A stretch of 64,000 bases of DNA. Origin: Acinetobacter albensis (GTDB lineage: Bacteria; Pseudomonadota; Gammaproteobacteria; Pseudomonadales; Moraxellaceae). Numbering within the stretch: position 1 is the first letter of the stretch; each line of letters starts with the position of its first letter. The stretch spans positions 124,001 through 188,000 of the forward strand of contig NZ_FMBK01000003.1 in NCBI RefSeq assembly GCF_900095025.1, given 5' to 3'. Positions 1 to 64,000 of this stretch are shown in pieces. Made by a program: the position numbers and the translations under genes. The notes under the pieces are model-generated. The model worked only from the letters and a program-made list of their open reading frames with translations, was not told the DNA's origin and did not search any database.

Positions 1-369
1 ATCTTGTTCAATCGTGCCCCAATTATTATCGCGTAAAATCATACCAGAAGCTGAAGTGACCGCTTTTTTAGGCGGTGCACGAAAAGTGGCAACTTCTATC
101 AATTCACGACCCGAATACACATGGGCCAATTCAAAACGTCGTCCAATAATACGACAACGCCTTCCAAAAACGTCTTTAATCTGAGCAGGTGTTGCATTGG
201 TGACGGCATCAAAATCTTTAGGATTTAGGCCTAGCATTAGGTCACGAACACCACCACCAACAATGTAGGCTTCAAAGCCTGCCTTGGTTAAAGCCTCGAT
301 AACATCTAATATGGAAGAAGGTAATTGAGCGGTTGATAAACCACATTTTGACGCGCGCAAAGTTTGCAA
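1..369 (-). CDS. pcnB: Poly(A) polymerase PcnB, N-terminal part (runs off the window)
   Basis: Reading leftwards from 369, the frame gives a class II nucleotidyltransferase head: the glycine-rich motif IVGGGVRDLMLG, then DFDAVTNATP, then the strand with GRRFELAHV. This matches poly(A) polymerase/CCA-adding enzymes, and PcnB is the likely member because of the upstream context and the RIIGRRFELAHV segment. PcnB adds 3' poly(A) tails that promote RNA decay. The frame has an in-frame TAG further upstream and no ATG before the conserved core. A TTG at 369-367 sits 9 nt after a good Shine-Dalgarno (AGGAGA), so I take TTG as the start. E. coli pcnB is known to use a rare AUU start that limits its expression, so a weak start codon fits the family. 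About 123 codons are visible. The rest lies outside the window. Confidence 0.85.
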   Translation of the reverse strand, partial: MQTLRASKCGLSTAQLPSSILDVIEALTKAGFEAYIVGGGVRDLMLGLNPKDFDAVTNATPAQIKDVFGRRCRIIGRRFELAHVYSGRELIEVATFRAPPKKAVTSASGMILRDNNWGTIEQD

Positions 370-494
370 AAGACGCTGTCTCCTACGTCTGAACGTAAAA
401 TATCTAAGATGACGCTAATCATATATCTAACACCATCAAAGGGCAATTTGATTATCTCATTGCTGGATATTTTGTTGTGGGCGATGAAATGTAT

Positions 495-503
495 TTATCC
501 ACA
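495..503 (+). promoter_or_regulatory. Perfect DnaA box in the pcnB upstream region
   Basis: TTATCCACA matches the strict DnaA-box consensus. It lies in the 161-bp gap between comEA and pcnB, next to TATAAT-like hexamers on the minus strand that could form the pcnB promoter. A single 9-mer can occur by chance. It is noted because a cluster of the same 9-mer occurs at 51.72-51.77 kb. Confidence 0.4.
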
Positions 504-530
504 ATTATAAGCTCAGATTATAACGTTAAA

Positions 531-938
531 TTACAATCCTAAGCGCTGTTTATTTTTGGCAAATAATGCAGGCCCAATACCTTTTACCTGCTGTACATCC
601 TCAATGGTTTTAAATTTTCCATTTTTTTGTCGGTAAGCAATAATAGCTTCTGCTTTCTTTAAACCTACCCCAGATAAAGTTTGCAACTGCTCTGCATTGG
701 CTTGATTTAAACTGACTTTATTGCCCGTTACAGCAACTAAACTTGGTTTTGCTAAATAATAATTTTGAGATGTTGCTGTATTTGGACCTTTTAAACGTGC
801 ATCTTGAGCATCTTGATCCGCCTTCCATTTCAAATACTCTTGATCAAATTTTTGAGCATACCCATTTGAACCCAACAGCAAGGAGATGAAAATCCCCATA
901 TATAAAAAATCACTGAGTATCTGTATTCTTTTTTGCAT
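531..938 (-). CDS. comEA: ComEA-type helix-hairpin-helix DNA-binding protein
   Basis: 135 residues with a hydrophobic N-terminal segment (about residues 10-28, ending in an NGYAQ-type signal peptidase site) and a C-terminal tandem helix-hairpin-helix domain (about 74-135, with LNQANAEQLQTLSGVG and VKGIGPALFAKN). ComEA proteins bind incoming double-stranded DNA in the periplasm during natural transformation and ratchet it inwards, a trait well known in Acinetobacter. The linker between signal and HhH is polar and Gln/Asp-rich. The gene begins 12 nt after the mazG stop and is probably cotranscribed with it. Other secreted HhH proteins share this fold, so the competence role is an inference from family and genus. 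Confidence 0.82.
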   Translation of the reverse strand: MQKRIQILSDFLYMGIFISLLLGSNGYAQKFDQEYLKWKADQDAQDARLKGPNTATSQNYYLAKPSLVAVTGNKVSLNQANAEQLQTLSGVGLKKAEAIIAYRQKNGKFKTIEDVQQVKGIGPALFAKNKQRLGL

Positions 939-950
939 TGTAGATTAAAC

Positions 951-1715
951 CTATTTTTTTAATTGTTGTTTTGCCTGTTCCCAAAGCTGATCCATTTCTT
1001 CTAATGTCATATTTTCCACAGTTTTGTGGTGTTGTAATGCCTGATCTTCAATGAAAGCAAAGCGTGTTTTAAATTTATGAATAGTGCTTAATAACGCCAT
1101 TTCACTAGAAAGCCCCAGTTTACGTCCAACATTGATCAGTGAAAATAGACAATCTCCAAATTCATCAAAAATTTCGTCTGAATTTTGATTCTGCATGGCT
1201 TGTTGCAACTCGGACAACTCTTCATTCAGTTTGCCAAAAGCATCATTAACATTTGGAAAATCAAAACCAATTTTTGCCGCTTTTTTTTGGATTTCATGTG
1301 CTTGCTGAATGGCAGGCCCATGTTTTACCTCATCTAAGCGAGATTGTATTTTAGCTTGCTTTTCTTGTTGTTTGATCTGCTGCCAAAGTAGGGCAACATC
1401 ATCTGAACTGAGCTGTAAAAATGCATCTGCCTGAAAAACATGTGGATGACGACGAATCATTTTTTGAGTAATCGCCTTCACGACATCATTAAAATCAAAG
1501 GCATTCTGCTCACTGTACATTTGCGACTGAAATACCACTTGCAGAAGTAAATCTCCTAGTTCATCGCGAATATCTTCAATATTGCCTTGCCGTACGGCTG
1601 CTTCGACTTCATAGGCTTCTTCAATTGCATATTGAGTTAAACTTTGTGGTGTTTGCTGCTGATCCCATGGACATTTTTCTCGTAACTCACGCATCACGGC
1701 CAATAATTGTTCCAT
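951..1715 (-). CDS. mazG: Nucleoside triphosphate pyrophosphohydrolase MazG
   Basis: 254 residues, close to the usual length of the two-domain MazG (about 260). Each half carries the metal-binding signature: EEAYEVE with DELGD near residues 32-55, and EELSE with DEFGD near 165-188. MazG hydrolyses NTPs to NMP and pyrophosphate, cleans up non-canonical nucleotides, and in E. coli lowers ppGpp during starvation. Cytoplasmic. The opening CPWDQQQTPQSL is the classical MazG start region, which supports the chosen ATG. It is followed by comEA with a 12-nt gap. Confidence 0.95.
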   Translation of the reverse strand: MEQLLAVMRELREKCPWDQQQTPQSLTQYAIEEAYEVEAAVRQGNIEDIRDELGDLLLQVVFQSQMYSEQNAFDFNDVVKAITQKMIRRHPHVFQADAFLQLSSDDVALLWQQIKQQEKQAKIQSRLDEVKHGPAIQQAHEIQKKAAKIGFDFPNVNDAFGKLNEELSELQQAMQNQNSDEIFDEFGDCLFSLINVGRKLGLSSEMALLSTIHKFKTRFAFIEDQALQHHKTVENMTLEEMDQLWEQAKQQLKK

Positions 1716-1753
1716 AGTCTGACTCTCTCCGTTTTTTTGATGGTAAATCGCGA

Positions 1754-2395
1754 TTATTTAAATATCTGAATTTTAGGAAAATTAAAACCTTTACAAGATG
1801 CTTCCGAACGCCAAGCCACTGTCAACATGACATCTCCTAAATTAAAATTTTGATAAGCAAAAGTTCCAATCATCGGATGACTACACATCCCGCCATTTTC
1901 AATAGGATGCACATTGGTTTGTAATTCATTTAGACTTAAACGCACACCCAATCCCGCAGCTTTCAATACAGATTCTTTAGTGGTCCAGACTTTAAACCAA
2001 TATTCAGCATCTTGCTGCAACTCATTCCAGCACTGCAACTCTTTGGCATGAAAAGCATGTTTCGCCAACGCTTCGAATCGCACCTGACGATCTAAATCTT
2101 CTATATCCACTCCTAAATCAGGCATGTACCGACTACTGGCTAAAGCATAATTTTTTTGACTATGACTATGATTAAAATGAAATGCAGAAAAATGCGTTAA
2201 ATACGGTTTGCCATATTCGGTGACAGAAAAAGCATCCTGCTGAATGTCAGTTTCTAATTGCTGCGCCAACAATTGGTTACGATGCTCATAGATTTTTTGT
2301 TTTTGCAGTTGAATTTTCGCCCTACGATCAAGCCCATGAGATAAACCGACAATCTTCTCTAGCGTAGCTACATCCACTCGTATAACTTTGCTCAC
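1754..2395 (-). CDS. 4'-phosphopantetheinyl transferase (Sfp/AcpT type)
   Basis: 213 residues. The two hallmark motifs are GVDIED at about 95-100 (Mg2+ ligands) and WTTKESVLKAAG at about 137-148. The enzyme moves phosphopantetheine from CoA to a serine of carrier proteins. The Sfp-like layout with an N-terminal half suggests it activates carriers of secondary or surface-lipid metabolism (siderophore NRPS, for instance) rather than the fatty-acid ACP served by AcpS, but no such cluster is in the window. It lies between mazG and der with its own short gaps, 38 nt from mazG. The partner carrier protein cannot be told from sequence. Confidence 0.85.
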   Translation of the reverse strand: MSKVIRVDVATLEKIVGLSHGLDRRAKIQLQKQKIYEHRNQLLAQQLETDIQQDAFSVTEYGKPYLTHFSAFHFNHSHSQKNYALASSRYMPDLGVDIEDLDRQVRFEALAKHAFHAKELQCWNELQQDAEYWFKVWTTKESVLKAAGLGVRLSLNELQTNVHPIENGGMCSHPMIGTFAYQNFNLGDVMLTVAWRSEASCKGFNFPKIQIFK

Positions 2396-2435
2396 CTACA
2401 TCTCCGTCATGACCCATTCCATTACATCTTAAAAC

Positions 2436-2466
2436 AAAAAAGCCCCAAGTAAACTTCGGGCTTTTA
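2436..2466 (-). terminator. Intrinsic terminator after der
   Basis: An AAAAGCCC...GGGCTTTT stem continued by AAGT/ACTT, with a run of T on the minus-strand side. It lies just past the der stop and closes the cluster before the phosphopantetheinyl transferase gene. Confidence 0.85.
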
Positions 2467-2484
2467 TCATTAAGAGACGATCAC

Positions 2485-3894
2485 TTAGCTTTTGAATTTC
2501 TTTTCAGCTTTTTTAAACTTCTGCACATAACGGCGTTTACGTGCTGCAATACGCTCATCCATTTGTGTTTTTCGACCTTCAAATGGATTTTCAGAGGTTT
2601 TAAATTCAATCCGAACTGGTGTCCCTTCAAGCTTATAGACTTTACGGAATACGTTCTCAAGATAACGACGATAATCGGCAGGGGTTTTATCTACCTTATT
2701 ACCATGCACCACAATTGTTGGTGGATTTTGTCCACCCATGTGCGCATAACGCATTTTAATACGACGACCGCTAATCATAGGCGGTTGATGTGCTTCAGTC
2801 GCATCATTCAAAATCTGTGTGATTTTGGCAGGTGAAACTTTTAAATGCGAAGAATCATAAGCACGATGGATCGAAGGATATAAATCACCGACTCCAGTAC
2901 CATGTAAGGCAGAAATCAAATGTACTTTTGCCCATGGAATAAAGTCAAAACGACGATCGACGTCAAGCTTACATTGCTTGCGGTCGTACTCGGTCATGTT
3001 ATCCCATTTATTGATTGCAATCACCATCGCACGACCCGCTTCTAAAGCATAGCCGATTAAATGTAAATCTTGTTCTACCACGCCTTCACGTGCATCGAGC
3101 ACGACAACAATAACATGTGCATCTTTAATGGCTTGTAAAGTTTTAACAATCGAGAATTTCTCAATCATTTCATCCACTTTACCTTTCCGACGCACACCTG
3201 CCGTATCAATTAAAGTATATTTTTTCTCATTGCGCTCATACGGAATATAAATCGAATCTCGCGTTGTTCCTGGCATGTCGTACACCACGACACGATCTTC
3301 ACCCAACAAACGGTTGACCAAAGTCGATTTACCTACATTCGGTCGACCAATCACCGCCAAACGTAAGCCCGTATTTTTGTCATGTTCTTCTTGGCTTTCA
3401 TCTTCAGGAATATCAGACAATACTTCTTCAAGCATTTGAGCCACACCACGACCATGACTTGCAGCCACGTGAAGAGGTTCGCCAAAGCCCAGTTGATAAA
3501 ACTCAACCACAGCGGCTTCTGCATGGACGCCATCTACTTTATTGGCCACCAAATAAACTTTTTTGCCCAAAGTACGAATTTCGCGAGCAATTTGCTCATC
3601 AGATGCCAGTAAGCCTGCACGTGCATCGACGACAAAAACAATAATATCAGCTTCATTGATGGCTGTTTTCGACTGTTCTGCCATATAAGCATCAATGCCT
3701 GCTTCACTTTCGCCAATACCACCAGTATCCACGACAATGAAGGATTTATTTTGATAAACAGCATCACCATATTTACGGTCGCGAGTGAGTCCCGCAAAGT
3801 CAGCAACAAGTGCATCACGACTCTTGGTAATCTGATTAAACAACGTTGATTTTCCGACGTTCGGACGACCAATGAGCGCAATAACGGGTTTCAT
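2485..3894 (-). CDS. der: Ribosome biogenesis GTPase Der (EngA)
   Basis: 469 residues with two tandem GTPase domains: P-loops GRPNVGKST at 9-17 and 183-191, DTGG at 56-59 and DTAG at 230-233, and NKVD and NKWD specificity motifs. These are followed by a KH-like C-terminal domain with a basic tail. Der is needed for 50S ribosomal subunit maturation. A longer reading would start at a TTG at 3912. I prefer the ATG at 3894 because AAAGG lies 7 nt upstream and because the family begins directly at the first beta strand ([11 protein letters not shown]). A strong terminator separates it from bamB, so der is likely read from its own promoter in 3895-3979. Confidence 0.97.
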
Positions 3895-3979
3895 AGAATA
3901 ACCTTTATTCAAAATCAGCCAGTGAGACTGGTCTGAACATCAGAAACAATGGAAGAATATAAAATATAAATAACTAAAT

Positions 3980-4020
3980 AAAACACGGGGCATTGAAAAT
4001 TTTCAAATACCCCGTGTTTA
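3980..4020 (-). terminator. Strong intrinsic terminator between bamB and der
   Basis: A perfect 10-bp stem AAACACGGGG/CCCCGTGTTT, extended inside by TTGAAA/TTTCAA pairing and flanked by A/T tracts on both sides. It ends the rlmN-to-bamB transcript and isolates der. The symmetry allows action in both directions. Confidence 0.9.
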
Positions 4021-4062
4021 AAAAATACGGATTTGGACTAGTTTAACATAAGCCAATAAAAA

Positions 4063-5214
4063 TTAACGGTTCTGCCAAACGCTTAATGCGCCCTTTCTCG
4101 TAGAAACATACAATTGTCCGTCAATCACACGCAAAGAACGCACTTCACCACTGGTTTTTGAACGCCCCACAAGCTGTCCAGACGTGGGATCAATTAAATG
4201 CAATACGCCATCTAAATCACCCACCACCAAGTCTTGTCCTAAAATAACAGGATTGCTTAACTGACGATTCAGCAAACTTTCGTTTTGCCATAACTGCTCA
4301 CCTGTAGTGAGTGCATAAGCGGTAATCTTACCGTCGGCTTGAGTTACATAAACAATATTATTCGATACTTCTGGACGCTGGATACTGCTAGCATCTTCAC
4401 TCCACACCACTTGCTGTGAAGCTAAATCGGTAACCGTTACTTGGCCTTGAAAACTGGTGGTCACCAAAAACTGACCCGCAACCACTGGATCACCATCAAT
4501 ATCATTTAGACGTTGAATATCTGAACGTCCTTCGCTGACTGAAACACGGCGCTGCATACGCGGAATACCGCTTAATACATCAAGCGCGTAAACATAAGCA
4601 TTGGATGAAGCAATTAACACTGTACGTGAGTCAAGTGCAACCGGTGATGCCATACCTCGTAAACTAAATTGTACATTCGGCATGTTATAGGTCCAGACTT
4701 GCTGACCTGTGGCGAGATCATGTGCATAGACCGTACCATCGTTGCTAACACTAATCACACGACCTGATTGAATGAGTGAAGCCGATAGTAAAGCACCTGA
4801 CAACTGCGCACTCCATTTTTGCTCACCTGTTGCTTGATCAAGCGCAAACAGTTGGCCTTTTTTATTCCCAACAATGACTATTCCTTCAGCAGCTTCTACG
4901 CCAGAACTTAGACCTTGTTTAGAAACTTTTGTTTCCCACAAACGCTGTTTACCTTTATAGGCAGTTACCTCACCTTTCGGATCAAGTGCGAAGATAACGC
5001 CATTATCTACATCTAAACGCAAACGTAACGGATCTTCTTCACTGGTTGAAGAAACACTTTGGGAAAATACAGGCACAAGGCTTTTTGCTTGAACTAATTT
5101 TGGTAATGGATTGGGTTTCACCTTTTCCACTTTCACTTTATTGGTTGAACAACCAACAAGTGCAAAAGTTAAAATAGTGAGTGCAAACGGTATTTTATAT
5201 TTTCTATCCATCAT
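4063..5214 (-). CDS. bamB: Outer membrane assembly lipoprotein BamB
   Basis: 383 residues: an N-terminal lipoprotein signal (LTFALVGC, lipobox Cys at about 22) then PQQ-type beta-propeller repeats such as LFALDQATGEQKWSA, VYAHDLATGQQVWTY and ITAYALTTGEQLWQN. BamB is the eight-bladed propeller of the BAM complex that inserts beta-barrel proteins into the outer membrane. It acts on the periplasmic face of that membrane. Its start overlaps the yfgM stop by 4 nt (ATGA), which points to translational coupling. Two adjacent ATG codons (5214 and 5211) make the exact first residue uncertain. Confidence 0.96.
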   Translation of the reverse strand: MMDRKYKIPFALTILTFALVGCSTNKVKVEKVKPNPLPKLVQAKSLVPVFSQSVSSTSEEDPLRLRLDVDNGVIFALDPKGEVTAYKGKQRLWETKVSKQGLSSGVEAAEGIVIVGNKKGQLFALDQATGEQKWSAQLSGALLSASLIQSGRVISVSNDGTVYAHDLATGQQVWTYNMPNVQFSLRGMASPVALDSRTVLIASSNAYVYALDVLSGIPRMQRRVSVSEGRSDIQRLNDIDGDPVVAGQFLVTTSFQGQVTVTDLASQQVVWSEDASSIQRPEVSNNIVYVTQADGKITAYALTTGEQLWQNESLLNRQLSNPVILGQDLVVGDLDGVLHLIDPTSGQLVGRSKTSGEVRSLRVIDGQLYVSTRKGALSVWQNR

Positions 5215-5912
5215 GTTTTATCCACTTGTGTTTCTAAAATTGGGCGCTCAACTTCAGGATCATCAACTAAAACGCCAACACTTTCGAGTTTAATTTGTAA
5301 AATTTGACGCTCTTGCTTACGCTCAATCAATGTTTCCCAAGCGCTCATGTATGATTTTTTGGCATTTTCGATATCATTTTTTGCCACATATACGTCACCA
5401 CGTGCTTCATCAGCCGTCGCTTTAAATGCAGGATCAGTCACTACTGCTAATGTTTTAATCGCATCATCATATTTTTTCTGGGCTAACTGCGTATATGCCA
5501 ATCGTAAATTAACCACTTGAATCAGGCCAACATCGTCCACTTTAGCATGTTGAACTTTTTTCAAAGCACGTTCAGCATGGGCATAATCAGCTTTATCGTA
5601 AGCTAATTTTGCCATCAGTAATTGGGTTTGAATCGCCTGCACTGAGTCTGGAGACTCTTTTACAATTTTATCCGCTGTTGAAGCAAGCGCATTAAAGGCA
5701 TTCTCATTTCCCTGCACACTTCTCGCTTCGTCCATTAACTGTTGAACTTTTGCAGTTTCCATTTGAGATTCAGCTAAATTTTTCTTCTGCCAGTATTCCC
5801 ATCCAAAAAAGGCAATCAACGCAATTAAAATCCCACTGATCATGGCAGAACCATATTTCTTGGTGAAAGATTTCAAGTTATCAAATTGCTCGTCATCACT
5901 TAATGCATTCAT
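5211..5912 (-). CDS. yfgM: YfgM-type ancillary SecYEG translocon subunit
   Basis: 233 residues. A short acidic cytoplasmic segment, one transmembrane helix (about 25-45, ISGILIALIAFFGWEYW), then a periplasmic tetratricopeptide region (DUF2133/TPR_21 type). YfgM joins the SecYEG-PpiD assembly and helps hand proteins to periplasmic chaperones. Its place between hisS and bamB is the conserved gammaproteobacterial order. It overlaps bamB by 4 nt and lies 28 nt from hisS. Confidence 0.9.
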   Translation of the reverse strand: MNALSDDEQFDNLKSFTKKYGSAMISGILIALIAFFGWEYWQKKNLAESQMETAKVQQLMDEARSVQGNENAFNALASTADKIVKESPDSVQAIQTQLLMAKLAYDKADYAHAERALKKVQHAKVDDVGLIQVVNLRLAYTQLAQKKYDDAIKTLAVVTDPAFKATADEARGDVYVAKNDIENAKKSYMSAWETLIERKQERQILQIKLESVGVLVDDPEVERPILETQVDKT

Positions 5913-5940
5913 GTGATTGCCCTTTCCTTATATTCTTAGC

Positions 5941-7236
5941 TTATTTTGAAGAAAATTTTTCAATGATAAATGGTACAAAGTCTGTCATCGGCACTTCAGT
6001 TTGTGCTGCTGTGGCCAACTCTTTAACCAAAACCTGTTGTGCCGCTGCCTCACGTTCGCCGAAAATCAGAGCATACAATGCACCTGATTGATCAGCTTTT
6101 TTCATTTGGCTCTTCATTGAACCTTGTGATCCAACTTTCAAGCGAATATTACTACTCATAGCCTCAAGCTGATCACGAACCTGTTCAGCAAAAATCATTG
6201 CTTTGCTTTGAGCAGCAGGATCTGACAATAAAAAGATGTCGCAATCACGCACAGGCGTAGAATCTTCTAATTGTTCAAGCAGCAACAAAAGACGTTCCAT
6301 ACCCATCGCAAAACCAACAGCTGGAACAGATTGATCTGCTTTACCTTTCAGTTGCCCCACAAGACCATCGTAACGACCGCCTGCACACACTGTTCCTTGT
6401 GAACCTAAATGTGTTGTGGTCCATTCAAATACTGTTTTGTTGTAATAATCTAGACCACGAACCAGTTTTTGATTAATGACAAACTTAATTCCTGCATCGT
6501 TCAAATACTGCTGTAATTGCGCGAAATGACTCATGGTATCTTCACCCATAAAATCATGCAATTTCGGTGCATTTTCTAGAATTTTTTGTGTACGCGCATC
6601 TTTAGAATCTAAAATACGTAAAGGATTAGTGTCTAAACGACGCTGCGAATCTTCATCCAAATCCGCTTTATGCAACATTAAAAATTCAACCAATGCCGCA
6701 CGATATTCAGCACGTTCTTCAGATTCACCTAAAGTGTTGAGTTCTAGTTGAACTTTATCTGCCACACCCATACGTTTCCACAAACGTGCAGTCATCAGAA
6801 TCAACTCTGCATCCATATCTGGCGTTGCTACACCAAAGGTTTCTACACCAAATTGATGAAACTGACGATAACGCCCTTTCTGCGGTTTTTCATAACGGAA
6901 CATTGGGCCGATATACCACACACGAGGTGTTGCACCGCGAAGTAAGTTGTGTTCAAGCATGGCACGAACACAACCAGCTGTTCCTTCTGGGCGTAACGTC
7001 AAGGACTCAGGTGGATTACCTTTGTCCAAAAAGGTGTACATTTCTTTTTCAACGATATCTGTTGCGTCACCAATTGAACGTTTGAATAAGTTAGTTTGCT
7101 CAACGATGGGCAAGCGAATCTGTTGATAACCATAAGCGTCCATAATGGATGCCAAATGTTGCTCAAGACGTCTCCACGCTGCTGTTTGCGTTGGGAGGAT
7201 GTCATTAAAACCTTTAATTGCGACGATTGAACTCAT
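5941..7236 (-). CDS. hisS: Histidyl-tRNA synthetase
   Basis: 431 residues, the usual length for bacterial HisRS. Class II motif 2 is visible as [18 protein letters not shown], the histidine-specific motif as [15 protein letters not shown], and motif 3 as [18 protein letters not shown]-terminal anticodon-binding domain follows. It charges tRNA-His in the cytoplasm. It is 7 nt from ispG and is part of the rlmN-to-bamB run. Confidence 0.97.
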
Positions 7237-7243
7237 GACTTAC

Positions 7244-8359
7244 TCAAAAACTTGTGCGAATAATTTCTTTTGACTTGGCTTCTTCAATCTCGATAACACG
7301 TTGACGAACCATATTTTCAATTTCATCAACCAATTGATTAGTATCAATTAAATGACTTTTTTCACCATTACGATACACCAGTGAACGTGGACTTGCACCC
7401 ACTACACCAATATCCGCTTCTTTGGCTTCGCCTGGACCATTCACTTTACAGCCAATGACCGATACATCCATTGGGGTACGAATATCTTCTAAACGCTCTT
7501 CTAAAGCTTGCATCACTTTAATCACGTTGAATTCTTGACGTGAACAGCTTGGGCAAGCAATAAAATTAATCCCGTTAGAACGAAGACTAAGTGATTTTAA
7601 AATATCAAAACCAATCTTAATCTCTTCTTCGGGTTCAGCTGCCAATGAAATACGCATGGTGTCGCCAATGCCTTCCATCAACAGACCGCCCAAAGCAATT
7701 GCAGATTTAACAGAACCCGTCCGATAAATACCCGCTTCAGTGACACCCAAATGTAACGGATTATCAATCTGTGCGGACAATAAACGGTAAGCATCCATGG
7801 TTAAAAACACATTTGAAGCTTTCACCGATATTTTAAATTCTTGATAATTCAATCGATCCAAAATATCAATATGACGCATCGCTGATTCTAGCAATGCCGC
7901 GCCAGTGGGTTCGCCATATTTCTTTTGAATGTCTTTTTCGAGTGAACCTGCATTGACCCCGATACGCATCGAAATGTCATGATGTTTTGCTGCAGCAACC
8001 ACTTCACGAATCTTCGCTTCAGAACCAATATTGCCGGGATTAATACGTAAACAATCTGCACCGGCATCGGCAACTGCTAAAGCAATCTTATAATCAAAAT
8101 GAATATCGGCAACCAAAGGCACAGAAACACGTTTACGAATTTCACCAAATGCGATTGCAGCCTCCATCGATGGAACTGAAACACGCATGATATCCGCACC
8201 CACTTCGGCGCAACGCTCAATCTGAGCAACGGTTGCATCCACATCACAGGTTTCAGTATTGGTCATACTTTGGATGCTGATGGGCGCATCACCGCCTACA
8301 TAGACTGAACCTACACGAATTTTTCGAGTCGGACGGCGCTTAATCGGATTTTCAATCAT
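7244..8359 (-). CDS. ispG: 4-hydroxy-3-methylbut-2-enyl diphosphate synthase IspG (GcpE)
   Basis: 371 residues. Begins with an IQSMTNTET signature and a TIM-barrel half, and ends with the iron-sulfur domain: Cys269 and Cys272 in CPSC and Cys304 in [10 protein letters not shown] ligate the 4Fe-4S cluster. It performs the penultimate step of the MEP isoprenoid pathway, reducing MEcPP to HMBPP. The spacing of 7 nt to hisS and 24 nt to rodZ supports one transcript. Confidence 0.97.
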
Positions 8360-8383
8360 GATTATTGCTCTTCTCTGTAGCCA

Positions 8384-9169
8384 TTAACGTGACAAACGGA
8401 AATCTGCTTTACCATTGACGGTATAAGGTGACAATCCAATTTCTTCATTATTTAAAGTCAGTGAAACAGCTGATGCATCATCAAGACGAATTTGGAAAGG
8501 TGTTTCACCATTTAGTGTTACGCTAGCGGCTTGACGACCCGTTGCCAAAACTTTACCCGTCGAATCGACAATATGAATAGACGTAGGACGCTTAAAATCA
8601 AGTTGCAATTGATCGCCGGATACAACCGTTGAATTATCTAAACTCAATACTTGAACATCTGACTCAGCAGGCGTAATTTCTGTTTCATTTGTTGTACTGG
8701 ACGACCAGTTTTGTATTGCCATCACAGCAATCGCAATCGCCAACAATACTGCAAATCCAACCACTAAACGCTTGAACCACTTTTTATTGCGATCGCTATT
8801 CGAGCCTGGCAACTTCCCCATAATTTTAATTGGAGAATTATTTAAAGCATGGTTGGGTAGTAACCCAGTATCATTTTGATAGATCTCATCAAAGCGCTGA
8901 ATGATACTGCTGGCATCGACTTTAAGATATTTCGCGTAAGTCCGATAATAACCTTTAATAAAAGTCGCTTCAGGCAATGACTTATAATCATCCTGCTCTA
9001 AAGCAGTCAAAGTTTTTACAGGAATGCTTAAATCACTGGCAGCGTCACTTAATTCACGCTGTTGTGCAATTCGCACTTGACGCAAGTACTCACCTGGACG
9101 CTGAATATTTCCTAATGCACTGGATACTGCACTTGAACTCGATTGCTGTGAATTCGGATTTACTTCCAT
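8384..9169 (-). CDS. rodZ: Cytoskeletal protein RodZ
   Basis: 261 residues: an HTH_25 cytoplasmic domain (about 25-95, with GEYLRQVRIAQQ and YYRTYAKYL), a basic juxtamembrane stretch, one transmembrane helix (about 132-154), and a periplasmic DUF4115 domain at the C-terminus. RodZ links MreB to the elongation machinery and maintains rod shape. It is shorter than E. coli RodZ (337) because the periplasmic linker is brief. It overlaps the pilF stop by 10 nt and precedes ispG, the conserved order. Confidence 0.93.
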   Translation of the reverse strand: MEVNPNSQQSSSSAVSSALGNIQRPGEYLRQVRIAQQRELSDAASDLSIPVKTLTALEQDDYKSLPEATFIKGYYRTYAKYLKVDASSIIQRFDEIYQNDTGLLPNHALNNSPIKIMGKLPGSNSDRNKKWFKRLVVGFAVLLAIAIAVMAIQNWSSSTTNETEITPAESDVQVLSLDNSTVVSGDQLQLDFKRPTSIHIVDSTGKVLATGRQAASVTLNGETPFQIRLDDASAVSLTLNNEEIGLSPYTVNGKADFRLSR

Positions 9170-9966
9170 ACGGCCTCAGTACTGTACTGTAATTGCAGAT
9201 AACGTTGGTATTCTGGACTCTCTGGGAATAATGCACGTAATTGATTCACAAGTACCTGCATACCCATTTTGTCACTATTTGCCCGTGCAATTCGGATACC
9301 AATCCAAAGAGCCCGCGCACCTTGATTTTTCTGACCTACCCCACGCGCAAACTGTTCATACAGCTGTGTCGCAGCAGCGGTCTGTTGTTTCAAATAAAAA
9401 ATCTCTGACAACTCTAACATTGAAATATAAGAATCACGATTGGCTTGTAAAGCTTGTTTGAATGATTTTTCAGCATTCGCAACATCGCCTATTTTTAAAT
9501 AAATCCGACCGACATTTTCCAAAGCTCGAAAGCGCTGATCATAACCTAATGTTGTACCTGCAACATTCAGTTGTTCAATCGCTTCATTATAGCGTTCAGT
9601 TTGATACAAATAAGTACCATAGTTGTTACGAGCTTGTGCATTTTTGGGGTCTGCAGAAATTGCACGCTTAAAATAAGCATCTGCTTTATCCATACTCACT
9701 TTACTGCCTTCTTGTTGCAGTAAAATCCCCATCATCATATTTGCGGCTGAATCTCTCGACTCAATTTCGAGTGCCTGATCTAAAGCCCGCTTTGCGGAAT
9801 CTAAATCACCCGTTTTAATATATTCGGCTGCCAACTGAGTTCGAACCTGAATGGCTTTTTCAGGATCTTTTTTGCCTAATGTACTTTGAGTTTGACAAGC
9901 AGCCATCAAAATAGCAGATACACCAATACTGGTCAGAACAGCAACTTTGTTTATGGGCTTTCTCAA
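9160..9966 (-). CDS. pilF: Type IV pilus secretin-assembly lipoprotein PilF (PilW), TTG start
   Basis: 268 residues from the start I choose. The lipobox is LMAAC with Cys24, followed by about six TPR motifs (for example AEYIKTGDLDSAKRALDQAL and AQARNNYGTYLYQTERYNEA). PilF is the outer-membrane pilotin that helps the PilQ secretin multimerise, so it is needed for twitching and for natural competence. An ATG at 10044 would give a longer product reaching back into rlmN with a non-signal N-terminus. The TTG at 9966 has AGGGGA 6 nt upstream, lies 16 nt after the rlmN stop, and gives a textbook lipoprotein signal (MRKPINKVAVLTSIG), so it is preferred. Confidence 0.9.
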   Translation of the reverse strand: MRKPINKVAVLTSIGVSAILMAACQTQSTLGKKDPEKAIQVRTQLAAEYIKTGDLDSAKRALDQALEIESRDSAANMMMGILLQQEGSKVSMDKADAYFKRAISADPKNAQARNNYGTYLYQTERYNEAIEQLNVAGTTLGYDQRFRALENVGRIYLKIGDVANAEKSFKQALQANRDSYISMLELSEIFYLKQQTAAATQLYEQFARGVGQKNQGARALWIGIRIARANSDKMGMQVLVNQLRALFPESPEYQRYLQLQYSTEAVWK

Positions 9967-9982
9967 CTGGCATCCCCTGTTA

Positions 9983-11218
9983 TTATCCTTGAGAGCGCAT
10001 GATCTCATTTTGCTGCGCCACTTTCTTTTTCCACTGTTCAGCACGACGTGTGCGATCAGCCACTTGTCCGACTAACTGGCCACACGCAGCATCGATATCA
10101 TCACCACGTGTCTGACGAATCGTACACACAAATCCAGCATCAGACAAAGTTTTTTGGAAAGAAATAATTCGGTTACGGCTTGAACGGCCATAAGGTGCAT
10201 GTGGAAAAGGATTAAACGGAATTAAATTAATCTTGCTAGGTAAGTTTTTTAATAATTTAATCATTTGCTGTGCGTGTTCAGGATGATCATTCACCCCATC
10301 TAACATGACATATTCAATAGTGACATGTTTACGTGAACTTTCATTACCATCTTTGGTGATATAACGCTGACAAGCAGCAATCAATTGTTCAAGTGGATAT
10401 TTCTTATTGATAGGAACCAATTCATTCCGTAGTTCATCATTCGGTGCATGCAATGAAATAGCCAAAGCGACGTCAATATCTTTCACCAATTGATCAATTT
10501 TAGGCACCACGCCTGAAGTTGATAACGTTACACGACGTTTAGACATACCATATGCGAAATCATCGAGCATAATACGCATTGAACTGAGCACTGCGTCATA
10601 GTTCAATAAAGGCTCGCCCATGCCCATCATTACCACATTGGTCACTGAACGCTCACGCTCAGCCACAGGCACATCTTCCATATAGGAGTAGTTCGCAACC
10701 CACAATTGACCAATGATTTCGTCAGGAGTTAAATCACGTTGAAAGCCTTGTTTACCTGTTGAGCAAAATGAACAATCCAGCGCACAACCCACTTGTGAAG
10801 AAATACACAAGGTACGACGCAAACCACTTCGATGTTCTGCTGGAATCAGTACAGTTTCAACCAATGAACCGTCACCATCACCCACACGGAAAACCCACTT
10901 ACGGGTACCATCTTTAGAATATTCACGATGCACCACTTCTGGCGCTTTCACTTCAGAAATTTTTTCTAATTTTTCACGTAGTTTTCCTGAAATATTGGTC
11001 ATTTCAGCAAAATCAGTGACAAAGAACTGATGAATCCATTTCATAATTTGCCCAGCACGAAATTTCTTTTCACCTAAATCTTCAAAGAATTTTTCGAGTT
11101 GCGGACGTGACATGCCGAGTAAATTCACTTTTTCCACAGCATTCTGTAGTTTGGGTGCAGCAGGAGATTGTTGCTGTTCATCAACAGTTGCAGATGAAGC
11201 GGCCACTTCAGTACTCAT
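9983..11218 (-). CDS. rlmN: Dual-specificity 23S rRNA/tRNA adenine C2-methyltransferase RlmN
   Basis: 411 residues. The radical-SAM motif CxxxCxxC is Cys145, Cys149 and Cys152 (CALDCSFC). The C-terminal catalytic cysteine is in [12 protein letters not shown]. It methylates A2503 of 23S rRNA and A37 of some tRNAs. The first roughly 30 residues are a low-complexity Ser/Ala/Gln extension. A terminator separates it from ndk, so rlmN probably heads the transcript that continues through pilF to bamB. Confidence 0.96.
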
Positions 11219-11294
11219 GTGTATTACCTAGATCATGTCAAAAACGAAAGGAAGAAGCTCAATAAACAAGCAAATAAATAGGATAAGAATAAAA

Positions 11295-11328
11295 AAACCA
11301 GATAAGTATAATAACACTTATCTGGTTT
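11295..11328 (-). terminator. Intrinsic terminator after ndk
   Basis: A 13-bp perfect stem (AAACCAGATAAGT with ACTTATCTGGTTT) with an 8-nt loop and a run of seven T on the minus-strand exit side. It lies directly after the ndk stop. Confidence 0.92.
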
Positions 11329-11340
11329 GAATACTTCGAA

Positions 11341-11772
11341 TTAACGAGTACGCGGAGCAATCTCAGTTTGAGCGAAGAAGTAGTTAACTTCACGATCAGC
11401 TGATGCTACAGAGTCAGAACCGTGAGCAGCATTTTCATCGATGCTTACAGCAAAATCTGCACGGATAGTACCAGGAGCAGCTTCTTTAGGATTCGTTGCA
11501 CCAAGAATTTCACGGTGTGCAAGAACTGCATTTTCGCCTTCAAGAACTGAAACAACTACAGGGCCAGAAGTCATGAATGCAACAAGATCAGCAAAGAAAC
11601 CACGTTCTTTGTGCTCAGCGTAGAAGCCTTCAGCTTCAGCTTGAGTCAAATGTTTCATTTTAGTAGCAACAATTTTAAGACCCGCTTTTTCAAAACGAGC
11701 AAAAATGTCACCGATGTTGTTTTTAGCAACTGCATCTGGTTTTACGATAGATAAAGCACGTTCGATAGCCAT
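11341..11772 (-). CDS. ndk: Nucleoside diphosphate kinase
   Basis: 143 residues, standard length. The opening [11 protein letters not shown] and the active-site NAAHGSDS with phospho-acceptor His117 identify the family. It equilibrates NTP and dNTP pools by transferring phosphate through the histidine. AGGAG lies 7 nt before the ATG. It is monocistronic, with a consensus -10 about 40 bp upstream and a terminator immediately after it. Confidence 0.98.
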
Positions 11773-11813
11773 GATAGGCTCCTTATGTCAATTTGACGAG
11801 AAAATTTTGCCGC

Positions 11814-11819
11814 ATTATA
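11814..11819 (-). promoter_or_regulatory. Consensus -10 hexamer of the ndk promoter
   Basis: TATAAT on the minus strand, 41 nt before the ndk ATG. No good -35 is seen at 16-18 nt (a weak TGATAC-like hexamer only), so the promoter assignment rests on the -10 and position. Confidence 0.5.
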
Positions 11820-11881
11820 CCGAGATAATCAGCAAGTATCAGCTTTTCATATGTAAAAAATGAGATTTTTCGATAGAGAAC

Positions 11882-12082
11882 TTAACGAACTTCGTCAATC
11901 CATGCCATTTGAATCCCTTCTAAAAGACCTTCAGTCGATTTTGTAGGATCATCTTGAAATTCTGGTAAGGCACATACCCATGCATGTAAGTCAGTAAAGC
12001 GTATCCATTGTGGATCAACTTCCGGATGAGCTTCTGAAAGCTCAATTGCGATATCAATTGTGTCAGTCCAACGTAAACCCAT
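11882..12082 (-). CDS. iscX: Fe-S assembly protein IscX (YfhJ)
   Basis: 66 residues from the internal ATG (MGLRWTDTIDIAIEL), which matches the IscX N-terminus. A TTG at 12094 would add four residues. Acidic throughout, with FTDLHAWVCALPEF and the end EGIQMAWIDE typical of the family. IscX binds IscS and iron and tunes Fe-S cluster assembly. It is usually the last gene of the isc operon but stands alone here between ndk and a PAP2 gene, so its regulation is probably separate from any isc cluster. Confidence 0.9.
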   Translation of the reverse strand: MGLRWTDTIDIAIELSEAHPEVDPQWIRFTDLHAWVCALPEFQDDPTKSTEGLLEGIQMAWIDEVR

Positions 12083-12171
12083 AGGTATTCCCAAGTGCTA
12101 AATATATGCACGGTTATACTGAAGCAAATTGCTCAAATCTAAAAATCTTTTTTCAATTTTTAATCTCTATT

Positions 12172-12726
12172 TTATAATACTATATTTAAAAATGGTGCGG
12201 TCGCAATAATTGTGCTGGCCACCATCGCCCCAATCAGCGCCCCAATCAGTACATCGCTTGGATAATGCAAACCGAGAACCATACGTGAAAGTGCCACCAA
12301 AATAGTAAAAGGCAACATTAGAATCAGTAACATTGGTTGAATATAACCCACCACTGTACTCACCATGACAGCGTGTAAAGTATGTCCTGAAGGAAAACTA
12401 AAATGATCGAGTGGCTGTTCATGCAAACAAATGACCTGATGTACTTGATAAGGTCGAGGTCGTGTGGTTTTTTGTTTTAAAATTTTATAAATACCCGTCC
12501 CAACAAGACCACTCATCATGACATAACTAATTTGTACAATATAAAATAAGCCTTCTAAAACCCAAAGACTCAGCAACATCACCCCCCAAAATAAACCATC
12601 ACCCAAACGACTGATGCCTTTAAAAAAATGAATGACTGCTTGTGATTTTGAAAAATGGTTGAGGTATAAACAGCCTTTTAAGTCGAGATCTAGTATTGTT
12701 ATTTTTGCTTTTTTAAAACTCATCAT
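12172..12726 (-). CDS. PAP2-superfamily membrane phosphatase
   Basis: 184 residues, several transmembrane helices, and the three-part PAP2 signature: K-x6-RP as KQKTTRPRP (about 85-92), PSGH at 112-115, and SR-x5-H-x3-D at 147-158 (SRMVLGLHYPSD). Such enzymes dephosphorylate lipid phosphates (phosphatidic acid, undecaprenyl diphosphate) on the periplasmic face. It lies 27 nt after a glycosyltransferase gene and has AAGGAG just before two tandem ATGs. The pair may act on one glycolipid, but the substrate is unknown. Confidence 0.85.
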   Translation of the reverse strand: MMSFKKAKITILDLDLKGCLYLNHFSKSQAVIHFFKGISRLGDGLFWGVMLLSLWVLEGLFYIVQISYVMMSGLVGTGIYKILKQKTTRPRPYQVHQVICLHEQPLDHFSFPSGHTLHAVMVSTVVGYIQPMLLILMLPFTILVALSRMVLGLHYPSDVLIGALIGAMVASTIIATAPFLNIVL

Positions 12727-12753
12727 GATACTCCTTAAGCTTTGGCTTAAAAT

Positions 12754-14037
12754 TTAAGATGTCATGTGCATCTCCATAGCGACGCCATATAAAGCTTGTT
12801 CAAATTGATGTACAGGATATTGCCAACCCACGTGTTGCACATTTTTTCGCGCTTGAATACCCATTTGCTTTAATTGCCCATTATCGGGTAACTGATACAT
12901 CGATTGAATCAAACCACTGATATTTCCCAATGGGCTGAGCCAGCCCGTTTCACCTTGCTTTACATGTAAATGCGCACAGGCATAATTATACGCAATGATC
13001 GGCAAACCACTTGCCATGGCCTCTAGTACCACATTGCCAAAAGTTTCAACCTGACTTGCAAAAACAAAAATGTTGGCACTGGCATAGGCTTGAGCCAACT
13101 TTAAACCCGTTAAAGTGCCTGTAAAAATAACGTCCTGTCCTTGAGCGATCATTTCTAAATGAATGCGTTCTGGGCCATCCCCCACAATCACCAATTTTAT
13201 ATTAGTTTTATTGATTCGCCGCATTGCGATATAGGCATTGATTAAAACATCTATTTCTTTTTCAGGAGATAATCGCCCCACATAGAGCAAAACTTTTGTA
13301 TCCGAATTTACACCCCATTGCTGACGCAAATTTTGTGAATAATGATCCGGAGAAAATTGTTCAATATCGACACCACGCCCAACAATCACCAACGGACACG
13401 ATACACCCAACTGTCTTAAAATAACTTCTGTGTCTTTACTCGGAATACAGGTCATTTGGGTATTGTTGTGAAACCAACGTAAATAACGCTGGATCGGTTT
13501 AACCATAAAAGCCAAATCAAAAGAACGGCTAAACTCCTGAAAGGGAGAGTGAAAACCACTTGAAACAGGAATTTTTTTTGAGTTGGCAGCCTGTAATACT
13601 GCTAACCCCAATGGTCCTTCCGTCACTATATGCACAACATCTGGACTAAATTTTTCTAGTGCTTGAGAGACTTTTAAAAATTGTGGCCAACCAAACTGCA
13701 AACTTGGATATTTAGGGATTGATTGTGCTTTAACCAAGCATTCTCTATTCGGTGAAAACTCATGACACTTATGCTTTTGTTCAGGTCGAATGAGTAAAAT
13801 TTTATGACCTTGTTTTTGTAGACCTTTACAGAGTTGCAGCAAAGACAATGCAACGCCATTAATTTCAGGTGGCCAAGTTTCAGTCACAATGGCGATTTTT
13901 AATCTTGGGCGAACCAAATCTTTTAAATCTTGAAGATGATCAGCTGCATGTTCTTGCTTTTTTTGCTTAAAATAAAACTGAAAGCTTTCAGGAAAATCTT
14001 GTTGTTTGAGCAGGCTGGTCGCATACAAAGTTGTCAT
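12754..14037 (-). CDS. GT-B glycosyltransferase, family 4
   Basis: 427 residues. After a polar N-terminal extension of about 45 residues comes the acceptor Rossmann domain (LKIAIVTETWPPEINGVALS), then the donor domain with LLYVGRLSPEKEIDVLI, VGDGPER and the E-x7-E motif in VETFGNVVLEAMASG. This resembles GT4 enzymes that glycosylate diacylglycerol or phosphoinositides. AGGTGTTGT before the ATG supports this start. It precedes the PAP2 phosphatase, which suggests a membrane-glycolipid role. The sugar and acceptor cannot be told. Confidence 0.85.
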   Translation of the reverse strand: MTTLYATSLLKQQDFPESFQFYFKQKKQEHAADHLQDLKDLVRPRLKIAIVTETWPPEINGVALSLLQLCKGLQKQGHKILLIRPEQKHKCHEFSPNRECLVKAQSIPKYPSLQFGWPQFLKVSQALEKFSPDVVHIVTEGPLGLAVLQAANSKKIPVSSGFHSPFQEFSRSFDLAFMVKPIQRYLRWFHNNTQMTCIPSKDTEVILRQLGVSCPLVIVGRGVDIEQFSPDHYSQNLRQQWGVNSDTKVLLYVGRLSPEKEIDVLINAYIAMRRINKTNIKLVIVGDGPERIHLEMIAQGQDVIFTGTLTGLKLAQAYASANIFVFASQVETFGNVVLEAMASGLPIIAYNYACAHLHVKQGETGWLSPLGNISGLIQSMYQLPDNGQLKQMGIQARKNVQHVGWQYPVHQFEQALYGVAMEMHMTS

Positions 14038-14227
14038 ACAACACCTATATCGTTATTTTAAACTGAGTGTAGATGTTGTTTCTTTCAATTTGATGATTTT
14101 TATATGACATTTTCTTGACATATATTTTGAATATAAAACACGTTGTAATGCAAAAGCCTTTTTGAAGCTGCATTTAAGTTAAATCGGGTTTCCACCACGT
14201 AAATATTTCTTCACAACCATTATTCAA

Positions 14228-14644
14228 TTAAAACATCAGGTTAATATACAAATTATCCTTATAGACACCTGCAGGTGTCATCGCCGTTGGACGTTCCATC
14301 AATTGCACCAACACTACAAATTTATTTTGATTGGTCGCAGGCTGTGAAATTGGCGAATTCCAGCGTGATGCAGTAGCACCACTAATATTCATTTGTGTTC
14401 TAAGTTTGTAGTTTTTTTCATTGGATAGATAACTACTGCCTGTCGAATTGGTTAAATTGCGTGAGTTAAATTGAATCGCATATCGACTGTCACAGGCAAC
14501 TGAAAACGAGGTAGCGGCCTGACTTAAATACGATGAATTTAAATTTAATTGTGTCGCGGTTAAACGCTCAATTTGACATTGTTTGGCATATACCAACGAT
14601 ATCTGACCCAGACACAATAGGAATAACAAGATTTTCATTTTCAT
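14228..14644 (-). CDS. acuG: Minor/tip subunit of a chaperone-usher pilus (AcuG-like)
   Basis: 138 residues with a signal peptide (about 1-20, ending VYA) and a small beta-rich domain containing two cysteines, of the spore coat U (SCPU) style seen in archaic-type pilus subunits. It is the last gene of the operon, 13 nt after the usher stop, with GGAG 7 nt before its ATG. The order pilin, chaperone, usher, terminal subunit is that of the thin-pilus operon acuADCG described in Acinetobacter sp. BD413. By position it is probably the tip or a minor subunit. It lacks an evident second (adhesin) domain. Confidence 0.65.
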   Translation of the reverse strand: MKMKILLFLLCLGQISLVYAKQCQIERLTATQLNLNSSYLSQAATSFSVACDSRYAIQFNSRNLTNSTGSSYLSNEKNYKLRTQMNISGATASRWNSPISQPATNQNKFVVLVQLMERPTAMTPAGVYKDNLYINLMF

Positions 14645-14657
14645 GGTCTTACTCCAC

Positions 14658-16961
14658 TTATTTACAACTCAAATCGAGCGGTGCTAAGTTCTCTTGAGCT
14701 GGACTATCTGTCACTTTCAGCTCCGCTAAACAAGTCCGCGATTCTTTGGTTTTAATCTGTAACGGATAAGTGCCTGGAATAAGCCCATACAAAGTCACTG
14801 TACCGTCGGTAGACACAGGATAAACTTCATCCTCTTCCCCATTTTTAATATAAACCTCGGAGCCTGGTGCAAATAATTGCTGATTTACATCCAACAACCT
14901 TAAGGTCACTTGTTTCGCATGATAGATCGGAAAATTAAGAACATAACCACGTTGATTTAATGCGGTTAGCTTTTGGCTGGAATATGGAATTTTATCTTCA
15001 ACAGGTAATTGATTTTCATCAAATGCAATATCATATTTAACGTAAGGAATAATATCGTGAACAAAGGCATAACCTTTTTTATTGGTTTTATCGACATAGG
15101 TTAAAGATCTTAAAATATCAATATCTTTATAATCACCTACATGAACCAATGAAAAGGCATTATCAACAATTTTGGTAAAACTCAGTTTATTGCCTAACCA
15201 CACCACGGCACCACGATAATTTAATTGAGATTCATGATTTTCTTCACTCTGTACATGATAAAAATCAAGGTCGCCAACATTGGTTTTAACCACGCCATTC
15301 ACGTTATACATGGTTTCATCACTACGACGATTGACACCCACCGAGTAATCAAACCCAACTTGATTAGAATCATATTTAACCAATTGTAAATTGGTATTTT
15401 GATCAGCAGACTGACTAAAATAAACTGCTTTATCATCGAAACTATAACTTAATGATAAGATGCCACCCGAATCTTTACGTTCACCAAAGGCATTAAAATA
15501 ACTGAGACCAAATGATACTCTAGGCCCAAAATTTCGATTAAATCCAACATTCACAACTTTTTGGGTATTCTGCGAAAACTCTGGATTATCATAATATTTT
15601 TGTTCAGCATAGTTAATATTGATATTATGTAAATAAGGTACATCGGTCATACCAAAATATGCCAAGTTTTCAAATTTTGGATAATTAAATGCATTTTCTA
15701 AATCATCACCCAGAAATTTAAAATCTCTTTCCGTATATTTAGAACTGGCACCTATTGAAAAACGCCCAAAATCTTTACTCGCGGACAAACCATAAGAATA
15801 GTTAAATTGATTGTCCTTATCATGTGAAGCTAAAACAACACTATCGAGAATAAAAATATTTTTGATGGCTTGAGTCCACAACACACCCACATTTTGTATA
15901 TCCTGACTATAAGAAATATTGGTACCGAGTGTGGTCGAATTTGAAATCCCTTTTCGATAATAGCCACTTGCAAAAAAATCACGATAATCACTACTATCCA
16001 AATTATAGTTATAGCGCAATTTCCCTAAGGCCACATTATATTCACTTAAGTCGGGACGTAATAAACGATTGGTCACCATAATCGGAAAACTTTGTACACT
16101 TCGATTTCCCAATACATCTTCTACTACTATTTGTGCATTTCCCGCCTGCTGAATTTGCGCTCCTGTCTGTAAGTTATAATCACCTGGACTCACCTTTTGA
16201 CTATAAATATTCACCCCATTAATAAATAAGTCTACTGTGGATGGAATACGTGCACTCCCCTGTAGTGTCGGCATATTCCAGTACACAAAATTCGGCCGCT
16301 CCGTGAAATTGGTTCCCCAATTTAAACCAGCGAAACGCAAAGAATTGATTAATGGATTATAGGCAGTGGTGCTGTCACCTACCGTTAAGCGTGTCATTTT
16401 TGCTGGGAATTCAAACTCGACACTACTGCTTAATCTGACCACGCGCTCATCTGTAGGTGTATTTTGATAAAGCATTGAATTTTTTAGTATCCAATAGTTT
16501 TTAAAAATACCCAACTCAACCAAACTGCTATAAGAGTTGTTTGAATTACTGTTGGCATAGACAAAATCATAATTTATAAAACCACCCAAACTGGCTTTTT
16601 GAGGAATGACATTTGCCGTTAAACTATTTAAATTGGTTTGAAAAAAATGTGTAGGTATGGTGAGTTTAATTGCTTGTGATGACTGATCAAAAACAGATTG
16701 TATTTCACCATTACTGACTAAACAATAATTTGGACGTGCAGATAATTTTTTAAGCTGAGTAATATCAATTTGTCGTTCTGTTAATAAATTACATTCAATA
16801 TAATAAAGCTGACCATCGGTTAACAAAGTGATATCAGTATTATGATCAAGCTCATTAATCCATAGATTAGCAATATTTTCTTCTAAAATATTTTCACTTG
16901 CATTCACTTGTAGTGCAAAAAAAATATTAATAAAGATTAATATTTTTATTCGTGTATTCAT
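14658..16961 (-). CDS. acuC: Outer membrane usher of the pilus operon
   Basis: 767 residues. Signal peptide about 1-21, an N-terminal periplasmic domain, then the 24-strand barrel with a plug region (ARIPSTVDLFINGVNIYSQ and QIVVEDVLGNRSVQSFP), and C-terminal domains ending in a cysteine pair (RTCLAEL...LSCK). The usher receives chaperone-subunit complexes and assembles the fibre through the outer membrane. It is shorter than FimD (about 850) and resembles archaic or alternative-clade ushers. It begins 20 nt after the chaperone gene with GGGG in the ribosome binding site. Confidence 0.85.
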   Translation of the reverse strand: MNTRIKILIFINIFFALQVNASENILEENIANLWINELDHNTDITLLTDGQLYYIECNLLTERQIDITQLKKLSARPNYCLVSNGEIQSVFDQSSQAIKLTIPTHFFQTNLNSLTANVIPQKASLGGFINYDFVYANSNSNNSYSSLVELGIFKNYWILKNSMLYQNTPTDERVVRLSSSVEFEFPAKMTRLTVGDSTTAYNPLINSLRFAGLNWGTNFTERPNFVYWNMPTLQGSARIPSTVDLFINGVNIYSQKVSPGDYNLQTGAQIQQAGNAQIVVEDVLGNRSVQSFPIMVTNRLLRPDLSEYNVALGKLRYNYNLDSSDYRDFFASGYYRKGISNSTTLGTNISYSQDIQNVGVLWTQAIKNIFILDSVVLASHDKDNQFNYSYGLSASKDFGRFSIGASSKYTERDFKFLGDDLENAFNYPKFENLAYFGMTDVPYLHNININYAEQKYYDNPEFSQNTQKVVNVGFNRNFGPRVSFGLSYFNAFGERKDSGGILSLSYSFDDKAVYFSQSADQNTNLQLVKYDSNQVGFDYSVGVNRRSDETMYNVNGVVKTNVGDLDFYHVQSEENHESQLNYRGAVVWLGNKLSFTKIVDNAFSLVHVGDYKDIDILRSLTYVDKTNKKGYAFVHDIIPYVKYDIAFDENQLPVEDKIPYSSQKLTALNQRGYVLNFPIYHAKQVTLRLLDVNQQLFAPGSEVYIKNGEEDEVYPVSTDGTVTLYGLIPGTYPLQIKTKESRTCLAELKVTDSPAQENLAPLDLSCK

Positions 16962-16981
16962 AATAATTACCCCACATCAAT

Positions 16982-17686
16982 TTAATCCGATAATTTAAGC
17001 TCCACCATATCGTCGTTCTTGTCCGTAAATAACTGAACATAATATTTATTAGGATTGGTTATTTGACTACTACTTAAATCATAAGACAGACTTTTATTGG
17101 CCAATAAATAATTCATTGTTTCACTTTTAAAGACTTCTTTTTTATTGGCATCTACTATTTTTAAATTACTGATTTGAATATGTGAGTTGGCCTTATTGGT
17201 TGCAATTAATTTATTCTTATCAATATTAAATTTTATTTTAATATTTTCTTGTTTACCCACAAACAAAGGTAAATTAAAACTCATGAGAAAATTGACTGAA
17301 GATTCTTTTACCGCTTGTGGAATTTCATCAATCATGATTCTCCACGTACCTTCTTGCTGTCCATTTAATACCGATTCAATCGGTCGATTAAATCCAACAC
17401 GTACAGTTTGTTTTCCGTTGGGTTGTAAAATAAAATTTTTGGGATTAATGATTAAACTATTATCTGGCTCAAGTACATTTTCTCCATTATCTTTTTGAGT
17501 CCATTTAAAGGCTTTAATTTCGAATATTCTTTTTTCAGCTTCATCTTTAGATTCTAATGTGACCGTGGTACTTTTTTGCTTGCCCTGATTTAAGATATAC
17601 ATTTGTACAGGATCAACTGAAACGCCAGCTTGTGTTCCTGACACATAACATATCGAAGAAATTAAAAAAGCGATTATTTTTTTCAT
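16982..17686 (-). CDS. acuD: Periplasmic pilus chaperone (PapD-like)
   Basis: 234 residues: signal peptide about 1-20, then two immunoglobulin-like domains. The N-terminal one has VSVDPVQMYILNQGKQKSTTVTL and the pre-G1 segment PKNFILQPNGKQTVRVGF, typical of donor-strand chaperones. It folds pilin subunits and delivers them to the usher. GAAGGTG lies 5 nt before the ATG. It sits downstream of the terminator that follows the pilin gene, so it should be made at a lower level than the pilin. Confidence 0.88.
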   Translation of the reverse strand: MKKIIAFLISSICYVSGTQAGVSVDPVQMYILNQGKQKSTTVTLESKDEAEKRIFEIKAFKWTQKDNGENVLEPDNSLIINPKNFILQPNGKQTVRVGFNRPIESVLNGQQEGTWRIMIDEIPQAVKESSVNFLMSFNLPLFVGKQENIKIKFNIDKNKLIATNKANSHIQISNLKIVDANKKEVFKSETMNYLLANKSLSYDLSSSQITNPNKYYVQLFTDKNDDMVELKLSD

Positions 17687-17725
17687 GTCTTCACCTTCTT
17701 TTTTATAATTCTTAGCATTGCATTT

Positions 17726-17765
17726 AAAAAAAACCTAACCCGACACGATGATCAAGTTAGGTTTT
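17726..17765 (-). terminator. Intrinsic terminator between the major pilin and the chaperone gene
   Basis: AAAACCTAAC at 17730-17739 pairs with GTTAGGTTTT at 17756-17765 around a 16-nt loop, followed on the minus strand by about seven T. Because it lies inside the operon after the first gene, read-through would set the ratio of pilin to assembly proteins. Confidence 0.8.
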
Positions 17766-17774
17766 ATAACAGCA

Positions 17775-18287
17775 TTAATAGAACACTTTGATACGATAAG
17801 TGTCAGTATATGTACCCGCGCGTTGGAATGCACTCACAGCAGAGTTATTCACTGAAACGGTATAAACATCATCCGCTAGACCGTTGTGATTTGAATTACC
17901 CCATGGGATAGCCCCACCGCCTGCTTTAGTTGTACCGATTGTAGTTGATACACGTACACTACTATCATCTTCATGTTTGACATAAGTACTCGCAGAAGTA
18001 CCTGTGTTTGCTGTTTGAATATTCAAGGTATAATGCGTATTACTTCTAACGGTATAGTTTGAGGTTTTGGCACCCCCATCTTTACTTAAAGTAATTGCTG
18101 ATCCCCCTAAAATTTCACATTTTTTAGGTATTTCTAATTTAATTGGAATATCTTTTTCACAACCTAAAGTTGTACAGTTGCCCCAATTATAACCACCACC
18201 TCTTGCTGCTTCATCCTCTGCATAAACGCCTGTTGAACAAACACCGAGTACTAAGACTGCTAACGCAGCTTGTGTCATATTATTCAT
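17775..18287 (-). CDS. acuA: Major pilin of the thin-pilus operon (AcuA-like)
   Basis: 170 residues from the ATG at 18287, which has GGAG 6 nt upstream. An ATG at 18323 would add 12 residues and spoil the signal peptide. Signal peptide about 1-22 (cleavage near VYA/EDE), a Gly-rich segment with two cysteines, then a beta-sandwich domain with Ser/Thr/Asn-rich strands ending YRIKVFY. As first gene of the operon with a terminator directly after it, it has the layout of a major structural subunit. The name rests on operon order and general similarity, not on an alignment. Confidence 0.7.
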   Translation of the reverse strand: MNNMTQAALAVLVLGVCSTGVYAEDEAARGGGYNWGNCTTLGCEKDIPIKLEIPKKCEILGGSAITLSKDGGAKTSNYTVRSNTHYTLNIQTANTGTSASTYVKHEDDSSVRVSTTIGTTKAGGGAIPWGNSNHNGLADDVYTVSVNNSAVSAFQRAGTYTDTYRIKVFY

Positions 18288-18861
18288 GGTCTTCTCCATT
18301 TCTTTATAAAAAAGAATATGCATTTGTAAGAGTTTTAACGATTACCCTGTTAACTCTTTGTTCCGTGAGTAATCTTGTGTAACCGTTAAGCCATCTTAAG
18401 ATGCTTGATCAAAAAAAACACAATAGCGATATTATTCACAATATATTTATTAACTATTTATATTTACTTACAAATACTCAAAGTTATTTATTTTTATCAA
18501 GTTTTTTTATATAAATTTGAACTCAATTTAGGAGTTTTCAAATATTAAAAAATATCTGAATCAAAACCCCAGATAACATAAAGCAAAACAATATATAGAA
18601 GTTTGATTTTATTGATTTTTTTAAAAAAAATATCACTTACACAAACGTCCATTAAAGTTACTTAACTTACAAAACTATGCAATTTAATTCATATTTAATA
18701 GAAATAATGTGACTTTGTTATCATTTTTATAATATTTTTCAATAAATTTATCATTTTTTGTTATTTTGTTGAAATTAATCAAATTATTCTTAATTTTGAA
18801 AAAATCCTTTTAAAATCAATAGAAAATAAAATTTTTTATCTAAAATCATATTCAACTTTAA
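18288..18861 (-). other. Long AT-rich region upstream of the pilus operon
   Basis: About 570 bp without a credible gene. Much of it, especially 18420-18850, is extremely AT-rich with long A and T runs. It separates a minus-strand gene from the pilin start and probably holds the pilus promoter. Such composition is what H-NS-like silencers prefer. Apart from the 12-bp palindrome listed separately, I see no defined site. Confidence 0.5.
18392..18403. promoter_or_regulatory. 12-bp perfect palindrome upstream of the pilin gene
   Basis: CATCTTAAGATG is self-complementary and flanked by near-symmetric AAGC/GCTT. It lies 105 bp before the pilin ATG, a plausible operator position. The regulator is unknown. 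Confidence 0.4.
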
Positions 18862-19677
18862 TTACTCAAGGCGATTTAACAAACCATCTGTTACCTGATA
18901 GATTTGCCCATTTCCAAAATCAATTTGTTTTTTTTCGCCATGCAAGCTTGGAAAGCCAACAATATTTTCAAGTTGAGGTGAACGTTGGAATTGACCTGTT
19001 TTAGGGTTATACATCCAATAAATAAACCGTTTATCTTCCACTTTATATGTATTTGAAATATCAGATAAAACTACATCATAGTAACCATCAAAATTGATAT
19101 CCATATAGCCGATACTTTTAGGATAAGCATCAAAATTGGTCAGGCTTTGCACTACTTTATGATCTAATTTGTTAATCACATCAACTTGCTTTAAGCGATC
19201 AGTTACAGCTAAATTGATATTTTTTAAACCATAAAATTTAAAGACAAAGCGTAGTTTTTCAGCAGCTTTAAATGCGGGTTCAAATTGGATTGGCGTTTTC
19301 AATGAACTGTGCAAAGCACTGAATGTAGACGCCATATTTCCAGTATTGGCATCTAAATGCCCACTAAGCTGATATTGCTCAGATGAAGCGGAATCACCAT
19401 TCACTTTGACAGATTTTAAATGAAGTTGATCTGCTTTTTGCGAACCTTTAAAAGCCACCACATTCTGATCTCTCAAATCATAAAGCGTGCCATGTGGATT
19501 CCAAATGCCTGCGTATAAATCAAGGAAATAACGACCTTCAACAGAACGTAACATGCGCTGCATAGAAACACGTACATTACTAAGCGGCTCAAATTTTGCA
19601 CTATTTGTAGACTCTTGAGACCAAGCTACAGAAGAAAAAGAAAATACACTTATACTTATTAATAATTTTATATTCAT
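18862..19677 (-). CDS. Secreted protein of unknown function with a D-x-N-x-DG motif
   Basis: 271 residues with a signal peptide (about 1-20, ending AWS). The C-terminal third contains YMDINFDGYYDVVLSD, a calcium-binding-like D-x-N-x-DG-x-x-D loop of the kind found in FG-GAP and XAC2610-type exported proteins, followed by a TGQFQRSPQLENIVG segment. The middle is a lipocalin-like or beta-rich stretch without a recognised family. Probably periplasmic or surface exposed. It lies alone between the pilus operon and ilvC, on the same strand. No function is proposed. Confidence 0.75.
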   Translation of the reverse strand: MNIKLLISISVFSFSSVAWSQESTNSAKFEPLSNVRVSMQRMLRSVEGRYFLDLYAGIWNPHGTLYDLRDQNVVAFKGSQKADQLHLKSVKVNGDSASSEQYQLSGHLDANTGNMASTFSALHSSLKTPIQFEPAFKAAEKLRFVFKFYGLKNINLAVTDRLKQVDVINKLDHKVVQSLTNFDAYPKSIGYMDINFDGYYDVVLSDISNTYKVEDKRFIYWMYNPKTGQFQRSPQLENIVGFPSLHGEKKQIDFGNGQIYQVTDGLLNRLE

Positions 19678-19721
19678 TGTTCAATACATCCAATTATGCG
19701 GAATATAAAATAATGTATCAT

Positions 19722-19752
19722 AAAAAAAGCCACTCATTTGAGCGGCTTTTTT
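19722..19752 (-). terminator. Intrinsic terminator after ilvC
   Basis: GCCACTCA/TGAGCGGC stem (one mismatch) flanked by seven A and six T, directly after the ilvC stop. It could work in both directions. Confidence 0.88.
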
Positions 19753-19776
19753 CTTATCGTTTACCAAAGTAAAAAC

Positions 19777-20805
<1,029 letters not shown>

Positions 20806-20850
20806 TTAAATGCTTTTGTGTTCTTTCAAACTTAATCAACTAAGACTAAG

Positions 20851-20880
20851 CTCCCCCTTTCCTTGATTTAAGAAGGGGAT
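20851..20880. repeat. GC-rich palindrome between ilvH and ilvC (REP-like or processing hairpin)
   Basis: CTCCCCCTTT...AAGAAGGGGA forms a hairpin (CCCC/GGGG plus CTT/AAG) in an otherwise AT-rich gap. It lacks a T tract in the ilv direction, so it is not a clear terminator. It resembles dispersed palindromes but no second copy is in this window. Confidence 0.4.
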
Positions 20881-20897
20881 GAATTGGGAATATAAAA

Positions 20898-21389
20898 TTA
20901 AACTGTTAAAACTTTTTCGCCACGTGCGATGCCTGAAACACCTGAACGCACCACTTCAAGAATGGTATTTTCAGCCAGAGCATCAATAAAACCATCCAGT
21001 TTTTCGGTGGTTCCTGCAATTTGAATTGTATAAGTTGTTGGTGAAACATCTACGATCTGAGCACGGAAAATATCTGCTGTGCGCTTAATTTCAGCACGTG
21101 ATGAACCCAATGATTTGACTTTAATCAACATCAACTCACGTTCAATGTGCGCCCCTTCAGACAAATCCACCACTTTAACCACTTCAACCAATTTATTCAG
21201 TTGTTTGGTAATTTGCTCAATTTTATGATCATCACCATACGTGGTTAGCGTAAGACGTGACATGGTCGAATCTTCGGTAGGCGCAACATTTAAAGTTTCA
21301 ATGTTATAACCACGCTGAGAAAACAAACCCACCAAACGTGAAAGCGCACCTGCCTCATTTTCTACAAGTACAGAGATAATATGTCTCAT
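20898..21389 (-). CDS. ilvH: Acetolactate synthase small subunit
   Basis: 163 residues from the ATG at 21389 ([23 protein letters not shown]), which matches the family start. GGGGAG lies 8 nt upstream. An upstream in-frame start would add nine residues. N-terminal ACT domain binds the feedback inhibitor valine, and the C-terminal domain activates the catalytic subunit. The start overlaps the ilvI stop by 4 nt (ATGA), giving translational coupling and the expected 1:1 ratio. Confidence 0.95.
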
Positions 21390-23113
21390 GCTGTACGCTC
21401 CCCTTTTCCTAACCACATATCCTGCATAGACTGACCTGCAATCAGCATTGGATAAACATGTTCTGTACGGTCAACCATCACATTAATGAACACGCACTTA
21501 TCATTAATCGCCATCGCTTCTTCAAGCTTAGATTCCAGCTCATCTGCATGATCAATTTGAATACCCACATGCCCATAAGCTTCCATGAGTTTGGCAAAAT
21601 CAGGCAATGAATCGATATAAGAACTTGAGTGACGTCCTTCATAGTTCATATCTTGCCACTGTTTTACCATACCCAAGGCTTGGTTATTCAAGCATAAAAT
21701 TTTCACATTTAAGCCATATTGCTTACATGTTGATAATTCTTGGATACACATCTGAATAGACGCTTCACCTGTAATACATACTACTTGCTGATCTGGAAAG
21801 GCCAGCTTGGCTGCCATGGCATAAGGTAAACCAACACCCATCGTGCCTAGACCGCCCGAGTTAATCCATTGGCGTGGACGCTTATAGGTATAGTAATTAG
21901 CACCAAACATTTGATGCTGACCGACATCGGAAGTAATAATAGCTTCACTTTTTGTAATGCGATCTAATGCTTGAACCACTTGTTGTGGTTTCATTACACC
22001 ATTAACGCCTGCTTCATAACGTAATCCATGAACCTTGCGCCATTCATTGATCTGTGACCACCATGCCGCAATTGCTTCCGGATTTGGTTTTGAAACATTC
22101 ATTTGTTTCAACTGTACTAACATTTCTTGCAGTACAGGTTCAACTGCACCCACGATTGGAATGTGGGCCATAATCGTTTTTGAAATCGTCGCTGGGTCGA
22201 TATCAATATGAATCACTTTGGCATTTGGACAAAATTTTGCAGGGTTGTTGGTGACACGGTCATCGAAGCGAGCCCCAATACACAAAATCACATCTGCATT
22301 GTGCATGGTCATATTGGCTTCATACGTACCATGCATGCCCAACATACCAATGAATTGCTCATCATCTCCAGGGAAAGCACCCAAACCCATTAAAGTATTG
22401 GTGACTGGATAATTTAACAGATGTGCAAGCTCAGTCAGTAGTTCAGAAGCATTACCTTGAACCACACCACCACCTGAATAGATGATAGGACGTTCAGCAC
22501 TAATTAATTCTTCAATCGCTTTACGAATTTGACCCGAATGACCACGGTGCGGTGGCTGATATGAACGCATCTTTACTTTTTCAGGATATTCGTAAGCAAA
22601 CTTGTCCACAGGATTCGTCACATCTTTTGGAATATCGACAACCACAGGACCTGGACGGCCTGAAGCTGCAATATAGAAGGCTTTTTTAATAATCCCAGGA
22701 ATTTCACTCGCATGACGTACTTGAAAACTATGTTTTACAATCGGACGAGAAACACCGACCATATCAGTTTCTTGGAATGCATCTTCGCCAATTAAATGTG
22801 AAGCAACCTGACCAGACAAAATCACCATTGGGATTGAGTCCATATAGGCTGTTGCAATAGGCGTTACTGTATTGGTGGCACCAGGGCCAGATGTGACGAG
22901 AACAACGCCCGTCTTACCTGTAACACGTGAATATGCATCTGCCATATGACCAGCAGCTTGCTCATGACGTACAAGGTAATGATTGATTTTTTCTTGTTGA
23001 AAGAGCGCATCATAAATATGAAGTACTGCGCCGCCTGGATACCCAAAAACATGTTCAACGCCTTCGTCCGCTAATGCGCGAACAAGCATTTCACCACCAG
23101 ATAAAAGTTCCAA
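21386..23113 (-). CDS. ilvI: Acetolactate synthase large subunit, TTG start
   Basis: 575 residues. The start is TTG at 23113 ([18 protein letters not shown]), aligning with the E. coli IlvI start, with AGGGTGA upstream. The next ATG would remove a conserved piece. ThDP-dependent fold: catalytic Glu in [14 protein letters not shown], and the ThDP/Mg motif reads GEASIQM...CLNN where GDG is the textbook form. The FAD-binding domain is in the middle. It makes acetolactate or acetohydroxybutyrate, the first common step of branched-chain amino acid synthesis. It heads the ilvI-ilvH-ilvC run behind an attenuator-like leader. Confidence 0.95.
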
Positions 23114-23228
23114 CGTGATTCACCCTAATATTTTTTCACTGTGTTATGGGAGACATAAACAGTGATTCATTCATTTAATTGTGCGCTCTGTTATAGCACA
23201 CATATTTCATAGTTTTCGCAGCAATAGG

Positions 23229-23270
23229 AAAAAAATCTGGTCTGTTTGCTGTTTGAGCAAAATGAGACCT
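23229..23270 (-). terminator. Candidate attenuator (leader terminator) upstream of ilvI
   Basis: On the minus strand GGTCT-cat-TTTGCT, loop CAAAC, AGCAAA-c-AGACC, then AGA and seven T. That is an 11-bp interrupted stem with a T tract, 116-157 nt before the ilvI start and not after any gene. It is best explained as a leader terminator. Confidence 0.65.
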
Positions 23271-23311
23271 CAAACGTATTGGGATAAATACATTTGGTTG
23301 TTTACTCTGTT

Positions 23312-23334
23312 CACTTTCTCGGCTAGAGAGAGTG
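23312..23334 (-). promoter_or_regulatory. Leader hairpin between leader peptide and attenuator
   Basis: CACT-C-TCTC, loop TAGCC, GAGA-A-AGTG: eight pairs with one mismatch. It lies downstream of the short leader reading frame and before the attenuator stem, the position of a pause or alternative hairpin. Confidence 0.45.
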
Positions 23335-23369
23335 CCCATTGCATGACATGATATTTATTCGAAGGGTGA

Positions 23370-23402
23370 TCAAATAAATACATATAAAACTACAGTGAGC
23401 AT
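23370..23402 (-). CDS. Candidate branched-chain amino acid leader peptide (10 codons)
   Basis: ATG followed by codons for Leu, Thr, Val, Val, Leu, Tyr, Val, Phe, Ile and TGA: six of nine sense codons after Met are Leu, Val or Ile. It precedes a hairpin and a terminator-like structure upstream of ilvI. Ribosome stalling at these codons when branched-chain aminoacyl-tRNA is scarce would favour antitermination, as in E. coli ivbL-ilvBN. The weak points are that no strong Shine-Dalgarno precedes the ATG and that the promoter is not settled. One TTGACT hexamer would place the -10 over the ATG. Confidence 0.45.
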   Translation of the reverse strand: MLTVVLYVFI

Positions 23403-23879
23403 TTTTGTGGTTTCGACTGTTAAAGTCAAGTTGAAAGATTGGCTTTTTTTTGTTTATTTACAAGCTTGTGGTTTTTTAGATTAAATCCTTTGCTTTTAAA
23501 ATGTTCATGAAGTTATATTTTGCTAGAAAAACCAAGCACTTCGCTAAGTCCAAGAAATTATTAATAAAAAAATATTATATATTGAATAAGTTATTCTCAT
23601 CAATTTTTAGAATTGATTGAATAGTTTAAAATAGACATGGTTACAATTGATCAAGCATTAAACAACACCATTATAGAAGACGGTTTAAGTTTTTAATTCT
23701 ATGATCATTAAAGATTAAGGCAAGAACATTATCGTTTGGATAAAAAACCTGTTGCTTGTGACTGCTTTTTATTCGCTTATTCTTTCTGCTCTTTAATCAA
23801 AAACAGATAAAATAACCCAACTTTATTCTGTCGATTTAAATACTATACGAGTAATGATTAAAATAAGGAACTACTCATC
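23403..23879. other. Intergenic region between the ilv leader and the DUF4124 gene
   Basis: About 480 bp, AT-rich. It must hold the ilvI promoter (minus) and the promoter for the gene at 23880 (plus). A GAATAA-G-TTATTC palindrome is near 23584-23596. A 19-codon plus-strand frame at 23637 has no support. I see no RNA gene. Confidence 0.4.
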
Positions 23880-24263
23880 ATGCCATCTTCTTTTCCTGTC
23901 ATTAAAATCACGTTTATCCCACTCTGCTTAATATTGAGTTTGGGTTCTACCTCAAGTTTTGCCAAAGAATATTATAAGTGGGTTGATGCCAAAGGCTCTA
24001 CCCACTACACCACCACACCTCCTCCAAAATCAGCTCAGAAAAAAGGTAAAGTGGAAACGTACGGCTGGAATTCGGCTTCAACACTGACGTCGCCCAATCG
24101 TTCAGAAAATTCAACTGCACATGAGGCTGCAAAAGAAGCGGAAAAAGCAGCTCAAGAAAGTAGACCTGTGGTCGAAATCCCGCAAATTCCAGAGAGTGCA
24201 ATTCCTCCAGCACCCTCCATGCGTGAAGCAGATCGCATTCAAAACCCAACGAGTAATTATTGA
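23880..24263 (+). CDS. Secreted DUF4124-domain protein
   Basis: 127 residues: a signal peptide (about 1-28, ending SFAK), then the DUF4124 core YYKWVDAKGSTHYTTTPPP, where a short beta-hairpin with KW-D-x-G-x-x-HY is the hallmark. The rest is a low-complexity Ala/Glu/Lys/Pro tail. Function of the family is unknown. Members are exported and common in Proteobacteria. AAGGA lies 10 nt before the ATG. A strong inverted repeat lies downstream, before leuS. Confidence 0.8.
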   Translation: MPSSFPVIKITFIPLCLILSLGSTSSFAKEYYKWVDAKGSTHYTTTPPPKSAQKKGKVETYGWNSASTLTSPNRSENSTAHEAAKEAEKAAQESRPVVEIPQIPESAIPPAPSMREADRIQNPTSNY

Positions 24264-24311
24264 TAGAGCGGACAATCTATTTTCAAGCGTACTTCTGCTT
24301 TTGAGCTTTAA

Positions 24312-27059
<2,748 letters not shown>

Positions 27060-27193
27060 TCACTATAAAATCGCTTCTGGTTTTAATGTGAAGACTTTAT
27101 TTCCAAGGATGCGAGTTGGACTCTTATCTGATGGAATAGATTTCTGAGCGGTTAATACCAGCAAGAATTTTAAGCAATACAACAAAAACCAAA

Positions 27194-27222
27194 CAAAGCC
27201 CGTTGTCAATCAACGGGCTTTG
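27194..27222 (+). terminator. Terminator-like hairpin after leuS
   Basis: A perfect 12-bp stem CAAAGCCCGTTG/CAACGGGCTTTG with loop TCAAT. Only three T close the 3' arm, so termination may be partial, leaving some read-through into lptE. Confidence 0.7.
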
Positions 27223-27324
27223 ACTCTAAAATCAAGCAGATTTTAAAAATGATGATTCACATGGATCATTCACTCTGATGATTCAATCTATATTTAAGAT
27301 GAAGAATTTCACAAAGGAAAAAGC

Positions 27325-27864
27325 ATGCATTTAGTTCAACGTGTGGCAGCGATTGTATTAACCTTGGGTTTAAGTGCCAGCTTGGTCGGCTGTGGTTTTC
27401 ACTTAAAAGGAACAAATCCGACGACTGCTCCTGTCGCATATTCTAAAATGCGTTTAGTGCTTCCCAACAATACCGAAGAACTACAAGAAAAATTGGCGGT
27501 CTACTTAGGTGCAACGGGTATTCAACTGAGTGAAAACCCAGATGCCTATGTATTGCGTGTACTCGATTACACCCCACAACGTCATGAACTCAACGGTAAA
27601 TTGGTTGAAACCTTACTCCGTCTGACCGTAACATTTCGTATAGAAGATGCACAAGGTCATCCTGTGACAGAGCCACGCACTATTACTGCTTCTCGCAGTT
27701 ATCAATACAATGTGGAAACGGTTAACACAGATGATCAAGAACAAAAATATTTAAATCAGGTCATTATTGATGATTTGGCTCAGCAAATTGTCCGTCAAAT
27801 CGCGTCAAATCGCTTACCTAAAGTCGTGACCAAATCTAGCTCATCCACCACTCAGCCTGAATAG
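27325..27864 (+). CDS. lptE: LPS-assembly lipoprotein LptE (RlpB)
   Basis: 179 residues: lipoprotein signal with lipobox SLVGC (Cys23), then the LptE core beginning GFHLKGTNP. LptE plugs the LptD barrel in the outer membrane and helps place lipopolysaccharide or lipooligosaccharide on the surface. AAAGGA precedes the ATG by about 8 nt. It is 9 nt from holA and downstream of leuS, the conserved leuS-lptE-holA order. Confidence 0.93.
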   Translation: MHLVQRVAAIVLTLGLSASLVGCGFHLKGTNPTTAPVAYSKMRLVLPNNTEELQEKLAVYLGATGIQLSENPDAYVLRVLDYTPQRHELNGKLVETLLRLTVTFRIEDAQGHPVTEPRTITASRSYQYNVETVNTDDQEQKYLNQVIIDDLAQQIVRQIASNRLPKVVTKSSSSTTQPE

Positions 27865-27873
27865 ACAGCGTTT

Positions 27874-28863
27874 ATGAAACTTGACTACGCTCAAGCCCTC
27901 AAACGTGTAGATGAAGCGCGTGGGGCTTGGATTATGTACGGTCAAGAACCGTTACTAGAGCAAAATTTACTGGATGCTTTTCGTAAGACTTGGCACAAGC
28001 AAGAAATTGAGCGTCAACGTTACGATATCAGTAATACCATTGACTGGAAAAATGTATTTAATGCTTTAAATAGTTTATCGCTTTTTTCGAATCAACTTGC
28101 CATTGAAGTGCATGGCCAGATTAAGCCCGATGCCAACGGCATTAAACAACTTAAAAGCTATATTCAGCATAATGAACAAAACCTGTTACTGGTGGTCATG
28201 CCCAAACAGGACAGCAGTAGTTTAAAATCGAGCTTTTTCCAAGTCATTGATGCCAATGGCGTTACAGTGCCGTTAACCGCAAATTATCCGCAAGATCGGC
28301 AACGTATTTTAAAGATTGAAGCAGAAAAACTGGGCATTAAGCTGGCCAACGATGCATGGCAGTGGCTTGAACAGCATCATGAACATAATTTATTGGCGGC
28401 AAAAAATAGTTTAATGCGTGTGAGTGACACGTTTGCAGAAGTTGATCTAATTCAAATCGAGCATCTACATTCATGTTTACAAGATCAATCACGTTATACC
28501 ACCTATGATTTAAACGATTCCCTGCTTGCTGGGAATCTTGCTCAAGCCATTAAAATTTTTCAATATTTAATGGCATCAGGTGAGCCAATGAGCCTGATTC
28601 TATGGAGCATTAGCAAAGAAATGCGCTTATTAATGCAACTGTTTGAACAACCACAAAATGCTTTACAACTCGGAATCTGGAAAAATAAAGTCAGTCAATA
28701 TCAACAAGCATTACGACGTTTAAATCCAAACTGTTTTTTAACTTGGCCTGCACTTTTATTAAGAATCGATGCTTCAATTAAAGGTTTAGGTTTTGAGAAT
28801 GCCGAGCATTTGGTTCTGCAAGCCATTAGCAGTATGTGTGGTCAACGTTTATTTGTTGAATAA
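27874..28863 (+). CDS. holA: DNA polymerase III delta subunit HolA
   Basis: 329 residues, with the N-terminal RAWIMYGQEPLLEQNLL-like segment and the C-terminal collar domain (SQYQQALRRLNPNCFLTWPALLLRIDASIKG). HolA is the wrench subunit that opens the beta clamp in the clamp loader. It follows lptE after 9 nt, so the two are very likely cotranscribed. Confidence 0.93.
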   Translation: MKLDYAQALKRVDEARGAWIMYGQEPLLEQNLLDAFRKTWHKQEIERQRYDISNTIDWKNVFNALNSLSLFSNQLAIEVHGQIKPDANGIKQLKSYIQHNEQNLLLVVMPKQDSSSLKSSFFQVIDANGVTVPLTANYPQDRQRILKIEAEKLGIKLANDAWQWLEQHHEHNLLAAKNSLMRVSDTFAEVDLIQIEHLHSCLQDQSRYTTYDLNDSLLAGNLAQAIKIFQYLMASGEPMSLILWSISKEMRLLMQLFEQPQNALQLGIWKNKVSQYQQALRRLNPNCFLTWPALLLRIDASIKGLGFENAEHLVLQAISSMCGQRLFVE

Positions 28864-28889
28864 AGTGGTTCCTCATAAAACTACTTTTT
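28862..28889 (+). terminator. Probable terminator at the end of holA
   Basis: AAAGTGGTT pairs with AACTACTTT (one G-T wobble) and runs into five T. It begins within the holA stop codon. Confidence 0.6.
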
Positions 28890-28962
28890 GCTGATTAATT
28901 TTGAATCATCCACTTGCCTTCAGAATAAATCCGACTCTCGAATCTTGCTCAACTGATCACCC

Positions 28963-28977
28963 TAATAATAATTCTCA
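28963..28977. promoter_or_regulatory. Fur-box match upstream of macA
   Basis: TAATAATAATTCTCA matches 12 of 14 defined positions of the 7-1-7 Fur consensus TGATAATnATTATCA. It ends 68 nt before the macA ATG and is in the only intergenic gap of the export operon. Confidence 0.6.
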
Positions 28978-29045
28978 TTTGTTTTAAAAAGTTCACGCTT
29001 TATCCTTATTTAGCTTTTATAATTCGTTAAATTTTCTTGATTTAC

Positions 29046-30401
29046 ATGCCTATTATGCCAAAAATAAAATCATCCAAGATAGTCATTGCTGTGATCTGTA
29101 TTCTTGCGCTTGCAGTAACGGCATGGTTTTTTTTAAAACCGAAACAACAACAACCGCAATATATTAGCACTGAAGTCGTTCGTGCAGATATTGAAGACTC
29201 AGTACTGGCAACTGGGGTACTTGAAGCCACCAAAATGGTCAGTGTAGGCGCGCAGGTTTCAGGTCAGGTTAAAAAAATGTATGTAGTATTAGGCGACCAA
29301 GTTAAACAAGGTCAACTGATTGCTCGAATTGACTCTATTCGTCAAGAAAATGACTTAAAAACCGCCGAAGCCAATATTAAAAATCAACAAGCGCAACTGG
29401 CTGTAAAACAGGCAAATCTCGCTAAAGTTCAAGCAGAATATCAACGTCAACAAGCGATGTTCGCGCAAGATGCAACTTCTCGAGCAGAATTAGAATCAGC
29501 TTTAGCCAGTTACAAAACAGCACAAGCTGAAATTTTAGCTATGAATGCACAGATTGAGCAATCTCGTCTCACTTTAGCCACCGCCAAAGAAGATTTAGGC
29601 TACACCCAAATTGTGGCACCCATGGATGGCACAATTGTCGCGATTGTGACTGAAGAAGGTCAAACTGTGAATGCAAATCAAAGTGCACCGACCATTGTGA
29701 AGTTGGCAAAACTGGATACCATGACCATTAAGGCTGAAATTTCAGAAGCTGATGTGATGAAAGTTGAACAAGGTCAGACGGTCTATTTCACCACCTTAGG
29801 AAATAGTGATAAAAAACATTATGCAAAATTACGTCAAGTAGAACCTGCACCCAATTCAATTAATACCGAAACCAGTAACTCTTCGACTTCATCGTCAAGT
29901 ACGGCCGTTTATTATAATGCGCTTTTTGACGTGCCGAATGAAGATGGCAAATTACGTATTGATATGACTGCACAGGTTTATATTGTATTGAATGAGGCCA
30001 AAAATGTTCTCACCATTCCTGCCTCAGCCATTCAAAGCTCAAATCGCCCACAAGGCAAACGTAGCGAACGCAGTAGTCAAACAAATTCAGAAAAACAACA
30101 AACCTCAAACGACGATACCACCCATCAAAACCAGCGCCCAACACGCTTAGAATTATCGACTGAAGAAAAAGCTTTAATTGAACAAGGTAAAGCATCTAGA
30201 GCCATGGTTCGCGTGTTACAGCCAGATGGAACAGCAAAACCTCAACCGGTATTGATTGGTTTAAACAACCGCGCTACAGCTCAAGTCATCAAAGGTTTAA
30301 AACTCGGTGACAAAGTGGTCATTGCAGATGGTTCAGATACATCAAATGATTCTGCTAAACGTAGCAACCGTTCAGGCGGCGCTGGCCCGATGAGAATGTA
30401 A
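29046..30401 (+). CDS. macA: MacA-type periplasmic adaptor of a tripartite ABC exporter
   Basis: 451 residues. One N-terminal transmembrane anchor (about 9-28), a biotinyl-lipoyl domain ([22 protein letters not shown]), a long alpha-helical hairpin (about 90-175), a beta barrel and a membrane-proximal domain. MacA links the inner-membrane MacB to an outer membrane channel and stimulates its ATPase. E. coli MacA is 371 residues. The excess is a Ser/Gln/Asn/Arg-rich, unstructured insert at about 331-383 and a polar C-terminal tail. ATG codons at 29046 and 29055 are both possible and neither has a clear Shine-Dalgarno. Confidence 0.88.
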
Positions 30402-30403
30402 TC

Positions 30404-32383
30404 ATGACTCAAACTCAGCAAGCTTTGCTTAAGGTCACAAATTTGACCCGTGAATTTCCCGCAGGGGAAAACACCATTCAAATTTTAAAGGGCATTAATT
30501 TAGAAATTTACTCTGGAGAACTGGTTGCGATTGTAGGTCAATCAGGGTCAGGTAAATCGACTTTAATGAATATTCTGGGATGTTTAGACCAACCTACCGC
30601 GGGCAGTTACCAAGTTGAGGGCCGAGAAACACGTAAACTAGAGCCTGATGAACTGGCACAACTGCGCCGTGAATACTTTGGTTTTATTTTCCAGCGTTAT
30701 CATTTATTGGGGGATTTGAGTGCTGCGGGAAATGTAGAAGTCCCTGCAATTTATGCGGGCGTAGATGCTGCTGCTCGTCAGCAACGCTCAACTCAGTTAT
30801 TGACAGATTTAGGCTTGGCTGAAAAAACTCAAAATCGCCCCAGTCAACTTTCTGGCGGTCAGCAACAACGTGTTTCAATTGCCCGCGCCTTGATGAATGG
30901 TGGTGATGTCATTTTGGCCGATGAACCTACTGGCGCATTAGACAAAAATAGCGGTATTGAAGTAATGCGTATTTTACGTGAACTGAATGCCAAAGGTCAC
31001 ACCATCATTTTAGTCACGCACGATCATAATGTTGCCAAAAATGCCTCACGCATTATTGAAATCAGTGATGGTAATATTATTTCAGACCGTGCCAATATTC
31101 CTGAAACAGACGGCGAAATGCTTGAGAAACAGCAGCTTGATCGTACCCCACAAAAGAAAACACCCTCTTGGCGCTCTGCAGCAGACCGACTGGCTGAAGC
31201 CTTCCACATGGCTTTACTGGCCATGAATGCCCACCGCATGCGTACTTTCTTGACCATGCTTGGGATTATTATTGGTATTGCCTCAGTTGTTTCCGTTGTT
31301 GCGCTTGGCAATGGTTCTCAAAAACAGATTTTAGAAAATATTAGTAGCTTAGGCACCAATACCATTACTGTATATCAGGGGCGTGGTTTTGGTGATAATT
31401 CCAGATCCTCACAAAGTAAAACTCTGATTCCAGCCGATGCAGATGCACTTTCCGAGCAACCTTATGTAGATGGTGTCAGCCCTTCAGTTAACAACAGTAT
31501 TACTGCTCGTTTTAAAGATATCGAAGCATCCACTACAGTGAATGGCGTCAGTGAAGACTTTTTCTATGTTAAAGGAATGACCTTTCAAGCGGGTCAGCCT
31601 TTTGACAAAGAAGCTGTCACTGAGCGCGCTCAAGATGTCGTCATTGACGACAACACCAAAAATACTTTTTTCCCCGATGGCACCAATCCTGTCGGGCAAG
31701 TCATTTTACTGGGTAGTGTACCCAGTCGCATTATTGGCATCATTGATGCACAAAAATCGATGATGGGGAATTCGGATAGCCTGAATGTTTATCTACCCTA
31801 CTCGACTGTGATGAGCCGTATGCTGGGACAAGCCAATGTGCGCAGTATTATTGTTCGGGTCAAAGATGAATACCCGAGTGCTGCTGCTGAAAATGCGATT
31901 CTCAATTTACTGGTGCAGCGTCACGGTGCACAAGATGTATTTACACAGAACTCAGACAGTATTCGTGAAACCATTCAACAAACCACTCAGACCATGACCT
32001 TGCTGGTGTCTGCAATTGCCGTTATTTCTCTAATTGTTGGTGGTATTGGTGTAATGAATATCATGCTGGTTTCTGTGACGGAACGAACTCAAGAAATTGG
32101 GGTTCGCATGGCCGTCGGTGCACGCCAAAGTGATATTTTGCAACAATTCCTGATTGAAGCGGTACTGGTGTGTATCTTGGGTGGCATTTTAGGCGTACTT
32201 CTATCCTTGGGGATTGGGCAGTTAATCAGCCACTTTGCTGGCGGCACCTTCCAAATGGCTTACTCGACCACCTCTATTGTTGCCGCTTTTATTTGTTCAA
32301 GCATGATTGGAATTGTGTTTGGTTTTATTCCCGCCCGTAATGCAGCACAGCTTAACCCTGTCGATGCACTGTCCCGCGAATAA
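30404..32383 (+). CDS. macB: MacB-type ABC transporter, ATPase plus permease
   Basis: 659 residues. N-terminal ATPase: Walker [10 protein letters not shown], signature [15 protein letters not shown], Walker B with DEPTGALD. Then four transmembrane helices: one near 275-300 ([23 protein letters not shown]), a large periplasmic domain, and three at the C-terminus (FtsX-like). MacB exports macrolides, heme precursors, enterotoxin or siderophores depending on the system. It starts 2 nt after macA and is followed 12 nt later by the outer membrane factor. The Fur box ahead of the operon argues for an iron-linked substrate. Confidence 0.92.
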
Positions 32384-32395
32384 GGATACTCAAAA

Positions 32396-33799
32396 ATGCA
32401 CATTAATTTTACCAAACTTGCCGCTACCTTGATGTTAAGTGGAACACTAGTCGGTTGTGCGGCAGTGGTGAAAACTCCCTATCAGCAACCCAATGTCAAT
32501 ATTCCAGTCAGCTTTCAGAACAACAAAGCACTCAATCAACAGGTCCATGCCGATGTATATGCAGATCAATGGTGGACGCTGTTTGGGGACATGCAGCTCA
32601 ATCAATTGGTCAATCAGGTTCTATCAACCAATACTGATTTGGCTGTTGCGGGTATTAATTTACAACAAGCTCGCTTACAAGCAGGCTTAGCTGCAAATCA
32701 GCAAGGGCCACGCGTGAGTTCCAGTGTCTCGACTGGACATAATATTGATTTAAATTCAGGTGATAATTCTTCACGCGGTTTGTCTTTAAATGGTGGGGTG
32801 AGTTATGAGGTCGACTTATTTGGGAAATTAGCCCGTCAAACTGAAGTCAGTCAATGGGAAGCACTTGCGACAGAACAAGATTTGCAAAGTACCGCACAAA
32901 GCTTAATTGCGACCACCGCAAATTTATACTGGCAACTAGGTTATCTCAATGAGCGTTATCAAATTGCTCAACAAAACTTGGCCAGTACCCAAAAAACTTA
33001 TGAACTGGTCCGCAGTCAATATCGTGCTGGCGCAGTGTCAGGTTTAGATTTAACCGCGGCAGAACAGTCTGTTCAAAGCCAAAGAGCCAGCTTGAGTCAA
33101 ATTGAGCAATTACGAGTAGAAAGCCGTACTGCTTTGGCTGTTCTCATGCAAATGCCTGTACAGCAACTCAGCATTCAAGAGCCCAGTCGATTATCCCAAA
33201 TTGCTTTACCGGTTATTTCAGCAGGTTTACCCGCAGATTTGTTATCACGTCGTCCAGACTTACAAGCCTCTGAACTACGTTTACGCAAAGCTTTAGCCAC
33301 TAAAGATGCCACCAAAGCCAGTTATTATCCCTCGATCAGTTTGACTGGAAATTTAGGTTCATCGAGTACCTCGCTAAGTCATTTATTGCAAAATCCTGCT
33401 TTAACTTTGGGTGCCAGCCTAAGCCTACCTTTTCTACAATATAACGATATGAAAAAAGATTTGGCAATCAGCGACTTAGATTATGAAAAATCGATTTTAC
33501 AATATCGTCAAACTTTATATCAGGCCTTTGCCGATGTAGAAAATGCACTTTCTGCACGCAGTGAACTGAATAAACAAGTGGCGTTACAAGAACGAAATGT
33601 TCAACTGGCTGAAAAAACTGAGCGTTTAACTGAAGTTCGTTATCGTAATGGTGCCATTGCGCTTAAAAATGTATTGGATGCACAAGAAACCACACGTAAC
33701 GCACGTCTATCTTTGGTTCAGACCAAACAAAGCCAATACAATGCTTATGTCACTTTGATGCAAGCTTTAGGCGGAAGTCCGATTAAAACTTTGCCTTAA
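32396..33799 (+). CDS. NodT/OprM-family outer membrane factor lipoprotein
   Basis: 467 residues with lipobox LVGC (Cys21) and two outer-membrane-efflux repeats (for example ATTANLYWQLGYLNERYQIAQ and the conserved SRRPDLQASELRLRKA between them). These trimeric channels cross the outer membrane and periplasm. As third gene of macA-macB-OMF it completes a dedicated exporter, the same arrangement as PvdR-PvdT-OpmQ, which secretes pyoverdine in Pseudomonas. AAGGA is 11 nt before the ATG. Confidence 0.9.
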   Translation: MHINFTKLAATLMLSGTLVGCAAVVKTPYQQPNVNIPVSFQNNKALNQQVHADVYADQWWTLFGDMQLNQLVNQVLSTNTDLAVAGINLQQARLQAGLAANQQGPRVSSSVSTGHNIDLNSGDNSSRGLSLNGGVSYEVDLFGKLARQTEVSQWEALATEQDLQSTAQSLIATTANLYWQLGYLNERYQIAQQNLASTQKTYELVRSQYRAGAVSGLDLTAAEQSVQSQRASLSQIEQLRVESRTALAVLMQMPVQQLSIQEPSRLSQIALPVISAGLPADLLSRRPDLQASELRLRKALATKDATKASYYPSISLTGNLGSSSTSLSHLLQNPALTLGASLSLPFLQYNDMKKDLAISDLDYEKSILQYRQTLYQAFADVENALSARSELNKQVALQERNVQLAEKTERLTEVRYRNGAIALKNVLDAQETTRNARLSLVQTKQSQYNAYVTLMQALGGSPIKTLP

Positions 33800-33836
33800 A
33801 ATATCGTTTTTATATTTTTAAAAGCCCATAAACAAC

Positions 33837-33859
33837 AAAGCCTCTATCGTAGAGGCTTT
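33837..33859. terminator. Bidirectional terminator between the export operon and the CHAP-like gene
   Basis: AAAGCCTCTA/TAGAGGCTTT, perfect 10-bp stem with a 3-nt loop, between convergent genes. Confidence 0.85.
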
Positions 33860-33901
33860 ATTGTTTAGACTATTTTAATCTTTAAAAAGGAACCAATAAA
33901 A

Positions 33902-34435
33902 CTAAAAACCAAGACGATAATATTGATAGGTCAAACCATTTTCTTTATAAACGTCGTAACTTCTTTGCTTAAAATCAGAGACCCATTGCTTGCCAGAAAA
34001 CCCTGCAATATGACCATAGGTATGTTTACTGGTTCGGTTAATAATATAGATATCACCTTCTTTAGGTTCATCAAATTTAGGACTGATTTGTCGATAACCA
34101 ATTTTCATTAAAGTATTCCCCCAATCTGCAGCAGCAACAGGATGACTTTTAAATTGAGCTCCCGCAGACTCCAAGGCAATACGAATACTCTTGGCACATT
34201 TTTGAGTACTGGTTTGAGTGGTAATACTTTTTAATTTTTGAATAAATTTATCAATATCAATGCGCTGATTATTGGCAGAACTATAATTCTTATACTTTGA
34301 TGGTTCGGGTTTATTCATCGTTTCAAAATCGGCATCAGCGCTATAGTTTTGCCCTGCTTTCTTTGAACGAATCATGATTTCTGTGGCTGCAGGTGCATAA
34401 ACATCATGCAAAGCTACATGTTGATCATAAATCAT
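33902..34435 (-). CDS. CHAP/NlpC-P60-like cysteine hydrolase without a signal peptide
   Basis: 177 residues. The second half has the layout of CHAP-type peptidoglycan amidases: Cys80 at the start of a helix (CAKSIRIALESAG), then PKEGDIYIINRTSKHTYGHIAGF with His142 as candidate catalytic His, and Asp154 after WVSD as third residue. There is no signal peptide or membrane segment. The first 60 residues are polar and unrecognised. Phage lysins and type VI secretion amidase effectors share this form. No holin, VgrG, Hcp or immunity gene is adjacent, so the role is open. Confidence 0.65.
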   Translation of the reverse strand: MIYDQHVALHDVYAPAATEIMIRSKKAGQNYSADADFETMNKPEPSKYKNYSSANNQRIDIDKFIQKLKSITTQTSTQKCAKSIRIALESAGAQFKSHPVAAADWGNTLMKIGYRQISPKFDEPKEGDIYIINRTSKHTYGHIAGFSGKQWVSDFKQRSYDVYKENGLTYQYYRLGF

Positions 34436-34503
34436 TTAAACCTCTAAACTTGCTTTGAACATCAGAATCATCTTTGGCAATACATCTCTGTGCTGATTTA
34501 TGC

Positions 34504-34536
34504 GCTCAGGATGTTAACCTCAGAGCATTTTTTTTT
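34504..34536 (+). terminator. Terminator-like hairpin with no obvious upstream gene
   Basis: GCTC-AGG...CCT-ca-GAGC followed by nine T on the plus strand. No plus-strand gene ends nearby (the previous one has its own terminator at 33.84 kb), so it may end a short RNA or antisense transcript. Confidence 0.45.
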
Positions 34537-34787
34537 CATAAAAAAAATGTAAGATATTTTTGCTTTGTTAATACAGATCACTTAAGCCACTCTTTTTGTT
34601 TTATTTTTAAAATTGCAAAAAATGAAAAATAAAATTGATTCCATTTAATATCTATCCGATTTTATCTACCTTTATTTGATGACTTAAGAAAATTTTGAAT
34701 AGATTGATTTGTTATCTCTCTTTCACATTTGTGATTTCTTCAGTATTCCTGCACCCCAATTAGTCCATACGACGCTTAAAAACCCCA

Positions 34788-34806
34788 TCAGTTTAGTATA
34801 AACTGA
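34788..34806. promoter_or_regulatory. 19-nt perfect palindrome upstream of thyA
   Basis: TCAGTTTA-GTA-TAAACTGA: eight-base arms and a 3-nt centre, 94 nt before the thyA ATG, overlapping a TATAAA hexamer. It is suitable as a repressor site over a promoter or as an RNA hairpin. Confidence 0.55.
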
Positions 34807-34900
34807 CCCGTTCACTTGACTCCATTTTTAGCAGAGCTGTTATTGATTACTCTTAATTAATTGGCAGACGCTTTGGGGAATTTAACTTTTTGGAATTTTT

Positions 34901-35743
34901 ATGAAAGCGTATTTAGACCTTTTACAACACATTCTCGATAACGGTGGCGACAAAGGCGATCGTACTGGAACGGGCACACGCTCTGTGTTCGGTCATCAAA
35001 TGCGCTTTGATCTTTCTCAAGGTTTTCCGTTATTAACCACAAAAAAAGTGCATTTTCGTTCTATTGTCATTGAACTGTTATGGTTCCTCAAAGGCGACAC
35101 AAATGTTCAATATCTTAAAGATCACAAAGTGTCCATTTGGGATGAATGGTCTACCGCAGAGCAAACAGCACGTTTTGGTCGCCCTGAAGGTGAACTAGGA
35201 CCCGTGTATGGACATCAGTGGCGTAATTTTGGTGCGACCCAAAAAGCAGACGGTTTATATGAGAAAAATGGTTTTGACCAGATTGAATGGCTGATCAACG
35301 AAATAAAAACCAATCCGAATTCACGTCGTTTAATCGTGTCAGGCTGGAATCCACATGAAGCCGGAAATGTTGCACTACCACCTTGCCATACCTTATTTCA
35401 ATTCTTCGTACAGGACAACAAACTGTCTTGTCAGTTATACCAACGTAGCGCAGATGTGTTCTTGGGCGTGCCGTTCAATATTGCCAGCTATGCCCTTCTT
35501 ACGCATATGATTGCACAAGTCTGCGATCTGGGTGTGGGTGACTTTGTCTGGACAGGTGGTGACACACACTTATATGTAAACCATTTTGAACAAGCCAAAT
35601 TACAATTGAGCCGCGAACCTTTAACTCTTTGTCAATTGAAGTTAAACCCTGAAATTAAAAATATTTTTGACTTCAAATTTGAAGATATTGAAATTGTTGG
35701 TTATGAATCTCATGCAGGAATTAAAGCACCCGTGGCAATCTAA
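34901..35743 (+). CDS. thyA: Thymidylate synthase
   Basis: 280 residues, close to the 264 of E. coli with a small insert near 85-110. The catalytic loop [12 protein letters not shown] places the nucleophile at Cys162, and [21 protein letters not shown] is the conserved dUMP-binding region. It methylates dUMP to dTMP using methylene-tetrahydrofolate and generates dihydrofolate, which folA downstream recycles. The gap of 116 nt to folA contains a hairpin, so coupling is partial at most. Confidence 0.98.
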
Positions 35744-35802
35744 TTTTGTTTGATTTAATCGTTTAAAAGATGATTTCAAACGATTGAAAAAAAATCCTTT
35801 TC

Positions 35803-35826
35803 GTTCCTTCTTTCAACTGAAGGAAC
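35803..35826 (+). terminator. Hairpin between thyA and folA
   Basis: GTTCCTTC/GAAGGAAC, perfect 8-bp stem, 8-nt loop, followed by a weak T-rich stretch. It may be an attenuating terminator or a processing site. Confidence 0.45.
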
Positions 35827-35859
35827 TTCTAATTCGGAAAAATACATCAAGGTTGAATA

Positions 35860-36372
35860 ATGACATTTCAAAATTTAGAGATTGTACATGTGGTTGCAAT
35901 GGACAGCCGACGTTGTATTGGTAAGAATAACGATCTACCTTGGCATATTTCCGCAGATCTCAAACATTTTAAAGAAATTACGCAAGGTGGCGTGGTGATT
36001 ATGGGGCGTAAGACCTTAGAATCTATGGGTCGTGTTTTGCCAAAGCGTGTGAATTGGGTGATTACTCGTGATCGCAATTGGAGCTTTGCAGGAACCAAAG
36101 TCGCTTGTTCTATTGAAGATGCTTTAACCCAAGCCATTTGTGATGTACAGACATCTGAAAAAACAAGCACCATTTTTATTATTGGCGGCGGCGAGATTTT
36201 CAAGCAAACCCTTGCTATTGCAGATCGTTTAGAGCTAACCCATGTTGAACTTGACGTACAAGGCGATGCACACTATCCCGAAATTCCACCAGAATTTAAA
36301 AAAGTAGCCTCTGAACAACATATTGACGACAAATCTGGGATTGCTTTTGAGTTCGCAACCTATCGAAAATAA
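35860..36372 (+). CDS. folA: Dihydrofolate reductase
   Basis: 170 residues. NNDLPWHISADLKHFKEIT holds the substrate-binding Asp33, VVIMGRKTLESMG is the NADPH-binding helix and IIGGGEIF the glycine motif. It reduces dihydrofolate to tetrahydrofolate and is the trimethoprim target. It follows thyA, which produces its substrate, and precedes the DUF4105 gene by 28 nt. Confidence 0.97.
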   Translation: MTFQNLEIVHVVAMDSRRCIGKNNDLPWHISADLKHFKEITQGGVVIMGRKTLESMGRVLPKRVNWVITRDRNWSFAGTKVACSIEDALTQAICDVQTSEKTSTIFIIGGGEIFKQTLAIADRLELTHVELDVQGDAHYPEIPPEFKKVASEQHIDDKSGIAFEFATYRK

Positions 36373-36400
36373 AGAACATAATCACTTATAACAATTATCT

Positions 36401-37474
36401 ATGCATAACATTGGAAAAAAAGAATTTTTTATAGCTTTGGGTGTGGCTGCACTGCATGGCATATTCAGTCTTTTTGTCATTTTATCGTCTATTTGGTTGT
36501 GTCTTGCTTTATGGTTTCAAGAGCCTCTAGGCTGGTTAATGACGCGCTTAGTGATTGGTTTTTGGATTATCTTTGCGCTGAGTATTTTGGGTATTTACGT
36601 AACACAGCATTTTTTTAGTCGCTATACCGATGTGCTGATCTATCTGTTGGGTTTTCTGTTTGGGTTATTCTGGTATTTTGGTTTAGAAGCCAAACAAGAT
36701 CGTGACTGGAATCCTGAAGTGGCTCAAGTGCTCACTTTTGAGCAAAAAAACAATCAGGTGACGCTGCACAATGTACGTAATTTTAGTTGGCACGAAGATG
36801 GCAGTTATGATGAACGCTGGGAAACCCGTCATTTTGATTTAAACCAAATTACGGGGGTCAATATCATTACCTCTTACTGGATGGGGCCGCATATCGCACA
36901 TACCTTGGTCAGTTTTGATTTTGCCAATAACAAACCATTAACTTTTTCGATTGAAATTCGGAAAGAAAAAAATGAAGAATTTTCAACGCTGGGTGGTTTT
37001 TTTAGAAAGTATGAACTCAGCCTTGTCGCAGCGGATGAAAAAGACTTAATTTACACCCGCAGCAACACACGAGGTGAACAGGTCTATATTTTTCCCGTGT
37101 ATATGTCAAAACAAGAACGCAGCGCTTTATTTGAAGAATACTTACACAAGGCGAATGATTTAAAACACCAACCAAAGTGGTATAACACCCTGACCAGTAA
37201 CTGCACCACCTTGGTTTTCGATATGGTTCAAGCCATCTCTCAACGTCAATTGCCGACGGATTACCGACTCTTGGCTTCGGGATACTTACCCAACTATCTT
37301 TATGATTTGAATGCTATTTCTCATGATCTAACCCTCCAAGAATGGTACACAAAAGCCCATGTAAATCCGCGTGTTAGCCAATACAACAACTTGTCCAGTG
37401 ATGAATATTCAAAGCTGATTCGCCAAGGTGTTCCTGTACCGCAGCAATCAAAAAAAATCCCACCTAGAATTTAA
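36401..37474 (+). CDS. Inner membrane protein with Lnb/DUF4105 periplasmic domain
   Basis: 357 residues. Three hydrophobic segments in the first 95 residues anchor it, then a soluble region of the DUF4105 (Lnb N-terminal periplasmic) type with the typical WYNTLTSNCTTLVFD cysteine motif, and RLLASGYLPNYLYDLNAI near the end. A Cys-His hydrolase-like mechanism has been suggested for this family. No substrate is established. It probably shares a transcript with folA. Confidence 0.78.
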   Translation: MHNIGKKEFFIALGVAALHGIFSLFVILSSIWLCLALWFQEPLGWLMTRLVIGFWIIFALSILGIYVTQHFFSRYTDVLIYLLGFLFGLFWYFGLEAKQDRDWNPEVAQVLTFEQKNNQVTLHNVRNFSWHEDGSYDERWETRHFDLNQITGVNIITSYWMGPHIAHTLVSFDFANNKPLTFSIEIRKEKNEEFSTLGGFFRKYELSLVAADEKDLIYTRSNTRGEQVYIFPVYMSKQERSALFEEYLHKANDLKHQPKWYNTLTSNCTTLVFDMVQAISQRQLPTDYRLLASGYLPNYLYDLNAISHDLTLQEWYTKAHVNPRVSQYNNLSSDEYSKLIRQGVPVPQQSKKIPPRI

Positions 37475-37553
37475 AATATTGCTTTTAACTGGTGGAAAAT
37501 CATTTTTTTTGCTTATATAACGCTATATTTAAATGAAAATTGAGTATTTCAAC

Positions 37554-38006
37554 ATGTTAAACAAATTATTTGCACTGGGCTTATTGGGTAGCACACTGAT
37601 ATTGACAGGTTGTGAATCCATTCCAACATCATCCTCTCATCTAGAAGCGTCTAATTTGATGCAACTCCAGAACCGAACATGGTTCATTACCCAGGTGGGT
37701 AACAGTGAGGCGAAGATTATGCCAAATATGCCGAGTCTACAATTTGATGCAGCAACCAAACGTGTTACGGGATCAGATGGCTGTAATCGTCTTATGGGAA
37801 GTTATGAAGCTGGTCGAGATACTTTGGTTTTAAGTCAGATAGCTTCTACAAAGATGGCTTGCTTTAATGGTCATCCTGCATCACAAACTTTTAAAGATGC
37901 GCTGCCTAAAGTCGCCAATTATCAAGTTTTTGGTAAAACTCTAAAATTGCTTGATCGTCATGGAAACCCGCTGATTCAAATGCAAAGCAATGTCTTAGCA
38001 CAATAA
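37554..38006 (+). CDS. META-domain lipoprotein (HslJ-like)
   Basis: 150 residues from the ATG at 37554, which directly gives a lipoprotein signal (LGSTLILTGC). A start at 37533 would add seven residues. The META domain covers most of the rest, with WFITQVGN and the signature SDGCNRLMGSYE. META/HslJ proteins are outer-membrane or periplasmic and are associated with novobiocin tolerance or stress, with no defined reaction. Located between DUF4105 and msrA, transcribed alike. Confidence 0.82.
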   Translation: MLNKLFALGLLGSTLILTGCESIPTSSSHLEASNLMQLQNRTWFITQVGNSEAKIMPNMPSLQFDAATKRVTGSDGCNRLMGSYEAGRDTLVLSQIASTKMACFNGHPASQTFKDALPKVANYQVFGKTLKLLDRHGNPLIQMQSNVLAQ

Positions 38007-38103
38007 AATTTTTAAATAGCTTCATTTTAACGATACACAACAAAACTTGTGGCTTACTGAATAATCGCTATATTAAAATAATAGATAAACAAAGGATACG
38101 ACG

Positions 38104-38628
38104 ATGCAACAAGCCTTATTCGGTGGTGGATGTTTTTGGTGTGTAGAAGCTATATTTTTACAACTTAAAGGTGTAGAAAACGTCGTTAGTGGATATGCTG
38201 GAGGTCATACCGAACAGCCCACTTATGATGATATTTGTCGTGGTGATACTCAACATGCAGAAGTCATTTTGATTGATTATGATGAAACTCAAATTAGCTT
38301 TATGCAGTTGCTTGATGTCTTTTTTACCACTCATGACCCGACCACACTTAACCGTCAGGGCAATGACGTCGGCACTCAATATCGTTCTGTCATTTATTAT
38401 TTGAATGAACAGCAACAACAACAGGCACAAAACACAATTGAGGCGCTTCAGACAGAAGGACTCAATATTGTGACAGAACTCAGTCCTGCTCCAAAATTTT
38501 ACCCTGCTGAAGACTATCATCAGAACTTCTTTGCCAAAAATCCATCCCAAGGCTACTGTAACTTTTCTATTCCCCCTAAACTAATGAAATTGCGCACTAA
38601 ATTTCAGGACTTATTGAAAGTTGAATAA
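38104..38628 (+). CDS. msrA: Peptide methionine sulfoxide reductase MsrA
   Basis: 174 residues. [12 protein letters not shown] carries the catalytic Cys10 at the start, followed by [12 protein letters not shown] and the [19 protein letters not shown] signature. It repairs methionine-S-sulfoxide in proteins. AAAGGA sits about 9 nt before the ATG. It lacks the extra N-terminal extension of larger MsrA proteins, so it is cytosolic. A bidirectional terminator separates it from the convergent exbD. Confidence 0.96.
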
Positions 38629-38708
38629 AAGTTTATTTTGGACAATATATTGTGCAGAATTAAATGGTTTGAATATTAACTTACTTCTCAAATTCAATAT
38701 TTAAACAT

Positions 38709-38739
38709 AAAAAAAGCGACCTATTTGGTCGCTTTTTTT
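38709..38739. terminator. Bidirectional terminator between msrA and exbD
   Basis: GCGACC/GGTCGC stem flanked by A7 and T7, with loop TATTT, between convergent genes. Confidence 0.92.
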
Positions 38740-38749
38740 CGCTCAGTTT

Positions 38750-39154
38750 TTAGTTATCACTGGCAAATGCAATATCGCTGAGCCCGGCTTCGCTCGCACG
38801 AGACATCACTTGTGCCACAGTGTCATAACGTGAATCTTTATCTGCTTTTAAAACGATAGTAGGCTGACGTTCTTCCTGACCCGCTTCCTTCAGTTTACTT
38901 TGCAACTCATCCAGTGTTAATACATTACCATCCCATGCAACATCACCACCTGCATTAATACTAATCGTCACACTTTTAGGCGGCAAATCAATAATATCGG
39001 CTGTAGTTTTTGGTAAAGTTAATGGAATTGATGGGTTTGCAACGGTGGCTGTCACCAAGAAGATGATCATCAATACCAACATAATATCGATGAGTGGAAT
39101 GAGATTCATCTCATTCATACCTACATCGTTGTCTTCACCCAATTGAAAGCCCAT
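38750..39154 (-). CDS. exbD: ExbD-type proton channel component
   Basis: 134 residues, one transmembrane helix (about 16-38) with the key aspartate in MNLIPLIDIMLVLMIIFL, then a small periplasmic domain. With ExbB it uses the proton gradient to energise TonB. The start overlaps exbB by one base, and the order tonB-exbB-exbD is a complete module. Confidence 0.93.
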   Translation of the reverse strand: MGFQLGEDNDVGMNEMNLIPLIDIMLVLMIIFLVTATVANPSIPLTLPKTTADIIDLPPKSVTISINAGGDVAWDGNVLTLDELQSKLKEAGQEERQPTIVLKADKDSRYDTVAQVMSRASEAGLSDIAFASDN

Positions 39155-39777
39155 TAAGCTTGACCTCCAACCAAATTCTCTGAAGTCGCTTTAGTGTTTA
39201 CTTGAGCAGTTGAGCTGTCTTGTTGCAACATGGTATCAATCAGTAAGCTATGTGCTTGATCTTGTAATTCGTGCGCCAAACCACGGTTCACACGGGTACA
39301 AATATTATATGCCAGTACTGCAGGAATCGCGACTGCCAAACCTAAACCAGTCATAATTAAGGCCTCACCTACAGGTGTTGCGACTTGTGCCAAGCCAGCT
39401 TGACCACTTTTACCTACTGCAACCAAGGCATGAAAAATACCCCAAACTGTACCAAATAAACCCACAAATGGTGCAAGTGAAGCAATCGTACCCAAAACGG
39501 CTACACCTTTTTCAGCCTGCGATTTTTCGGCAGAAATTTGACGCAATAAAGCTTGTTCTGCAACAGCCTTACGTTGCTCAAAATTTAATGGGCTAAATTT
39601 TGCTTTTAGTTTGCCTAAAGCTTGAGAAAGTTGAGCATAAGCTTGCTGCTTCAGTTGGCGAGTCCCCATTAAACGTAAAATGAAGATCGTCCATGTCATA
39701 ATCGACATTGCCAATAATATGAAATACAGTGTTTTACTCACTGCATCAGCATGTTGCCAATAAACTGAAAAGTTCAT
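39154..39777 (-). CDS. exbB: ExbB-type MotA/TolQ proton channel protein
   Basis: 207 residues with three transmembrane helices (about 12-34, 100-125 and 138-162). The MotA/TolQ family core ASLAPFVGLFGTVWGIFHA and ATPVGEALIMTGLGLAVAIPAVLAYN are visible. Forms the pentameric channel around ExbD. It lies 20 nt after tonB and overlaps exbD by one base. Confidence 0.94.
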   Translation of the reverse strand: MNFSVYWQHADAVSKTLYFILLAMSIMTWTIFILRLMGTRQLKQQAYAQLSQALGKLKAKFSPLNFEQRKAVAEQALLRQISAEKSQAEKGVAVLGTIASLAPFVGLFGTVWGIFHALVAVGKSGQAGLAQVATPVGEALIMTGLGLAVAIPAVLAYNICTRVNRGLAHELQDQAHSLLIDTMLQQDSSTAQVNTKATSENLVGGQA

Positions 39778-39797
39778 ACTCGAACTCCTAATAAATG

Positions 39798-40580
39798 TTA
39801 GCCGCGTGGATTCAATGTCAATTCAAATGGTTGGTCAGCACTAATTGGATAGGCCACGCCATTTTCTTTGTACGGTTTGAATTTGGAACTACGCACAGAG
39901 CGTAAAATCTTTTCATCTAAAGCAGGAAGACCACTTGAACGTGAAATACGGGTAGAGGTTATGACCCCTTTTTCATTCGCTTCAATATGTATCACCACAG
40001 TGCGTGTTTGACCGTCTAAATCTTTATTGTTGTAAGACGGTTTTGGTGAACGGCTCCATTGTACCCCTGAACCACCAATCGAAACGCTTTTTGGCGATGG
40101 AGGTGCAGATGGCGTAACAGGAGCAGGTTCAGCTTTCGCCACGGCAACAGGTTTTGCCACTTTAGTTTCTGAAATCGTGGTCGTCACTGTCGATTTGACT
40201 GGGGCTTCTACTGGCTTAATCACTGGTTTGGGTGTTTCTGCTTTTTTAACTTGTTGAACCTTCTCAACCTTTTTTGGTGGTGGCGGAAGCTGCTTTTCAA
40301 CAATTTTAACTTGTTTCACTTCTTTGGGCTTTGGCTCTTCTTTTTTGGGTTCAACTTTAGGCTTAGGCGGCAAAGGTTTTGGTGGTTCTTGAATTTTAAC
40401 AAAACGAACCTTCAAAGGTTGTTTCTCAATCGGTTTTAATTCGGGGGTTTTCATGTTTCCAACCGCCCATAATACAGCCACATGTCCGACCACCACAGCC
40501 AAAAGTGCTGTGATTATTTTCTTCTTGATTGGATTGGGATTTGGCATATTTAGAGCTGGAGATGGACTCATTAAAATCAT
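39798..40580 (-). CDS. tonB: TonB energy transducer
   Basis: 260 residues: an N-terminal membrane anchor (about 22-42, IITALLAVVVGHVAVLWAVG), a long Pro/Lys/Glu-rich spacer (about 60-170), and the C-terminal TonB domain with GVITSTRISRSSGLPALDEKIL. It transmits energy to outer-membrane receptors for siderophores, heme and vitamin B12. Several ATGs (40580, 40571, 40547) could start translation and the ribosome binding sites do not decide. A Fur-like site lies 87 bp upstream, fitting iron control. Confidence 0.93.
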   Translation of the reverse strand: MILMSPSPALNMPNPNPIKKKIITALLAVVVGHVAVLWAVGNMKTPELKPIEKQPLKVRFVKIQEPPKPLPPKPKVEPKKEEPKPKEVKQVKIVEKQLPPPPKKVEKVQQVKKAETPKPVIKPVEAPVKSTVTTTISETKVAKPVAVAKAEPAPVTPSAPPSPKSVSIGGSGVQWSRSPKPSYNNKDLDGQTRTVVIHIEANEKGVITSTRISRSSGLPALDEKILRSVRSSKFKPYKENGVAYPISADQPFELTLNPRG

Positions 40581-40666
40581 TTACCTAATTCAAGCGATTG
40601 TAAATCGAAACAGATTTAAACAATCAAACTCATCGGTTAGTACAATTAAAGCAACGCAATAATAAA

Positions 40667-40681
40667 TGAGAAGTGTTTTCA
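40667..40681. promoter_or_regulatory. Fur-box-like site upstream of tonB
   Basis: TGAGAAGTGTTTTCA matches 10 of 14 defined positions of the 7-1-7 Fur consensus and is imperfectly palindromic. It is located in the tonB promoter region. Confidence 0.45.
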
Positions 40682-40730
40682 TTTGCAACTATTAATTGAA
40701 AACTTTTGATGCGTTTTTTTAATGCCACAT

Positions 40731-40759
40731 AAAAAAGGCGTGCCATGAGCACACCTTTT
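40731..40759 (-). terminator. Intrinsic terminator after purU
   Basis: AAAAGG-c-GTGC, loop CATGA, GCAC-a-CCTTTT, with six T on the minus-strand exit. Confidence 0.85.
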
Positions 40760-40781
40760 AAATTGATTATTTAGGCAATTC

Positions 40782-41648
40782 TTATTGAAAAACAACTGTT
40801 TTGTTGCCGTCTACAATCACTCGATCTTCCAAATGCCATCTGACCGCGCGTGCCAAAACATTTCGCTCGACATCTTGTCCAAGTTCACGCAATTGATCAA
40901 CAGTAAAATCATGATTCACACGCTCTACATCTTGTTCAATAATAGGACCTTGATCTAAATCTGCAGTGACATAATGTGCGGTTGCACCAATCAGCTTCAC
41001 TCCTTTTTCATGCGCTTGTTTATAAGGGTTAGCACCCACAAAAGCAGGCAAGAAAGAGTGATGAATATTGATGATTTTCATTTCCCATTTAGAAACAAAG
41101 TTTTCGCTTAAGATTTGCATATAACGCGCAAGCACAAGTAAATCATTACCCTGCATAATCTCGTCAATTTTCGCGTAAGCTTCTTCTTTGTTGTCTTTAT
41201 TGACAGGAACAACAATAAATGGGATACCAAAATTCTCTACCGATTCACGCAAATCTTCATGGTTTGAAACCACTGTGGTGATTTCACAAGGTAAACCACC
41301 ACGCGAATGACGCCACAATAACTCAAGCAAAGCATGATCTACTTTTGAAACTAAAATGCCGACTTTTTTTACGTCACTGACCAATGCCAAACGCCACTGC
41401 ATGTCATAACGTCCAGCCACATTGGCGGCAAAAGTCTGAGTCAGACTTTCTTTACGACTTTGCAGGCTATCCAACTCAAACTCAACACGCATAAAATAAC
41501 GTCCACCCTGAGCTTCTGTTGCATATTGATCAAGTGCAGTAATATTGGCACCTTGATGATACAAAAAGCTGGATACAGCTTGCACGATTCCAGGTTTATC
41601 CTCGCAAGTAATCAGTAAACGTGCTGTGTTAGCAGTGGTCATATTCAT
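40782..41648 (-). CDS. purU: Formyltetrahydrofolate deformylase
   Basis: 288 residues: an N-terminal ACT domain (about 8-85, LLITCEDKPGIVQAVSSFLY) and a formyl-transferase-like catalytic domain with IINIHHSFLPAFVGANPY and LDQGPIIEQDVERV. It hydrolyses 10-formyl-THF to formate and THF, balancing one-carbon pools and supplying formate for PurT. It has two possible ATGs three codons apart. It is 78 nt downstream of the TetR gene on the same strand. Confidence 0.95.
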   Translation of the reverse strand: MNMTTANTARLLITCEDKPGIVQAVSSFLYHQGANITALDQYATEAQGGRYFMRVEFELDSLQSRKESLTQTFAANVAGRYDMQWRLALVSDVKKVGILVSKVDHALLELLWRHSRGGLPCEITTVVSNHEDLRESVENFGIPFIVVPVNKDNKEEAYAKIDEIMQGNDLLVLARYMQILSENFVSKWEMKIINIHHSFLPAFVGANPYKQAHEKGVKLIGATAHYVTADLDQGPIIEQDVERVNHDFTVDQLRELGQDVERNVLARAVRWHLEDRVIVDGNKTVVFQ

Positions 41649-41726
41649 GTTGGTTTATATCACTAATCAGTTAAATTGAAAATCAAGCCTAGCATTCTAA
41701 CGCTTTTTGTAGGCTTTCTAAATAGC

Positions 41727-42428
41727 TTAGGGCGTATCGTGGTTTTTACTTGAAGATAAACTTTCAAAAAGTTCAGAAGATCCAAACGTTTCGAGCAAAT
41801 GCTCATACGTTTGGCGACTCTCACCACGTAAATACGCCCCTTCAAGGAACACCATTTGACGCAAAGCTTGCCATACCCACTTTTCCTCCAAATGATTTGA
41901 ATCGACAATATGACCAGACATGTATAAAAAATTAGTCCAGTTGGTCAACACAATCCACAAATTGATAATCAAAGCTTCAATTTCAGAAGTGGTCATTTGC
42001 ATGAGGCCAGCATCGACAAAAGCTTGATAAATTCTTTTGCCTTGCTGCATCACCTGACCTGCGAAACGTGGATACATTTTTCGAAAATCTTCATTACTTT
42101 CAACCAAATGATAGACATCTCGATGTAAAAAACGATAGGCCCACAGTTGACTGCTTAACACCTGAAAATAATGAATCTTGTCGTTGGCATCAAGCACTCG
42201 ATCATCGGGCAAAGCCAGCATATCCAAGGTTTGTTGTTGGTACTCTTCCATCAACTCTTTAATAATTTCGTTTTTATTGCGAAAGTGGTAATACAAATTA
42301 CCCGGACTCATATTGAGTTCTGCAGCAATATGATTGGTGGTGACAGAACGTTCACCGCGCTCGTTAAACAATTGCAAACTGAGCTGTAAAATACGTTCTT
42401 TGGTCTTAACCGTTTTGGAGTGAGACAT
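41727..42428 (-). CDS. TetR-family transcriptional regulator
   Basis: 233 residues from MSHSKTVKTKERIL. An ATG at 42446 would add six residues and neither start has a proper Shine-Dalgarno. The HTH is plain: SVTTNHIAAELNMSPGNLYYHFRNKNEIIKEL cut into two halves around residues 28-60. The C-terminal ligand-binding domain has no recognised ligand. It is divergent from an aldehyde dehydrogenase gene, with two palindromes between them, which suggests that it represses that gene and itself. Confidence 0.88.
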   Translation of the reverse strand: MSHSKTVKTKERILQLSLQLFNERGERSVTTNHIAAELNMSPGNLYYHFRNKNEIIKELMEEYQQQTLDMLALPDDRVLDANDKIHYFQVLSSQLWAYRFLHRDVYHLVESNEDFRKMYPRFAGQVMQQGKRIYQAFVDAGLMQMTTSEIEALIINLWIVLTNWTNFLYMSGHIVDSNHLEEKWVWQALRQMVFLEGAYLRGESRQTYEHLLETFGSSELFESLSSSKNHDTP

Positions 42429-42453
42429 CCTAAAGTAACCATTCATTCAATAG

Positions 42454-42467
42454 GTTAGCGAACTAAC
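42454..42467. promoter_or_regulatory. Candidate TetR operator 1
   Basis: GTTAG-CGAA-CTAAC, a perfect inverted repeat in the divergent tetR/aldehyde dehydrogenase promoter region, 25 bp from the regulator start. Confidence 0.5.
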
Positions 42468-42486
42468 GTATAAAGTAACTTGACTA

Positions 42487-42506
42487 TTTAGAGCATTTAC
42501 TCTAAA
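42487..42506. promoter_or_regulatory. Candidate operator 2 in the same divergent region
   Basis: TTTAGAG-CATTTA-CTCTAAA, perfect 7-base arms, 39 bp before the aldehyde dehydrogenase start. Confidence 0.45.
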
Positions 42507-42545
42507 AATTAAATTAATCGCTTTTCTTTAATGGTACATTAAGTC

Positions 42546-43994
42546 ATGAACAGTCAAACAAAAACAACTTCAATGACACCACATTCTTTTGACCTCCAAC
42601 AGCTAGATGAGTTGTTGGCGCAACAAAAATACGCTTATCAAAACCATCCTTTGCCAAGTGCAAAGGAGCGTATTGACCGTTTAGCACGTCTCAAGCGTAT
42701 CCTAGTTAAATATCAAGATCAATTTGCTGAAGCAATTAATCAAGACTATGGTAACCGTTCTATTGGTGAAACCAAAATCGGTGAACTACTCACCTGTCTT
42801 GAACATATTAAATATTATAGCAAGCATTTGACCCAGTGGATGAAACCCTCTAAGCGCCATGTTTCAATTATTCATCAACCTGCAAAAGCTTGGGTGCAGT
42901 ATCAGCCTTTAGGCGTTGTCGGCATTATTGCACCTTGGAACTATCCACTGTTGTTATCTGTGGGTCCACTAATTTGCGCAATTGCCGCAGGTAATCACGC
43001 CATGATCAAAATATCTAGTGCTTCTAGCCATTTTGGTCAAGTACTGGAAAAAGCACTCTATGAAGCGTTCCCTGTAGAACTAGTGGCTGTGGTCAATGGC
43101 GGTGGCCCTATTTCCGATGCTTTTAGTCATTTAGCTTTCGATAAAATCATTTTCACGGGTTCGACTGAAATTGGTAAAACAGTAATGGCAGCAGCCGCAC
43201 AAAACTTAGTACCAGTCATTTTAGAATTGGGGGGTAAATCACCAGCTCTAGTGCATTCTTCGAGTGATTTACACGATGTGGCACAACGTTTGGCCGCAGG
43301 TAAACTATGGAATTCTGGACAAACCTGTGTTGCACCAGATTATTTATTTCTACCTCGCGGTAAAACTGCCGAATTTATTCAACACTTTAAAGCATGTGTT
43401 GAAGAGATGTATCCGCATATCCAAAACAATCAAGATTACACCGCTATTATTAATGATAAACAATACAATCGCTTGCAAGGTTATCTTGAAGATGCACGTA
43501 AGCTAGGTGCAACTTTGGTGGAAATCAATCCAGTTCATGAAGATTTAACCCATGTGCGAAAAATGGCACCCACCATACTTACGGGTATTAGCCCAGATAT
43601 GCGAATTATGAAAGAGGAAATCTTTGGCCCTCTGCTTCCGATTCTTGAATATGATCAAATTGATGAAGTGATTGCGTTTATTAATAGCCGTCCTCGTCCA
43701 CTTGCTTTATACTACTTCGACTTTGATCAAGCGCGTGCCGATTATGTCGCACAGCGTACTCATTCAGGGCATTTTGGGCAAAATACGGTATTGACCCATG
43801 TCGCACAAGATGATTTACCTTTTGGTGGTGTCGGTGCGTCAGGTATGGGTAAATATCATGGTCCAGAAGGTTTCTTCAGTTTGTCGCATGAACGGTCAGT
43901 GATGTCTAATCCTAAGCTGTATAGCTTAAAATTCATTCTCCCACCGTTTAACAAACCGATTCACCGACTCATTTCGAAGACTCTTCTTCGATAA
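42546..43994 (+). CDS. Coniferyl-aldehyde-dehydrogenase-like aldehyde dehydrogenase
   Basis: 482 residues of the NAD(P)-dependent aldehyde dehydrogenase superfamily. IIAPWNYPLLLSVGPL is the cofactor fold, LELGGKSPALVHSS carries the general-base Glu and NSGQTCVAPDY the nucleophilic Cys. The short C-terminus ending with a hydrophobic/basic tail (LILPPFNKPIHRLISKTLLR-like) resembles the coniferyl/fatty aldehyde type, which can be membrane-associated. Likely oxidises aromatic or long-chain aldehydes. Divergent TetR control is inferred. It ends in a clear terminator. Confidence 0.85.
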   Translation: MNSQTKTTSMTPHSFDLQQLDELLAQQKYAYQNHPLPSAKERIDRLARLKRILVKYQDQFAEAINQDYGNRSIGETKIGELLTCLEHIKYYSKHLTQWMKPSKRHVSIIHQPAKAWVQYQPLGVVGIIAPWNYPLLLSVGPLICAIAAGNHAMIKISSASSHFGQVLEKALYEAFPVELVAVVNGGGPISDAFSHLAFDKIIFTGSTEIGKTVMAAAAQNLVPVILELGGKSPALVHSSSDLHDVAQRLAAGKLWNSGQTCVAPDYLFLPRGKTAEFIQHFKACVEEMYPHIQNNQDYTAIINDKQYNRLQGYLEDARKLGATLVEINPVHEDLTHVRKMAPTILTGISPDMRIMKEEIFGPLLPILEYDQIDEVIAFINSRPRPLALYYFDFDQARADYVAQRTHSGHFGQNTVLTHVAQDDLPFGGVGASGMGKYHGPEGFFSLSHERSVMSNPKLYSLKFILPPFNKPIHRLISKTLLR

Positions 43995-44002
43995 GTGATC
44001 AA

Positions 44003-44038
44003 GGCATGATCTATCGAATCAGATCGTGCCGTGTTTTT
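44003..44038 (+). terminator. Intrinsic terminator after the aldehyde dehydrogenase gene
   Basis: GGCATGATCT/AGATCGTGCC (one wobble), 8-nt loop, followed by GTG and five T. Confidence 0.82.
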
Positions 44039-44049
44039 ATTAAATTCGC

Positions 44050-44078
44050 TTGTCTTTTAAGCGTATTTTTGGTATAAA
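44050..44078 (+). promoter_or_regulatory. Sigma-70 promoter of rpmB-rpmG
   Basis: TTGTCT, 17-nt spacer, TATAAA, about 78 nt before the rpmB ATG. A GC-rich GCCCC discriminator follows the -10, typical of stringently controlled ribosomal promoters. Confidence 0.7.
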
Positions 44079-44155
44079 ACGCCCCTTGAATGATTTCATC
44101 CGTTTACTTTTAATGACTAGCGCACAATTGGTGTCGTCTAGCAATGGAGTTCACC

Positions 44156-44392
44156 ATGTCTAAGGTTTGCCAAGTTACCGGCAAGCGTCCAGTCGTTGGA
44201 AACAACGTCTCGCACGCCAATAACAAAACCAAACGCCGGTTCGAGCCGAACCTGCATCACCACCGTTTCTGGTTAGAAACCGAAAAACGTTTCGTACGTC
44301 TTCGTCTAACCACTAAAGGTATGCGTATTATCGACAAATTGGGTATTGAAAAGGTTGTTGCTGACCTTCGTGCTCAAGGTCAAAAGATCTAA
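44156..44392 (+). CDS. rpmB: Ribosomal protein bL28
   Basis: 78 residues from the ATG at 44156 ([23 protein letters not shown]), the standard L28 start, with GGAG 6 nt upstream. An in-frame ATG at 44144 is not used. Highly basic. A component of the 50S subunit. It is followed by rpmG after 12 nt. Confidence 0.98.
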
Positions 44393-44404
44393 GGAGTCTG
44401 AACC

Positions 44405-44560
44405 ATGCGTGATAAAATTCGTCTAGTTTCTTCAGCGGGTACAGGTTATTTCTATACCACCACTAAGAACAAACGTACTATGCCGGAAAAAATGGAAATC
44501 AAAAAATTTGATCCAAAAATCCGTCAACACGTAATTTTCAAAGAAGCTAAAATTAAATAA
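44405..44560 (+). CDS. rpmG: Ribosomal protein bL33
   Basis: 51 residues starting [20 protein letters not shown] and ending with KEAKIK. It belongs to the zinc-free (no cysteine) form of L33. AAGGAG lies before the ATG. It is cotranscribed with rpmB, the universal bacterial pair. Too short to appear in length-filtered gene lists. Confidence 0.98.
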
Positions 44561-44574
44561 TTTTGACTTCTTTA

Positions 44575-44604
44575 AAAAAACGGCCTTTTGGGGTCGTTTT
44601 TTTT
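44575..44604 (+). terminator. Intrinsic terminator after rpmG
   Basis: AAAACGGCC pairs with GGTCGTTTT (one wobble), flanked by seven A and eight T. Confidence 0.88.
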
Positions 44605-44699
44605 GCATTTTTTTTGCCCAACTTGATAAACTTTAGATCAGTTTTGGCATTGTGTGTGCTTTTAAATTTTTACCCTTAACTAGACTTAAGGAGTGTTTA

Positions 44700-46418
44700 G
44701 TGCCTCATGACGTAGATCTTATTATTTTATTGGCTGTTGGCTTTGGATTAGCGCTTGTTTTTGGCTATCTTGCGGCGCGCGCACGTCTTCCCCCTCTCAT
44801 CGGCTATCTTATTGCCGGTATTATAATTAGTCCGAACACACCAGGTGTGGTGGGTGATATTCAACTTGCTAATCAGTTGGCTGAACTTGGGGTGATGTTC
44901 CTCATGTTTGGTGTCGGTATGCATTTTTCTTTAAGCGATTTGATGCAAGTGCGTCGTATTGCTTTACCGGGTGCAATTTTACAAATTGCAGTCGCCACTT
45001 TACTCGGAATTGGCGTTTCCATGATGTGGGGTTGGAGTTTCGGTTCTGCCTTGGTTTTTGGCTTGAGTCTCTCTTGTGCCAGTACCGTGGTTTTACTCAA
45101 GGCCTTGGGGGATCGGGGTTTACTTAATTCAGTAAACGGTAAAATTGCCGTAGGCTGGCTATTGGTTGAAGATTTGGTCATGGTGTTGGCTTTGGTTCTT
45201 TTACCTGCCACCGCCGTACTGCTGGGTGGAGTACCCATTGCAGGCTCGGATACTGATGCCAATATTTGGATGACTCTTGCACTTACTTTACTGAAAGTAG
45301 CAGGCTTTATTGCCTTTATGCTGATTATCGGGAAACGCTTAGTTCCGTTTATCATGCAAATCGTGGCACGCTTAGGCTCTCGCGAACTTTTTACCCTGAC
45401 CGTCGTTGCCGCAGCAGTTTCGATTGCTTTTGGTGCCTATAAAGTTTTTGGCGTTTCCATGGCACTCGGTGCATTTTTTGCGGGTATGGTCGTTAAAGAA
45501 TCTGATTTTAGCCATCGTGCAGAAGAAGAAACATTACCTTTGCGTGAGATTTTTTCAATCTTATTCTTTGTTTCCGTTGGAATGCTGTTTGATCCACGTA
45601 TCTTATTCGACCAACCCATGCACGTTCTTGCCGTGGTTGGGATTATCATGGTCGGTAAAACCATTGCTGCAATGGCCTTGGTATTATTCTTCCGATATCC
45701 TATTAACACAGCATTAACCGTCGGTGCCAGTCTGGCACAGATTGGTGAATTTTCGTTTATTCTGGCCACGCTTGGTGTTTCGCTACAGCTTCTCTCTTTA
45801 GAAGGGCAAAACCTAATTTTGGCAGGCGCCCTCATTTCAATTACGCTTAACTCGTTTATCTTTTCGGCTATCGAACCTGTTCAAAACTGGATACGTGAAC
45901 GTTCTCGTTTAGCACGTTTATTAGAGCGTAGTGGTGATCCACTGGCGATGCTCCCAGATGATGTGTCACAGGACTACCTTCGCGACCAAGTGGTTATAGT
46001 GGGACATGGAGAAGTAGGACGACGCATTACCCGAACCTTAATGGCACAAGATATTAAGGTGGTCATTGCTGAAGAAAACCGTGACATTGTAGAGAGTCTG
46101 CGTACAAAAGGCATTGCTGCGGTTTCTGGACATGCGAGAGAACCCAGTGTATTGATTCAAGCGCATATTCAACATGCTCGGTTACTGGTTTTATCACCAA
46201 TGGATATTTTAGATATTCATAAAATTGTCGATATCGCCAAAACATTAAACCCTCAAATTCAGGTTTTAGTGTGTGCAGAAAGCAAAGAGGAAGCCGAAGT
46301 GATTCGTCGTGATGGGATTGGAGAGGTTTACTTTGCCAAAGAAGAAATGGCGAAAAATATGACCAATCATATTTTGAATCAAATTCAGATTGCCCATCAT
46401 CAAGAGCCAACCCATTAA
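44700..46418 (+). CDS. ybaL: YbaL/KefB-type cation:proton antiporter (CPA2), GTG start
   Basis: 572 residues from GTG at 44700, which has AAGGAG 6 nt upstream. A TTG-type start 16 codons earlier has none. About 12 transmembrane helices form the Na+/H+ exchanger domain (GYLIAGIIISPNTPG, GLSLSCASTVVLLKALGDRG), followed by a TrkA-N Rossmann domain from about residue 425 (VVIVGHGEVGRRITRTLM). E. coli YbaL has the same plan. Probably a potassium/proton antiporter gated by a nucleotide or thiol ligand. Inner membrane. Confidence 0.9.
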   Translation: MPHDVDLIILLAVGFGLALVFGYLAARARLPPLIGYLIAGIIISPNTPGVVGDIQLANQLAELGVMFLMFGVGMHFSLSDLMQVRRIALPGAILQIAVATLLGIGVSMMWGWSFGSALVFGLSLSCASTVVLLKALGDRGLLNSVNGKIAVGWLLVEDLVMVLALVLLPATAVLLGGVPIAGSDTDANIWMTLALTLLKVAGFIAFMLIIGKRLVPFIMQIVARLGSRELFTLTVVAAAVSIAFGAYKVFGVSMALGAFFAGMVVKESDFSHRAEEETLPLREIFSILFFVSVGMLFDPRILFDQPMHVLAVVGIIMVGKTIAAMALVLFFRYPINTALTVGASLAQIGEFSFILATLGVSLQLLSLEGQNLILAGALISITLNSFIFSAIEPVQNWIRERSRLARLLERSGDPLAMLPDDVSQDYLRDQVVIVGHGEVGRRITRTLMAQDIKVVIAEENRDIVESLRTKGIAAVSGHAREPSVLIQAHIQHARLLVLSPMDILDIHKIVDIAKTLNPQIQVLVCAESKEEAEVIRRDGIGEVYFAKEEMAKNMTNHILNQIQIAHHQEPTH

Positions 46419-46429
46419 ATTTTGACATC

Positions 46430-46457
46430 AAAAAACGCACTCATGAGTGCGTTTTTT
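46430..46457. terminator. Bidirectional terminator after the antiporter gene
   Basis: AAAAAACGCACTCA followed by TGAGTGCGTTTTTT: a perfect 28-nt palindrome between convergent genes. Confidence 0.92.
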
Positions 46458-46465
46458 ATGCAGAA

Positions 46466-46744
46466 TCAACTTAAGTATTGCGGTTGGTCATCGACAATTT
46501 CTGCCTGCCATTCATTGACTTGTTTTTCCATTAAAGCCAATAAAGCTGCCTGAACCATATGTTGTGCAATCACGGGCATCTGGTCACCCAAAAGTGACTT
46601 TACTTCATCATTAAAATGAATTTTCACCAAGGGCTCTTTTGTCGAACCTGCATTTCGCAATGCCAACTCACCACCTTCAAGTTGAACCAATTCTAAAATG
46701 GCTTCTTGATTCCCAAATAATTCTTTCAATTGTTCTATAGACAT
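46466..46744 (-). CDS. Conserved small protein of unknown function
   Basis: 92 residues, acidic, no signal peptide or membrane helix. The pattern LELVQLEGGELALRNAGSTKEPLVKIHF looks like a small beta-hairpin followed by helices (QHMVQAALLALMEKQVNEW). I do not recognise the family. GGAG lies just upstream of the ATG. It belongs to a run of short minus-strand genes ending at the antiporter terminator, suggesting it is the last gene of a transcript from 47.8 kb. Confidence 0.72.
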   Translation of the reverse strand: MSIEQLKELFGNQEAILELVQLEGGELALRNAGSTKEPLVKIHFNDEVKSLLGDQMPVIAQHMVQAALLALMEKQVNEWQAEIVDDQPQYLS

Positions 46745-46847
46745 AGTTCCTCCATGTTCAACATGGTGGCAAAGGGCTCATCCACTTTGCATTGCGTAGA
46801 CTATTTATATCGGGTCAATACTCAAAACTTCAAGAGCATCATAACGA

Positions 46848-47351
46848 TTAAAACTCCACCATTTCATTGCGAAAACCATCTATTAACTGCGTTAAATCGC
46901 GGTGCCATTCACGTAAAATTTTGGTGTCCGGTAACCACGCTTGTGGAGTTTGCGTCACTTTGATGATTAAGTTAGATGAAGTTTCATTCTCAGGCTCAGG
47001 TGTACTCGGTTCAGGTGCATACTGACACATACGATAAGCACGTTTGAGCTCTGCAAGAAAACCCTGTTTTGCCAACTGTTGCATCACTGCGACTTCTGGC
47101 GAAACCTGGCCTTTGTCTGCCATATGTTCTTCAATAGACTTTAAAGTGGGCGCGAGGTCATTTAAGCGATAATAGCGTACGAGTTCTTGTAAAAACGCTA
47201 AAGCTGCACCGTGCAAATGAAAGACTGCCGCTTCACGATGTGCCTGAGCTTGTTGAATATGCTCGGTTTGCTCGGCTTGCTGACAGGAAAGACGGGCAAA
47301 GTACAACTTTTGATTGGTACGATCAGCATGAAAGCGAGCAACACGGGACAT
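46848..47351 (-). CDS. DUF6586-like protein of unknown function
   Basis: 167 residues, mostly helical, with ARFHADRTNQKLYFARL at the start and HREAAVFHLHGAALAFLQELVRYY, a His-rich helix. This resembles the DUF6586 family found near topA in pseudomonads and relatives. A Pro/Glu-rich linker (about 130-142) precedes a C-terminal segment ending WHRDLTQLIDGFRNEMVEF. No catalytic motif is visible. Cytoplasmic. Confidence 0.72.
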   Translation of the reverse strand: MSRVARFHADRTNQKLYFARLSCQQAEQTEHIQQAQAHREAAVFHLHGAALAFLQELVRYYRLNDLAPTLKSIEEHMADKGQVSPEVAVMQQLAKQGFLAELKRAYRMCQYAPEPSTPEPENETSSNLIIKVTQTPQAWLPDTKILREWHRDLTQLIDGFRNEMVEF

Positions 47352-47440
47352 AGCGATATTCCTAAATTTTAGCGTTTTTTACGGCTTAAGATTAAACATT
47401 ATTTTGATCATTTCACAATATAAATTCTACATGATCCATT

Positions 47441-47470
47441 TCAATTCAATTCAATTCAATTCAATTCAAT
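47441..47470. repeat. Pentanucleotide tandem repeat (TCAAT)x6
   Basis: Six perfect copies of TCAAT (minus strand ATTGA). The repeat overlaps the stop codon of the gene at 47466-47813 and lies about 90 nt upstream of the gene at 46848-47351. A five-base unit of this kind is prone to slippage. The coding frame is protected because the stop falls in the first unit read. Confidence 0.9.
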
Positions 47471-47813
47471 AGATTTTGCGCTTCGCACTCGCTTCAACAT
47501 GGTTTTTGATAGGGAGAATATTACTCAGCTGCCAAGCAAAATAACCTTCGGCACAATCACTTGCACATTCAGCTCCAACTTCATGAGGCTGCAAAATGTG
47601 AACTGAGTCAACATCAATCAAAGCCAACGCGCCCTCCTGTTCTTCAGCCTCAGGATGATTTAAAAAGTTTTTATTTTCGATAATCAATAAATCTTTTACA
47701 GGGAGTTGTTCAGGTTGCCATGAGCGAAGCTCTAAAGTTTTCATAGCCTCTGCAATACGCCTAGCATTCGGTGCCACAATGGAGGGTGCGGAAAACTTTC
47801 TTTTCATTGTCAT
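47466..47813 (-). CDS. Conserved protein of unknown function
   Basis: 115 residues. Basic N-terminus (MTMKRKFSAPSIVAPNARRIAEAMKTLEL), then an acidic middle with CASDCAEG, a cysteine pair. No signal peptide, membrane helix or family I can name. The stop codon falls inside the TCAAT repeat, so changes in repeat number do not alter the product. It lies between the RRM gene and the DUF6586 gene on the same strand. Confidence 0.65.
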   Translation of the reverse strand: MTMKRKFSAPSIVAPNARRIAEAMKTLELRSWQPEQLPVKDLLIIENKNFLNHPEAEEQEGALALIDVDSVHILQPHEVGAECASDCAEGYFAWQLSNILPIKNHVEASAKRKIY

Positions 47814-47821
47814 TCAGCCAT

Positions 47822-47843
47822 AAAAAAAGGAGCCTACGCTCCT
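47822..47843 (-). terminator. Intrinsic terminator after the RRM gene
   Basis: AGGAGC, loop CTAC, GCTCCT, with seven T on the minus-strand exit. Confidence 0.85.
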
Positions 47844-47851
47844 CTTTATCA

Positions 47852-48130
47852 TTATTTCACTTCAGGTTTAATTTCAGCTTTATCTTCTGGTTTATTTTCC
47901 GCCTGCTTTACGCGAATACCATGTCCATGCAAACGCAAGGTGTTTAAGCCTTTAATCGCTTTTACTGCTTCACGGCCATGCGGCATTTCGACAAAAGCAA
48001 AACCTTTCGATTTCCCTGTTGCTGTATCTAGTACCAACTTACATGATGACACTGTGCCAAAATCTTGAAATAATTTCAATAATTCAGCTTCTGTTACTGT
48101 ACGTTCTAAACTACGAACTAAAATTTTCAT
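47852..48130 (-). CDS. RNA recognition motif (RRM) protein
   Basis: 92 residues, one RRM: RNP2 ILVRSL at 3-8 and RNP1 KGFAFVEM at 42-49, then a short Lys/Glu/Pro-rich tail (NKPEDKAEIKPEVK). Single-RRM proteins of this size in bacteria bind single-stranded RNA and are often cold- or stress-related. The target is unknown. AAAGG lies 6-7 nt before the ATG. It is flanked by a terminator and preceded by the helicase gene. Confidence 0.93.
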   Translation of the reverse strand: MKILVRSLERTVTEAELLKLFQDFGTVSSCKLVLDTATGKSKGFAFVEMPHGREAVKAIKGLNTLRLHGHGIRVKQAENKPEDKAEIKPEVK

Positions 48131-48226
48131 TTCACAACCTTTAAATAGGCAAAATCATCAAAAAGCACTCGCCTACTCGACTTTTTGAACTTCGCAACAA
48201 AAACAAAATAACGCAATTGTGATAGT

Positions 48227-50218
48227 TTAATCGAGATCAATGCCAAAATCTAAATTAATCGACTGTCGTTCAATTAAAGCACTTTTTACTGTTTGCTGAC
48301 GTTGTTTATAATGCGTTTCCGTTATGCACAATTGACGAGTTAAATCATTTAAGAAATAGCTTTCAATTTTACGACCTTGAGCATCGACCTGATCGCGCGC
48401 CCATAAGTTTAAGTTTTGTTTGGTTAAAATCAATTCATTTTGAGCTCGTGTTAACGCAACATACAGCACACGGCGCTCTTCTTCGACATCATCAAAATCA
48501 CCCTGTGCCCGTGCATGTGGATATTGCCCAGCAGAAACATTGGCCACATAACACACTTTTTGTTCCGTACCTTTGGCTGAATGAATGGTAATGAGTGTGA
48601 CCACATCATCTTGCTGTTGACGTTCTATTTCACTGATTGAGACTGGATCGAGTACATATTCTTCTAAGAACTCACTGAGCTGAGTATGCTTAGATGCCAA
48701 TTGCTGCACCAGTTCAAAATCTCCCACACGTTTTGACCAATCTTTTTTGGCATAATTTTCTTCAAGTTGCTGTTTTAATGCGTCGATCCCCAAAGATACG
48801 CAAGCCTGTACTTGATCTTTTAGCACCAGCATTTGCTTCATAATGAGCAAAGTCTGATCTGGAATACGACCAAATTTGTCTAATTTTTCAAAAATCTCAT
48901 CAATCTCAGATGCAAGTAGTAGCTGTTGCGCCAATTTACTGGCACCAACATCACCCACACCATTCCATAAGGTCAAAAAGCGCATCCAAGCAATATCATC
49001 CAATGGATTGGCAATAACGCGCAGTAAACTGAGCAAATCTTTGACATGCGCAGTTTCAAGTAATTTCATGCCACCAATAAAGCGATATGGGACATTGGCT
49101 TGAATAAATGCGGCTTCAATATGGCGTGCGGCAAAACTTGAACGTACCAACACCATGTGCTCGTACCATGCCGAACCTTGTAGTAAATGCCGCTCTTTTA
49201 TATCGATGGCAATCCACTTGGCTTCATCAAATTCGTTTGGAAAAATATGCATGCGAGGTTTAACACCTTCCCCACGATACGCCTCTAAATGTTTATCATA
49301 TTGAATCGCACTTTGATCAAGCAACCAGTTGGAAAGATCTAAAATTTCTTGAGTAGAACGGTAGTTTTTTTCCAGTTTAAAAATCTGTGCATCGGGTACA
49401 CGTTGTTTAAAATGATGAATATTTTCAAAGTCTGCACCGCGAAAACCATAAATCGACTGTGCATCATCTCCCACACAAAATAGACTGGTTTTATCTTTTA
49501 ACGGTTCAAGCAGTGCCCATTGCAAAGGATTGGTATCTTGCATCTCATCGACTAACATATGCTGACAGATAGAAGATACATAGTCGACCAAGCCTTCAGA
49601 TTGTGCCAATGCTGAAGCAACCACTGCCAAAATATCATCATAATCAAGAAAGCTACGCGCCTGTTTGCGTGCTTCATATTCCTTCATGATGGCTGCAATT
49701 TGATCTTTATATTCTAAAAATTCTGGAATTTGTTTTTCTAAAGCCAAACTGAGTTTTTGTCGTGTATTGCGGGCAAATGAATAGACATCACAGAGTTCTT
49801 TAGGCTTAGGCAGTGCATTGGGGTGGTTTTTATCATCCTTACCACGGATCAGACGGAACATCATCAACTGATCATCACGGTCGATAATTGAGAATTGCTC
49901 TAAACCAAAAGCTTTGGGGATACGGCGCAAAAGATACATACAAAAGGTATGAAAAGTCGAGGCGCGTAGGCCCTTGGCCTGTTCACCCAGTGCTAACTCT
50001 ACTCGCGCCACAATTTCACTGGCTGAACGTCGCGTAAAAGTTAAAATTTGAATTTGATTGGCAGGAACGCCCTGATCAATTAGATAGGCTGCACGTGCCA
50101 CAATGGTTTTAGTTTTACCACAACCTGCACCTGCAAGGACCAAACTATGTTTTGTTTCAGTTGTGGCAGCTTGCTTTTGTTGAGGGTTTAATTCATCAAT
50201 CAGGGTGGCTAAACTCAT
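48227..50218 (-). CDS. UvrD/Rep-family (SF1A) ATP-dependent DNA helicase
   Basis: 663 residues, comparable to Rep (673). Motifs in order: Q-motif LNPQQKQAA, Walker A GAGCGKT at 30-36, ILTFTRRSASEI (motif Ia), motif II LVDEMQD, motif III DDAQSIYGFRGA, motif IV YRSTQEILDL, motif V IHSAKGTE, motif VI YVALTRAQNEL. It translocates 3' to 5' on single-stranded DNA. Whether it acts as Rep, UvrD or a paralogue cannot be decided. The short C-terminus lacks the UvrD RNA-polymerase-binding tail. Confidence 0.9.
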   Translation of the reverse strand: MSLATLIDELNPQQKQAATTETKHSLVLAGAGCGKTKTIVARAAYLIDQGVPANQIQILTFTRRSASEIVARVELALGEQAKGLRASTFHTFCMYLLRRIPKAFGLEQFSIIDRDDQLMMFRLIRGKDDKNHPNALPKPKELCDVYSFARNTRQKLSLALEKQIPEFLEYKDQIAAIMKEYEARKQARSFLDYDDILAVVASALAQSEGLVDYVSSICQHMLVDEMQDTNPLQWALLEPLKDKTSLFCVGDDAQSIYGFRGADFENIHHFKQRVPDAQIFKLEKNYRSTQEILDLSNWLLDQSAIQYDKHLEAYRGEGVKPRMHIFPNEFDEAKWIAIDIKERHLLQGSAWYEHMVLVRSSFAARHIEAAFIQANVPYRFIGGMKLLETAHVKDLLSLLRVIANPLDDIAWMRFLTLWNGVGDVGASKLAQQLLLASEIDEIFEKLDKFGRIPDQTLLIMKQMLVLKDQVQACVSLGIDALKQQLEENYAKKDWSKRVGDFELVQQLASKHTQLSEFLEEYVLDPVSISEIERQQQDDVVTLITIHSAKGTEQKVCYVANVSAGQYPHARAQGDFDDVEEERRVLYVALTRAQNELILTKQNLNLWARDQVDAQGRKIESYFLNDLTRQLCITETHYKQRQQTVKSALIERQSINLDFGIDLD

Positions 50219-50553
50219 GGTGTCTCATCGTACTCAGTCAGTGGATAGTCTAACAGAGCTACTCACAGAAAACTTCATCCGCATAAATGACCATATATTT
50301 TTACACCTTACAGCAGTGATTATTTAAAGCGCTTACTCCTCTAAACTCATGCTTAAGATGGCATAATTATCCTCTGTTAGATCGAGGAGATAAGGAATAA
50401 GCTTCAATTCAACAATCAATATTCTCCTGACTCAACTATGCTTTTCATCCTTCCTGAAAGCCCCAATTTGTCTGGGTAATTTATACCTTCGAAATCAGGT
50501 TTTGAAGATCACCCATCATCTGTAGATTTTTTAAATTTATTGCTTCATTCGAA
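50219..50553. other. Intergenic region between glycerate kinase and helicase genes
   Basis: 335 bp. It contains a GAGGAGATAAGGAAT stretch on the plus strand without a following start codon, several short inverted repeats (such as ATGC...GCAT near 50348-50363) and no credible gene or RNA. It probably holds the helicase promoter on the minus strand. Confidence 0.35.
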
Positions 50554-51711
50554 CTACACTAAAGATTCATCCTCATTTCGCAAAATATTACTGAGGGTTT
50601 CCACGACTGCTTCTTCCAAATGCTTTGCCGCATTTTGCAACGCATTCACCAAAGTACAGTCTGGCGGATTAATACCTATAATCTGTGTAAACCCCACATC
50701 ATAAAGTTCATCAATCCCGTCCCCGACTATGCCTGCAAAAGCAATCACAGGTTTATTGAGTTGCTTGGCAACTTGTGCCACACCAAATGGCGTCTTTCCA
50801 TATTGGGTTTGATGATCAATTTTGCCTTCACCCGTCAAAACATAATCTGCTTGTGCTATTTTTTCAGCCAATTTGGTCTGCTCAATCAACAGTTCTATAC
50901 CTGAACGAATGTGTGCGCCAGCAAAAATCATTAAGCCAAAGCCCAGTCCACCTGCTGCCCCAGCACCCGCAACATCTTTTACATTTTTATTCATTTGAGT
51001 CGACACTAAATCAGCAAAATAACCAAGATTGTCATCAAGCTGCTGCACCATTTCAGCGGTTGCACCTTTTTGCGGACCAAAGATAAAGGACGCACCATTT
51101 TCACCACAGAGTGGATTACTGACGTCACTGGCAATGATTATTTCCGTCTGTTGTAAACGTAGATCTAAACTTGATAAATCAATGCTTTTTATTTGCTTTA
51201 GATATGCAGCCCCCAGAGCAACCTGTTGATGATGGACATCTAAAAATCTCGCACCTAAAGCCTGTGCCATTCCTGCACCTGCATCATTGGTCACACTTCC
51301 ACCCAAGCCTACAATAATTTTAGTCACACCCAAATCTAGTGCAGCTTTGATCATTTCGCCTGTACCGAAAGTGCTGGTGAACAAAGGATTACGCTGAGCC
51401 ACATCAAGTAAATGAATACCATTGGCTTGTGCCATTTCAATTACGGCAGTTTTACCTTGATCAATTAAAGCAAAATAAGCTCGAATATGCTGCGAAGCTA
51501 AAGGCCCTGTCACCTTACATTGAACGGCTTGACCATTTGAAGCAGCAATAAAAGTATCCACAGTACCTTCACCCCCATCTGCCATGGGAACATGAATACA
51601 ATGTGCATCAGGGAAAATTCTTGTGATTCCACGTTGCATAGCACTACAAGCTTGTTCAGCCGTCATACTTTCTTTAAAAGAGTCTGGTGCAAGAATAAAA
51701 CGGAGCGGCAT
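50554..51711 (-). CDS. glxK: Glycerate 2-kinase (GarK/GlxK family)
   Basis: 385 residues from MPLRFILAPDSFKESMTAEQ, which matches the family start. A longer TTG reading would run into a DnaA box and is rejected. Conserved blocks: MADGGEGTVDTFI, GLGGSVTNDAGAGMAQALG and a C-terminal VDYVLTGEGKIDHQTQYGK-like segment. It phosphorylates D-glycerate in the glyoxylate/glycerate route. No tartronate semialdehyde or sugar-acid genes are adjacent. Three perfect DnaA boxes lie immediately upstream. Confidence 0.9.
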   Translation of the reverse strand: MPLRFILAPDSFKESMTAEQACSAMQRGITRIFPDAHCIHVPMADGGEGTVDTFIAASNGQAVQCKVTGPLASQHIRAYFALIDQGKTAVIEMAQANGIHLLDVAQRNPLFTSTFGTGEMIKAALDLGVTKIIVGLGGSVTNDAGAGMAQALGARFLDVHHQQVALGAAYLKQIKSIDLSSLDLRLQQTEIIIASDVSNPLCGENGASFIFGPQKGATAEMVQQLDDNLGYFADLVSTQMNKNVKDVAGAGAAGGLGFGLMIFAGAHIRSGIELLIEQTKLAEKIAQADYVLTGEGKIDHQTQYGKTPFGVAQVAKQLNKPVIAFAGIVGDGIDELYDVGFTQIIGINPPDCTLVNALQNAAKHLEEAVVETLSNILRNEDESLV

Positions 51712-51722
51712 TAAAATATCTT

Positions 51723-51771
51723 TTATCCACAAATGAGGTTTAAATTGTGGATAAATTACACATTATCCACA
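51723..51771. promoter_or_regulatory. Cluster of three perfect DnaA boxes
   Basis: TTATCCACA at 51723-51731 and 51763-51771 on the plus strand and at 51746-51754 on the minus strand (TGTGGATAA). All three match the strict consensus. They fill the 65-bp gap between the HELLH-protein gene and the glycerate kinase gene. Confidence 0.75.
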
Positions 51772-51776
51772 AGCAT

Positions 51777-52532
51777 TTATTTCCAACCTAGCTCAATGGC
51801 TGTCCTTTCATTAATCAAAGTTTGTGCTAAAGACTCTGGCATTTTACTTTTATCATTTGTCACAGGAATATGTCCTGCCATCAATTCAGCCTTGGCTTGA
51901 GGAAATAAAGGTTTCTGATTGGGATAGGCATAACCCACAGGATAAATGGGCTGACCTGTACTGAGATTATATTTATCACTCGCACCAAAAGCATGGAGTA
52001 GCTCATGTACCACTACAATTTTATTCTGATCAGACTGTTTTTTCGATGCAAATAAATTCACTGAGCCAATTCGCCCCTTTTGTAAGGCAGTAGAATGCTT
52101 CAGTTGTTTATTCAATGCAGGATCATAGTAATTGAGAAACAAGGTTACACTGGGCGATCCATCTGCACGTTTATGCTGTTTCCATGCATAAAAACGGAAT
52201 TTTAAACTCCATAAAATAGTATCAAGCAAATTTGCATTTTCAGGAACTTTTGGAGGAATTTGTTTCAGTTCACGCCCCATTTGAAAATAAAAAGAGATGG
52301 GTTGGCTACGATATTGAGTCGACATTTGTTTCAAATACGCTTGCGCATCGGTCAACTCATGTGCTGATAATTGTTGAATATAATTTTGAGTCAGCGCTTG
52401 TCCATCCGCATTAATAGGATGTAACAGTACAAAAATAGGTTGGTTCCAATCTTGATTCTGGTCGCGCCACGTATTGACCGCAACAATCAATAAGATCATA
52501 ACTAAGCACAGTATTCGAATTTTTTTCCACAT
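51777..52532 (-). CDS. Membrane-anchored HELLH zinc-protease-like protein
   Basis: 251 residues with an N-terminal membrane anchor (about 4-20). The zinc-binding motif HELLH is at 176-180 in IVVVHELLHAFGASDKY, followed by conserved GYAYPNQKPLFPQAKAELM. The HExxHxxGxxD form resembles metzincin-like peptidases, so a periplasmic protease is plausible. No family name can be given. It is 6 nt from the NYN-LOTUS gene and likely in one transcript with it. Confidence 0.75.
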   Translation of the reverse strand: MWKKIRILCLVMILLIVAVNTWRDQNQDWNQPIFVLLHPINADGQALTQNYIQQLSAHELTDAQAYLKQMSTQYRSQPISFYFQMGRELKQIPPKVPENANLLDTILWSLKFRFYAWKQHKRADGSPSVTLFLNYYDPALNKQLKHSTALQKGRIGSVNLFASKKQSDQNKIVVVHELLHAFGASDKYNLSTGQPIYPVGYAYPNQKPLFPQAKAELMAGHIPVTNDKSKMPESLAQTLINERTAIELGWK

Positions 52533-52538
52533 TTGAGT

Positions 52539-53339
52539 TTAACTCTGTTTTTTCATTTTTTTTAAATACATCTGGCTCATCTCAACTTTTGTTTCAAAGA
52601 GATTAAGCGTTTTTATTAAACCTGATAATTTTGCCCTTCCATAATTTCGTGAATCAAAATCAGGTTTTACAGCACTAATATACTTACCTACCATACTAAG
52701 ATTAGCCCACCCACTATCATCCGCATTATCTTTTACAGCTTTATAAATTAAGTTTAATGTCGTCCGATCAACTGATTCACTAATATCAGTATTCTCCTTT
52801 AAATTAAGATTTTTTTTATTTTCCAAAATCTTATCTGAAATTAATATTTTTTTTGGAGGATTATTTGTTAATTCCTCATCTTCTTGTTTAAGATCCATCT
52901 CTGTAATTAAATTTTCGATTGAAATGAATTTATCACAAGCTTGTTTAAATGGTTCTGGCGTTGTTTTTCGGCCAAAACCATACACTATTAAACCATTTTC
53001 ACGAACTCGAGATGCCAAAGGTGTAAAATCACTATCGCTTGAAACAATACAAAACCCATCTAAAGCACCAGCATATAATAGATCCATCGCATCAATGATT
53101 AAGATCATATCGGTAGCATCTTTACCTTTAGTATAAGCAAATTGCTGTACTGGTGTGATGGCATGCGGCAGTAACACATCTCGCCAGCTTTTTAGGGTTT
53201 CACTACTCCAATCACCATAAACACGTTTAACACTGGCAATGCCATATTTGGCCACTTCTTCAAGTATAGAAGAAATGGCATGAATAGAAGAATTATCCGC
53301 ATCAATTAAGACAGCAAATTTTTTGGTTTGAATATCCAT
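52539..53339 (-). CDS. NYN-domain ribonuclease-like protein with a C-terminal LOTUS (OST-HTH) domain
   Basis: 266 residues. The PIN-like NYN domain spans about 7-145, with acidic residues in LIDADN (13-16), GKDATDMILIIDAMD (72-86) and SSDSDF (100-105) forming the metal site. After an acidic, Lys/Asn-rich linker (about 150-185) comes an OST-HTH/LOTUS domain (about 190-258, LIYKAVKDNADDSGWANLSMVGKY). NYN domains cleave RNA and LOTUS domains bind RNA, including G-quadruplex RNA in some proteins. Probably an RNA-processing or decay factor. Upstream of the HELLH gene. Confidence 0.85.
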   Translation of the reverse strand: MDIQTKKFAVLIDADNSSIHAISSILEEVAKYGIASVKRVYGDWSSETLKSWRDVLLPHAITPVQQFAYTKGKDATDMILIIDAMDLLYAGALDGFCIVSSDSDFTPLASRVRENGLIVYGFGRKTTPEPFKQACDKFISIENLITEMDLKQEDEELTNNPPKKILISDKILENKKNLNLKENTDISESVDRTTLNLIYKAVKDNADDSGWANLSMVGKYISAVKPDFDSRNYGRAKLSGLIKTLNLFETKVEMSQMYLKKMKKQS

Positions 53340-53390
53340 TTACTTACCCGAATCATTATTTTTATTATGATCAAAAAATGATTGTGACAT

Positions 53391-53419
53391 AAAAAATGCC
53401 GACTTTCGTCAGCATTTTT
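53391..53419 (-). terminator. Intrinsic terminator after topA
   Basis: AAAAATGC-c-GAC, loop TTTC, GTC-a-GCATTTTT, with six T on the minus-strand exit. Confidence 0.85.
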
Positions 53420-53433
53420 CAAAGTTTTAAAGC

Positions 53434-56073
53434 TTAAGCTTCAACCCATTTTCCATCTTGGTACACCAGTGACCATTTGGTTTGTTTACCTTCAGCATTT
53501 TCAGAACCAATATATTGCACTTGGTTTTTACGGCTAAATTTTACCAAGGTTGGATTACCTTCCGGATCTACATCAGGTGCTTTTAAAATAAATTGATATT
53601 TTGGATCAAGCTGCTCGGCTACAGTACGCAGTTCAGCAACTTTAGGCGCGCGAGTTTCACGGACTTTCGGGAATTTACTCGCTGCCAAGAATAAGCCAGC
53701 GGCTCCATCACGGAGTACAAAAAAATCATCATGCTTGGTTGAACGCAAATGTTCCATTTTAATCGGATCGACCCGTGGTGGCGCAGGTTGACCACTTTTC
53801 AGGACTTTACGTGTGTTATCACAGCTTGTGCAGGCAAAATAAGGACCAAAACGACCGGTTTTTAACTGCATTTCACCGTCACATTTGTCACATGGAATGC
53901 TTGGGCCATCATAGCCTTTAATTTTGAACTCGCCTTCTTCAAGCTCAAAACCTGAACAATCTGGATTATTGCCACAGACATGTAATTTTCGACCACCATC
54001 AATCACATAACTGTCCATTGCCGTTTCACAAATTGGACAACGTTTTTTCGACATCAAATCTGCGGTTTCAGCAGCATCATCATCAGACAGAGCAGCAAGC
54101 GATTCGACTGGCGTCAGATTTAAAGTTCCTTTACAGCGTTCTTTGGGTGGTAAGTTATAACCAGAACATCCCAAGAACACCCCAGTTGTACCTGTACGAA
54201 TTTGCATCGCACGTTCACATTCTGGACAATGTACTGTTTCCACTTCTATAGGCAAATTACGGCGCATACCGTTTTCACCCTGTGCGGTGGTCAAGCGTTT
54301 TTTAAAATCACCGTAGAAATTATCGAGCAATTCTTTCCAGTTACGATCACCCATCGCAACTTTATCGAGCTGACCTTCAAGATCGGCTGTAAAAGCATAA
54401 TTCATTAAATTGTTAAAATTTTCATCGAGGCGATCTGTTACGATTTCACCCATCTTCTCTGCAAAGAGACGACGGTTATCTAGCTTCACATAACCGCGAT
54501 CTTGAATGGTAGAGATAATTGCAGCATACGTCGAAGGACGGCCAATGCCTTTTTTCTCTAATTCTTTCACCAAAGATGCTTCGGTAAAACGAGCAGGCGG
54601 TTTAGTGAAGTGTTGAGAAGGATCAATTTTTTCAAGTTTAAGTATTTCACCGACTTTGACCGCAGGAAGTAAAATATCATCATCTGCTTTGTTGGCAGCA
54701 CGTACACGAGTAAAACCATCAAACACCAAGGTACGACCTTTGGCTTTAAGTTCTACCCCATTGGCATCAACCAAAATCGTCGAAGACAAATATTCTGCTG
54801 ATGTCATTTGACATGCAACAAACTGACGCCAAATCAAATCATACAAACGCTGAGCATCACGATCCACCCCTACTAATTGATCACCTTTTAGCGCGACATT
54901 AGAGGGACGAATCGCTTCATGAGCTTCTTGTGCACCAGCTTTGTTGCCATAACGAGTAGGTTTGGCAGGTAAATATTTTTTCCCGAACTCAGATTCAATA
55001 TGATCACGTACCATGCTGACCGCATCATCACTTAAAAAGGTCGAGTCAGTACGCATATAAGTAATAAAACCTGCTTCATACAACCGTTGTGCCATCGTCA
55101 TGGTTTTCTTTACAGAAAAACCTAAACGCGTGCTGGCTGCTTGTTGCAAAGTCGAGGTGATATAAGGCGCACTTGGATTTACCTTGGTCGGTTTATCTTC
55201 ACGCGCGGATACTTTATATTCAGCATCCTTTAAAATATCTAACAAAGCATCCGTTTGTGCTTTATTTTGTAACTTTAAGGTTTTACCACCTTGTTTAACG
55301 GCTTCTAGCCGAATGTCATACTTTGCTGATTTGGTATCTGCAAAAACTTGCCAATATTCTTCTGGAATAAACGCACGAATTTCACGCTCACGCTCTACCA
55401 CCAATTTCACGGCAACCGACTGAACACGCCCTGCAGATAAACCACGGGCAATTTTTTCCCACAGCAAAGGTGAAATCATAAAACCGACAATACGGTCTAA
55501 GAAGCGACGTGCTTGTTGGGCATTCACCTTATCGATATCTAAGCGTGAAGGTTGTTTAAAGGCTTCTTGAATCGCATTTTTAGTAATTTCGTTAAAGACC
55601 ACACGCTGATAACGTGAATCATCACCGCCTATCACTTCTTTTAAATGCCAAGCAATGGCTTCTCCTTCACGGTCCATATCCGTTGCGAGGTAGACTTCAT
55701 CGACTTGCGATGCCAGTTTTTTCAGTTCAGCAACCACATGCTCCTTACCTGGAAGCACTTCATAATGCGCTTTCCAATCGTGTTCAGGGTCGACGCCCAT
55801 TCGATTGACTAAAGCCATTTGTGATTTTTCAGCTTTCTGCGCCTCAGTTAATTTGGCACGAGAGACTGGTTTTTTTTCTGTACTTCTCGAAGCACCTGTA
55901 GGCAAATCACGAACATGACCCACTGATGATTTTACAATGTAATCTGGGCCCAAATATTTATTGATTGTTTTCGCTTTTGCAGGCGACTCCACAATCACTA
56001 AGGCACGCTTTTTCGCAGCACTTGATGATTTGGCTGTGGTGCTTTTAGATGTGGACTGAGGAGCATTCGCCAT
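53434..56073 (-). CDS. topA: DNA topoisomerase I
   Basis: 879 residues. A Ser/Thr/Lys-rich N-terminal extension (1-21), the Toprim domain ([26 protein letters not shown] at 132-138), catalytic Tyr339 in [10 protein letters not shown], and three C-terminal four-cysteine zinc ribbons (CPEC, CPIC and CDKC starts). It relaxes negative supercoils. E. coli TopA is 865 residues with the same plan. The terminator follows 14 nt after the stop. Confidence 0.97.
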
Positions 56074-56112
56074 AGTTAACCATTATTCCTGTGTACTAAA
56101 TATGTATATAAA

Positions 56113-56562
56113 TTAAAGTTCAGCCAAAGACTGCAAATAGGTTTTAATCTCATCCAACTGTGTCGCTCGAAGGTCAGATTCTTCATCCCAATAGAGTCCT
56201 ACACAGTTTGCCTGCATATCAATAGCATAAATGCCCTTTAAAGTAATCGGCAAATTGTTAAATTTATCATCGCCCTGCACTAGCTTTAGCTGCTGATTTT
56301 CAACACGTGCACGCATTAAGGCAAGCCGTCCCTCAGGAATGATCACACTATAATACGCCACCATACTGGCACGACTTTCAGTTGCCATTGGAATTTTGGT
56401 CCAATCAGGTGCTGCAACTAAACGGGGATGCAACCCAATCTTACGTGCTTTCTCTCGCATCAGTCCCAAGGCTTTTTCTCGCGGACTCACGCGTAGTCCA
56501 AAAATTGAACCCAAGACAAAGATCACGATCAGAACAGTAACCCAAATTCCAGTATTTTCCAT
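56113..56562 (-). CDS. Membrane-anchored protein of unknown function
   Basis: 149 residues with one N-terminal transmembrane helix (about 6-24, WVTVLIVIFVLGSIFGL) followed by SPREKALGLMREKARKIGL and a soluble domain rich in beta strands (TESRASMVAYYSVIIP, GIYAIDMQANCVGLYWDEES). Conserved in related bacteria upstream of topA by my recollection, but no function is known to me. Its stop is 39 nt before topA, so it may share the transcript. Confidence 0.72.
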   Translation of the reverse strand: MENTGIWVTVLIVIFVLGSIFGLRVSPREKALGLMREKARKIGLHPRLVAAPDWTKIPMATESRASMVAYYSVIIPEGRLALMRARVENQQLKLVQGDDKFNNLPITLKGIYAIDMQANCVGLYWDEESDLRATQLDEIKTYLQSLAEL

Positions 56563-56632
56563 AGTACAACCTTTTTATGCCTTTATTAGAGTTGCATAAG
56601 CTGAATATAAAACGCAAGTTAACACGATCAAA

Positions 56633-57628
56633 TTAATTTAAGAACATTTCATGGCTATACGAGATTTCACTACCATTCCAATAAATATAACCTTTTTCAA
56701 TCAACTCTTTAAGTAACAATCGAACATCGGATTTTGGAAAGATTTGTTCCAATAAATCCCGTAAAGCATAAATATCAGTCGGTTTATTTGATTTTAATTC
56801 ACGCAGTTTACGTGCGACCACCACTTGAACGGGATCAATTTTAGAAAAATTTTTATATAAATCCTGTTGTACGTCCTGTAGATGCGTGGACGACTCTCCC
56901 TCTGCATGAAGCGACAGTTTTTTTGCAATTGAAGCATCTTTAGATTGATTATTTTCGCTGGCTATATTCTGCTGATTTTGACTTAACTGAAGTTCTATCC
57001 ACTGTTTTAAGACTTTTTTACGAAAGTGAATCTGCTCACCGTCATGTTTCACAATTTTGAGATTGGTTAATAAGCCAACCAAATTTTGAGCATGCTCATT
57101 GTCTATCTGCAACGTATTCATAAGCGAATTTTTAAGCTGATGAAGAGCATTCGGTTTGCCTTTCATTTTATGCAAAGCATCACAATATTTTTTGACCAAG
57201 CATAAATCGGGCTTTTGTTGAATGCTGGCAATACTTGGCATTTTATTTTTTTGCTTTACAAGGGTTTCAGCTTGAACCTGTATGAGCTGACAATCAATCT
57301 GCGATGATTGCATCATTTCAACTAAAATTTCACTACTCGGCATCGCAGAAATCACTTCGACCACCGATTCTGGTTCTAACAAGGCAATAAGCTGACCGAC
57401 TACAACGGCATATTCGAATTCTTTATGTTCAACTTCAGCCGTTTCCAAAATCACCACTTGCCCACTCGTGACCCAACTTGCAAACTCGGTCATTTCTTCA
57501 AGTGCGTACTCAAACTTTCCCGTGCAATTAAATAAATAGATCACAGCATAGTGTTGAATAATGTCTCGCAGCAGTTGTGCGTTTGGCATATTCTTTTCAA
57601 GATCAAGCAGAACGACTTTGTTGGTCAT
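56633..57628 (-). CDS. Protein with a degenerate PIN/NYN-like domain
   Basis: 331 residues. The N-terminal 115 residues follow the PIN-like fold order: KVVLLDLEKN (Asp9, Glu11), AVIYLFNCTGKFEYAL, HKEFEYAVVVGQLIALL and VEVISAMPSSEILVEMM. This parallels the LIDxEN / DALDFYLG / SxDxGFD blocks of NYN/PIN RNases, but the last acidic block is lost. The C-terminal half is helical, and the end (VVARKLRELKSNKPTDIYALRD) looks like a winged-helix domain. Possibly an RNA-binding protein without nuclease activity. No family name is assigned. Confidence 0.6.
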   Translation of the reverse strand: MTNKVVLLDLEKNMPNAQLLRDIIQHYAVIYLFNCTGKFEYALEEMTEFASWVTSGQVVILETAEVEHKEFEYAVVVGQLIALLEPESVVEVISAMPSSEILVEMMQSSQIDCQLIQVQAETLVKQKNKMPSIASIQQKPDLCLVKKYCDALHKMKGKPNALHQLKNSLMNTLQIDNEHAQNLVGLLTNLKIVKHDGEQIHFRKKVLKQWIELQLSQNQQNIASENNQSKDASIAKKLSLHAEGESSTHLQDVQQDLYKNFSKIDPVQVVVARKLRELKSNKPTDIYALRDLLEQIFPKSDVRLLLKELIEKGYIYWNGSEISYSHEMFLN

Positions 57629-57727
57629 AATTTCACTAGCAATAAATAAAGGAAACTTTCAGCGCGCATTAGAACGAGCTTGACCGAAAAGGTCAAATCA
57701 ATTCAACCAATGAAGGCTAAAATTTAC

Positions 57728-57973
57728 TTAATAATGAGGGGGACGATCCGCCAAAGGGTCAAAAGTCGCAATTCCATCAGATAAATCTGCAGATTCGATT
57801 CGCTGATACAAAAACTGCATTTGTTTTTTTAAATCAGCAATTTCCACACTTTGACGACTGACTTGTTCATTCAGTTGTTCAACTAAATCATCTAAAAATG
57901 TAATTCGGACTTGCAAATCTTCTATGGGTGCGGAAAATGACGCCTGTTCATTAAGATTTTTTTGTTTAGTCAT
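57728..57973 (-). CDS. slyX: SlyX-family protein
   Basis: 81 residues, a single coiled coil (about 15-62, IEDLQVRITFLDDLVEQLNE and QSVEIADLKKQMQFLYQRI) and the terminal DRPPHY that marks SlyX. Function unknown despite wide conservation. It forms a coiled-coil oligomer. It starts 33 nt from the divergent uup, so both promoters must overlap. Confidence 0.9.
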   Translation of the reverse strand: MTKQKNLNEQASFSAPIEDLQVRITFLDDLVEQLNEQVSRQSVEIADLKKQMQFLYQRIESADLSDGIATFDPLADRPPHY

Positions 57974-58006
57974 TTTAAGTCCTCATTTGGGATTTCAGGA
58001 AACAGT

Positions 58007-59914
58007 ATGGCCTATATTACGTTAAGGGATGTCCAACTCGCATTTGGCGGACCGTCCCTGCTCGACGGCGCGACCTTTAATTTGGAACGCGGTGAACGAG
58101 TGTGTTTGATTGGCCGTAACGGTGAAGGTAAGTCTACTTTACTTAAACTCATTGAGGGAAGTTTACTGCCAGATCGTGGTGAAGTTTCTATTCAAAATGG
58201 CATCACCATTTCCATGCTGGCGCAAGATGTACCGATGGATTCGGGTAAAGTGGCCGATATTGTGGCCGATGGTGCGGGTGAAGCAGCGACTGTGCTTAAA
58301 GCCTATCATGAAGCCAGTGATGCCTGCGTGCTCGGTGATATGGAAGCCTGTGACCGCATGGGCAACCTGCAACACAAGCTCGATCAAGTCGATGGCTGGG
58401 CTTTAGAAAATAAGGTTAACTCTATTTTAAGCAAAATGGGACTTGATCCAGATGCTGATTTAGCCGATTTATCAGGTGGTCGTAAGCGTCGTGTATTGCT
58501 TGCACGTGCTTTACTGACTCAACCCGATGTTTTGTTACTCGACGAGCCCACCAACCATTTGGACGTAGAAAGTATCGAATGGTTAGAAAAATTCCTGCTC
58601 GATCAGAATAATCTGACACTTTTATTTATCTCGCATGACCGTTCATTTGTTGACAGCATTGCCACACGTATTGTTGAACTTGATCGTGGTAATTTACGCA
58701 GCTATGAAGGTAACTATTCACGCTATCTCGAATTAAAAGCGCAGCAAATGGAAGCCGAAGAAAAGCAAAATGCTTTATTTGATAAACGTTTAGCTGAAGA
58801 AGAGGTCTGGATTCGTCAAGGCATTAAAGCACGTCGTACTCGTAATGAAGGGCGTGTACGTGCATTAAAAGATTTACGTGAAGAGTCAAGAGCGCGCCGT
58901 TCACAGCAAGGCAAAGTGAGCATGGCGACTCAAGATGCCAATCGTTCAGGTAAATTGGTCTTTGATATTGAAAATCTGAGTGTTGCTTTTGGCGACCAAG
59001 AGCCGATTATCAAAGATTTTTCTGCATTGGTACTTCGTGGCGACCGTATTGGTTTAGTCGGTGACAATGGCGTGGGTAAAACCACATTAATTAAAGCCAT
59101 TTTGGGTGAACTTGAACATGGCGGTACTGTGAAAACAGGTACGCAGCTTGAAGTCGCTTATTTTGACCAATTGCGTAATGCACTTGATCTGGAAAAATCG
59201 GTTAAAGACAACATTTCTGAAGGTTCAGACTTTGTTGATGTCAATGGTGGTCGCCGTCATATTTACAGCTATCTTCAAGACTTCTTATTCTCCCCTGAAC
59301 GTGCACGCACACCGGTCAAAGCTTTATCGGGTGGTGAACGCAATCGTATTCTTCTTGCAAAATTATTGCTTAAACCATCGAATTTAATTGTCATGGATGA
59401 GCCAACCAATGACTTGGATATGGTGACTTTAGAGCTATTAGAAGAAATGCTCGGTGGCTACAAAGGTACTTTACTTTTAATCTCACATGACCGTGCGTTT
59501 ATGGACAATGTGGTGACATCAACTTGGGTTTTTGATGGTAAAGGCCATATCGATGAATATATTGGGGGTTATCAGGATTATTTAGAACAACGTCCTGATC
59601 AAACTGCGGTTGATCAAAAGAGTGATGTAAAAAAAGCCTTGGCCAAAGCTGAAGCAGCCGCTGCCGCAGCGGCACCGAAAAAAGTCAAACTCAGCTATAA
59701 AGATCAGCGTGCTTTAGAGCAATTACCTGCTGAAATGGAAGCTTTAGAGAAAGAACAAGTAGATATCAATGCAAAACTTGCTGATGGTACTTTATTTGTT
59801 TCAGACAATGCTCAAGCCATGCAACTTTCCGCACGTTTGAGCGCAATCGATGAGGCGCTTTTAGAAAAACTTGAGCGCTGGGATGAATTAGAAAAGTTAA
59901 CGCAAGGTCATTAA
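58007..59914 (+). CDS. uup: ABC-F ATPase Uup
   Basis: 635 residues from the ATG at 58007 (MAYITLRDVQLAFGG), with AGGA 6 nt upstream. An in-frame start at 57962 is rejected. Two ABC domains: Walker A GRNGEGKS (36-43) with LSGGRKRRV, and GDNGVGKT with LSGGERNRI, joined by a charged linker. The C-terminal coiled coil (about 565-635) is typical of Uup and binds DNA in E. coli. No transmembrane segments. ABC-F proteins act on the ribosome, and Uup also limits transposon excision and branched-DNA problems. Confidence 0.93.
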   Translation: MAYITLRDVQLAFGGPSLLDGATFNLERGERVCLIGRNGEGKSTLLKLIEGSLLPDRGEVSIQNGITISMLAQDVPMDSGKVADIVADGAGEAATVLKAYHEASDACVLGDMEACDRMGNLQHKLDQVDGWALENKVNSILSKMGLDPDADLADLSGGRKRRVLLARALLTQPDVLLLDEPTNHLDVESIEWLEKFLLDQNNLTLLFISHDRSFVDSIATRIVELDRGNLRSYEGNYSRYLELKAQQMEAEEKQNALFDKRLAEEEVWIRQGIKARRTRNEGRVRALKDLREESRARRSQQGKVSMATQDANRSGKLVFDIENLSVAFGDQEPIIKDFSALVLRGDRIGLVGDNGVGKTTLIKAILGELEHGGTVKTGTQLEVAYFDQLRNALDLEKSVKDNISEGSDFVDVNGGRRHIYSYLQDFLFSPERARTPVKALSGGERNRILLAKLLLKPSNLIVMDEPTNDLDMVTLELLEEMLGGYKGTLLLISHDRAFMDNVVTSTWVFDGKGHIDEYIGGYQDYLEQRPDQTAVDQKSDVKKALAKAEAAAAAAAPKKVKLSYKDQRALEQLPAEMEALEKEQVDINAKLADGTLFVSDNAQAMQLSARLSAIDEALLEKLERWDELEKLTQGH

Positions 59915-59931
59915 TTGATCTGTTTAAACTG

Positions 59932-59964
59932 GGCATCTGTAGAAATATCTACAGATGCCTTTTT
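59932..59964 (+). terminator. Intrinsic terminator after uup
   Basis: GGCATCTGTAGA/TCTACAGATGCC, perfect 12-bp stem, loop AATA, then five T. Confidence 0.93.
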
Positions 59965-60025
59965 ATTTTGAAAATAGGTTCATGTACACTGCATGAATGT
60001 CTGCCTAAGGTCACAGCATTTCAAA

Positions 60026-60964
60026 ATGAGTAAAACGCCCAAATATCAGCCTGATGAATTTCAATGGTCTTTTTTGTTGCCACAATATTGGGGCATCTGG
60101 ATTGGGATTGTCTTTTTGATGATATTGGCCATTTTACCTTGGGCACTGCAACATCGTCTGGCTTCGGCATTAGGTAATATTGCATTTAAATATTTGAAAT
60201 CACGTCGCAAAACGGCTATTCGGAATCTAGAGTTATGCTTTCCAGAATGGACAAATGATCAAGTTCAGGCAAACACCCGACAGGTTTTCATCGATCAAAT
60301 GATCGGCATTTTTGAAACTTTAAATGCTTGGTATTCTCCAGAATGGTTTAAGGGTCGTGTCAGTATTCAAGGATTAGAACATCTACAAAATGCGCAAGCA
60401 GGAGGCCAAGGCGTTTTACTGATCGGACTTCACTCGACCTTACTTGATGCAGGCGGTTACTTATGTGCACAGTATTTTGATCCTGATATTGTCTATCGTC
60501 CACAAAACAATCCATTATTAGACATGCTGATTTATCGTTGTCGCGCCAGCATTTATGCCCATCAAATTGACCATGATGATATGCGTGGGTTAGTACGACA
60601 TTTAAAAAATGGACGCGCCATTTGGTATAGTCCAGACCAAGATTTCGGCTTAAAACAAGGAGTCATGGCACCATTTTTTGGTGTTCCTGCGGCGACCGTA
60701 ACGGCACATCGGCGTTTACTCAAAATGTCTAAAGCAGTCGCCATTCCTTTGTATTTTTATCGTCATGGAGATATCAAAAATCCGCAATATTCAGTGTTAC
60801 TTCAACCTGCGTTAGACAATATGCCCAGCGATAATGAATTACAGGATGCGATAAGAACCAATCAGTTTTTTGAACAACATTTGAGAATTGCCCCAACACA
60901 ATATATGTGGTTTCACCGTCGCTTTAAAACTCGTCCTGAAGGATACGACAAGATTTATAAATAG
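60026..60964 (+). CDS. Lipid A acyltransferase of the LpxL/LpxM family
   Basis: 312 residues from MSKTPKYQPDEFQWSFLLPQ. An ATG at 59993 would add 11 residues of low plausibility. One N-terminal transmembrane helix (about 22-42), then the HtrB/MsbB acyltransferase domain with the H-x4-D motif at His136-Asp141 (GLHSTLLDAGG). It adds a secondary acyl chain (laurate in most Acinetobacter) to lipid A at the inner membrane. I cannot decide between LpxL and LpxM. It is followed 33 nt later by a glycosyltransferase, consistent with a lipooligosaccharide locus. Confidence 0.88.
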   Translation: MSKTPKYQPDEFQWSFLLPQYWGIWIGIVFLMILAILPWALQHRLASALGNIAFKYLKSRRKTAIRNLELCFPEWTNDQVQANTRQVFIDQMIGIFETLNAWYSPEWFKGRVSIQGLEHLQNAQAGGQGVLLIGLHSTLLDAGGYLCAQYFDPDIVYRPQNNPLLDMLIYRCRASIYAHQIDHDDMRGLVRHLKNGRAIWYSPDQDFGLKQGVMAPFFGVPAATVTAHRRLLKMSKAVAIPLYFYRHGDIKNPQYSVLLQPALDNMPSDNELQDAIRTNQFFEQHLRIAPTQYMWFHRRFKTRPEGYDKIYK

Positions 60965-60997
60965 ATTACTTCCCACCCAGCTTGAAGAGAACTTTTC

Positions 60998-62104
60998 ATG
61001 AAAATTATGCAACTTCTTCCTGAATTAAACAGTGGCGGCGTTGAACGTGGCACACTCGAAATTGCACGCGCATTGGTGGATGCAGGACATGAATCGTTGG
61101 TGGTTTCAAATGGAGGACGGATGGTATCTCAACTTGAAGCTGAGGGTTCACAACACTTCACTTTGGCCATTCATAAAAAATCTATAACGAGTCTTTGGCA
61201 AATTCGCCCCTTACGCAGACTCATTGAACAGCATCAACCCGATATTGTGCATGTCCGTTCACGCGTTCCAGCTTGGTTGACCCATTTTGCGCTCAAAGGA
61301 ATACCTTCAGCTCAACGTCCACATTTGGTCTCTACGGTTCATGGTTTTTATTCGATTAATCGTTATAGCGCCATCATGACGCAAGCTGAAAAAGTCATCG
61401 CAGTCTCGGACAGTGTAGTGCAATATATCACCGATCATTACAAAAACTGCCCACCTGAAGATATCGTGCGAATTTATCGCGGTATTTCACCTCAGGAGTT
61501 TCCGCATGGCTATCAACCTTCTGCGCAGTGGCTTGGACAAACCTTTCAATCCTTTCCTGAACTGGAAAATAAGTTTTTAGTCTGTCTCCCTGGGCGGATT
61601 ACGCGCTTAAAAGGACATGAAACACTGATTGAACTGATGCAGCAACTCCACACGCAATATCCGAACGTACATGCGGTGGTGGTCGGCGGTGCAGATGCAA
61701 AAAAACAGACATATTTAGATGAACTAGAAAATACTATTAAAGCAACAGGCTTACGAGAAAATATAACCTTTGTGGGACATCGTTCAGATATTCGAGAATG
61801 GTTGGCTTTGAGTGATGTGGTACTTTCTCTTTCGAATCAGGCAGAAACTTTTGGTCGAACGGCTTTAGAAGCACTCTCGGTAGGAACCCCAGTGATAGGT
61901 TGGAACCGTGGTGGTGTAGCTGAAATTTTATCACAGCTCTATCCACAAGGCTTAATTACCATCAATGACCAAGTTTCACTTTTAAATACGTTGCAACAAC
62001 ATATTGAGCAGCCCCAAAAAGTGCAGCCTGTTAGCATTTTCAGTTTAAAAGCAATGTGTAACCAAACCTTAGAGCTCTATCAATCTTTATTAAACAAAAA
62101 ATAA
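60998..62104 (+). CDS. GT4 glycosyltransferase, probable lipooligosaccharide core enzyme
   Basis: 368 residues, GT-B fold: ELNSGGVERGTLEIARAL (acceptor loop), LVSTVHGFYSINRYS, LVCLPGRITRLKGHETLI (donor domain start) and the E-x7-E motif in AETFGRTALEALSVGTP. It transfers a sugar to the growing core at the cytoplasmic face. It is downstream of a lipid A acyltransferase gene and close to it, which is the main support for a core role. The sugar is unknown. Confidence 0.85.
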   Translation: MKIMQLLPELNSGGVERGTLEIARALVDAGHESLVVSNGGRMVSQLEAEGSQHFTLAIHKKSITSLWQIRPLRRLIEQHQPDIVHVRSRVPAWLTHFALKGIPSAQRPHLVSTVHGFYSINRYSAIMTQAEKVIAVSDSVVQYITDHYKNCPPEDIVRIYRGISPQEFPHGYQPSAQWLGQTFQSFPELENKFLVCLPGRITRLKGHETLIELMQQLHTQYPNVHAVVVGGADAKKQTYLDELENTIKATGLRENITFVGHRSDIREWLALSDVVLSLSNQAETFGRTALEALSVGTPVIGWNRGGVAEILSQLYPQGLITINDQVSLLNTLQQHIEQPQKVQPVSIFSLKAMCNQTLELYQSLLNKK

Positions 62105-62313
62105 ATTCAATATGTTGTCGTATTTTTTTCGAATAATCATTAATGGAAAAGATTGATTAAAACAGTGCCAATAAATCGTCTTTATCTTACCTGTATGCCT
62201 TATGGCTATACATTCACAAGCACGAAACCAGCTATTTAAAACTCAAAATTACGATACTTAAGAATCAAAGTTTTTGTTTAAGTTGTTTTATTCCTATTAT
62301 TTTTAAGAAATTC
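62105..62313. other. Gap between the glycosyltransferase gene and the small-RNA terminator
   Basis: About 210 bp, AT-rich, no gene or clear signal. The small-RNA terminator stem could also stop transcription from the plus-strand glycosyltransferase gene. Confidence 0.4.
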
Positions 62314-62488
62314 TAAAAAATTAAAACCCGAGTTCTGCTTCCTGCAAAACTCGGGTTAATAAGGTTGTGCTTTCAAATCTTATATTTATTGTGCAATTTG
62401 CTATCCATTGCTGCATCATATCCATGATGACTATCCACTTTCAGCATCGTCTTCCTTAAGGGGATTTTCCGTTCCCAACTCCTTGGCT
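62314..62488 (-). ncRNA. Candidate CsrA/RsmA-titrating small RNA (RsmY/RsmZ/CsrB-like)
   Basis: A stretch with no gene, about 175 nt on the minus strand. It holds eight GGA motifs (complement TCC at 62480, 62473, 62468, 62453, 62434, 62421, 62404 and 62340). Three sit in hairpin loops: GGGA/TCCC (62461-62476), CAUCAU-GGAU-AUGAUG (62414-62429) and GCAA/UUGC (62393-62411). A fourth lies in the loop of the closing terminator, whose stem AACCCGAGTT/AACTCGGGTT (62325-62334, 62348-62357) runs into T-rich sequence. A GacA-like site lies about 68 nt upstream of the predicted start. RsmY-type RNAs bind and sequester CsrA/RsmA. Start and ends are inferred: TTTAGA, 16 nt, TAAACT as promoter. Confidence 0.7.
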
Positions 62489-62547
62489 GATGAGTTTAGG
62501 TTAAATGAATGAGCTCTAAATCACTATTCGCAAACGGCCTAAATCAC

Positions 62548-62565
62548 TGTAAGTCATTTCGTACA
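62548..62565 (-). promoter_or_regulatory. GacA-type upstream activating site
   Basis: On the minus strand TGTACG-AAATGA-CTTACA, against the GacA consensus TGTAAG-N6-CTTACA: 11 of 12 defined bases match. It is centred about 68 nt before the predicted small-RNA start, as in the rsmX/Y/Z genes of Pseudomonas, and lies 16 nt after the stop of the hydrolase gene. Confidence 0.65.
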
Positions 62566-62580
62566 TTAATCCAGCGAAGC

Positions 62581-63708
62581 CTAAGAAATTTTTGTAGCTC
62601 CTTGATAATCTTGGATGATTGGGTCAGTTAATCTTTTTTCTTCTCTTTCTGCTTTTTCAATCCCTTCCTGAATGGCCTCTTGTGCTTCTTGTTCATCTGC
62701 ATCCGTTTGTTTTAGAGGTTGTTGCACCTGTTCAAAAACACGTCCAGTTTGTAACACAACGTGCACTGGAAAATGATCGGATCCCATATGGGGTAACCGC
62801 TCCATCTTCACCAAAGCAAAATCTGTACTGTGAAAAACATGATCTAAAGACCAACGTAATAGCGGATAATCGGCATGGAACGTATTGACATAACGTCGTC
62901 CTACACGCGGATCTAACAGACCGCTAATGCGTTGAAAAAGACGCGTGGTTCGTGACCACGCCACATCATTTAAATCACCCATTACAATACAGCTTTCATC
63001 TAAATCTTTAATCTGATCACCGACAATCAGTAGTTCAGCATCACGCAAGGTCGAATCTTTGGCTTCAGTTGGACTAGGAGGTTTTGGATGCAAGCAATAC
63101 AACTGTACAGGTTGTCCTGATCGTAAGATCACCGTAGTATGAATTGAGGGAATTTCATCACTTAAAATAAATTTCACTTCAGTATCTTTTAGCTCTAAAC
63201 GACTATATAAATGCATACCGTATAGGTTATCTAGTGGTACAGGCACACGATAGGGATAATCCTGCTCAATCACAGACAATTCATTCTGCCAACGCTGATC
63301 TGTTTCCAAGGTAAGAACCAAATCTGGCTGATATTTTTGAATTTCCTGAATTAATAGATGGTATTTTTGATTAGGGGTCAGTACATTTGAAACCATTAAT
63401 GAGATTTGCTGATCTGGGTTAAACTGACTTTTACGTACATGTTTTACCTGCTTTTTCCAAATAAACGTATAAGGCAAAACCATTTTGAGTTGATACGCAA
63501 GCGCAGCAATCAAGCCAATCAAAGTAAGTTCACGCCAAAGATCCCACGGCTGATCCCAGACCAGTAATAAAACGAAAGCAACAATACCCAAAACCAAAAT
63601 TTGTAAGCGTGGAAAGTCAGCACCGCGAAACCACCATTCATCACGTGGAATGAGAGACCAAAAAGTCAACCAAATGACAATAACTGCAATTATTTCCACC
63701 CAGACCAT
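62581..63708 (-). CDS. Membrane-bound endonuclease/exonuclease/phosphatase (EEP) family protein
   Basis: 375 residues. Three hydrophobic segments in the first 85 residues, then an EEP catalytic domain: MVSNVLTPNQ, LETDQRW, HPKPPSPTEAKDS, GDLNDVAWS and MGSDHFPVHV, where the Glu, Asp, Asn and His form the metal-dependent active site. A Glu/Gln-rich tail ends the protein. Members hydrolyse nucleic acid or lipid phosphodiesters. With this topology the domain would face the periplasm or cytoplasm, undetermined. It is followed on the same strand by the candidate small RNA. Confidence 0.85.
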   Translation of the reverse strand: MVWVEIIAVIVIWLTFWSLIPRDEWWFRGADFPRLQILVLGIVAFVLLLVWDQPWDLWRELTLIGLIAALAYQLKMVLPYTFIWKKQVKHVRKSQFNPDQQISLMVSNVLTPNQKYHLLIQEIQKYQPDLVLTLETDQRWQNELSVIEQDYPYRVPVPLDNLYGMHLYSRLELKDTEVKFILSDEIPSIHTTVILRSGQPVQLYCLHPKPPSPTEAKDSTLRDAELLIVGDQIKDLDESCIVMGDLNDVAWSRTTRLFQRISGLLDPRVGRRYVNTFHADYPLLRWSLDHVFHSTDFALVKMERLPHMGSDHFPVHVVLQTGRVFEQVQQPLKQTDADEQEAQEAIQEGIEKAEREEKRLTDPIIQDYQGATKIS

Positions 63709-63826
63709 AAAGCCCTACTCTCTTGTATCTTCTATTTTTTGTATTATGTAACAACATTATCAATTTTGTATGTAACATAAACAAGATATTCCGCTCAAGA
63801 ATATTGATGTTTTCGTTGTGTAGGTC

Positions 63827-63854
63827 TTGCAGTTGTGGTCGCTTTTGATACACT
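63827..63854 (+). promoter_or_regulatory. Possible promoter of asd
   Basis: TTGCAG, 16-nt spacer, TACACT, about 41 nt before the asd ATG. A moderate match only. Confidence 0.35.
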
Positions 63855-63894
63855 CAAGCCCCCTTTTATTTTTTACGTACCGAGGCATAGTGGC

Positions 63895-64000
63895 ATGAAA
63901 GTAGGTCTGGTCGGTTGGCGCGGGATGGTTGGTTCTGTCCTCATGCAACGTATGGTTGAAGAGAATGATTTTGCTCATTTTGAGCCATTCTATTTTTCTA
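63895..64000 (+). CDS. asd: Aspartate-semialdehyde dehydrogenase, N-terminal part (runs off the window)
   Basis: The first 35 residues are visible: MKVGLVGWRGMVGSVLMQRM then VEENDFAHFEPFYFS. The GWRGMVGSVLMQRM nucleotide-binding turn is diagnostic for the gammaproteobacterial Asd. It reduces aspartyl phosphate to aspartate semialdehyde for lysine, threonine, methionine and diaminopimelate. GAGG lies 9 nt before the ATG. The gene is open at the window end. Confidence 0.93.
   Translation, partial: MKVGLVGWRGMVGSVLMQRMVEENDFAHFEPFYFS

Follow-up and report, generated by a model that had tools for sequence, protein, structure and literature searches.

In Pseudomonas, the small RNAs RsmX, RsmY and RsmZ are preceded by a TGTAAG-N6-CTTACA palindrome, carry GGA motifs in hairpin loops, end at a terminator and occur in several copies per genome. 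The CsrB and CsrC RNAs of enterobacteria are GGA-rich, CsrA-titrating RNAs under the control of the GacA orthologue UvrY. The stretch of Acinetobacter albensis DNA analysed here, 64,000 nt in length and hereafter referred to as the window, very probably contains a conserved, structured non-coding RNA gene of about 178 nt that is predicted to be activated by GacA and is likely to sequester CsrA through GGA hairpin loops. As in RsmX, RsmY and RsmZ, the centre of the palindrome is located about 65 bp before the probable start, the loops contain GGA motifs and the RNA ends at an intrinsic terminator; likewise, the genome encodes GacA- and CsrA/RsmA-type proteins and has several RNA copies. The window RNA differs from these RNAs in that a near-invariant unpaired element precedes the terminator and no Rfam family matches it at the gathering level. 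Compared with CsrB and CsrC, which are longer and contain more GGA motifs, it is also GGA-rich and again has no match to an Rfam family.

GacA and CsrA are described as important for virulence, metabolism and growth of Acinetobacter in the published sections on which we draw (e.g. PMC12070743, PMC12802169). In A. baylyi, the growth on 4-hydroxybenzoate that is gained via loss of gacA requires csrA, and the RNAs between GacA and CsrA are unnamed and postulated as a model only in the sections of this 2025 study used here (PMC12455638). The A. albensis genome encodes a single CsrA-type protein above the Pfam cut-off, of 87 residues, and a single GacA-type regulator, which scored 267.6 bits against 79.8 for the next best protein and is below the curated E. 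coli-type cut-off of 280. A hybrid kinase of the GacS/BarA type scored 551 bits against 113 for the next, which is below the curated E. coli-type cut-off of 890.

The small RNA locus and its neighbours

The features of the locus and the two flanking genes are as follows, in window coordinates.

62565-62548, minus strand: GacA-type upstream activating palindrome TGTACGAAATGACTTACA (TGTACG-AAATGA-CTTACA), 11/12 identical to TGTAAG-N6-CTTACA
62503-62498, minus strand: -10 element TAACCT (genus consensus TATTCT) of the putative promoter
62492-62313, minus strand: small RNA of about 178 nt, with the probable start at 62492-62490
62490-62486 with 62445-62441, minus strand: helix P1, which encloses P2; covariation in the alignment
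62476-62473 with 62464-62461, minus strand: helix P2, loop GGA at 62470-62468; covariation in the alignment
62429-62414, minus strand: helix P3, CAUCAU-GGAU-AUGAUG, loop GGA at 62423-62421; conservation of pairing
62374-62360, minus strand: near-invariant unpaired element GAAAGCACAACCTTA / GAAAGCACAACC, without GGA (alignment A1)
62357-62315, minus strand: intrinsic terminator with a 14-pair stem (62357-62325), loop AGGAA (GGA at 62342-62340) and a T tail
62581-63708, minus strand: upstream neighbour, a gene of the endonuclease/exonuclease/phosphatase (EEP) family (open reading frame; Pfam PF03372, 1.6e-34)
60998-62104, plus strand: convergent neighbour, an lpsB-type glycosyltransferase gene (open reading frame; Pfam glycosyl transferase group 1 and family 4)

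A preliminary description of the locus had reported the 11/12 palindrome, the exact CAUCAU-GGAU-AUGAUG hairpin and a strong terminator with GGA in its loop, and all three were recovered on the minus strand. It had also proposed a promoter with a transcript start at 62488. A conserved -10 element is consistent with the possible promoter, and positions 62492-62490 are a better estimate of the start, since the distance from the palindrome to the CAUC motif and the -10 element are both conserved there; a scan with the sigma-70 consensus did not pick the promoter of the small RNA.

The EEP gene was used as the synteny anchor for finding loci in relatives. The glycosyltransferase is 80% identical over 371 positions to an open reading frame of A. 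baumannii X4-300 that is called LpsB by the rgi prediction of PLSDB and is located about 1.8 kb from the RNA in that strain.

At the gathering level, no Rfam family matched anywhere in the window, including RsmX, RsmY, RsmZ, CsrB and CsrC, in agreement with the low identity to known Rsm RNAs suspected at the outset. Nine weak matches in the region 62200-62700 (FtrA, TD-2 and others) were far below the cut-offs and included no Rsm or Csr family, and a search of 16 RNA loci representing paralogues, A. baumannii or other genera returned only an unrelated TPP riboswitch.

Conservation, structure and GGA content

Of 99 Acinetobacter genomes sampled, 87 had a DNA match to the locus. The palindrome (at most two mismatches) was located directly downstream of the same neighbour gene in 60 of 63 loci; the exceptions were L042, which has no RNA there, and L044 and L054, in which the palindromes have three mismatches. 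For the structural analysis, we used an alignment (A1) of 54 loci that are mutually <93% identical, selected from 93 sequences consisting of the window and 92 loci after removal of L042.

The 5' end of the palindrome is located 73 nt before the inferred RNA start in 50 of these loci, 72 nt in two and 74 nt in two, consistent with the earlier proposal of an activating site some 60-70 nt upstream. The half-sites of the palindrome were 92% conserved, compared with 61% for the DNA between the palindrome and the RNA, and the first T, the A and the final T of the -10 element were invariant in all 54 loci.

The four helices were paired in 99.0% of the alignment cells, with double changes in 11 of 27 pairs. 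On each of five measures, the real structure scored above all 500 shuffles. Slid controls were 30-44% paired, a comparison that favours the structure because the structure was drawn from the consensus of the same alignment. Helix P1 was paired in 99.6% of cells (double changes in 3 of 5 pairs), P2 in 97.7% (3 of 4 pairs) and the terminator in 99.7% (5 of 13 pairs). Helix P3 was paired in 97.4% of cells with no double change, so that its support comes from conservation only. The loops of all three conserved hairpins contain GGA in 54 of 54 loci. The alignment across Acinetobacter thus yielded both the covariation and the conserved GGA loops that the preliminary description had proposed to look for.

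A strand-specific cluster of eight GGA motifs had been claimed for the locus. We counted eight on the minus strand in the 181 nt from 62492 to 62312 and one on the other strand. The expectation of about two that accompanied the claim was too low, since shuffles of the locus itself gave 3.4 motifs when mononucleotide composition was kept (P(>=8) = 0.006) and 4.6 when dinucleotide composition was kept (P = 0.017), a modest enrichment when taken alone. The average across the window is 1.4-1.6 GGA per 181 nt, and a density of at least eight per 181 nt was reached twice on the minus strand and never on the plus strand. One of the two is this locus; the other is a stretch near 25.7 kb, at about 25660.

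Given the modest excess in the window copy, it is the comparison across relatives that settles that the cluster is not due to chance. The 54 non-redundant relatives contained 430 GGA motifs, compared with 283 +/- 11 in shuffled sequences and a maximum of 321 in 200 rounds; the median was 8 GGA per RNA. Across the 93 sequences, some of which are one genome fetched twice, there were 6-11 GGA and 0-2 TCC per RNA.

Distribution across Acinetobacter and other genera

We built a covariance model (R1) from the RNA of the 54 loci only, with the palindrome excluded. In A. albensis (G000), R1 matched G000:C17:186313-186492, corresponding to window positions 62313-62492, although this locus is itself among the 54 used for building the model. 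Matches were obtained in 163 of 175 Acinetobacter genomes, with a single copy in all but three of them. Ten of the 12 genomes without a match are <3 Mb in size.

A GacA orthologue was present in all 12 negative genomes (70-95% identity) and in 12 others tested (24/24). The retention of GacA without a clear copy of the RNA in 12 of 175 genomes counts against the reading of the RNA as a sponge linking GacA to CsrA. A laxer search yielded weak R1 matches in five of the 12 genomes, at six places. In G130, the match represents what looks like a decayed copy, which has fewer GGA motifs and a 10/12 palindrome; the match on contig 8 of G164 is a member of the second RNA family described below; the other four loci were fetched and had no palindrome at the right place.

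When 249 genomes from the family were sampled, R1 matched ten outside Acinetobacter at E <= 0.01. The six matches at E <= 1e-3 were inspected (G183, G197, G207 and G215 from one genus, G184 and G178), the other four having E values of 0.002-0.01. In five of the six, a 12/12 palindrome precedes the beginning of the R1 match by exactly 73 nt, while G178 has a 10/12 palindrome further upstream and 15 GGA motifs. Since the palindrome was never seen by R1, these matches independently confirm that the palindrome and the GGA RNA travel together.

Paralogues and a second family also carried by plasmids

The genome of A. albensis holds 11 palindromes with at most one mismatch, compared with 9 for a reversed-pattern control. 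The count is hardly above the control, which is a point against the reading. Six of the 11 palindromes, that of the window RNA included, lead a short RNA with GGA hairpins and a terminator. We built a second model (R2), palindrome included, from the five other sites. Matches at these five are therefore by construction, but R2 identified four further sites in the genome, on contigs 30, 14, 12 and 13. These copies combine the same hairpins with TGTACG-N6-CGTACA palindromes (10/12), although the GGA in the terminator loop has been lost from one of them.

In total, the genome holds about ten additional GGA RNAs led by a palindrome (loci L094, L095, L098, L103, L104 and L192-L196), on contigs 7, 12, 13, 14, 20, 24 and 30. 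Most of them belong to a second, shorter family with three hairpins and AGGA loops. With the window RNA and an adjacent pair on contig 7 included, the genome total is about eleven. The reading of the RNA as an Acinetobacter counterpart of the Rsm and Csr RNAs is supported, but it is one of about eleven rather than the only member. Two of the additional RNAs are located 6 kb apart on contig 24.

Among 41 genomes, R2 matched 39; five to ten matches were obtained in 30 of the 41, and 13 in one. These copy numbers are estimates since only the strongest match per genome was inspected. In the strongest locus of each of 30 genomes, a palindrome (at most three mismatches) and at least two AGGA motifs were present in 30 of 30, and at least three AGGA motifs in 29. 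Most of the AGGA motifs have been lost from a copy on a 9.5-kb contig of G085.

The second family also matched 131 PLSDB records, all from Acinetobacter. Among the 30 records listed, 24 are <200 kb in size and six range from 288 kb to 4.1 Mb, several of which are plainly chromosomes. Two small mobilizable plasmids, NZ_LN865144.1 (L180 3417-3650) and NZ_MK944322.1 (L181 222-455), carry a 10/12 palindrome and the hairpins. On both plasmids, the copies are located in gaps without a listed gene. The window RNA matched four PLSDB records, all of which are at least 1 Mb, and is thus chromosomal as far as seen.

Counterparts among A. baumannii transcripts

In A. baumannii AB5075, RNA-seq identified a 173-nt transcript on the minus strand, ABUWs074 (art68), at the syntenic place; it is listed without function in the part of the report used here (Weiss et al. 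2016, PMC5320573). The orthologue in X4-300, a chromosome-sized PLSDB record, adjoins the EEP gene and is 174 nt long between the ends that we chose, compared with 173 nt for ABUWs074, and the window RNA and ABUWs074 are both on the minus strand. In place, size and strand, ABUWs074 is as expected for a transcript of the orthologous locus.

The same part of the report describes the 'Group 3' RNAs ABUWs005, ABUWs061, ABUWs081 and ABUWs083, with neither a function nor an Rfam match (PMC5320573). They belong to a sequence family different from the window RNA. Relative to ABUWs074, the published positions place them at -438 kb on the same strand and at +270, +368 and +713 kb on the opposite strand, and place ABUWs076/077 at +75 kb on the same strand (PMC5320573).

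We calculated the offsets from the R1 match to the R2 matches in eight relatives, using rounded genome lengths and an assumed AB5075 length, and leaving out matches on a small second contig in G062 and G085. R2 matches were located at -418 to -477 kb on the same strand in four of the eight, at +249 to +260 kb on the opposite strand in all eight, at +334 to +364 kb on the opposite strand in seven (often as three copies), at +681 to +755 kb on the opposite strand in all eight and at +74 to +78 kb on the same strand in all eight.

Based on the matching place, strand, offsets and size, the orthologue of the window RNA is very probably ABUWs074, as judged from synteny, strand and size rather than from AB5075 sequence. 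The second family very probably corresponds to the Group 3 RNAs, an assignment made from positions and strands and not from the sequence of AB5075.

At the +75-kb place, X4-300 has two palindrome-led RNAs 447 bp apart, compared with 448 for the 5' ends of ABUWs076 and ABUWs077. ABUWs076 is sRNA99, the most prevalent small RNA in Hfq chimeras according to the portion of that study consulted (PMC12802169). Pairs of palindrome-led RNAs about 420-450 bp apart correspond by place to ABUWs077 and ABUWs076/sRNA99, which suggests Gac control of an Hfq-bound RNA: the minus-strand palindromes start at 5100 and 4653 in L179, and are at index 1306 and 1724 from the right end in L192.

Function and alternative readings

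All tests of the original proposal that could be run favoured it, and the proposal is supported; GacA control and CsrA binding are the parts that we infer. In the proposed pathway, GacS would signal to GacA, and phosphorylated GacA at the upstream palindrome is predicted to switch on the small RNA. The RNA would then titrate CsrA through the GGA motifs in its hairpin loops, and CsrA-repressed mRNAs would be released. The window RNA probably acts together with the roughly ten other palindrome-led GGA RNAs of the genome, and the amount of sponge would then add up over many genes.

The near-invariant element at 62374-62360 is not accounted for by CsrA titration and counts against the sponge reading. 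The RNA might instead be a GacA-controlled regulator that mainly base-pairs with mRNAs via the element GAAAGCACAACC, with CsrA binding in a secondary or protective role. Few parts of the alignment are as conserved as the element, which carries no GGA; in many species it has CCTC, which could pair with ribosome-binding sites, and a neighbouring type of palindrome-led RNA matches by position the Hfq-associated ABUWs076/sRNA99 mentioned above. However, the GGA loops are as conserved as the element, and its exact complement was found only at the RNA gene itself in six genomes. Comparison of 24 of the 32 complement sites with one mismatch revealed no two that share DNA around the site, although L226 and L229 share DNA beside it. 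We consider a mainly base-pairing function unlikely.

It is very unlikely that the conserved sequence is the 3' end of the EEP transcript, consisting of a terminator and stabilising hairpins with no independent RNA. In the window, the RNA does closely follow the EEP gene in the same orientation, as it does in 62 of the 63 loci (not L042) and in ten further loci. Yet the small RNA has its own -10 element and a palindrome at fixed spacing, and in G094, from which the EEP gene is missing, it persists between asd and the glycosyltransferase gene (L145 8610-8779). The separate transcript listed for AB5075 points in the same direction (PMC5320573).

A small protein-coding gene or a chance cluster of GGA motifs, to which the modest enrichment in the window copy alone and open frames of 26-38 codons in some copies might point, is disfavoured by covariation and genus-wide conservation and is hardly credible. 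The copies have no reading frame in common: in the central part of the RNA, net length differences split 19, 14 and 20 of 53 among the residue classes modulo 3. The locus is thus a gap without a gene, as described from the start, as far as proteins are concerned, and the RNA is non-coding with an intrinsic terminator at its end.

With titration of CsrA as the preferred reading, this RNA gene and its paralogues, being conserved, are candidates for the missing link between GacA and CsrA that was postulated in A. baylyi in the sections cited above (PMC12455638), and a candidate role is provided for several A. baumannii transcripts listed without function. The functional class is known and the sequence family is outside Rfam; what was least to be expected is the presence of many copies, some of them on plasmids. 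Tentatively, and a little short of evenly balanced, we suggest that these RNAs form a dispersed, partly mobile Gac-Csr set of about eleven per genome in several sequence families, comprising an ancient and mostly single-copy window RNA that other genera of the family share, an expanding three-hairpin family found on small plasmids as well, and a link to Hfq through the ABUWs076/sRNA99 type. If so, Acinetobacter would not be limited to two to four sponge RNAs, and plasmids may retune the CsrA of their hosts. With this copy number and plasmid carriage, the sponge of Acinetobacter would be of unusual size and mobility.

Relation to earlier predictions

In the open-access literature, a scope outside of which Kulkarni 2006, Singh 2025 and Kroger 2018 fall, we found no description of the locus as a Gac-controlled CsrA RNA. 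In evolution experiments with A. baylyi, mutations arise in a predicted small RNA located between recD and ACIAD0400, as stated in the part of the report used here (PMC11426457). Its position fits roughly that of the window RNA, but we do not claim identity because the upstream gene in the ten further loci is the EEP gene and not recD.

CsrA-type RNAs were predicted in A. baylyi ADP1 by Kulkarni 2006, as cited in an excerpt of PMC5568370, and, with reference to the same work, the available portion of a paper from 2025 depicts a 'CsrB-like small RNA' in A. baylyi (PMC12442408). The excerpt of the 2017 study lists two predicted RsmA-regulating RNAs of ADP1, ACIAD0018/0019 of 119 nt and ACIAD2750/2751 of 139 nt (PMC5568370). 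No palindrome with at most two mismatches was present in the two stretches of G134 (3.57 Mb) at the published ADP1 coordinates, although G134 may not be ADP1. The predicted ADP1 RNAs are from the same genus and of the CsrA type, but they are shorter than the window RNA and nearer to the second family in size.
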